DNA of 34,311 nt from Candidatus Acidiferrales bacterium. GTDB lineage: Bacteria; Acidobacteriota; Terriglobia; Acidiferrales; UBA7541. The DNA is taken from assembly GCA_030037435.1 (NCBI GenBank), contig JASHRI010000063.1, positions 1-34,311 on the forward strand. The letters run 5' to 3'. A program made the translations under genes and the position numbers. Below the pieces are notes generated by a model. It saw only the letters and a program-made list of their open reading frames with translations. It was not told where the DNA came from and did no database searches. Below, piece by piece: positions 1 through 34,311 of this stretch (the stretch's first letter is position 1; every line of letters begins with the position of its first letter).

Positions 1-1
1 C

Positions 2-610
2 TCGGCGTTTCATTTCATGAACGCGTACACGGAAGGGAAATTGGTGCATCTCGATTTCGGCGTGGGCAAATATGCTCCGTTTCCGTTCATTCAGGAGGCG
101 TCGCATATCCATCCGACCGCGGAGGATTTCGCGTTCGGGCGCGTAGTGCGCTGGAGCTTTGATATGTCGAAGCCGGGCGAAAAATTCGAGGAGTACAAGC
201 TCGCGCCCTCGGGTGATTTTCCGCGCATCGCCAACAACGTTCACATGAAGGACTACTCGATCGGCTACTACGAGCGATTCGATCCCGAAGCCGGCCGTCC
301 ACTGATCGCAGGGCCAGTGGGCGCGGGATTCAATACGCTGAGCCGGCTGGAAGTGAAGAGCGGCAAACTGAAGTCATGGCACTCAGATCGGCCCGTGACG
401 ATTCAAGAGGAAGTGCACATTCCGTCGAAGACGCCGGGGCACGAAGGGTATTTGGCGCTAGTGGCCGATCTGCATGATACGCAGCTCTCGGACGTGCTGG
501 TGTTTGAGGCGGAGCACGTCGACAAAGGGCCCATCGCGACGGCTCATTTGCCGCTGCGACTGCGCAATCAGGTGCATGGCAACTGGGTGCAGGCGGAAGA
601 ACTGCAATAG
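2..610 (+). CDS. Carotenoid oxygenase family protein (RPE65/lignostilbene dioxygenase type), C-terminal part
   Basis: This is the C-terminal third of a non-haem Fe(II) oxygenase that cleaves a C=C bond of a carotenoid, apocarotenoid or stilbene. The reading frame is already open at base 2 and begins SAFHFMNAYTEG, so the ATG at 17 (inside FHFMNA) is internal and not the start. FHFxNAY is the conserved segment carrying one of the four iron-binding histidines of the family. The last iron histidine is in RLRNQVHGNW near the C-terminus, the usual ending. EEVHIPSKTPGHEGYL and the following DTQLSDVLVFEAEH segment also fit the seven-bladed propeller fold. The 5' part, with the other two histidines, lies outside the window. 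An MFS transporter follows 72 bp downstream in the same direction and could move the substrate or product. Substrate cannot be told from this fragment. Confidence 0.9.
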   Translation, partial: SAFHFMNAYTEGKLVHLDFGVGKYAPFPFIQEASHIHPTAEDFAFGRVVRWSFDMSKPGEKFEEYKLAPSGDFPRIANNVHMKDYSIGYYERFDPEAGRPLIAGPVGAGFNTLSRLEVKSGKLKSWHSDRPVTIQEEVHIPSKTPGHEGYLALVADLHDTQLSDVLVFEAEHVDKGPIATAHLPLRLRNQVHGNWVQAEELQ

Positions 611-682
611 GCGAGACTGCGCCAAAGCTGGGCCAGTCACCGGGATTTCGATTTACAATTTTGAACGAATAGCAGGAGCCAA

Positions 683-1975
683 ATGACGCGCCAGACGGAG
701 TTTTACGGCTGGAAGCTGCTCGCGGTCTTTTGGGTCATCATTTTCACCGCGTTTTCGTTCCCACTTTTCGGCGCGGCGAGCGTCGTGAATCCGGTAATGG
801 CCAAGGATCTGCACCTCGATCGCAGCGCTTTGGGCCTTGCCTACGGACTTTTCCAGTGGATGGTGGGGCTGCCCGCACCGCTGGTCGCGATCTGCATCAA
901 CAAAAAGGGTGTGAGGTTCACGGCCACGCTCGGCTGCCTGATCATCCTGGCGGGCGCGCTGCTGATGGTGTTTGTGGTTCGCACCAGTTGGCAGGTGGAT
1001 GTGGTGTTCAGCGGGGTGGTCGGTTTCGGCGCTCTATGCGCGGGAGTGCTGGGCGCGCAATCGTGTATCGGACAGTGGTTTGTGAAAGGAAAGGCGCGGG
1101 CAATCACGCTGGTCCAGACCGGCAGCGCGATCGGAGGCTTCGCGGCCGCACCGCTGCTCACTTTCGTGATCGGCCGCTTCGGCGGCAACTGGCGCGCCGG
1201 ATGGTGGGTGATCGCCGGGCTCAGTCTTTTCGCGGCGCTGCTTGCCGTGTTCTTCATCAAGGAGAAGCCTGCGGATCTTGGCCAGGTGCCGGATGGAGAG
1301 GTGGTCGCAGCTCAATCGTCGGCCGCAGCCAGCGCACCTTCGAAGGTCGTCTACAAGGCCGCTGAGGACTGGACCTTCGGCGACGCGTTTCGACGTCCAG
1401 CGATCTGGCTGATTCTGTTTGCAAGCCTTGGAATCAGTGCAGGCTATCCTCTATTCATCGCGCAAGGCATGGATCACCTGCGCGATTTGGGTTATAGCGC
1501 GCCGCAAGCGGCATTCTCGATTTCGGTGATGCTGATTTCAGCGCTCGCGGGGCAGTTGATCGTGATTGTGTGGGGCGACGTCATCGAGCCGCGGCTGATC
1601 TGGGCCGTCGCTTCCGTGGTCTTCGGCGTGGGGATGATGCTCGCGCTTAATGCCAGCGGAACGATCGGATTGTATTTGTACGCGATCTGTCTCGGCGTCG
1701 GATTCGGAGCGTCGTTTGCGTGCCTGATGACGCTGCCCGCGAACTATTTCGGCGCGAAGGCCTATGCTTCGATACTCGGCGTGCTCATCGCTGTGGGCAC
1801 GACCGCGGGATTCGCGGGTCCTTATCTCGGGGGAATCGTCTACGATCGCTACTCGAGCTACGCGTACGCCTTCTATTCTGTGACAGCGCTTTGCTTCCTT
1901 GCAGCCGTTGCGGTGCTGTTTGCCACGCCCCCCATACGGAGGACCGCGCCGTCCCTCGCGCCCGCTATCGACTAG
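683..1975 (+). CDS. MFS transporter (monocarboxylate/oxalate:formate antiporter-like)
   Basis: This is a 430-residue inner-membrane protein with about 12 hydrophobic segments in two halves, joined by a polar Ala/Ser-rich loop near residues 200-235. The N-terminal FYGWKLLAVFWVIIF resembles the FYGW(W/R) opening of the monocarboxylate and oxalate:formate antiporter branch of the major facilitator superfamily. This branch moves small organic anions, but the substrate here is unknown. The start is supported by an AGGAG ribosome site just upstream of the ATG. It follows the carotenoid oxygenase by 72 bp and may share its transcript. Its stop codon overlaps the stop of the convergent gene within a shared CTAG, so no room is left for a separate terminator. 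Confidence 0.85.
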   Translation: MTRQTEFYGWKLLAVFWVIIFTAFSFPLFGAASVVNPVMAKDLHLDRSALGLAYGLFQWMVGLPAPLVAICINKKGVRFTATLGCLIILAGALLMVFVVRTSWQVDVVFSGVVGFGALCAGVLGAQSCIGQWFVKGKARAITLVQTGSAIGGFAAAPLLTFVIGRFGGNWRAGWWVIAGLSLFAALLAVFFIKEKPADLGQVPDGEVVAAQSSAAASAPSKVVYKAAEDWTFGDAFRRPAIWLILFASLGISAGYPLFIAQGMDHLRDLGYSAPQAAFSISVMLISALAGQLIVIVWGDVIEPRLIWAVASVVFGVGMMLALNASGTIGLYLYAICLGVGFGASFACLMTLPANYFGAKAYASILGVLIAVGTTAGFAGPYLGGIVYDRYSSYAYAFYSVTALCFLAAVAVLFATPPIRRTAPSLAPAID

Positions 1976-3033
1976 CGCTTTGCTTCTTTCGCCGGCAGAT
2001 TCGGAGTCAGCTTCTTAATCACAAATTCCTGCAGGACGTTCGCGCCGGCGGTGGCTCCGATTCCAATTAGCGCGCTTTCAAAGGTCAGAGCGGCTCCATT
2101 TCGGTTCTCGGCTGGATAGTAAGCGTTGGAAATTGCGCCCGCACCAAGGTTCCCAAAAATATTCGAGTAATTCGCCTGCCAACGCCCGTTGTCGCCTTTG
2201 CAGATCACAGAGGTAGCCAAGGCGTAGAGCATACGCGAGCGCCAGCCGCCAGTTCCCTTGTAGAAATAGCGCGGGTCCTGTTTGAGCAGCGATGGCAGCA
2301 CCGCGCCGCCCAGGAACGTGCCGATCACCGTGTCGCCATATGAGGCGCCATAGCGCCGGCCATAACCCGCCCAGCCGCGACCGTATCCGCTGAACTCATT
2401 CTGTTCCTGTTGAATGCCCGCGATGCCCGCCACCAGGCCGAAAGTGACCGGGTCAATCGACGTTTTCCATGCGAGGCTGAATTTTTGTTTCGTGCTGAGA
2501 GGAGCCGCATTGGGAATGTAGGTGACGTAAAAATTCGGAACGAACGCGAGAACTCGTTGTTTCTCCTCTTCTGTGATTTGATCTTGCGCCTCTTCGGCGG
2601 GCGAGGGCGTCACAGTCACCTGGGTGACCTCAGGCGCGAGCGTCAAAGCAACCGGCGTGGCGACATAGCTCTCGCCCGAATGCAGGGTCCCGCCGGAGGT
2701 TTGCGTTTCAAAACCTGGGGCCGTAATGCTGAGTTTAAATGGGCCGGGAACCACGTTTGGAAACGAGAACTGCCCGTCGGTCCCCGTGACGGCATCCGGC
2801 GTTGCTGCGCGACCATCTCCAGTGAGGCTGACCCGGGCGCCGACGACGGCGGCCCCGCTCTGGTCGACGACCCTTCCCGAGATGTTTCCCGCCAATTGCT
2901 CGGAGGGAGACTGCGCCAGGACGGGAAAGCCGGCCATCAAAAGGCCCAGGCAAGCAAAACCCAGAGCGGGAATGACGGACCTTTTTGTGTTTCGGCGCAG
3001 GAGTTTCCGCGGCGAGATCCTCGCGAGATTCAC
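1972..3033 (-). CDS. Secreted protein with carboxypeptidase-regulatory-like domain and conserved C-terminal domain of unknown function
   Basis: The product is 353 residues. A basic N-terminus and a hydrophobic segment (VIPALGFACLGLLMAGFPVLAQ) form a signal peptide ending near residue 41. A CarboxypepD_reg-like beta-sandwich follows (about 50-135: ISGRVVDQSGAAVVGARVSL...GTDGQFSFPNVVPG...). The rest is an alpha/Gly-rich domain (about 165-345) with FVPNFYVTYIPNAAPLSTKQKF, a GYGRGWAGYGRRYGASY stretch and LPSLLKQDPRYFYKGTGGW. From memory, this two-domain layout recurs in acidobacterial genomes, where the same N-terminal domain also heads TonB-dependent receptors. The function is unknown; an envelope location is likely. 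No beta-barrel or catalytic motif is visible. It is convergent with the MFS gene and its start faces a 470-bp intergenic region. Confidence 0.75.
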   Translation of the reverse strand: MNLARISPRKLLRRNTKRSVIPALGFACLGLLMAGFPVLAQSPSEQLAGNISGRVVDQSGAAVVGARVSLTGDGRAATPDAVTGTDGQFSFPNVVPGPFKLSITAPGFETQTSGGTLHSGESYVATPVALTLAPEVTQVTVTPSPAEEAQDQITEEEKQRVLAFVPNFYVTYIPNAAPLSTKQKFSLAWKTSIDPVTFGLVAGIAGIQQEQNEFSGYGRGWAGYGRRYGASYGDTVIGTFLGGAVLPSLLKQDPRYFYKGTGGWRSRMLYALATSVICKGDNGRWQANYSNIFGNLGAGAISNAYYPAENRNGAALTFESALIGIGATAGANVLQEFVIKKLTPNLPAKEAKR

Positions 3034-3504
3034 AGTATGACCTTTCTCCGACCTCCAGCCTTCTGACTCGACCGCGCCAACTTAGGTTGCCCGCCACAGC
3101 GATGGATATCGTGCGATTTCGGCAACGGCAACGACGAGAATCGGGCGCCCTTATCAGAATAAGCGTCATTCGATTCAGGCAGCGGAAGGCGTATTGAATC
3201 GGTAATGGGGACCTACGTCGGCCATGCGCAATAGACCTAAATCTTGCCGGAGAGATTGTCGATTTTTAACGCCAAGCAGACCTTACGAACACCCCTAGAA
3301 CACTTGACAGTTGCGAAACCAAAGACCCTCCCCTAGTGTCGCGCCAAATGGACGCTCGTGAAGCTCGCGCGGCACGTTGAGGCGTTTGCGTCTCGCGTGT
3401 GCGCGAGGACGTCGTGTCTTGCCGTTTCGCATCGTAGAGCGTTCCCATCACCAGCGGTGTTACACGAGTGGCAGCCCAGCCACCACTCTGAGGAGAAAGC
3501 CGAA
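3034..3504. other. Intergenic region between divergent genes; possible leader of the TRIC gene
   Basis: No convincing gene lies in these 471 bases. The ORF extending the TRIC frame upstream to 3358 gives a polar, Cys/His-rich peptide unlike the family and is not credited. Visible elements are a lone TTGACA (3304-3309) without a good -10 box at the right distance, CCCCTAG repeated at 3292-3298 and 3330-3336 on either side of it, and an inverted repeat GAGTGG...CCACTC (3466-3488) just before the AGGAG ribosome site at 3491. The last could influence translation of the TRIC gene. None of these is assigned to a known regulator. Confidence 0.35.
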
Positions 3505-4179
3505 ATGACGCTGCCGAGTTTTCCGAACGTGGACTTATTCTCCGCGGGTATCAACGCCTTGAATGGAGTGCTCGTGGCGCGCAATCCTTCGCACGACCGC
3601 GGCTACACGGTGGTGGGATTGCTGATCATGGCGTTTTTCGGCGGCATCGGGGGCGGCGTGTCGCGAGACGTGCTGCTCAACGAGCTGCCTTCGCCTTTCA
3701 AGAGTGTCGAATATCTTGTCGTATGCCTTCTGATGGGCCTGCTGGGGCTAGCAATTTATCGCTACGCAGAATCGCGCGAGGAGGGTTTCCGAAAGCGGAC
3801 GCTGGCGTACTTCAAGTCCTTCACGCTTCCCTGGTTTGCAATTCTGGGGGCGCATAAGGCGCTCGACCACAATCTGGGGATTTACGCCGCGATCCTGATT
3901 GGCGTGATCGCCACGGTGTCCGGCGGAGTTTTCATCGATGTCTTGTCCGGGGTCACGCCAGAGATTCTAGTGCCTTGCGAGCACGTCGTCACGACGGCCG
4001 TGCTGGCCGGTGGGGTCTACTCGGTGCTTGCGCTGTACGAGAAGAACAGCGCCACGTTTTTTCCCGTCACGCTGATCTCGGTACTTGTTGCGTTCGTCTT
4101 CCGCGTGTTCGCGGTCCGCGAGCACTGGGCGCAAATAGTCCCCTATGTGCCTGCTGCCGGGCCAGCCACGCGGGCGTGA
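3505..4179 (+). CDS. TRIC-type (UPF0126/YadS-like) trimeric cation channel family membrane protein
   Basis: The gene encodes a 224-residue inner-membrane protein with about seven hydrophobic helices. The family signature is clear: FFGGIGGGVSRDVLLNELPSPF, the glycine-rich kinked helix with the RDxLL motif, and a second internal repeat AILIGVIATVSGGVFIDVLSGVTPEIL. This matches the bacterial homologues of eukaryotic TRIC channels, which conduct monovalent cations. The ATG at 3505 is chosen because AGGAG (3491-3495) sits 9 bases upstream and the protein then begins, as usual, in the first membrane region (LFSAGINALNGVLVARN). The ORF-track start at 3358 would add 49 implausible residues. An unrelated small membrane protein follows 72 bp downstream. 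The physiological ion is not evident from sequence. Confidence 0.85.
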   Translation: MTLPSFPNVDLFSAGINALNGVLVARNPSHDRGYTVVGLLIMAFFGGIGGGVSRDVLLNELPSPFKSVEYLVVCLLMGLLGLAIYRYAESREEGFRKRTLAYFKSFTLPWFAILGAHKALDHNLGIYAAILIGVIATVSGGVFIDVLSGVTPEILVPCEHVVTTAVLAGGVYSVLALYEKNSATFFPVTLISVLVAFVFRVFAVREHWAQIVPYVPAAGPATRA

Positions 4180-4251
4180 GCATGATTCGCTGATGAAGCG
4201 GCGGCTTTTACAGATCGTATAGCCGCTGAGTTCGTAGAAAGGAAATATTCC

Positions 4252-4680
4252 ATGGACGGCATGTGGGCCCGAGTCGCAACTAACTTGATCGCGCGCGTGA
4301 GCGGGCCGATGAAATTTAGATTGGTGCTTCAGCCAGCAATGGCAGCGTTCTTCGCGATTCGCTCGGGGTTGGCGGACGCCCGAAGAGGCGATCCGCCATA
4401 TTTCTGGGCCATCTGCACGGAACCCGGCCATCGTGACTATCTGCTGAAGGACGGGTGGAAAAGCGTCGGGAGGGTGTTCATTCTCGCGGTGGCGATGGAC
4501 GTTGTCTACCAGCTCATTGTGTTGCACTTCGTATACCCAGGAGAAGCGCTCATCGTTGCTTTTGTCCTGGCGATTTTGCCGTATCTGATTTTGCGCGGAC
4601 TGATCACGCGTTGGGCGCGAAGGAAGGACGCGGCGTCGCCGCGACCGACCACTCGCCTGAGCAATGTCCGCCGAGCCTAG
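4252..4680 (+). CDS. Small membrane protein of unknown function
   Basis: The product is 142 residues. An amphipathic N-terminal region (RVSGPMKFRLVLQPAMAAFFAIRSGLADARRGDPPYFW) precedes two hydrophobic segments (about 79-95, VFILAVAMDVVYQLIVL, and 99-117, GEALIVAFVLAILPYLIL), and the tail is basic (RWARRKDAASPRPTTRLSNVRRA). I recall similar short proteins with an LQPxMAxxxAIRxGLxDAR...PPYFW pattern in soil bacteria, annotated only as hypothetical, and I do not know a function. The start has AAAGGAAAT close upstream. It ends 6 bp before the DUF202 gene, which suggests co-transcription and translational coupling. Confidence 0.7.
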   Translation: MDGMWARVATNLIARVSGPMKFRLVLQPAMAAFFAIRSGLADARRGDPPYFWAICTEPGHRDYLLKDGWKSVGRVFILAVAMDVVYQLIVLHFVYPGEALIVAFVLAILPYLILRGLITRWARRKDAASPRPTTRLSNVRRA

Positions 4681-4686
4681 CGGAAA

Positions 4687-5094
4687 ATGGCACCAAATGA
4701 CACGACAACGACTCTTTCGGAAAGACGAACCGATCTGGCCACCCGACGCACGCTGATCGCTGCGGAAAGAACACTGATGGCGTGGATCCGAACTGCGATT
4801 TCGATGATCGGGTTTGGGTTCACCATTTTCAAGTTCTTCCAGTACGTGCCAGAGCAACTTGCGAGTGGAACGGTTCGTCACCCGGAAGCCCCTCGAAATT
4901 TAGGGTTGACGCTTGTTGCTCTGGGAACCCTCGCGTTAGGGGCTGCCGCCTTTCAGCATCGGAGCCTTCTAAAGGATATTGGTCTCTCCCAGATACGCCA
5001 CGTATGGTCCATCTCTTTCGCAGTCGCGATTGCGGTGGTTTTTATTGGACTACTGGCGTTTTGGGGAATTCTAACGCGCCAGGGACCCTTTTAG
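4687..5094 (+). CDS. DUF202 family (YidH-like) membrane protein
   Basis: The product is 135 residues with three predicted membrane helices. The N-terminal LATRRTLIAAERTLMAWIRTAISMIGFGFTIFKFF is the DUF202 signature (xLAxERTxLAWxRTxLxxxxxG), here at residues 18-48. Two further hydrophobic segments follow at about 70-87 (NLGLTLVALGTLALGAAAF) and 108-128. Members are small inner-membrane proteins of unknown function, and no catalytic residues are recognised. It begins 6 bp after the stop of the preceding membrane protein, with GCGGAAA as a weak ribosome site inside that gene's end, so the two are probably translated from one mRNA. Confidence 0.85.
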   Translation: MAPNDTTTTLSERRTDLATRRTLIAAERTLMAWIRTAISMIGFGFTIFKFFQYVPEQLASGTVRHPEAPRNLGLTLVALGTLALGAAAFQHRSLLKDIGLSQIRHVWSISFAVAIAVVFIGLLAFWGILTRQGPF

Positions 5095-5134
5095 TTTCAC
5101 CTCAGACACCTAAATCTTGTAGAGGAGGATTATC

Positions 5135-5731
5135 GTGAAGGAGTCAATTAGGATAGCAGGTTTGGTCGTTGTCTTTTGTTGGCTGATCGCGGTAGTCGGC
5201 GGAAGCCGATTACTGGCCTCGCAGCAGTCCGCTCAACAGCCCGCGCCCAAGGTGAAAGTGGGCACAGCCGTCGGCACCAAAGCCAACTCGCCCGCCCCTT
5301 CTGCGAACGCTCAGAACAAGAGTCACAAGACATCCGTCGGCAACGGTAAGCTCACCGTGAAGGCTTCGCAGCCCTCATCTTTCTGGACCGAACAAATCGA
5401 TTTGGAGGACGACGGCACCGCAGAGTCCACGGATTTCCTCTACGACGCCAATCGGGGAATCGTCTACGCATACCGGGAAGACGACTTTACGTGCCAGGAT
5501 GGCCAACCAGGTAGAGCAAAGATGATTGAAGCCGTTTATACCAGTGGCAATAAAGCCGGGAAGCCCGTGGGCTCGGGATCCTACGCGGTTAGCCTCAACG
5601 AAGGCCAGTGTGGCGCAAAGGCGGCAGGCGAGTACGGTTGCCGATTCGACGCGAATGGGAATCCAACAGAGTGCGGCCTAGCCACAGTGAACTATGCAAC
5701 CGGTGAGGTCGACATAGCCGTGGCTCAGTAG
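5135..5731 (+). CDS. Exported protein of unknown function, four cysteines
   Basis: The start is GTG at 5135, directly after a textbook ribosome site AGAGGAGG (5121-5128). The protein is 198 residues. It begins with a signal peptide (RIAGLVVVFCWLIAVVGGSRLLA, cleavage near residue 30) and a low-complexity Gln/Pro/Ala/Asn linker to about residue 70. A globular part follows (SFWTEQIDLEDDGTAESTDFLYDANRGIVYAYREDDFTC...) with four cysteines (FTCQDG, GQCGAK, YGCRF, TECGL), which could form two disulfides. The DDGTAE and DANG-like segments are acidic, but I do not claim a calcium site. I do not recognise a family. It lies 40 bp after the DUF202 gene and may be in the same operon. Confidence 0.65.
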   Translation: MKESIRIAGLVVVFCWLIAVVGGSRLLASQQSAQQPAPKVKVGTAVGTKANSPAPSANAQNKSHKTSVGNGKLTVKASQPSSFWTEQIDLEDDGTAESTDFLYDANRGIVYAYREDDFTCQDGQPGRAKMIEAVYTSGNKAGKPVGSGSYAVSLNEGQCGAKAAGEYGCRFDANGNPTECGLATVNYATGEVDIAVAQ

Positions 5732-5933
5732 AACCCGTCGCAGATGTGGTTGATTCACGCGAGCGCCGAGGCGATCTGACCGTCGGCGATTTCTGCGTCC
5801 ATTGGCTGCCCCGGCGCTCGCAAGTGAAATCTCTTTTAGCGTCGTGAGGGTCTTCCGTCGCTTCGTAGTTCTGTCACTTCATTAGCGGGTCCAACAAATT
5901 TGATCAGGTTAATGGTTCTAGTAATTCTGTCAG

Positions 5934-5957
5934 TAGCGCCCCCTTACTGAGGCGCTA
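5934..5957. other. 7-bp inverted repeat upstream of an exported-protein gene
   Basis: TAGCGCC (5934-5940) and GGCGCTA (5951-5957) are perfect inverted repeats with a 10-base spacer, 50 bp upstream of the start at 6008. There is no T-run, so this is not an intrinsic terminator. It may be an operator or an mRNA leader hairpin. The rest of 5732-6007 shows no gene. Confidence 0.35.
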
Positions 5958-6007
5958 AAGTGACGCTCACGCGAAAGACCATGGCCCCCATTGGAGAGGA
6001 AAAAACG

Positions 6008-6628
6008 ATGCGAGTTTTCAATCACGAACTTCCGAGATTTTACGACTTCGCTCTGGGCGGCCTATTGTTGATTGGCTTCCTGGCAGCAGGAGGATCGAAT
6101 AGTTTCGGCCAAGACCGATCAAAACCAGAGACCATCGAAGCCTCTGCGAACGGTACGGGCACACAGCTCGGCGCGGTCGTCGGCGTCACTTTGACCATAT
6201 ACGAGTACTCGACGCCGGCGGCCCGGCAAATATTGGTCCAGGCGTTCGAAAAGGGTCAAAACGCAGGGCTGGTGAATGCGCTAACGAAAATGAGGGCGGT
6301 GGGCCACATAGCCATCACCGGCACGCTTGGCTACGATGTGAGCTTTATCCGAATGTTGCCCACGCCGACTGGACGCAAAATTCGTTTTATAACCAATCGT
6401 CAGCTCCGCAATGCGGAAGTCTATTGGGACACGCAATCTCAATCGTACAACCTAACTGCGGGTGAGTTCGATCTAGACGATAGCGACAAGACGAAGAATA
6501 CGGGCGTCCTTTTTCCCGCGGCGCAGTTGGTGATCGATAAAGAAGGCAAAGTACAGTTCGACCTCAATCAAAATTCTTGGAAACTCACTGACGTCCTCGA
6601 TTGGAAAGGGACGCCAGGAGTCGACTAA
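6008..6628 (+). CDS. Exported protein of unknown function
   Basis: The ATG at 6008 is preferred over the track start at 5960 because GGAGAGG lies about 8 bases upstream and the protein then opens with a clean signal peptide (FYDFALGGLLLIGFLAAGGSNSFGQ, cleavage near residue 35). The mature part of the 206-residue product contains QLGAVVGVTLTIYEYSTPAARQILVQAFEKGQNAGLVNALTKMRAVGHIAITGTLGYDVSFIRMLP, TGRKIRFITNRQL and QLVIDKEGKVQFDLNQNSWKLTDV. I half-recall similar exported proteins of unknown function in acidobacteria, but assign no function. No cysteine or known catalytic motif is present. It stands alone, with more than 240 bp free on both sides. A 7-bp GCGAAGC/GCTTCGC hairpin (6636-6663) follows the stop without a T-run. 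Confidence 0.65.
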   Translation: MRVFNHELPRFYDFALGGLLLIGFLAAGGSNSFGQDRSKPETIEASANGTGTQLGAVVGVTLTIYEYSTPAARQILVQAFEKGQNAGLVNALTKMRAVGHIAITGTLGYDVSFIRMLPTPTGRKIRFITNRQLRNAEVYWDTQSQSYNLTAGEFDLDDSDKTKNTGVLFPAAQLVIDKEGKVQFDLNQNSWKLTDVLDWKGTPGVD

Positions 6629-6875
6629 GACTGCCGCGAAGCGAGCCGCTGAACATGCTTCGCCTCAGAGCTGATCCTCAGGTTCGGAGTTCCCGCACAA
6701 GCTGTCAGACTTGCCAGTTTCGGTCCCTCATCGAAAGACTAATCTACGGGTGTTCGTAAACTGGTTCGTGTAGTTTTTGCGCTTGAAGCAAGGGTGGAAG
6801 GATCCTGCGGCTACTGCGTCGAGTCGCGCCCGAACCCGGCACCAATTTCAACTCAATACACGTAAGGAGAAGAGA

Positions 6876-8453
6876 ATGCCTGCAAAGAAGCCAAATATTC
6901 TGATCCTGTGGGGCGATGACATCGGTACATGGAACATTAGCTACTTCAGTCGCGGCATGATGGGTTACCGCACGAAAAATATTGATCGCGTCGCAAACGA
7001 AGGCGTCGCCTTCACCGACTACTACGGCCAGCAGAGTTGCACAGCTGGGCGCGCGGCGTTCATCTGCGGCCAGAATCCACTGCGCACCGGCCTGACCAAA
7101 GTCGGAATGCCTGGAGCTACTGTAGGACTTCAACCGGAGGATCCGACCATCGCCGATTTGCTCAGACCGCTAGGGTACGCCACCGGTCAATTCGGCAAGA
7201 ACCACCTGGGCGATCGAAACGAATATCTTCCCACGGCGCACGGCTTCGATGAATTCTTCGGCAACCTGTATCACCTGAACGCCGAGGAGGAACCGGAACT
7301 GCCCGACTATCCCAAGGATCCGAAATTCAAGGAGCAGTTCGGACCGCGCGGCGTGCTCCATTGTGTGGCGACCGATAGGGACGATCCAACGGATCAGCCA
7401 CGCTGGGGACGCGTGGGCAAACAGAAAATCACGGATACCGGCCCGCTGACCAAGAAGCGAATGGAGACCATCGATGAGGAGATTACGGCCCACGCTCTCG
7501 ACTGGATGGAAAAGCAGGCGAAAGCCGACAAGCCATTCTTCCTCTGGTACAACTCAACCGCTTGCCACCTTAGAACCCATCTGGCCGACAAGAATCGCGG
7601 AAAGACTGGGCAAGATGACTACAGCGACCGCATGTTTACGCATGACGAACAGATCGGCCAGATGCTCGACAAGCTCGACGAACTCGGGATCGCCGATAAC
7701 ACGTTCGTGATGTATTCCACGGACAATGGCCCGGAGAACGATACGTGGCCAGACGCCGCTAACACCCCCTTCCGCAGCCAGAAGGACACGAATTGGGAAG
7801 GCGCGTGGCGCGTGCCGTGCTTTATGCGCTGGCCCGGCAAGATCAAGGCAGGGACGGTGCTGAATGGCATCGTGTCACACCAAGACATGCTGCCCACGCT
7901 GCTCGCCATAGCTGGTGATCCCAAAATCAACGAGAAGCTCCTGGACGGCTACAAGGTCGGAGACAAAACGTTCAGAGTGCACATCGACGGAATAAACATG
8001 CTGCCGTATATCACCGGCCAGGTGAAGGAAAGCCCCAGGGAAAACTTCTTCTACGTCAGCGATGATGGAGGAATCATGGCGCTTCGCGTTGGCGACTACA
8101 AGCTGGCCTTCGAGGTGCAGCGCTCACTAACGACAAACGTCTGGGCTGAACCCTTTGTTAAGCTGCGTCTCCCACATATTTTCAATCTTCGCCGCGATCC
8201 GTTCGAGCGTGCAGACTTCAACTCGAACGTTTACTGGGATTGGGTCATCAGTCATGCCCCAATGCTCTACTTGGCCCAGGCCGTGGTCGCGTCCCGGATC
8301 GAGGATTTCGTCAAATATCCGCCGCGTCAGAAAGCGGCGTCGTTTAACCTTGACTCCGTTATGGAAGCACTGAAGCCCGCGATGGCGGCGGAGAAAGCAA
8401 AAGAAGCCGCTGCGGCAGAAAAGCAAAAACCCGTGCATGCGGGAGCAAGATAG
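6876..8453 (+). CDS. Arylsulfatase-family sulfatase (formylglycine-dependent), no signal peptide
   Basis: This is a 525-residue hydrolase of the alkaline phosphatase/sulfatase superfamily. The start at 6876 has AAGGAGAAG just upstream and gives the usual beginning PNILILWGDDIG (metal aspartates at residues 14-15). The nucleophile motif is CTAGRA with Cys55, matching C-x-[PA]-x-R, whose Cys is converted to formylglycine. Other family motifs are FGKNHLGD (Lys/His) and STDNGPEND (metal Asp-Asn). No signal peptide or membrane segment is seen, so a cytoplasmic enzyme or a non-Sec route is possible. The last 30 residues are Ala/Lys/Glu-rich. No sulfatase-maturation gene is in the window. The substrate is unknown. 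The upstream extension in the track (6777) adds polar residues and has no ribosome site. Confidence 0.88.
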   Translation: MPAKKPNILILWGDDIGTWNISYFSRGMMGYRTKNIDRVANEGVAFTDYYGQQSCTAGRAAFICGQNPLRTGLTKVGMPGATVGLQPEDPTIADLLRPLGYATGQFGKNHLGDRNEYLPTAHGFDEFFGNLYHLNAEEEPELPDYPKDPKFKEQFGPRGVLHCVATDRDDPTDQPRWGRVGKQKITDTGPLTKKRMETIDEEITAHALDWMEKQAKADKPFFLWYNSTACHLRTHLADKNRGKTGQDDYSDRMFTHDEQIGQMLDKLDELGIADNTFVMYSTDNGPENDTWPDAANTPFRSQKDTNWEGAWRVPCFMRWPGKIKAGTVLNGIVSHQDMLPTLLAIAGDPKINEKLLDGYKVGDKTFRVHIDGINMLPYITGQVKESPRENFFYVSDDGGIMALRVGDYKLAFEVQRSLTTNVWAEPFVKLRLPHIFNLRRDPFERADFNSNVYWDWVISHAPMLYLAQAVVASRIEDFVKYPPRQKAASFNLDSVMEALKPAMAAEKAKEAAAAEKQKPVHAGAR

Positions 8454-8465
8454 TTCAGGGCTGAG

Positions 8466-8545
8466 GGAAGAGAGGTCCAGAGCTCTTCCTAGATCGGTCG
8501 ATGGCTCTCCCCGGCAGACGAGGTGATCTGTCTGCCCGGGAGAGC
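8466..8545 (+). other. Two tandem hairpins between the sulfatase and the methyltransferase
   Basis: The first hairpin is GGAAGAG (8466-8472) with CTCTTCC (8483-8489), starting 12 bp after the sulfatase stop. The second is GCTCTCCCCGGCAGA (8504-8518) with TCTGCCCGGGAGAGC (8531-8545), 14 of 15 pairs matched around a 12-base loop. Neither is followed by a run of T. They may end or stabilise the sulfatase mRNA. The second lies only 18 bases before the preferred methyltransferase start, so it could also control that gene. Confidence 0.55.
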
Positions 8546-8563
8546 TCCCGTTTGGCATCCACT

Positions 8564-9838
8564 ATGAGTACAAGAACGGAACTTCTTGCGACCGGCAGCG
8601 AGGTAGCAGACGAAGTCCGTCATTTCTACGATCGGTATCCGTACCCCCCGCCCGTCGATAACCTGGAAAAATATCAAGAACGCTGGCACGACCCTCAAAG
8701 GAAGCGCGCCGATTTTCATTTGTTTTGGCCGGACCGGGTTTTTCGAGAAGACCAATCGATCCTCGTCGCGGGGTGCGGGACGTCACAGGCGGCCAAGCAC
8801 GCGTTGCGATGGCCGGCGGCTCAAGTGATAGGCATCGATAGCAGCGCAACCAGCGTGCGCTACACCGAGGAGCTTAAGAAAAAGCACAATCTCAAGAATC
8901 TTGAAGTGCAACAGTGTGCGATTGAACGGATCAGCGACTTAGGCATGAGTTTCGATCAGATCGTTTGCACAGGGGTCCTTCATCATCTTGCGGATCCTGA
9001 TGCAGCTCTTACTGCTCTGCGCAGGGTGCTTAAGCCGGACGGCGCCATGCACCTGATGGTGTATGCGCCTTACGGACGCGCCGGCGTCTATATGATCCAA
9101 GAGTTCTGCCGCCGAATCGGTATCCATCCCAGCGATGGAGAGATTCGCGATCTAATGCGTGGTCTGGGCGCCTTGCCTGCAGGACACCCCTTACAAAGCC
9201 TGCTGACCCAAGCCCCGGAACTGCAAGATGAGCTGACGCTTGCCGATGCACTGTTGCACCCTAAGGATCGCGCATATTCCGTCCCGCAACTGTTGGAGCT
9301 TATCGAAGGAGCGGCGCTGCGTTTCGGCCGTTGGATTCGACAGGCACCTTACAGCGCTCAGTGCGGTGTTATGTCAAGGATCCCGCAGGCTGCCCGGATA
9401 ATGCGCCTGCCGCTGGAAGAACAGTATGCCGTCGCCGAACTATTTCGAGGCACGATGATCCGCCACAGCGCAGTTGTGTATCGAAATGATTGCGCCAGTC
9501 CCTCGCAGCCAATCGATTTCGCCGGAGACGGCTGGCTCGACTACGTGCCGATTCGAATGCCCGACACGATCTGCATTGAAGACGGCCTAGAGCCAGGGAC
9601 TGCGGCTGTTTTGATCAATCGAACTCACACGTATAGAGATTTATTTCTGGCTGTCGGGCAAATAGAAAAACGATTCTTCGACGCGATCGACGGGCAGCAT
9701 AAGATCGGCGATATCGTGGAACGAGCGCTCTCATCCTCTTGCCGAAGTGCACACCTTGACTTGGCGCGCAGTTTTTTCGAACGGCTCTGGTGGCACGATC
9801 TAGTTGTCTTCGAGACCGCGGCGCGAGCGACCGCTTAG
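8564..9838 (+). CDS. Class I SAM-dependent methyltransferase with C-terminal extension
   Basis: The protein is 424 residues from ATG 8564 (445 from the track start at 8501). The later start is preferred because 8501-8563 is largely taken up by a strong hairpin; neither start has a good ribosome site. The N-terminal EVRHFYDRYPYPPPVDNL is typical of one methyltransferase group. The Rossmann core follows at about 60-190: motif I ILVAGCGTSQAAKHAL, acidic IGIDSS, then FDQIVCTGVLHHLADPDAALTALRRVLKPDGAMHLMVYA. About 230 more residues follow, ending in a PqqD-like piece (EKRFFDAIDGQHKIGDIVERAL); that likeness is weak. The methyl acceptor is unknown. It may be transcribed separately from the sulfatase because of the intervening hairpins. 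Confidence 0.82.
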   Translation: MSTRTELLATGSEVADEVRHFYDRYPYPPPVDNLEKYQERWHDPQRKRADFHLFWPDRVFREDQSILVAGCGTSQAAKHALRWPAAQVIGIDSSATSVRYTEELKKKHNLKNLEVQQCAIERISDLGMSFDQIVCTGVLHHLADPDAALTALRRVLKPDGAMHLMVYAPYGRAGVYMIQEFCRRIGIHPSDGEIRDLMRGLGALPAGHPLQSLLTQAPELQDELTLADALLHPKDRAYSVPQLLELIEGAALRFGRWIRQAPYSAQCGVMSRIPQAARIMRLPLEEQYAVAELFRGTMIRHSAVVYRNDCASPSQPIDFAGDGWLDYVPIRMPDTICIEDGLEPGTAAVLINRTHTYRDLFLAVGQIEKRFFDAIDGQHKIGDIVERALSSSCRSAHLDLARSFFERLWWHDLVVFETAARATA

Positions 9839-9876
9839 AAGTACGCGAATTGCCGGGCGCCGTCCATGCGGAGAAG

Positions 9877-9905
9877 CGATTTCCACATTTCCTCGATTTC
9901 CACAT
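9877..9905. repeat. Direct repeat of CGATTTCCACAT
   Basis: The 12-mer CGATTTCCACAT occurs at 9877-9888 and again at 9894-9905, a 17-bp period, just after the methyltransferase stop. It is exact. It could be a small protein-binding site or chance; nothing else repeats it nearby. Confidence 0.5.
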
Positions 9906-10011
9906 CGAAAAACTACTTCGGTGTAATTGACTCCTTACGCGAGCAGAGTTACAACCGCTGCGTCAAATCGTTCTGATCATCTGAGTCTTGGGCGGCGCGG
10001 CAAGTGAAAGC

Positions 10012-10041
10012 TTGACGAGCTACCCAGGACATGGGTAGATC
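10012..10041 (+). promoter_or_regulatory. Putative promoter of the 6S-like RNA
   Basis: TTGACG (10012-10017) is a good -35 box. After 18 bases TAGATC (10036-10041) is a modest -10 box. Transcription would start near 10048-10050, where the folded RNA begins. The agreement with the RNA's predicted 5' end is the main support. Confidence 0.45.
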
Positions 10042-10047
10042 GAACGG

Positions 10048-10240
10048 CCTTGATAAAGTTCCGAATGTTGCAGCAGCACGGCGAGTCCTGAGGTTTGAAC
10101 TCGCGGTGGGTCCAAGCGTCTTCGTCGAGCATGCTTGGCGTAGTGACGCGGGTCCGAGCCGCGGGCTGGCCCTTGGAGAGTTGTCGTGGCCGGTTTCTCC
10201 GGCTAACCCCGGCTGAATCCTTGGCAGCTGTTTATTTTCG
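10048..10240 (+). ncRNA. ssrS: Candidate 6S RNA (RNA polymerase-binding regulatory RNA)
   Basis: This stretch lacks a credible ORF but folds by eye into one long rod of about 190 nt. Outer stem pieces are ATAAA/TTTAT (10053-10057 with 10231-10235), CCGA/TTGG (10061-10064 with 10221-10224) and TT-CAGC/GCTGAA. An 8-bp stem CACGGCGA/TTGTCGTG (10077-10084 with 10181-10188) leads to a symmetric 15x15-nt open bubble (10085-10099 and 10166-10180). A terminal arm follows: CTCGCGG/CCGCGGG (10100-10106 with 10159-10165) and GCGTC/GACGC (10116-10120 with 10145-10149). A small GCCGG/CCGGC hairpin lies in the 3' strand. Closing stem, large central bubble and terminal arm form the 6S architecture that mimics an open promoter to bind housekeeping holoenzyme. 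AGTCCTGAG and GAGCATGCT resemble the E. coli AGUCCCCUGAG and GAGCAUGCU. The length fits (about 185 nt), and a promoter and terminator flank it. No covariance search was possible. Confidence 0.65.
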
Positions 10241-10253
10241 AGACTGAAGGGAA

Positions 10254-10282
10254 GGGGCGAGCAATCGCCCCTTTTCTTTTTT
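10254..10282 (+). terminator. Intrinsic terminator after the 6S-like RNA
   Basis: GGGGCGA (10254-10260), loop GCAA, TCGCCCC (10265-10271), then TTTTCTTTTTT. A perfect 7-bp GC-rich stem with a GCAA tetraloop and a strong T-tract. No protein gene precedes it closely on this strand (the last stop is over 400 bp upstream), so it most likely ends a non-coding transcript. Confidence 0.9.
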
Positions 10283-10419
10283 GCACCCACCAATCTTCGC
10301 ATTGCGCTCTCAAGCCTCCGTTTCGGACGGGCAATCTGCTTAGAGCCTCTTGGAACAAACCGCCCAGCTTTTGCGTTCCTCACTCAGCAGGAATTTCGCA
10401 ACTTGCTGGGAGACGAAGC

Positions 10420-11274
10420 ATGACGGAGCCGCGCGTCAAGCATCCAGTATTGCTCTATCTTGTGATCGCCTGCATTCCACCCTGGATTGGCTGGTCGCTG
10501 ATGGCTTTTGGCGTGATTCCCCAGAACTCGCCTTGGTCTGGCCCGATATTCCTGACCGGTGAGGCAGTCAGCATCGCTGGCCTTGCCGTGACCTTCATGA
10601 CACAGGGCAGCCAAGGCGTTTTGAGTCTGCTGAAACAGGCAGTGCGCGCCGCCGTGCCAATCCAATGGTGGCTGTATGCACTGCTCCTTCCACCGTCTTG
10701 TTCCGTTGCCACCGGAATTCTTTATCTAATGCTTCATGGCAAGCCAATCGTTTTCAAGCCGTCTGCTTTCCTCCAGGTCGGTACGCCGGCCCTGCTCGTG
10801 CCGTTTCTATTCGGTCCCTTAGGCGAAGAATTCGGCTGGCGCGGATTCTTACTTCCACGATTCGTCAGAAAATTCTCCGCGGTCCCGGCGTGCTTTTTCG
10901 TTGGCATCATCTGGGCGGTTTGGCATTGGCCGCTCTACTACAAGGCAATCGCCAAGTCGCCGGCCGAGGAAATCTTCTTTATGTTGGCAAACATCACAGG
11001 GTTGAGTTTTCTTCTCGGGGTTGTGTACCTGCGTACGAACAGCCTTCTGTTTTCCATGCTGATGCACTGGAGCAGCAACGCAACGCTGGTTCTTGTGGGA
11101 GGGCTTCTGCCCGACCTTCCCAGCAATGCACTGAATGACATCGCGTTCAGATGGTGCGGGCTGGGCGTGCTAACGCTATGTGTCGCCGCGGTGATCCCGC
11201 TACTGCTGCGCACGGATCGTCGTAGTCCACCGATTATTCAAACGGCGGAATTCCCCGCTGCCGCCGTTGACTAA
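10420..11274 (+). CDS. CPBP family intramembrane metalloprotease
   Basis: This is a 284-residue polytopic membrane protein of the CAAX-protease/bacteriocin-processing (Abi) family. The catalytic signatures are present in order: EEFGWRGFLLPRF (Glu136-Glu137...Arg141, the EExxxR motif), FVGIIWAVWHWPLYY (FxxxxxxxxH with His169) and a late HWSSNATL (HxxxN). GGGAG about 8 bases before the ATG supports the start. Members cleave within or near the membrane and are linked to protein processing, immunity to peptides or stress, but the substrate here is unknown. The gene is preceded by the 6S-like RNA and its terminator, so it has its own transcript. The next gene (SDR) starts 62 bp later. Confidence 0.88.
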   Translation: MTEPRVKHPVLLYLVIACIPPWIGWSLMAFGVIPQNSPWSGPIFLTGEAVSIAGLAVTFMTQGSQGVLSLLKQAVRAAVPIQWWLYALLLPPSCSVATGILYLMLHGKPIVFKPSAFLQVGTPALLVPFLFGPLGEEFGWRGFLLPRFVRKFSAVPACFFVGIIWAVWHWPLYYKAIAKSPAEEIFFMLANITGLSFLLGVVYLRTNSLLFSMLMHWSSNATLVLVGGLLPDLPSNALNDIAFRWCGLGVLTLCVAAVIPLLLRTDRRSPPIIQTAEFPAAAVD

Positions 11275-11336
11275 GCCCTGATCGCTGCTATCCTCGTGCG
11301 GCGGAATTGTTACCGCAACTCTGCGTGGAGATATGC

Positions 11337-12167
11337 GTGGCCGGGGAACTTAAAGGACAAGTCGCGATCGTCACTGGTGCGGGACGCGGCATCGGTCGAG
11401 CCATCGCCCTGCGATTTGCCGCCGAAGGTGCGGCGGTGGGCCTGACGGCGCGGACGAAAGCCCAAATCGATGCGGTGCTCGCGCAGATCGAACGAGCGTC
11501 AGGCCGTGGCTGTGCGGTGGCAGGCGACGCCACCAGCCGTGCTGACGTGGAGCGCATTGTTCGCACGGTTGAGGAAAATCTGGGGCCGGTGACGCTGCTC
11601 GTTAATAATGCCGGTGTCGCCGGTCCGTACGGTCCCGTGGGAGAGGTGGATCCGGGCGCGTGGTGGAAGGCGCAGGAACTGCACATTCTTGCGCCGATGC
11701 TGTTCATGACCGCCGTGATGCGCGGGATGGCCGCGCGCCGCGCGGGGCGCATCATCAATATCTCTTCCCCGCGCTCGCATCAACTGACGGCAAATCTCTC
11801 CGCGTATAGCCTGGGCAAAACCGCGCAGAACCGGCTCGCCGAACTCGTAGCGAACGAAGGCAAGCCGCACGGAGTGAAGGCATTCGCTCTCGATCCCGGC
11901 TCGATCATGACGGAAATGGCCGACGACACTATGAACTCGCCCGACGCCCAGCGATGGGTACCGCAGATGGTGGCGCGACTGCATGAATTGAAAGGTACGC
12001 TAGGTCCCGAGGACGGAATGCAGTGGTGTACCGACCGTTGCGTCGCCTTCGCATCAGGGCGTTTCGACGCGCTCTCGGGCCGGTACATCGACCGGACCGA
12101 AGATCCGGAAGAAATTCTGCGTCGGATCGAAAAGGAATCTTTCAAGGAGAGGACCTCGCACTTATGA
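11337..12167 (+). CDS. Short-chain dehydrogenase/reductase (SDR) family oxidoreductase
   Basis: This is an NAD(P)-dependent Rossmann enzyme of about 276 residues. GTG at 11337 is chosen because GGAG (11327-11330) lies 6 bases upstream and the protein then begins, like most classical SDRs, just before the cofactor motif (GQVAIVTGAGRGIGRAIAL, TGxxxGxG). The TTG at 11307 used by the track has no ribosome site. Other landmarks are NNAGVAGPYG, the active-site ISSPRSH serine and the SAYSLGK YxxxK motif, followed by the LDPGSIMTEM cap. The substrate is not evident. Its TGA overlaps the ATG of the amidohydrolase (ATGA), so the two are translationally coupled and probably act in one catabolic pathway. 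Confidence 0.88.
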   Translation: MAGELKGQVAIVTGAGRGIGRAIALRFAAEGAAVGLTARTKAQIDAVLAQIERASGRGCAVAGDATSRADVERIVRTVEENLGPVTLLVNNAGVAGPYGPVGEVDPGAWWKAQELHILAPMLFMTAVMRGMAARRAGRIINISSPRSHQLTANLSAYSLGKTAQNRLAELVANEGKPHGVKAFALDPGSIMTEMADDTMNSPDAQRWVPQMVARLHELKGTLGPEDGMQWCTDRCVAFASGRFDALSGRYIDRTEDPEEILRRIEKESFKERTSHL

Positions 12168-13177
12168 GAAAAGTCGACGTCTTTACGCACATTTGGCCAA
12201 AGCCTTTTCATGAGGCTCTTTTGAAATCCACCGGCCCGATGAAGGACATCCACCGCCGCAGCGAAGCTGTACCCATGATGACTAATCTCGACATTCGCTT
12301 CAAAGTGATGGATTCATTCGACGAGTACCAGCAGATTCTGTCGCTCGCGTCGCCGCCGCCCGATGTCGTGGGCACGCGCCATGCGTGGCGGGAACTTTCG
12401 CGAATCGGCAGCGACTCAATGGCTGAACTTTGCCAGAAATATCCGCAGCGTTTTCCGAGTTTCATCACTTCAGTTGCGATGCGCGATCTGGAGGGCGCGG
12501 TCGAAGAAGCGCGTCGTGCCATCACCCAGCTTGGCGCATGCGGAATACAGATCTATTCGAATGTCGGCGGCAAGGCACTTGACGCTCAGGAATTTCGCCC
12601 CGTGTTCAAGGAAATGGAAAAACTCGGCAAGCCCGTGTGGATCCATCCGGCCCGCACCGCGGATTTTCCGGACTATTTGATGGAACCGAGATCGCAGTAT
12701 GAAATCTGGTGGACGTTCGGCTGGCCATATGAATCGAGCGCGGCGCAAGCTCGCATGGTGTTTTCGAAGATGCTGGACGAAATGCCCGGGCTGAAGTTCA
12801 TCATTCATCATGCCGGCGGGATGGTGCCGTTCTTTGAAGGGCGCGTTGGGGCGGGCTGGGACCAGCTCGGAGCGCGCACTTCGGACACCGACTATCGCAA
12901 GCTATTGAAAGAGCTGAAGCGACCGCACCTCGAGTACTTCAAAGAATTTTTCTACGCCGATACAGCCACATTCGGTTCCAAGGCCGCGATCGAATGTGCA
13001 TTGAACTTCTATGGCGTCGGGCACGTGCTCTTTGCGTCCGATTCCCCATTTGATCCCGAGGGCGGTCCCATGTACATCCGCGAGACGATCCGCTGCATCG
13101 ACGCTCTCAATATCTCGAACGCCGATCGCGAGGCGCTCTACTACAAGAACGCCTGCAAGCTGCTCGGAATCAAATAG
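12164..13177 (+). CDS. Amidohydrolase family protein (ACMSD/resorcylate-decarboxylase-like)
   Basis: This is a 337-residue TIM-barrel metal enzyme of the amidohydrolase-2 family, members of which hydrolyse or decarboxylate small carboxylated rings. The start is the ATG at 12164 inside the ATGA overlap with the SDR; AAGGAGAGGA lies about 10 bases upstream. The 47 extra residues of the track ORF are read out of the SDR's frame and are rejected. Motifs: N-terminal VDVFTHIWP (a D-x-x-x-H variant, where the usual metal motif is HxH), WIHPAR (barrel His), KFIIHHAGGMVPFFEGR and VLFASDSPFDPEGG (catalytic Asp). The first motif lacks one histidine of the HxH pair (FTH instead of HxH), so metal binding may differ. 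Substrate unknown. Confidence 0.85.
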   Translation: MRKVDVFTHIWPKPFHEALLKSTGPMKDIHRRSEAVPMMTNLDIRFKVMDSFDEYQQILSLASPPPDVVGTRHAWRELSRIGSDSMAELCQKYPQRFPSFITSVAMRDLEGAVEEARRAITQLGACGIQIYSNVGGKALDAQEFRPVFKEMEKLGKPVWIHPARTADFPDYLMEPRSQYEIWWTFGWPYESSAAQARMVFSKMLDEMPGLKFIIHHAGGMVPFFEGRVGAGWDQLGARTSDTDYRKLLKELKRPHLEYFKEFFYADTATFGSKAAIECALNFYGVGHVLFASDSPFDPEGGPMYIRETIRCIDALNISNADREALYYKNACKLLGIK

Positions 13178-13382
13178 CGACTACGAGACTTTCGCAAAGT
13201 ATGCGGAACCGTCTGCACACCTTGGTCGTGGCTTTGCTGCCCTATTGGTGTGCCTATATCGCTGCAATTTGAATACAACTGCTCGTAACTTACACAAAAC
13301 AAATGGTTCGGTTTTGGTCAGGCAGTTGCACATTCGGGAGTAACGTGCATCGCGATGCGTTAGAATAGTTGGTTCAACAAAG

Positions 13383-15740
13383 ATGGATGAGCAATTTTAT
13401 CGTGCGACGACTAAGATAGGCAGTGGCACACTTGTCGGACGGCTGGCCTTCGCGTTCCTCTTGATCTGTTCCATGGCGCTCGGCGCCGCAATCGGGCTGC
13501 TCTTCGTCTACTCGAGCGATCTGCCTGAAATTCACGCGCTCGAAGATTATCGGCCGATGACGGAGACGGAGTTGTATGCGGACGATGGGCAGCCAATCGG
13601 CACGTTCTCTCTGCAGCGGCGGATTCTGCTGAGCTACAACCAGATCCCCAAACTGCTTCGGGACGCGATCCTCACGACAGAGGACCAGCACTTTGAGGAG
13701 CACTGGGGCGTAGATTTCCCGCGCGTAGTCGAGTCTGCCTGGCACGACGTCACCCATCATCGCGCCGCGGAAGGCGCCAGCACCTTGACCATGCAACTTG
13801 CCGGCGGACTATTTCTGAATCGCGCTGATCGCAGTATGCATCGCAAAATTCAGGAGACGATTCTGGCGCTTCAGATTGAGCGCCACTACACCAAAGAACA
13901 GATTTTCACGATGTACTGCAACCAGATCTACCTGGGCTCGGGAAACTATGGCTTCGAGGCGGCTTCGGAGTATTACTTCAGCAAGCCTCTCAGCGAGATC
14001 ACGCTCCCCGAAGCAGCGCTGCTCGCGGCGATCATACGCGGTCCCATCTATTCGCCGATCAATCATCCGGAGCGAGCGCTGGCGCGAAGGAATCTGGTTC
14101 TGTCGCTGATGGCCCACGATCACAAAATCACCTATGCGCAGGCTGCCGCAGCGAGCAAGGAACCGATGGGCCTGCACATTGAATCTCTGCGCGACGATCT
14201 GGCGCCTTATTTCGTGGAAGAGGTTCGAGAATATCTGGAGCGTACTTACGGCACCGCGGCAGTTCACGAACAAGGTCTGCGCGTGTACACAACGCTGAAT
14301 GTGGCGATGCAGAAGGCGGCGGACCAAGCGGTTCGGGATGGCTTGCACGCCTACGACCGTCGACATGGCTGGCGCGGTGACCTGCCGAACGTTCTGCGAG
14401 ATCATCTCGGCACGCTCGAAAAATACCAAAGCGACGATTGGCACGGCCCCATCCATAAGGGTGATTACATCACGGGCCTGGTGACGGCGGTGGAACCCAG
14501 TGCGGCGGCGATCAGAATCGGAACGGATCATGCCTTGCTCACGCCGATGGACTTCGCCTGGACCGGTCACAAATCGGCGACGGAGATTCTCAAAGTCGGC
14601 GATCTCGTGAATGTCCAGATCAAGGGACTCTCGGGTTCGGTCGCCGACGTCGAGCTTGAACAGGTGCCGACCGCGCAAGCCTCGCTGCTCGCCATCGATA
14701 ATTCCACAGGCGAGATCAAGGCCATGGTCGGCGGTTACGACTTCGAGCAATCGAAATTCAATCGGGCCACCCAAGCCATGCGACAGACGGGCAGCTCCTT
14801 TAAAGTGTACGTGTACACGGAAGCGATGGAGCAAGGCGCTTCCCCCTTCGACACCGTCGTGGACGAGCCGGTCACGTTTCATAGCGGCGCGCAGGACTAC
14901 TCGCCCCACAACTACGACGAAAAATTCGAGGGGCGGATCACGCTGCGCCGCGCCCTGGCTGATTCGCGCAATGTGCCGGCGGTTCGGCTGCTGGACCATG
15001 TTGGTATTGAAAACGTGATTGACCTGGCGCGCAAATTTGGGATCACCAGCCCGTTGCCTCCCTACCTGCCGCTCGCGCTCGGCGCCGCCGATCTCACATT
15101 GCTGGAACATACTTCCGCGTTCACCACGTTTCCAGACGATGGCCTCCACATTGATCCGCACTTTATCCGCAGGGTCACTTCGTATGACGGCGCTTTGCTC
15201 GAGGAGCCGCGGCCGAGAGTGACGGATGTGATTCCGCCCGACGTGGCGCGGACCATGGTGGCGATGCTCGAGGATGTGGTGCAATTCGGCACCGGCATTC
15301 GAGCGAAAGAATTGGGACGACCCTCTGGCGGCAAGACCGGAACCACAAATGATTTTACCGATGCGTGGTACCTCGGCTTTACTCCCCAAGTCACGACGGG
15401 AGTATGGGTCGGTTTCGACGACAAGCGCGTGTCACTTGGCAAGGGCGAAACGGGAGCGCACGCCGCATTGCCTATCTGGCTGGAGTTCATGCAGCAAGCG
15501 ATGCAGGGCATGCCGGTCGAGAGCTTCCCGAACGTCGTGCCGCTGGAGAAGTTAGCGGGGACGAAAGAGGTTCAGGTCGACACGCCGGACACGGCTCCTC
15601 CTGCCGATACCACCGAACAGGGCATCACCACCGGGAGCAACAACCCCGAGCCTGCGCCGCCCTTGCCTCCACAAAAGACCCCTCCAGCAACAGCATTGCC
15701 AGTGCGCGCAAATGCGTCTGCAACGCCCCTGGCACATTAG
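13383..15740 (+). CDS. Class A penicillin-binding protein (bifunctional transglycosylase/transpeptidase, PBP1A type)
   Basis: The 785-residue bitopic inner-membrane enzyme polymerises lipid II and cross-links the glycan. One membrane anchor lies at about 20-43 (LAFAFLLICSMALGAAIGLLFVY). The GT51 glycosyltransferase domain spans about 75-245 with TTEDQHFEEHWG (catalytic Glu100), GASTLTMQLAG and RKIQETILALQIERHYTKEQI. A small linker domain (about 335-425) precedes the transpeptidase with SxxK at Ser471-SFK, SRN in DSRNVPAVRLL and KTG at 651-653. The C-terminal 70 residues are Pro/Thr/Ala-rich and probably disordered. No ribosome site is obvious before the ATG; a TAGAAT at 13361-13366 lies just upstream. 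It is convergent with thiL and only 20 bp separate the stops. Confidence 0.95.
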   Translation: MDEQFYRATTKIGSGTLVGRLAFAFLLICSMALGAAIGLLFVYSSDLPEIHALEDYRPMTETELYADDGQPIGTFSLQRRILLSYNQIPKLLRDAILTTEDQHFEEHWGVDFPRVVESAWHDVTHHRAAEGASTLTMQLAGGLFLNRADRSMHRKIQETILALQIERHYTKEQIFTMYCNQIYLGSGNYGFEAASEYYFSKPLSEITLPEAALLAAIIRGPIYSPINHPERALARRNLVLSLMAHDHKITYAQAAAASKEPMGLHIESLRDDLAPYFVEEVREYLERTYGTAAVHEQGLRVYTTLNVAMQKAADQAVRDGLHAYDRRHGWRGDLPNVLRDHLGTLEKYQSDDWHGPIHKGDYITGLVTAVEPSAAAIRIGTDHALLTPMDFAWTGHKSATEILKVGDLVNVQIKGLSGSVADVELEQVPTAQASLLAIDNSTGEIKAMVGGYDFEQSKFNRATQAMRQTGSSFKVYVYTEAMEQGASPFDTVVDEPVTFHSGAQDYSPHNYDEKFEGRITLRRALADSRNVPAVRLLDHVGIENVIDLARKFGITSPLPPYLPLALGAADLTLLEHTSAFTTFPDDGLHIDPHFIRRVTSYDGALLEEPRPRVTDVIPPDVARTMVAMLEDVVQFGTGIRAKELGRPSGGKTGTTNDFTDAWYLGFTPQVTTGVWVGFDDKRVSLGKGETGAHAALPIWLEFMQQAMQGMPVESFPNVVPLEKLAGTKEVQVDTPDTAPPADTTEQGITTGSNNPEPAPPLPPQKTPPATALPVRANASATPLAH

Positions 15741-15760
15741 TTCTCTGCGATGGATGGATT

Positions 15761-16792
15761 TTAGCGAAAGGGATCCCAACCCGCTGGATCGAGCCGCGTA
15801 GCTTGTCCATTCGATCCCACGAGCACAATTTGCTTTTGCCGGGTGATCTCGCCGATGGGTGTGAGAAGCGTATGCCCGGGTGCTCGGCGCAAGTGCTTCG
15901 CTTTTCCGGGTGAGACGGTGAACAGGAGCTCGTAGTCCTCGCCGCCGTGCAAGGCCATCCGCAACGGGTCGAAATGAAGTGCGGCGGCTTTGCGTGCCGC
16001 AGCGGCTGGAATTTCCACGCACGGCAGCCGTTCCGCCGCCAATCGAGCGCCTGCGCCGCTCGCCGCGCACAGCCGTGCTAAGTCGGTCGAAAGACCATCT
16101 GAAATGTCGATCATCGCAGAGGGAATTCTTCGGTCCGCCAGCCACGCGCCTAGCGGAACTCGGATTTTGGGATATAGGTGTCGCTCACAAGCGATTCGCG
16201 GCCAGGTCTCGCGCTGTGTGCTAACCCTGCGACCTCGACGGACAAGCTCCAAGCCCAAAGCCGCCTCGCCGAGCCTCCCGCTTATGTAGATCAAATCTCC
16301 TGGCCGCGCGCCCGATCGTCGGATAGCACGGCCGCGCGCCACATGGCCCAGAACCGTGACGCTGATGAATACCTTCGAGGCTTTCGTCGTATCTCCGCCT
16401 ATGAGGCGCACTCCGAGCTCTTTCGCCGCGCGAGCCATGCCCTTCGAGAATTGATTGAGCCACGCCCCGGTGTGGCGAGGGGGGATTGCCAGTGTCAAGA
16501 GGAACGCACTGGGCGCAGCGCCCATGGCAACCACGTCGCTGGCTGCGCGCGCGAGCGCCTTGTAACCTACTGAATCTGCCGGATGCAAATTGGGAAGGAA
16601 ATGAATGCCTTCGATGAACGCATCGCAGGTCAGCACCTCGTCCACATCGCCAAAGGACGAAACGATTGCGGCATCGTCGCCAATTCCGAGGATGATACGT
16701 GAACCGAACTGGGAGTGTGGGCCCTCCCCTCGAATGCTCTTCGATCGGATTATTCGGGTAAGCCGTTGGATCAGCTGGCCTTCGGCATCCAT
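15761..16792 (-). CDS. thiL: Thiamine-monophosphate kinase
   Basis: ThiL phosphorylates thiamine monophosphate with ATP to give thiamine diphosphate, the last step of the pathway. The 343-residue protein begins at MDAEGQLIQRLTRII. AGAGGT lies 7 bases upstream of this ATG, whereas the track start (TTG, 16828) has none. Family landmarks are in order: GIGDDAAIV (metal/ATP), DAFIEGIHF, ALARAASDVVAMGAAPSAFLLTLAIP, RLIGGDTTKA, SGRLGEAALGLEL, DISDGLSTDLARLC and HGGEDYELLFTV. The PurM/ThiL fold is complete and the length is normal. A perfect TATAAT on this strand (16880-16875) lies about 83 bp upstream. No other thiamine gene is in the window and no TPP riboswitch is visible in its leader. Confidence 0.93.
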   Translation of the reverse strand: MDAEGQLIQRLTRIIRSKSIRGEGPHSQFGSRIILGIGDDAAIVSSFGDVDEVLTCDAFIEGIHFLPNLHPADSVGYKALARAASDVVAMGAAPSAFLLTLAIPPRHTGAWLNQFSKGMARAAKELGVRLIGGDTTKASKVFISVTVLGHVARGRAIRRSGARPGDLIYISGRLGEAALGLELVRRGRRVSTQRETWPRIACERHLYPKIRVPLGAWLADRRIPSAMIDISDGLSTDLARLCAASGAGARLAAERLPCVEIPAAAARKAAALHFDPLRMALHGGEDYELLFTVSPGKAKHLRRAPGHTLLTPIGEITRQKQIVLVGSNGQATRLDPAGWDPFR

Positions 16793-16874
16793 TTGCTGTA
16801 CCTCTGTACAGTTGTGGCGCGGCCCCAAAATGGGCTAAAGTACCGCAACCAAGCCGAGCGCGAATACGCGCTGG

Positions 16875-16880
16875 ATTATA
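16875..16880 (-). promoter_or_regulatory. Possible -10 box for thiL
   Basis: TATAAT on the minus strand (ATTATA on plus) matches the -10 consensus exactly. No good -35 box lies 17-18 bases further upstream, so the promoter is only a candidate. Transcription would start near 16868, giving a leader of about 76 nt. Confidence 0.35.
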
Positions 16881-16942
16881 GAAGTCTTTTGCCCCGATAG
16901 GCGAGACCGGGAATGGCCTGTGGAAAACAGTGCGATCCGGGA

Positions 16943-16971
16943 TTGACGTCGGTGGGCACGGCGGCTAGAAT
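16943..16971 (+). promoter_or_regulatory. Sigma-70-type promoter for the M23 peptidase gene
   Basis: TTGACG (16943-16948), a 17-base spacer, and TAGAAT (16966-16971). Both boxes match the consensus in five of six positions. The start point would be near 16978, about 120 bases before the ATG. The intergenic region 16793-17097 holds this and the thiL -10 box back to back and no gene. Confidence 0.65.
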
Positions 16972-17097
16972 GCGCGTGGTTTCGAACCAAGGCCCTCGGT
17001 TCAAACTCTGAATTCACGTGGGTTGCAGTCAGGCTGGAAGCCGCGAAAGGTCACGCAGCTTCCGCCCCGTTTTGGCGAGTTTCGGCGAAGAAATTTT

Positions 17098-17997
17098 ATG
17101 AAGGGAAAATCCTACACGTTTTTTATTGCGTCAAGCGCGACAGGCGGAGTCCGCCGCGTGCGGGTGCCCTTCTATGCTCTGCATGTGATAGCAGTCCTGG
17201 CGCTTGTAGGAGGCATCACCATTCTCGCAGGAATGGGGTCGTACTCGCGGATGTTGTGGAAGGCGACAAACTACAACTCGTTGCGTCGCGAACAGGACAG
17301 CCTGAAGAAGCAATACGTTGAACTTCAGGGCCAGGTGAAGGACACCAACCAGCGCTTGACCTCGCTCCAATCTCTCGCGGGCGAAGTAGCGATGGCGTAC
17401 GGCATTACGCGGTTTCATCAGACCCCGTTCGATTTGGCAGACGCTCAGGTTGAGCCCGATAGCGAATTCCAGGAATCACTCGATGAATTCAGCTACCTGG
17501 CGAAAAATGCGAACGCGGTGTCGATGTCCACCGGCGGGGTTCACCTGCTGCCGGCGGCGGAATTGAGTAGCCTTGAGGTCGCGCCGACCCTGTGGCCGGT
17601 TGTGGGCCGGATTACCGGTCATTTCGGCGAGCGCATGGATCCTTTCAGTGGTGAGGGTGCGTTTCACGCGGGACTCGATATCGCCTCGCACTACGGCGAC
17701 GAAATCCGCGCTACGGCAGATGGCGAAGTCACGGAAGTGGGCCGTCGCACCGGCTATGGCCGTCTGATCATCATCGATCATGGATTTGGCGTAACCACCT
17801 GGTACGGCCACCTGTCGGGATTCAATGTGCAGCCTGGCATGCACGTGAAGGCTGGCGACGTGATTGGCTACGAGGGCGATAGCGGACGCTCGACGGGCCC
17901 GCACCTGCATTATGAAGTCCGAATCTACAACACTCCTGTAAACCCCTGGCGTTACCTGCGCGGCATCAATCCGAATCCGACATCCACGGGCGATTGA
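17098..17997 (+). CDS. Membrane-anchored M23 family (LytM/DD-endopeptidase-like) peptidase
   Basis: The protein is 299 residues from ATG 17098. That start gives the typical MKGKSYTFFIASSATGGVRRVRVP opening; the earlier start at 17023 adds an unlikely basic peptide. A membrane segment (about 27-50, LHVIAVLALVGGITILAGMGSY) is followed by a coiled-coil stretch (about 60-95, LRREQDSLKKQYVELQGQVKDTNQRLTSLQSLAGEV). The C-terminal M23 zinc domain has HAGLDIAS (HxxxD), HGFGVTTWYGHLSGF and HLHYEVRIYNTPVNPW (HxH). All zinc and catalytic residues are present, so it is probably an active peptidoglycan endopeptidase on the periplasmic face rather than a degenerate EnvC/NlpD activator. A good promoter lies upstream. 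It ends 95 bp from the convergent MauE-like gene. Confidence 0.9.
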   Translation: MKGKSYTFFIASSATGGVRRVRVPFYALHVIAVLALVGGITILAGMGSYSRMLWKATNYNSLRREQDSLKKQYVELQGQVKDTNQRLTSLQSLAGEVAMAYGITRFHQTPFDLADAQVEPDSEFQESLDEFSYLAKNANAVSMSTGGVHLLPAAELSSLEVAPTLWPVVGRITGHFGERMDPFSGEGAFHAGLDIASHYGDEIRATADGEVTEVGRRTGYGRLIIIDHGFGVTTWYGHLSGFNVQPGMHVKAGDVIGYEGDSGRSTGPHLHYEVRIYNTPVNPWRYLRGINPNPTSTGD

Positions 17998-18092
17998 TTC
18001 CAGGTATTTCAGCACGCCCCATTCCCTGCCGTCGACACCCTTTGTGGGATTAACTGCCTCTTCACAATGGCTGCGACCACGGGGAGGAATGG

Positions 18093-18731
18093 TCAGCGGA
18101 CGGCAGACGACTGGTCGGCGTTTTCAATCGAGGACGCGTCCGGAATTGGCGCATTCGGGGGATTCCTGCGAATCCAGAAAGCGCCAATTGTAACCAGCAC
18201 TGCCGGCAGAAGAAACCTTAGCCCATCGCGAAGCAGAGCCGCTGGACCAACCTGCTCCGGCGGTCCAATTCCGCAACCGCAGTCGATTTTCAAGCCGCGC
18301 AGATAGGCAGAAGCAATCGCGATTATAAATCCGCAGATCGTCACGCTGGCGATCAGCGATGAAAACCGGCGCAAGATATTGCTGATCAGCCAGACACCCA
18401 GGAACAACTCGAAATACGGCAGGATGTGGGCAACCGTGTTAGCTGCCGCCGGCGAAAGGACCTGGTAGGAATCTACCTGGATAGCAAAGGATGCCAAGGA
18501 TATTCGCACCGATGAAGGCCACGACCAAGCCATCCCAGCGAGCGGCTTCATCTTTCCGTAGGCAGCGGCCAGAAATATAGCTCCCACGACAAAGCAGCCC
18601 AAGACCAGCAGAATCCTGATCAACTTCCGGCGCACTGGAGGCTTCACGAAGAGCGATGCAGCGAACCCTGCCAGCAGAACGCCATATGCGCAATACCACA
18701 GCACATTCAGAAGGGATCCCACGTTGGCCAT
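18093..18731 (-). CDS. MauE/DoxX-like redox-associated membrane protein
   Basis: The product is 212 residues with about five membrane helices. It has the MauE-type pattern: AAAYGKMKPL after the second helix, a helix with LPYFELFLGVWLI, and LRGLKIDCGCGIGPPEQVGP carrying Cys151 and Cys153 at the membrane edge. MauE-family proteins (named from methylamine dehydrogenase maturation) are thought to help form or shuffle disulfides in periplasmic proteins. It is the third gene of a leftward cassette, 19 bp after the second DsbA-like gene. The likely role is electron exchange with those proteins, which is inference from context. The N-terminal 20 residues also contain Cys14. Confidence 0.78.
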   Translation of the reverse strand: MANVGSLLNVLWYCAYGVLLAGFAASLFVKPPVRRKLIRILLVLGCFVVGAIFLAAAYGKMKPLAGMAWSWPSSVRISLASFAIQVDSYQVLSPAAANTVAHILPYFELFLGVWLISNILRRFSSLIASVTICGFIIAIASAYLRGLKIDCGCGIGPPEQVGPAALLRDGLRFLLPAVLVTIGAFWIRRNPPNAPIPDASSIENADQSSAVR

Positions 18732-18750
18732 CTAGCTCCCTCGCCGCACG

Positions 18751-19488
18751 CTATTGGGCAAGCAGCGAATCGAAGAATTGCTTCAGGATCTGCCAGGATA
18801 CCGCTCCCCACGCGGGCGGCAGGCGCTGACTTTTATAAACGATCTGGTAGGTCGGCGTATAGTTCACGGGAATCTTGTAGCCGAGCTCGATGTCTTTGAC
18901 GATGTCCTGGTCAATGGCGCAAGGGTGCGCGCCGGGAGGAAGCGGAGCGCCTCGATTCGCCTGGGCCTGCGGCGCTGGTCCCGGGCACGCGTTGACGATT
19001 GCCTCGATGCGATGAAAGTCGGAGCCCGAGATCGCGGCAGCGACGAATTTCTGCATGTTGCCATCCGCATCCCAGGCGCTTTGATTGTCGTAAAGCGCCG
19101 CCTCCACAGCGCCGAAATCCCCGAACATCGCCGCTGCATTAGCCCAACGGGCCGCCTGGCCTGAGTATTTGTGCTGCTGCAACGGAAAATCGTGATGAAC
19201 TAAGTACACCTTCCCGGATGCCACATAGTCGCTGATCAACTGCTTCAATGTCGCTTCATAGAGCTCGCGGCAGGACGGACACTGGTAGTCGGTAAAGATC
19301 TCCATGGTGATCGGAGCGCTGCGCGATCCGTAGGTCTTGACCGGCGCTGAGGGACTGTCGCTCTTCGTGTGCTGCTGCGTGGCCGGCGGTCCAGCGTACA
19401 CCAGAGAAGCCACAACCGAGATTCCCGCAAGGGCGAGGATAGCCAGCGGTAGGATTCGCCTCAGCCCTCCAGGCGCGGTAGCACTCAT
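18751..19488 (-). CDS. DsbA-like thioredoxin-fold protein (second of tandem pair)
   Basis: This is a 245-residue exported protein. The N-terminal hydrophobic segment (ILPLAILALAGISVVASLVYA) acts as a signal or anchor. The thioredoxin domain then begins TMEIFTDYQCPSCRELYE with a CPSC redox centre (Cys70, Cys73), followed by a helical insert and a cis-Pro loop (PVNYTPTYQIVYK). A second cysteine pair lies in the insert (NACPGP...HPCAIDQDI). YLVHHDFPLQQHKYSGQAARWANAAA matches the DsbA/Com1-like family. It is a clear paralogue of the next gene upstream and 39 bp separate them. It is probably a periplasmic thiol oxidase or reductase paired with the MauE-like protein. Confidence 0.86.
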   Translation of the reverse strand: MSATAPGGLRRILPLAILALAGISVVASLVYAGPPATQQHTKSDSPSAPVKTYGSRSAPITMEIFTDYQCPSCRELYEATLKQLISDYVASGKVYLVHHDFPLQQHKYSGQAARWANAAAMFGDFGAVEAALYDNQSAWDADGNMQKFVAAAISGSDFHRIEAIVNACPGPAPQAQANRGAPLPPGAHPCAIDQDIVKDIELGYKIPVNYTPTYQIVYKSQRLPPAWGAVSWQILKQFFDSLLAQ

Positions 19489-19527
19489 CTTGATGGGCTC
19501 GCTGGGTTAAACAACGTTCGAGGGCTC

Positions 19528-20262
19528 CTACTGCTTTAGAAGTGAGTCGAAAAACTGCTTCAAGATTGGCCACGAAACCACTCCCGATCCCGCCGGAAGT
19601 CGCTGGCCCTTGTAGATGATCACGTATGTGGGCGTGGCCTGCACGGGAATACGATTCCCCAGCACGCGATCCTGGTCGATCGAAGAGTCGAGCGCACAAG
19701 TATCGTCCGGAGCGTCCGGGCGCGAGCTGAAGTCGCAGCCGGTCATCAACTTTTCTATGCGCTTCATGTCAGACGCCGGCACTGCGGCTGCAATGTATTT
19801 CTGGATGTCGCCGTCGGCCGCCCATGCGGATTGGTTGTCGTAAAGGGCCGCTTCGGCGATCTGAAAATCCCCCACTCGGGCTGCCGCGTTGACCCAGCGT
19901 GCCGCTTCATATCCATACTTGTGCATCGGGAGCGGAAAATCATGGTGTACCAGATAGACCTTGCCCGAAGCGACGTAGTCGTTGATCAAAGGTCGGAGCG
20001 TTTCCTCGTACAGGTTTCGGCAGGATGGGCATTCGTAATCTGTGTACACTTCCATCGTAATGGGAGCGCTGCTCGAGCCATAGCTCTTGACCGGCGACGT
20101 CACCGCCTCCACAGCATTGGCGCGCGCATGCGTACCGGTCGTTTTGGCGCGAGCTGTGCCCCCCAGCGTCACCAGCGAGATCGTCCCTAGGATGAGGAGT
20201 GTGGGCCGCCATCCCGATCGCCAGGATTTGATTGCACGGGCTGAATTTGTTGGATCTTGCAA
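19528..20262 (-). CDS. DsbA-like thioredoxin-fold protein (first of tandem pair), TTG start
   Basis: The gene encodes 244 residues. The start is TTG at 20262, supported by a strong AGGAGGT (20273-20267) with a 4-base gap. No ATG fits better. The signal segment (PTLLILGTISLVTLGGTARA) precedes the thioredoxin domain with YTDYECPSC (Cys78, Cys81), VHHDFPLPMHKYGYEAARWVNAAA, a helical insert with a second Cys pair (GCDFSSRPDAPDDTCALD) and the cis-Pro loop VQATPTYVIIYKGQRLP. The C-terminus SWPILKQFFDSLLKQ is almost identical to that of its downstream paralogue, which indicates tandem duplication. It heads the leftward DsbA-DsbA-MauE cassette and faces dnaK across a 350-bp divergent region. Confidence 0.86.
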   Translation of the reverse strand: MQDPTNSARAIKSWRSGWRPTLLILGTISLVTLGGTARAKTTGTHARANAVEAVTSPVKSYGSSSAPITMEVYTDYECPSCRNLYEETLRPLINDYVASGKVYLVHHDFPLPMHKYGYEAARWVNAAARVGDFQIAEAALYDNQSAWAADGDIQKYIAAAVPASDMKRIEKLMTGCDFSSRPDAPDDTCALDSSIDQDRVLGNRIPVQATPTYVIIYKGQRLPAGSGVVSWPILKQFFDSLLKQ

Positions 20263-20304
20263 AACTACCTCCTCGTGGTTCCTTCAATGGGTCGCGGAAC
20301 ACGT

Positions 20305-20310
20305 ATTGTA
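20305..20310 (-). promoter_or_regulatory. Possible -10 box for the dsbA-like cassette
   Basis: TACAAT on the minus strand, five of six consensus bases, 42 bases before the TTG start. No matching -35 box is seen. The rest of the divergent region to 20510 shows no other clear element. Confidence 0.3.
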
Positions 20311-20518
20311 GCGCGATTTCCGCGGGGCGGTGCTTCGATGTGGCCGGCTGCCTTCAAGAATCACAATATCGTACAGATCAGCAACTAAAGATGCCGCTAG
20401 GCCGCGGACGGATTGCTGCTCCCTCGCAGGATGTGGAGTTTAATCGAAATCTCCGGACTGCAGCCGCAATGTACCCGTAAGCAACACATAATGCAATAGA
20501 TGTATCGCAGTCAGAAAA

Positions 20519-20539
20519 CTTGACAATAATAGACTCAAC
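20519..20539. promoter_or_regulatory. HAIR-like HspR operator upstream of dnaK
   Basis: CTTGACA-ATAATAG-ACTCAAC compares with the HAIR consensus CTTGAGT-N7-ACTCAAG. The left arm matches 5 of 7, the right arm 6 of 7, and the spacer is exactly 7. It covers the -35 box, so a bound HspR would block RNA polymerase. hspR is the third gene of the operon, which makes autorepression with DnaK as co-repressor likely. No CIRCE element is visible. Confidence 0.68.
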
Positions 20540-20548
20540 GTGTATCAT
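20520..20548 (+). promoter_or_regulatory. Sigma-70-type promoter for dnaK
   Basis: TTGACA (20520-20525), a 17-base spacer, TATCAT (20543-20548). A consensus -35 and five of six -10 bases make it the strongest promoter in the window. Transcription would start near 20555, giving a leader of about 58 nt before the ATG at 20613. Confidence 0.78.
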
Positions 20549-20612
20549 GCGGTCGTGCCGCGAATGCGGACTAGTGGGCAAGCGTCGGCGACAGATTTTA
20601 GGAGCGGAATCC

Positions 20613-22571
20613 ATGAGTAAGATTATTGGCATTGACCTCGGCACCACGAATTCGGTGGTAGCCGTGATGCAGGGCGGCGAACCTGTGGTAATCCCCAATC
20701 AGGAAGGCGCACGCACCACTCCCTCGGTGGTCGGCATCACAAAGAGTGGCGAACGTCTGGTAGGCCAAGTGGCCAAGCGCCAGGCAATTACCAACCCGGA
20801 GAATACGATCTATTCGATCAAGCGGTTTATGGGCCGCCGCTACGACGAAGTGACCGAAGAAATGAAGATGGTGCCCTATAAGGTCGTCGCGCAGGGCGAT
20901 CATGTGGCGGCAATGGCGCAGGGCAAACCATATAGCCCTCCGGAAATTTCGGCGATGATCCTGCAAAAGCTCAAGCTGGCCGCAGAAGACTTTCTTGGCG
21001 AGAAGGTGACAGAAGCCGTGATCACGGTGCCGGCCTATTTTAACGATGCGCAGCGCACCGCGACCAAAGATGCGGGAAAAATTGCAGGCCTTGATGTGAA
21101 GCGCATCATCAACGAGCCCACAGCCGCCGCTCTGGCCTACGGCCTTGATAAGAAGAAGGACGAAACGATCGCGGTGTACGACTTTGGTGGCGGCACGTTT
21201 GATATTTCGATCCTGGAGGTCGGCGAGGGCGTTATCGAAGTGAAGGCCACGAACGGCGATACGCACCTGGGAGGCGACAACCTCGATCAGCGCATCGTCG
21301 AATGGTTGATCGATGAGTTCAAAAATGACGAGGGACTCGACCTGCGCAGCAAGGGCAATGAGATGGCGTTGCAACGCCTGCGGGACGCGGCCGAGCGCGC
21401 CAAGATCGAGCTTTCGACGACGATGGAGACGGAAATCAACCTTCCATTCATTACGGCAGACGCATCCGGTCCCAAGCACATGGTGAAGAAGCTCACCCGC
21501 GCCAAGCTCGAGGCGATGGTGGGTGACATCGTCAAGCGCTCGGTTGAACCCTGCAAGCTGTGCATGAAGGACGCAGGAGTCGACGCGAGCAAGATCAACG
21601 AAGTGGTGCTCGTCGGCGGCCAGACGCGCATGCCGATGATCCAGGCGCTGGTGAAAGAACTGTTCGGTCGCGAAGGCCACAAGGGCGTCAATCCGGACGA
21701 AGTCGTGGCGGTCGGCGCGGCAATTCAGGGCGGCGTGCTGGGCGGCGAGGTGAAGGATATCCTGCTGCTCGACGTGACTCCGCTGTCGCTTGGCGTCGAA
21801 ACTCTCGGCGGTGTGACGACCGTGCTCATCCCGCGCAATACCACGATTCCGACGCGCAAATCGGAGACGTTTTCGACCGCGGCGGACAATCAGACATCGG
21901 TCGAGATCCACGTGCTACAGGGCGAGCGGCCCGTGGCAAGCGGCAACCGGTCCCTCGGAAAATTCCAACTGATCGGAATCCCGCCAGCGCCACGTGGCCT
22001 GCCACAGATCGAGGTGACGTTCGATATCGACGCGAACGGCATCCTCAATGTGTCCGCTAAGGACACGGCAACCAACAAAGAGCAGAAAATCACCATCACC
22101 GCTTCGACGGGCCTTTCGAAAGAAGAGGCCGAGCGAATGAAGAAGGAAGCCGAATCGCACGCCTCGGAAGACAAAGCGCGCATGTCGGAAGTCGAGGCTC
22201 GCAATCGTCTGGATGGGCTGGTCTATCAGACGGAGAAGCTGATCAAAGAAAACCGCGAAAAACTTGCCGAAGACGATGTGAAGGCAGTGGAGGGCGCGAT
22301 CGAGGAAGCTCGGCGCGCACTCAGCGAAGGCGGCGTCGACAGGTTGAACGCGGCCACGGAGTCGTTGACCAAGGCGTCGCATCGAGTGGCCGAGTCGCTC
22401 TACAAGGCGCAGCAAAGCGCGGCGAGCGCGGCCGGCGGCGGTGGCGGCACTAGCAGCGGCGGTGGCACGCCAGGCGGATCGGAGCCCGGCGCAGGCCAGG
22501 GCGGCCGTGGGCAGGGCGATGTGGTCGACGCCGAGTTCGTGGACGTTGACGAATCGAAGAAGCCGAACTAA
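20613..22571 (+). CDS. dnaK: Molecular chaperone DnaK (Hsp70)
   Basis: This is an ATP-dependent Hsp70 chaperone of 652 residues, a normal length. The ATG at 20613 has GGAG 8 bases upstream and gives [22 protein letters not shown]; the track start at 20520 is TTG inside the promoter. The ATPase domain carries [56 protein letters not shown] and [14 protein letters not shown]. The substrate domain starts after [19 protein letters not shown]. The C-terminal tail is a Gly/Ser-rich linker ending [17 protein letters not shown]. It is first in dnaK-dnaJ-hspR. No grpE is in the window. Confidence 0.98.
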
Positions 22572-22593
22572 GGGCGCGCCGTGCGTCTTTATC

Positions 22594-22622
22594 CCCTCGG
22601 GCCGGCAATGCCGGTTCGAGGG
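22594..22622 (+). other. 13-bp hairpin between dnaK and dnaJ
   Basis: CCCTCGGGCCGGC (22594-22606), loop AAT, GCCGGTTCGAGGG (22610-22622): 11 Watson-Crick and two G-T pairs. No T-run follows, so it is not a standard terminator. It lies in the 75-bp gap and may set the dnaK:dnaJ mRNA ratio through processing, stability or partial termination. Confidence 0.7.
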
Positions 22623-22646
22623 AGTTGGCTTCGATAACCTCAAGAC

Positions 22647-23816
22647 ATGCCAACGACAACAAAAACTGACTACTATGAGCTGCTAGGCGTCCCGCGCAAA
22701 TCGTCCGTAAAGGACATTCGCGCGGCCTACAGGAAGCTTGCCCGCAAATACCATCCGGACCTGAATCCAGGCGACAAATCGGCTGAGGAAAAATTCAAGC
22801 AGATTCAAGAAGCGTACGAAGTCCTTTCCGACAGCAAGAAGCGCCAGATGTACGATCAGTTCGGGTTCAATACGCCTGGCCCCGGCGGCGGTGCTCCGCC
22901 TGGAGCGGGCTATGGTGGCGTGCCGCCCCAGGACATCCATTTTGACTTTGGCGGCTTTGATTTTGGCGGAAGCGGCGCGGGCCCGGGCGGCGGCACCAGC
23001 TTTCGCGACCTTTTTAGCCAATTTTTCCGGGGAGCGAACGCTGCGCAAGAGGTGCAGGAACGCGAGGCGGGAACCGATCTGGAATATCAGATCGACATTA
23101 CCTTTGCGGAAGCAATGCGCGGCACCGTGAAAAAACTCAGCTTTACGCGCTTGGACGTTTGCCAAACCTGCCATGGCACGGGCGCAGCGCCGGGTGATGC
23201 GAAGACTTGCCCGACTTGCGGCGGCTCGGGACAAGTGACGCAAGTGAGCGGCAAGATGCGGTTCCAAATCACCTGCTCGCGATGTGGCGGAACGGGAAAG
23301 CTTCACACCGTTTGCCGCACTTGCGGGGGCGAAGGACGCGTGCAGCGCGTCGAGACGCTCGACGTTCGCATTCCACCTGGTGCGCACACCGGTTCGCGCG
23401 TTCGCGTCGCCGGTCACGGCAATGCGGGGTTGCAGGGCGGTCCGCCCGGCGACCTGTACATCATTACGAATGTTGAGCCGCATCCTTACTTTGAGCGGCG
23501 TGGCGACGATCTCTACACGGTCGTGCCCGTCACGGTAACAGAAGCGTCGCTTGGCGCCAAGGTTGAGGTCCCGACGATCGACGGTCGCGCGCAGGTGCGC
23601 ATTCCGCCGGGAACGAACAGCGGCAAGAAGCTCCGGCTGCGCGAAAAGGGCGCTCCATCGACACGGCAGCCGGGCAAGCGCGGCGATCAGATCGTGGAAG
23701 TCCAAGTAGTCGTGCCCAAACCGGAAGACGAGCGGGTGCGCAATCTCTTGCGCGAGCTGAGTAAAGTCGACCAGGAAGATCCGCGAAAGGATTTGTTCGC
23801 GCTCGCGACGGTGTGA
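22647..23816 (+). CDS. dnaJ: Chaperone protein DnaJ (Hsp40)
   Basis: This is the DnaK co-chaperone, 389 residues. The J domain at 8-73 has the HPD motif at 36-38 ([11 protein letters not shown]). A Gly/Phe-rich region (about 75-130: [14 protein letters not shown]...[18 protein letters not shown]) follows. The zinc region then has four CxxCxGxG repeats ([32 protein letters not shown]), and the C-terminal peptide-binding domains carry [17 protein letters not shown] and [33 protein letters not shown]. It is a complete type I DnaJ. The ribosome site is weak, so translation may depend on the upstream hairpin. hspR follows 31 bp later. Confidence 0.97.
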
Positions 23817-23847
23817 GCCGGTGAACGGACGGCACTAGGAGAACGGA

Positions 23848-24246
23848 ATGACCGGGCGGCCCAGAAAAAAGGCGAAGGCCGGATATATGATCAGCGCGGT
23901 TGCCGAGCTCTACCGGCTCCATCCGCAGACGCTTCGTCTCTACGAACGCGTCGGATTGCTGACGCCGTCGCGCTCGCAGGGCAATACCCGCCTTTATACC
24001 GACGCGGACCTGGAGCGTTTGGAGATTATTCTCAACCTTACCCGCGAACTGGGTGTGAATTTGGCCGGCATCGAAATCATCCTTAACATGCGCGACAAGA
24101 TGGCCGAGATGCAGTCCGAGATGGAAGCGTTCATCAAATTCGTCCGCAGCGAGGTGGCGCACAGCATCACCACGGCTGGCCAGCGCACGCCCCGCCACGC
24201 GATTGTCCGCGCTGCGCCCCGCCATGCAATCCGCGTGGAGAAGTAA
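23848..24246 (+). CDS. hspR: MerR-family heat-shock repressor HspR
   Basis: The product is 132 residues with an N-terminal MerR winged helix: YMISAVAELYRLHPQTLRLYERVGLLTPSRSQGNTRLYTDADLERLEIILNLTRELGVNLAGIEIIL. The HPQTLRLYERxGL and NTRLYxxxDLExL segments and the short C-terminal coiled coil (about 75-110) are typical of HspR rather than metal-sensing MerR proteins; there is no cysteine. HspR represses dnaK operons by binding HAIR repeats, and such a repeat lies upstream of dnaK here. The ATG has AGGAG 6-7 bases upstream. The basic tail (RTPRHAIVRAAPRHAIRVEK) is unusual. It is third in the dnaK-dnaJ-hspR operon. Confidence 0.9.
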   Translation: MTGRPRKKAKAGYMISAVAELYRLHPQTLRLYERVGLLTPSRSQGNTRLYTDADLERLEIILNLTRELGVNLAGIEIILNMRDKMAEMQSEMEAFIKFVRSEVAHSITTAGQRTPRHAIVRAAPRHAIRVEK

Positions 24247-24312
24247 GCAGCCGGCGACAATACGGCTCGTCGAATTCCACAGGCGCTTAACTTTGCACAG
24301 GCTCCGGTCCGC

Positions 24313-24341
24313 TTGCACTGTCCGCTCGGCCCGAATATTCT
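24313..24341 (+). promoter_or_regulatory. Possible promoter giving a leaderless ATPase mRNA
   Basis: TTGCAC (24313-24318), 17-base spacer, TATTCT (24336-24341). Both boxes are weak. The start point would fall at about 24348, the A of the ATG, and no ribosome site is present. This suggests a leaderless transcript, with low certainty. Confidence 0.3.
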
Positions 24342-24347
24342 TTCTTC

Positions 24348-25223
24348 ATGGCTCGAAGCGACTGCCCCATCTGCCAGGGAACCGGCTGGAAGCTCGTCGA
24401 ACGCACCGCTGTTGGCGCTCAGCCTCTCGCCGTCGATAAACCTGGCGCTTCCGCCGCCGGTGAACCCAAGCTCCAATGGGCTGTGCCTTGCGATTGCACC
24501 AGCACAGACCGCACCAGCCGCGCCCTTGCCTCGGCCCGCGTCCCCGAGCGTTACCGACACTGCGATTTCGATAATTTTGAGACAGACAACGAAATCGAAG
24601 GCGTCTCGCGCGATCAAGTCGGCGCTTGGAATCGCAGCCTCAGCCAAGCCAAGATCGTCGTTCAGCGCTTTGCGGCCGATTTTTCGCCGGTGCGCGAGAC
24701 GCAGACTGAACACGGGCTGTTGCTGATCGGTACCTGCGGCGTAGGAAAGACGCACTTAGCCGTCGCGGCGCTCAAAGAGGTCACCCTGCGCGGCCATAGC
24801 GGCCTTTTCTACGATTATCGCGAACTGCTCAAGGCGATCCAGGACAGCTACAACGCCGAAAGCCAGTTTACTGAAATGGGCGTTCTCGAGCCCGTGTTGA
24901 AAACGGAGCTGCTGGTGCTCGACGACGTCGGCTCAAGCAAACCATCGCTCTGGGCGCTTGAGACCGTCGGCCACATTCTGAATACGCGCTACAACGAAAA
25001 AAGAATTACGGTGCTCACCACAAATTTCCTCGATGCCGAGAGTGCGAGCAACCCCGAGCCCTCTCGCGCGCCCGGCCTGCGCTCGCCCATCGCCGACGAC
25101 ACGCTCACCGACCGCGTCGGCAAACGCATCCGCTCCCGCCTCTATGAAATGTGCCGCACCGTGGAGATCTCCGCTCCGGACTACCGCAAAGAAATTCGCA
25201 ACATCAGCCGTTTCGCGCGTTAG
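24348..25223 (+). CDS. DnaC/IstB-like AAA+ ATPase with N-terminal cysteine motif
   Basis: This is a 291-residue ATPase of the DnaC/DnaI helicase-loader type. The N-terminus has CPICQGTG (Cys6, Cys9), identical in pattern to one DnaJ CxxCxGxG repeat, and CDC at 48-50, which together probably bind zinc. RVPERYRHCDFDNFETD is the usual segment before the AAA domain. Walker A is GTCGVGKTH (128-136), Walker B LLVLDDVGSS (188-197), and sensor/arginine regions (RITVLTTNF, LTDRVGKRIRSRLYEMCRTVEI) follow. No transposase is adjacent, so it is more likely a replication or recombination helper than an IS21 helper. It follows hspR by about 100 bp with no ribosome site. Confidence 0.8.
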   Translation: MARSDCPICQGTGWKLVERTAVGAQPLAVDKPGASAAGEPKLQWAVPCDCTSTDRTSRALASARVPERYRHCDFDNFETDNEIEGVSRDQVGAWNRSLSQAKIVVQRFAADFSPVRETQTEHGLLLIGTCGVGKTHLAVAALKEVTLRGHSGLFYDYRELLKAIQDSYNAESQFTEMGVLEPVLKTELLVLDDVGSSKPSLWALETVGHILNTRYNEKRITVLTTNFLDAESASNPEPSRAPGLRSPIADDTLTDRVGKRIRSRLYEMCRTVEISAPDYRKEIRNISRFAR

Positions 25224-25268
25224 TGGTGGCGTCCGCCAGATAGCGCGATAGCGCTAAATCGTCTCTCA

Positions 25269-25298
25269 TTGGCGGTCCTAATCGTGTAAATCCATAAT
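25269..25298 (+). promoter_or_regulatory. Putative promoter of the moaA leader
   Basis: TTGGCG (25269-25274), 18-base spacer, CATAAT (25293-25298). Transcription would start near 25305, immediately before the first strand of the leader's closing stem at 25312, which supports the assignment. Confidence 0.5.
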
Positions 25299-25311
25299 AA
25301 TCCAACGGTTT

Positions 25312-25541
25312 GCGCCGACCACAACCTCCGTGTAGAATTGGAATCGAATTCTCCGACCTCCGCGGCCTAATGGAGAGAAATCCTACGGCGCGAGAGGCGA
25401 CGCCCGGCTGGTAGATCGCCGGGCTGAGGGTTCGGGTGGAAACGCCCGGGCCTCCCATTTGGAAAGGGGAAATGTGCGGCGCGCTAATGGCTCGCCGATA
25501 TTGTGCCCAAGTTCAAATGTGGACTTGGGCTTTTTTGTTTT
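25312..25541 (+). promoter_or_regulatory. Molybdenum-cofactor-type (Moco) riboswitch with expression platform, upstream of moaA
   Basis: The leader folds into nested stems. GCGCCG (25312-25317) pairs with CGGCGC (25477-25482) as the closing stem. A CCG-TAG/CTACGG stem encloses TTCTCC/GGAGAGAA. A 7-bp GCCCGGC/GCCGGGC hairpin follows (25402-25424), then a long arm capped by a GAAA tetraloop (25439-25442) with GGGCCTCCC at its 3' side. The segment GGAAAGGGGAAATG follows. A long multi-stem RNA with a GNRA-capped arm directly before moaA fits the Moco RNA motif as I remember it, and the final element is an intrinsic terminator 20 bp before the moaA ATG. Binding of cofactor would presumably end transcription early. 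Family assignment was not checked by a covariance model. Confidence 0.68.
25505..25541 (+). terminator. Intrinsic terminator (attenuator) just before moaA
   Basis: GCCCAAGTTC (25505-25514), loop AAATGT, GGACTTGGGC (25521-25530), then TTTTTTGTTTT. A 10-bp stem with a T-tract, ending 20 bp before the moaA start and long after the previous gene. This placement points to regulated attenuation rather than the end of the ATPase gene. Confidence 0.88.
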
Positions 25542-25560
25542 AGGGGCTACGCGAAATTAA

Positions 25561-26541
25561 ATGCCGCTCATCGACAAATTCGGCCGTCAAATCACCGATC
25601 TGCGGATTTCGGTTACGGACCGCTGCAATTTCCGTTGCGTGTATTGCCGCTCGGCGCGTCCGGAACATCACATGCCGTCGGACGATCTGCTCTCGTGGGA
25701 CGAACATGAGCGCCTGGTGAAAATTCTGGTCGCCATGGGCATTCGCAAAGTCCGCGTGACGGGCGGTGAGCCGCTGGTCCGTGCGGGCGTTGAGGATTTC
25801 ATTGCGCGGCTGAAAGCACTTGGCGTCAGAGATCTTTCAATGACCACCAACGGCCACCTGCTCGCCGAGCGTTGCGACCGCCTGGTGGCGGCTGGCATGG
25901 ACCGCATCAACATCAGCCTCGACTCGCTCGACCGCGAAAAGTTTGAGCGCGTCACGCGCACAAAGGCCTTTGACCAAGTAATCGCAGGCATTGACGCGGC
26001 CCAGGCCTCGCGGCTGCGCCCGGTAAAGATCAATGCTGTCCTCGTTCGCGGGCTCAATGACGACGAAGTAGAAGCTTTCGCCGCCTTCGCTCGCGACCGC
26101 AATCTGATCATGCGCTTTATCGAGTTCATGCCGCTCGACGCAGACCGCGCTTGGACGCGAGACATGGTCGTCACCGGCGCTGAGGTGCATCGTCGCATCT
26201 CGGAACGCTGGCCGCTCGTTCCCGTGGTCCACGAACGCAGTGAAACGGCGCGCAAATATCGGTTCGCCGATGGACGCGGTGAAATCGGACTGATCTCTCC
26301 CGTCTCGCAGCCTTTTTGCGGATTCTGCTCGCGCATCCGGCTCACGGCCGATGGGAAACTTCGCACCTGCCTCTTCAGCAAGGAGGATCACGATTTGAAA
26401 TCGTTACTGCGCGGCGGCGCGACCGATCGTGAAATTGGCGACGAGATTCTTTCGATCGTCTCGGAAAAGGAAAAGGGTCACCGCATCAACGAGCCAGGCT
26501 TCATGCCGCCATCTCGCACGATGGTGTCCATCGGCGGATGA
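25561..26541 (+). CDS. moaA: GTP 3',8-cyclase MoaA
   Basis: This radical-SAM enzyme converts GTP to 3',8-cyclo-7,8-dihydro-GTP, the first step of molybdenum cofactor synthesis. The 326-residue protein has the radical SAM cluster CNFRCVYC (Cys22, 26, 29), the SAM-binding TGGEPLVR, the TMTTNGHLL and NISLDSLDREKF segments, and the C-terminal cluster C253-GFC256 with the third Cys in LRTC270. It ends in GG, as MoaA should. The start is standard for the family (MPLIDKFGRQITDLRISVTDRCN); the ribosome site is poor (AGGGG 14 bases upstream). No other moa/moe gene is in the window. It is preceded by the riboswitch-like leader. Confidence 0.97.
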   Translation: MPLIDKFGRQITDLRISVTDRCNFRCVYCRSARPEHHMPSDDLLSWDEHERLVKILVAMGIRKVRVTGGEPLVRAGVEDFIARLKALGVRDLSMTTNGHLLAERCDRLVAAGMDRINISLDSLDREKFERVTRTKAFDQVIAGIDAAQASRLRPVKINAVLVRGLNDDEVEAFAAFARDRNLIMRFIEFMPLDADRAWTRDMVVTGAEVHRRISERWPLVPVVHERSETARKYRFADGRGEIGLISPVSQPFCGFCSRIRLTADGKLRTCLFSKEDHDLKSLLRGGATDREIGDEILSIVSEKEKGHRINEPGFMPPSRTMVSIGG

Positions 26542-26620
26542 AAATCCGGTGAACATCTTCGTCCCGAAGCAACGCAGCGACTAAGAAATCTCCAACTTCG
26601 TTTGGGCAGGAATCGAGACC

Positions 26621-27067
26621 ATGGACAACGAAGAATCCAAACTCTTCTCTTTGCGCGAAGCGGAGCGCCTTCGCGTTCAGGTCGAGCCGATCTTAGTCGA
26701 GGCCATCGAGGCTCGCAGAAAGCTTGGCGAGGTAGAAGAAGGCCTCAGTACGATCGCTGAGCGCATCCAGCGTTCCGGAGGTCTTCTGGTTCCCTACGAA
26801 CAGGTGGCCAAAATGCGAATTGAGAAGAATCGCTTGGAGGGAGCGATTCAGTCCGCCGTCGAACGAATTCATTCCACTGGCTGCATTGTCAAAGATATTG
26901 ATGTCGGGCTCCTTGACTTCCCTTCCCGCCTGAACGGCGAGGAAATCTATCTGTGCTGGCGTCTGGGAGAAGACCGAATCCGCTTTTATCACCGCCAGGA
27001 CGAAGGATTTGCCGGCCGCAAGCGGATCGATCCCCAGGAAAACGCCTTCGATAATCCCCTCCAATAG
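26621..27067 (+). CDS. DUF2203 family protein
   Basis: The product is 148 residues and soluble. An N-terminal helical part (LFSLREAERLRVQVEPILVEAIEARRKLGEVEEGLSTIAERI) is followed by SGGLLVPYEQVAKMRIEKNRLEGAIQSAVERIHSTGCIVKDIDVGLLDFPSRLNGEEIYLCWRLGEDRIRFYHRQDEGFAGRKRID. GCIVKDIDxGLLDFPSxxxGxEIYLCWRLGExxIxxWHxxxxGFxGR is the DUF2203 pattern, with F-Y-H here for W-H. No function is known for the family. The coiled-coil N-terminus suggests oligomers. It lies 80 bp after moaA; the ribosome site is weak. The 260 bp after it up to the next start hold no gene I can support. Confidence 0.85.
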   Translation: MDNEESKLFSLREAERLRVQVEPILVEAIEARRKLGEVEEGLSTIAERIQRSGGLLVPYEQVAKMRIEKNRLEGAIQSAVERIHSTGCIVKDIDVGLLDFPSRLNGEEIYLCWRLGEDRIRFYHRQDEGFAGRKRIDPQENAFDNPLQ

Positions 27068-27326
27068 CTGGGTTTATACTTTCGAGCTCGCTCGATGCCC
27101 CGGCAGGCCCGGTTCGCCTCGGGTAGATACTGTATCCTCCTCGAAATATCTACGATAGAACCCCGATTACCCTTGGGATTGGCAGGAGCGAAGATCGAGT
27201 GCAGTTTCTTGCCCGCACAGGCAGCGTAATTGTGGACGGTCCAGAAACGCGGGAAAAGGCGCCGGCGATCACCATGTTAGAAACCCCGCTCATACGACGA
27301 TCAAGAGTTGTCGACCCGAACGGCGA

Positions 27327-28193
27327 ATGAAAATGGGCAGAGATTTTCTGATGCTTTCGCATCGCGGATCCGGTGTGTACGGAAAGGTCTGGGAGCGGAT
27401 TCAGTCCGACGATTGCTTCGACCTAGCCGCGCAGATGTCGTTTTTCTTTTCGTTATCGTTGATTCCGTTCTGTCTCGCATTGGCAGTCGTCATCGGCTGG
27501 CTGCCATCAACGGCGTTGTGGCGCGCATTCGCGACGTGGATCGTCAGCTATCTGCCCAGCCGGTCGCAGCATTTGATTTTCTCAACGATTCTGGGCCTGG
27601 CCGATTACTCAGCTGGATTTCTTTGCTTTGGATTGATTATGGCCGTGTGGGGCGCCTCCTCGGGATTTGTCAGCCTGATGGAGTCGCTGAGCGTGGTCTA
27701 CTGCGGTCGAGAAACGCGCTCATACCTGCGTAAGCACGTGGTCGCCACCATCGTGACCGTGATAGCCATGGCTTTTGCCCTCGCCAGTTTTGGTCTCATG
27801 GCGTTCGGCCGCTGGGGTTCCCGATGGTTTTCCATCCTCCACCTAGGCAGATGGCACATTCCTCGATTCGCCCTGCAAGCCGGAGGATGGTTTTTCAGCG
27901 TGGTGCTGCTCTGTATTGCCATCGATATTGTGAATTTCGCGCTACCGGATGCCAAACGCCGCTGGAGGTGGCTCACTCCGGGTACTGCTTTCGTTGTGAT
28001 CACATTCTTCGTGCTGTCGAACGGATTTAATACCTACTTCCAACACTTTTCGTCGTACCCGCGCATTTACGGGGCGCTGGCCGGATTCATCATTCTGATG
28101 CTGTGGATTTACATTGCCTGTTTAATCCTTTTGATCGGCGCGGAAACCGATCGTGTGATCGAAGGGTTGGTGCAGGAAGCGGTGGCGAAGTGA
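27327..28193 (+). CDS. YihY/virulence factor BrkB family membrane protein
   Basis: This is a 288-residue inner-membrane protein with about six hydrophobic helices. Family features are the N-terminal amphipathic segment RIQSDDCFDLAAQMSFFFSLSLIPFCLALAVVIGWL, in which AAQMSFFFxLSLxPxL is the YihY/BrkB signature, and the late ALAGFIILMLWIYIACLILLIGAETDRVIE. Once annotated as RNase BN, the family is now thought to be membrane proteins of unclear function. Two ATGs (27327 and 27333) are possible; the first is kept. Its TGA overlaps the GTG start of the Omp85 gene (GTGA), so co-translation and a link to envelope assembly are likely. Confidence 0.87.
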   Translation: MKMGRDFLMLSHRGSGVYGKVWERIQSDDCFDLAAQMSFFFSLSLIPFCLALAVVIGWLPSTALWRAFATWIVSYLPSRSQHLIFSTILGLADYSAGFLCFGLIMAVWGASSGFVSLMESLSVVYCGRETRSYLRKHVVATIVTVIAMAFALASFGLMAFGRWGSRWFSILHLGRWHIPRFALQAGGWFFSVVLLCIAIDIVNFALPDAKRRWRWLTPGTAFVVITFFVLSNGFNTYFQHFSSYPRIYGALAGFIILMLWIYIACLILLIGAETDRVIEGLVQEAVAK

Positions 28194-31162
28194 AGCTCCT
28201 TGACCGGTGGTGGCCCGGCCCGCGGTTCGGCATCTTAGCGTGGGCTTTCGTCACTCTCATCCTCGCGGCGAGTGGGGCGCTTTGGGCGCAGCAGATGCAA
28301 ACGGAAACGTATGCAGGCTTCGAGGGTCAACCAGTGTCGAGCGTGGAAATTGCTGTTCGGCCCGACGTGAACGTAGATGCAATGCGCGCGCTGATTCAAC
28401 AAGAGCCCGGAAAGCCTTTTTCAACACAGGCTATGCGCGCCAGCGTCGCGGCGCTGCAGCAAACCCGTCTCTTCACCGAGGTGCAAGTCAACCTCGAGCC
28501 GCAACAGAATGGCCTGCGCGTCCTCTTCATTTTGCAGCCGGCGGACTACGTTGGAGTAATTCAATTCCCTGGCACCGGAACGAAGTTCGCGTACACGGAA
28601 TTGCTCCAGGCCGTGAATATCCAGGAACAGGAACCGTACGTGCCGGAATTACAAGCGCGCGGCCAAAAGGGATTGGCGGATTTTCTCCACACGCGCGGCT
28701 ATTTCGCGGCTAGCGTAACCCCGGAAATACAGCGCGATGCATCCCATCGAATCGTGAGTCTGATCTTCCATTGCACGCTGCAAAGCCAGGCGAGGATTCG
28801 CAGCATCGAGTTTCAGGGCCTATCACCCGACCAGAGCGCGCGGATGCGCTCTGCGCTGCGTGGCTGGTGGGCGAGGCTGAAGCGTGTGTCGCTGAAGCCC
28901 GGGGAGAAGTATTCCGAGCCGCGCATCGACAAGTCGATCCAGTTTATCCGCGATCGCCTGCGAAAACAAAATCAGCTTGCGCCATCCATCCGCTTAGCGC
29001 CGCCGCAGTACGATGTGGATTCAAACCGCGTCGATATCACATTCGATGTCACCGCGGGAGCCAAGATATCGGTGGAGGTGGTCGGAGCGAAGGTGTCGAA
29101 AAAAACGATACAGCGCCTCGTTCCGGTCTACGAAGAGGGTTCCGCAGATCAGGATCTCGTCGACGAAGGCGAAGCGAATCTCAAAGCCTACTTTCAGGCC
29201 AAAGGCTATTTCGACGTGACGGCCAGTTCGCACATCGACAAGCAGGGAGATTTGGTGAACGTCGTCTACAACGTTACTCCGGGTCTGAGGCACAAAGTAA
29301 AAGGCGTGTACTTCGATGGGAATCATTACTTTTCTGACGCCCAATTGAGGTCGCGTGTCTCCACCAACAAGGCGCGACTTTTTTTTGGCCATGGAAAATA
29401 CAGCGAGCAACTGCTGCAGAAGAGCGTGAACTCTCTTACCGCCGCGTACAACGACGCTGGATTCCAGAATGTCTCCGTTCAAGGCAAGGTCCAGGATTTC
29501 AACCCCGAAGTGGACATAACCTTTGCGATCGTGGAAGGGCCGCAGGACCGGGTGGCAACTCTGCAGGTCGTAGGGAACAAGACCCAATCCGTGGCGGCGC
29601 TTAGCCGCAAACGCCCCTTGCGTCTTCGTCCCGGCCAAATTTATTCCCGGAGATTTCTCGAAATGGACCGCAACAACCTTCTCGCGGCCTACCTGGATCT
29701 CGGCTATCTGAACGCGACGGTTCGGTCGGCGGCGACGCCCACAACAGACGATCCGCACAAAATGGACGTGACCTACACGATCAACGAAGGACCACAAGCG
29801 AACATATCGAACGTGGTCCTGCTAGGCCAGCAACACACGAAACCCGATTTTATCGAAACGGTGGCCGGCAACCAGGTCAAGGCCGGCAAACCGATGAGCG
29901 ATGGGAACTTCCTCCAGGCCGAGAGCAACCTCTACGATCTGGGGATCTTCGACTGGACCAGCATTAAATCGCGGCGCCCGATCGTCGATCAGACGCAGGA
30001 AATGGTGCTGATCAAGGTGCACGAATCTCCGTTGAACTCGATGGATATCGGAGGCGGAATCGAAGTCATCCCACGGGACGGAAACGTTCCCGTGAATTCT
30101 GTTGTCGTGCCGGGCCTGCCCCCGATCAGCCTGGGCAACAAATTTACCGTCAGTCAGAAAAGCTACGTCGGGCCTAGGTTTGTGTTTGATTTCACCCGCC
30201 ACAATTTGCGAGGCCGCGCGCAATCCGCGACCATCGGCACGGTTCTCTCGCGCCTCGATCAACGTGGATTTTTCACCTACGCCGATCCGTATTTTCACAG
30301 CTCGTCGTGGAGCTCTCTGCTGAGCGTTTCAGGAGAGCGCACCACGGAGAATCCGATTTATACGGCGGAGCTCGGGCAGGCTTCGTTTCAGATCGAGAAG
30401 ACGCTGGACGCCAAGCGCACCAAGCATGTGATCGCGCGCTATGGCTTTCAACGCATCAACCTTTACAACCTTCTGATACCCGACCTCGTGCTGCCCGAAG
30501 ATCAGCGGGTGCGGCTTTCTACGTTCGACGGAGAATACATCCGCGATACGCGCGATAAGCCGCTCGACGCGCATCATGGCGTCTACCAGACGTTCGACTT
30601 CGGAGTCACCTCGAAAGCTCTGGGAGCGAGCGCCGATTTCGTCCGATTCCTTGGCCAGACCGCATTTTACGTCCCGGTCAAGCCATGGCTGGTGTGGGCA
30701 AACAATTTTCGCCTTGGGCTCGCGGCGCCATTTTCCGGCAGCGATGTGCCGCTCGTCGAACGATTTCTTTCCGGTGGCGCCGATTCCTTGCGAGGCTTCC
30801 CTATTGATGGCGCGGGGCCGCAGCGTCCCGTGCCGGTCTGCACCAACCCCGCGGATCTCGCCACTTGCACCCTGATTAGTGTGCCCGTCGGCGGAGACAT
30901 GCTGTTCATCGTGAATTCCGAGGCGCGATTTCCCTTGCCACTTAAGAAGGGGCTGGGAGCAGCGGTCTTCTACGACGGCGGAAACGTTTACAGCAACATC
31001 AGCATCAAGCAATTTGGAGACGATTTCACGCACTCGGTGGGCGTGGGCTTGCGCTACGACACACCCGTAGGGCCGGTGCGATTTGACGTGGGCTACCGGA
31101 TCACGTCCGTGCCGGGCATCAAGGCGACGCAATACTTCGTGACGCTCGGACAATCCTTTTAG
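28190..31162 (+). CDS. Omp85 superfamily outer-membrane protein (BamA/TamA-like), multi-POTRA
   Basis: The protein is 990 residues from GTG 28190, chosen because it overlaps the YihY stop (GTGA) and gives a signal sequence (FGILAWAFVTLILAASGALWAQ). Several periplasmic POTRA domains follow. The first is about 35-105 (VSSVEIAVRPDVNVDAMRALIQQEPGKPFSTQAMRASVAALQQTRLFTEVQV); later repeats include ISVEVVGAKVSKKTIQRLVPVYEEGSADQDLVDEGEANLKAYFQAKGYFDVTAS and ANISNVVLLGQQHTKPDFIETVAGNQVKAGKPM. I count five or six. The C-terminal 16-strand barrel (about 640-990) has the loop-6 LRGFPIDGAGP (Arg868-Gly-Phe) and ends in Phe (YFVTLGQSF), the beta-signal. It inserts proteins or assists export at the outer membrane. 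The TamB-like neighbour suggests a TamA role, whereas the POTRA number is nearer BamA. Confidence 0.92.
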   Translation: MKLLDRWWPGPRFGILAWAFVTLILAASGALWAQQMQTETYAGFEGQPVSSVEIAVRPDVNVDAMRALIQQEPGKPFSTQAMRASVAALQQTRLFTEVQVNLEPQQNGLRVLFILQPADYVGVIQFPGTGTKFAYTELLQAVNIQEQEPYVPELQARGQKGLADFLHTRGYFAASVTPEIQRDASHRIVSLIFHCTLQSQARIRSIEFQGLSPDQSARMRSALRGWWARLKRVSLKPGEKYSEPRIDKSIQFIRDRLRKQNQLAPSIRLAPPQYDVDSNRVDITFDVTAGAKISVEVVGAKVSKKTIQRLVPVYEEGSADQDLVDEGEANLKAYFQAKGYFDVTASSHIDKQGDLVNVVYNVTPGLRHKVKGVYFDGNHYFSDAQLRSRVSTNKARLFFGHGKYSEQLLQKSVNSLTAAYNDAGFQNVSVQGKVQDFNPEVDITFAIVEGPQDRVATLQVVGNKTQSVAALSRKRPLRLRPGQIYSRRFLEMDRNNLLAAYLDLGYLNATVRSAATPTTDDPHKMDVTYTINEGPQANISNVVLLGQQHTKPDFIETVAGNQVKAGKPMSDGNFLQAESNLYDLGIFDWTSIKSRRPIVDQTQEMVLIKVHESPLNSMDIGGGIEVIPRDGNVPVNSVVVPGLPPISLGNKFTVSQKSYVGPRFVFDFTRHNLRGRAQSATIGTVLSRLDQRGFFTYADPYFHSSSWSSLLSVSGERTTENPIYTAELGQASFQIEKTLDAKRTKHVIARYGFQRINLYNLLIPDLVLPEDQRVRLSTFDGEYIRDTRDKPLDAHHGVYQTFDFGVTSKALGASADFVRFLGQTAFYVPVKPWLVWANNFRLGLAAPFSGSDVPLVERFLSGGADSLRGFPIDGAGPQRPVPVCTNPADLATCTLISVPVGGDMLFIVNSEARFPLPLKKGLGAAVFYDGGNVYSNISIKQFGDDFTHSVGVGLRYDTPVGPVRFDVGYRITSVPGIKATQYFVTLGQSF

Positions 31163-31183
31163 TGGCGAATAGGTGAGTGTTTG

Positions 31184-34100
31184 ATGAAAAGACGCACGAT
31201 TCGCAACACCCTGGCCGGCATCGTGGCGCTGCTCGGGTGTTTAATTCTGCTATGCGTCGTCGTGGTGCACACAGCGCCGTTCCAGAATTTTCTTCGAAGC
31301 CAGATTGTCCGGCAAGCACTGGAACACGCCGGAGCACGCGTCGAGATCGGATCGATCGAGATGCATTGGATGCCGCTTGGTCTCGATCTCGAACAAATCA
31401 CAGTTTATGGCGACGAGAATCGCCCCGGTCAACCGATGCAGGAGCCTTTGCTCCAAGCGGCACGCTTGGAAGTAGGAGTAAGGTTTCTCCCGCTATTGCG
31501 CGGACGCGTCGAATTGCGAGAACTGATTCTCGACCGCCCCTTGGCGCACCTGCGAATCGATTCCAATGGCCGCAGCAATTTGCCCGAAATTCCTCAAACG
31601 GGCTCGCATCATGGGGTCGATACGCTCTTCAATTTACAGGTGGGAGACTGCGCGATCCATTCGGGCGTGATTTTCTACAATGATGCGCGGATTCCGCTCG
31701 ATGCCGACTTGCGCGACGTGAAATTCGATGCGCGATACAGCGCGCTAACGGCCGAATATAGCGGCACGCTTTCATACGACAGAGCCCGATTGGCAGCGCA
31801 GCAATATGAGCCGATCGATCACGCCATGCATCTGGAATTCACCGCGAATCGCAACGAGCTATCCATCAAGCCGCTGCTTTTGACAACTGCCGCTTCGCGG
31901 ATTTCCTTGAATGCCCAGATTCGCAATTACGAGAACCCAGAAATCACTGCAACGTATCAAGGAGCGGTCAATACTGGCGAACTAGCGAGCGTGCTCCACG
32001 ACACGTCAGTGCCCGTCGGAAACGTTGCCATCAGCGGCAAGCTGTCTTACAGCGCGAGCGACCACCGCTCTTTTCTCGAGGCCGTAAGTCTCGATGGTCA
32101 AGCGAGCAGCGACAGGCTGGAACTCAGGACGGATTGGCAGCCCATCGCGGCTACGAGCGTTCGCGCAAATTACGAATTGAAGAATGCAAACCTGCAGGTA
32201 ACAGATATCGCAGCGTACCTCCTGGGCGCACGCGCCCGCGGGACCTTCGAGTTGCAAGGCATGAATGCTCCGACGGCCATGAAACGCCTGAACGCTTCCA
32301 TCCAAGGCGTGTCTCTTATGCGCACGAGCCAGGCCCTGGCTCCGGCGAAAGTGCGGCGACTCCCATTTCTCGGCACGGCAGACCTCGATGTACGGGCATC
32401 GTGGTCGAGTTCGATCAAGAATGCCACCGCACATGCGCGGCTCGCAGTATCGAGCCGGCAACAGGCAACAATTTCGGGCCAGGGCATTCCTGTGAACGGG
32501 CTTGTGCAGGCCGACTACAACGGCCCGCGAGATACGATTGCTTTTGGCCAATCCTATCTGCAGACGGCGAATACAAGAATGACCATCAGCGGTACTCTCA
32601 GTTCGCAGCGCCACGGCGGCTCGGCGTTGAACCTCGTGGCCACCACCAGCGATCTAGGCGAAGTCGAGTCGCTTGCAACGATAGCCCAGGCAGTGCTGGA
32701 ACCTGCGCAATCAAGGCCGACGATACCTCATTTGGCCGGCGGTGCCATCGTCACTGCGCATGTGACCGGCAGCGCGACGAATCCACATGTACAGGCCGCA
32801 CTGATGGCGCACAACCTGACAGTCGACGGAAGCCATTGGCCCTCGCTCGCGCTGAATGCGACCGCCGATTCGCACGGGGCGAGCATTCAGAATGGCGAGC
32901 TGACCGGCGCAGGAGCGGAGCGCGTAAGCTTCAGTGGCCGAGCCGGCCTGATGCACTGGAGCTTGGCGTCGAACAGCCCAATCGCGGCACAAGCGACACT
33001 GACAAACATCTCTCTGGCAGCCATCGAACAATTCGCGGATCGGCGTGATCCTGTCACCGGCACGCTTTCGGGCAAGCTTGCTGTCCAGGGCACGCGAAAC
33101 GCTCCCAATGGCCAGGCGACGATCACGATGGGAAAGGCTACCGCCTGGAACGAAACGATTGACAGCATGCGAATCGACGCGGAGTCTCGGCAAGGCACAG
33201 TTCAGGCAAAGGTTCAGCTTCAAATTCCAGCAGGAGCGCTTTCGGCCGATGCGAATTACACGCTCGCGAGCGAACGATATGATTTGAAGCTCTCGGGAAA
33301 TAACTTGAACCTCGAAAAAATCGGCGCCCTTCAAACGAGAGGAACCGTTGAGGGATTGGCCGATCTGTCCATCGCGGGCAGCGGCACCACACGCAATCCG
33401 CAACTTGCGATGCATTTGACAATTCCGCAGCTGGCGACGCACGGACAGGTGATTTCGAACGTCGCGGTCCAGGCGAACGTTGCAAATCAACATGCCACAT
33501 TCCAGGTTCAATCGAGCGTGGACCAGGGTTCCGTCCAGGCGAAGGGCGACGTTGCGCTCACAGGCGAGCGATATGCGACGGCTGCGCTTGACATCCGTGC
33601 GTTGCCAGTCGCGGCGGTCGTCGCGAATTTTCTCCCGTCGCAAAGCTCCAAGCTGGCGGGCCAAACAGAAATCCATCTGACCCTAAGTGGGCCGCTGCAG
33701 GCACCTGCGCAAATCGAGGGGCACGTGGAAATACCGTCGCTTGACGTCACCTACGGAAAGGCGCAAATGGCGCTGGCGCGGCCGCTCCAAGCCGACTATC
33801 GCAATGGAATCCTCACGGTCAATCCTGCGCAGATCCGAGGCACGGGAACGAATCTCACGTTCGGTGGAACCGTTCCGATCAAAAGCGACGCGGCGTATTC
33901 CTTGCTCGCGGACGGATCGATGGACCTCAGTGTTCTGGGGCAGTTCGTGCACGGTGTGCGCTCTTCCGGAGAAATGGAAATTCACATTCGCAGCCAGGGC
34001 AAGACCTCGCAACCGAACATGCAAGGCGAATTTCAAATCAAGAACGCGGTTCTCTCCATGCAAACGCTTCCGGTCGGCATCGAGGGGCTGAACGCGCAAA

Positions 34101-34311
34101 TCAATTTGTCTGGAGATCGCGTGGACATTGCCAAACTGTCCGGTACCGCGGGCGGCGGAGACATTTCCGCCAGCGGCTCCGCGCGATTGGGCCACCAGAC
34201 GAGCTTCGATCTTGCGCTGCGGGCGCAGTCCGTGCGCATTCGCTACCCACAGGGCTTGCGATCGGTCTTGAGCGGGCAACTCAATTTTCAAGGAACACCG
34301 AGCGATTCGGC
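31184..34311 (+). CDS. TamB/AsmA-like translocation and assembly protein, 5' part (runs off the window)
   Basis: This open frame is not in the ORF track because it has no stop inside the window; it is open for at least 1,042 codons. The ATG at 31184 has AGGTGAG about 7 bases upstream and lies 21 bp after the Omp85 stop. The N-terminus is a membrane anchor (MKRRTIRNTLAGIVALLGCLILLCVVVVHTAPFQNFLRSQIV) followed by an AsmA-like head (QALEHAGARVEIGSIEMHWMPLGLDLEQITVYG...LLQAARLEVGVRFLPLLRGRVELRELILDRP). Beyond that is a very long run of beta-repeats (for example LSGPLQAPAQIEGHVEIPSLDVTYG), the groove-forming fold of TamB and related lipid-transport bridges. Such proteins span the periplasm and may carry phospholipids or aid outer-membrane assembly with the Omp85 partner. 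The C-terminal DUF490 domain that would confirm TamB is outside the window. Confidence 0.87.
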   Translation, partial: MKRRTIRNTLAGIVALLGCLILLCVVVVHTAPFQNFLRSQIVRQALEHAGARVEIGSIEMHWMPLGLDLEQITVYGDENRPGQPMQEPLLQAARLEVGVRFLPLLRGRVELRELILDRPLAHLRIDSNGRSNLPEIPQTGSHHGVDTLFNLQVGDCAIHSGVIFYNDARIPLDADLRDVKFDARYSALTAEYSGTLSYDRARLAAQQYEPIDHAMHLEFTANRNELSIKPLLLTTAASRISLNAQIRNYENPEITATYQGAVNTGELASVLHDTSVPVGNVAISGKLSYSASDHRSFLEAVSLDGQASSDRLELRTDWQPIAATSVRANYELKNANLQVTDIAAYLLGARARGTFELQGMNAPTAMKRLNASIQGVSLMRTSQALAPAKVRRLPFLGTADLDVRASWSSSIKNATAHARLAVSSRQQATISGQGIPVNGLVQADYNGPRDTIAFGQSYLQTANTRMTISGTLSSQRHGGSALNLVATTSDLGEVESLATIAQAVLEPAQSRPTIPHLAGGAIVTAHVTGSATNPHVQAALMAHNLTVDGSHWPSLALNATADSHGASIQNGELTGAGAERVSFSGRAGLMHWSLASNSPIAAQATLTNISLAAIEQFADRRDPVTGTLSGKLAVQGTRNAPNGQATITMGKATAWNETIDSMRIDAESRQGTVQAKVQLQIPAGALSADANYTLASERYDLKLSGNNLNLEKIGALQTRGTVEGLADLSIAGSGTTRNPQLAMHLTIPQLATHGQVISNVAVQANVANQHATFQVQSSVDQGSVQAKGDVALTGERYATAALDIRALPVAAVVANFLPSQSSKLAGQTEIHLTLSGPLQAPAQIEGHVEIPSLDVTYGKAQMALARPLQADYRNGILTVNPAQIRGTGTNLTFGGTVPIKSDAAYSLLADGSMDLSVLGQFVHGVRSSGEMEIHIRSQGKTSQPNMQGEFQIKNAVLSMQTLPVGIEGLNAQINLSGDRVDIAKLSGTAGGGDISASGSARLGHQTSFDLALRAQSVRIRYPQGLRSVLSGQLNFQGTPSDS

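Follow-up and report, generated by a model that had tools for sequence, protein, structure and literature searches.

A probable gene for a structured non-coding RNA, conserved together with its upstream repeats in one Candidatus Acidiferrales genus

The window (the whole stretch of DNA analyzed, 34,311 nucleotides from a Candidatus Acidiferrales bacterium, an acidobacterium of soil) contains a gap at 9839-10419, with a methyltransferase gene (8501-9838) on one side and a gene for a CPBP-type (Rce1-like) protease (10420-11274) on the other. Both identities were confirmed by Pfam. The features recognized in the gap are listed in Table 1. When the window was searched with Rfam at gathering scores, the sole match was a molybdenum/tungsten cofactor (Moco) riboswitch (RF01055, 59.6 bits) at 25339-25485 on the + strand, located immediately before the gene for a MoaA-like radical SAM protein (25561-26541; Pfam).

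Table 1. Coordinates of the features of the predicted RNA gene and its control region (window positions)
Feature	Position	Strand	Basis
Two direct repeats ATTTCCACA, putative operator/activator site	9879-9887 and 9896-9904	+	Conserved upstream of the RNA in 4/4 carriers
Promoter-like element TTGACT-17-TACAAC	-35, 9927-9932; -10, 9950-9955	+	Conservation of a consensus-like element only
5' hairpin (domain I), 93 nt	9962-10054	+	Fold, three- and four-sequence consensus, covariance model R1
Branched domain, 189 nt: rod II and hairpin III on an outer stem	10057-10245	+	Fold
Rod II	10077-10188	+	Fold; mostly deleted in G013
Hairpin III	10189-10225	+	Fold; 3 pairs changed on both sides
Intrinsic terminator, GCAA (GNRA) tetraloop and T tail	10246-10283	+	Stem nearly invariant in three carriers

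A sequence-only reading of the same DNA had placed in the gap a segment of stable structure with an intrinsic terminator at its end, and such a segment was indeed present. The fold of 10040-10285 had a z-score of -4.2, with 0 of 200 shuffles being as stable, and that of the full segment (9958-10284) reached -6.1. When the terminator was excluded (9962-10245), the values were -5.0 on the + strand and -2.9 on the - strand, and the three full homologues yielded -6.1, -6.1, and -6.8. The shape described earlier had to be revised. The supposed rod of ~190 nt is a branched domain, in which a rod and a hairpin share a common stem, and the symmetric 15x15 bubble is missing from the minimum-energy fold, where the biggest internal loop is 6x5. 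The 5' hairpin had been overlooked, and it encloses the promoter proposed at the time. The terminator escaped the automated scan, presumably because its stem is long and rich in G-U pairs.

Homologues were found by BLAST in 3 of the 19 other genomes of the genus (G015, G012, and G013; Candidatus Acidiferrales MAGs, Acidobacteriota). Identity to the window was 72-73% in G015, ~70% in G012, and 74-76% over 157 nt in G013. The four carriers are draft assemblies, incomplete, the three relatives being MAGs. The conserved block extends from 9872-9879 to 10285 and is bounded by the ATTTCCACA repeats and the terminator. As an independent homology test, a model built from the three relatives only, with the window left out (R2), was used: it matched the window at 10183-10282 with 74.1 bits (E 5e-16 for the window and 7e-14 for the genome), and its matches elsewhere (below ~30 bits) were terminator-like chance hits in other genomes. 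Covariance model R1, covering the 5' domain, scored 101-119 bits in the four carriers, the same four that were used to build it, and when R1 was run on 95 genomes from the order and 399 from the class, it returned the four carriers only. No homologue was found in 379 other genomes sampled from the class, and an exact-pattern scan of genome contigs retrieved nothing beyond the three known relatives. The RNA is present in a single copy per carrier genome. In G013, a loss of ~120 nt has removed most of rod II, whereas both domain I and hairpin III are kept, as are the repeats and the terminator. This shortened copy (G013:C264 (L036), 6040-6325) is either a minimal version that still functions or a gene in decay; with most of the rod missing and a weak -35, it may be decaying. 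At another site, upstream of a carbonic-anhydrase-like gene (G015:C19 (L037), ~5193-5373), short stretches were observed that recur with 85-94% identity at several places in G004 and G019, and these represent either a repeat dispersed in the genomes or a further small RNA or operator.

The structure was also examined for compensatory changes in the relatives, and these were present. Under the consensus structure, 91.9% of cells were paired vs 36-44% for slid structures (three sequences), and the outer stem of the branched domain had 97.8% of its cells paired. Pairs with both sides changed numbered 11, compared to 6.4 ± 1.6 in shuffles (three sequences), and the terminator stem in G013 carried a compensatory C-G to U-A change. 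Further pair types were in no excess over shuffles (185/500). The covariation support, coming from only three or four sequences, is modest.

In the control region, the pair TTTCCACAN{8,10}TTTCCACA occurred once per carrier, always before the RNA, and in 0 of 16 other genomes of the genus. In the promoter-like element, GAGTTACAA was invariant in 4/4 homologues and TTGACT was found in 3/4, the -35 being weaker in G013. The transcription start predicted from this element would lie at ~9962. The promoter proposed earlier, TTGACG (10013)/TAGATC (10035), is inside the conserved 5' hairpin, where relatives read TTAACG and CTGGCG, and it was abandoned. A strict sigma-70 promoter scan detected neither of the two elements. 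Because the conserved block holds the promoter-like element, the 5' hairpin, the branched domain, and the terminator, the RNA is predicted to be ~320 nt long; the conserved unit starts further upstream than the previously suggested start at ~10048, and the size of 190-235 nt was too small.

The 6S RNA architecture claimed in the sequence-only reading was not borne out. Even with E relaxed to 10, the Rfam 6S model RF00013 had no match in 9830-10430, and it had none in two homologues at E 5. As a positive control, the 6S RNA of the same genome was detected (G000:C14 (L039), 949-1142; 55.4 bits, gathering score 46.4), and it is located on a contig other than that of the window RNA, one ORF upstream of dnaA. 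With no match in 9830-10430 or in the two homologues and a genuine 6S RNA elsewhere in the genome, 6S membership was rejected. The window RNA has in common with 6S/SsrS RNA that it is free-standing and non-coding, with a long interrupted rod and a terminator, but it differs in the missing covariance-model match, the lack of a central bubble, the length of ~320 nt, and the extra 5' hairpin. Might it be a second, 6S-2-like RNA that would bind RNA polymerase through open-promoter mimicry? The size class of domain II-III (189 nt), the interrupted rod, and the terminator speak for this, as does the occurrence of two 6S RNAs in some bacteria, for example B. subtilis, and the 6S RNA already present on the other contig does not alone rule out a second copy. 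However, a second 6S RNA is highly improbable, because the model match and the large central bubble are missing and the rod is largely gone in one homologue (G013); moreover, the 93-nt 5' hairpin precedes the domain.

The RNA could be a leader or attenuator of the gene that follows it, in the window the CPBP protease gene at 10420, since that gene has the same orientation and the RNA ends in a terminator. This is very unlikely: each carrier has a different downstream gene, and the RNA retains a terminator of its own, with ~137 nt between it and the next start codon in the window. Neighbor genes vary among the four carriers in general, the exception being shared but rearranged neighbors in G012 and G015. 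That a short protein is encoded on either strand is barely credible. Two ORFs in the window, one of 61 aa (+) and one of 144 aa (-), remain open, but Pfam matched neither, and their frames shift or stop in the homologues, where the ORFs are not conserved; the earlier statement that no protein gene explains the terminator was upheld. A small mobile or island-borne cassette, with the RNA as cargo or as a mobile-element remnant, is rather doubtful. In its favor, the carriers are scattered on the dnaA tree instead of forming one clade (four changes are required and a single-clade grouping is rejected, the partial, long-branch dnaA of G012 weighing heavily), flanking genes are unshared, and DNA searches with the flanking protein genes of the window matched nothing in the 19 further genomes of the genus. 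However, there is one copy per genome, no terminal repeats or target duplication were noticed, multiple losses would yield the same pattern, and the assemblies are incomplete. Phages, plasmids, and viral contigs were searched with no match, and an origin of the RNA from any of these was rejected. Given the weight of the G012 dnaA and the incomplete assemblies, the patchy carrier pattern may stem from either transfer or repeated loss.

Other known families were also considered. Matches to other Rfam families were merely chance-level terminator matches. BjrC68 sRNA (RF02353), a family known from Bradyrhizobiaceae, matched the 3' hairpin/terminator part of three homologues weakly (15-17 bits, gathering score 39), and the match was mostly to a generic terminator. 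Orphan clade-specific structured RNAs from intergenic regions have been catalogued (PMC2864571), and the window RNA is likewise intergenic, with a conserved structure, no fixed neighbor, and no assigned function, but it is without a family in Rfam 15.

The repeats provide a lead to a possible regulator. In the upstream regions of dnaA (up to 500 bp each, 15 genomes, 7.3 kb), the two dominant DnaA-box-like words were ATTTCCACA (23 copies) and TTTTCCACA (25 copies). Because ATTTCCACA is dominant among such words, DnaA is a candidate regulator. The TTTTCCACA/ATTTCCACA box cluster upstream of dnaA in G000:C14 (L039) 2062-2430 looks like a replication origin. The gap between the paired ATTTCCACA 9-mers upstream of the RNA is 8 bp, whereas E. 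coli DnaA prefers box pairs spaced by 2-3 bp (PMC11317965). Because of this unlike spacing, DnaA control stays only a lead, and DnaA as the binder of the paired sites is speculative. We regard as fairly improbable the wider proposal that the ATTTCCACA repeats are DnaA boxes tying RNA synthesis to the replication initiator, which would make the RNA a new cell-cycle-coupled family of Acidobacteriota, spreading or being lost as a self-contained unit. MraZ-type boxes were ruled out as the identity of the repeats by inspection of the spacing.

Taken as a gene of its own, the locus probably encodes an independent, ~320-nt structured non-coding RNA (~9962-10282, +) of a family outside Rfam 15, which in the genomes searched is limited to some species within a single Candidatus Acidiferrales genus. 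The self-contained non-coding RNA gene of the sequence-only reading is backed by the homologues, the covariation, the terminator, and the non-conserved neighbors. As judged from sequence comparison, on which its status as an RNA gene rests, the discrete unit that runs from the operator-like repeats and the promoter-like element through the 5' hairpin and the branched domain to the terminator is conserved as one piece amid varying flanking genes. The RNA would be transcribed from ~9962 and end at the terminator, its expression would be set by a protein binding the two ATTTCCACA repeats, and it may act in trans as a regulator, by pairing with mRNA or by binding protein.

The RNA is a previously undescribed family of a known general kind, seen to date in four genomes, all from a single genus. 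Few RNAs have been characterized in this phylum, to which it contributes a structured RNA family that has a clear regulatory region, and it illustrates that a 6S-like look can arise from the fold alone. Its patchy occurrence without fixed neighbors, together with the paired operator-like site that is unique to it, offers handles for finding its regulator and its role.
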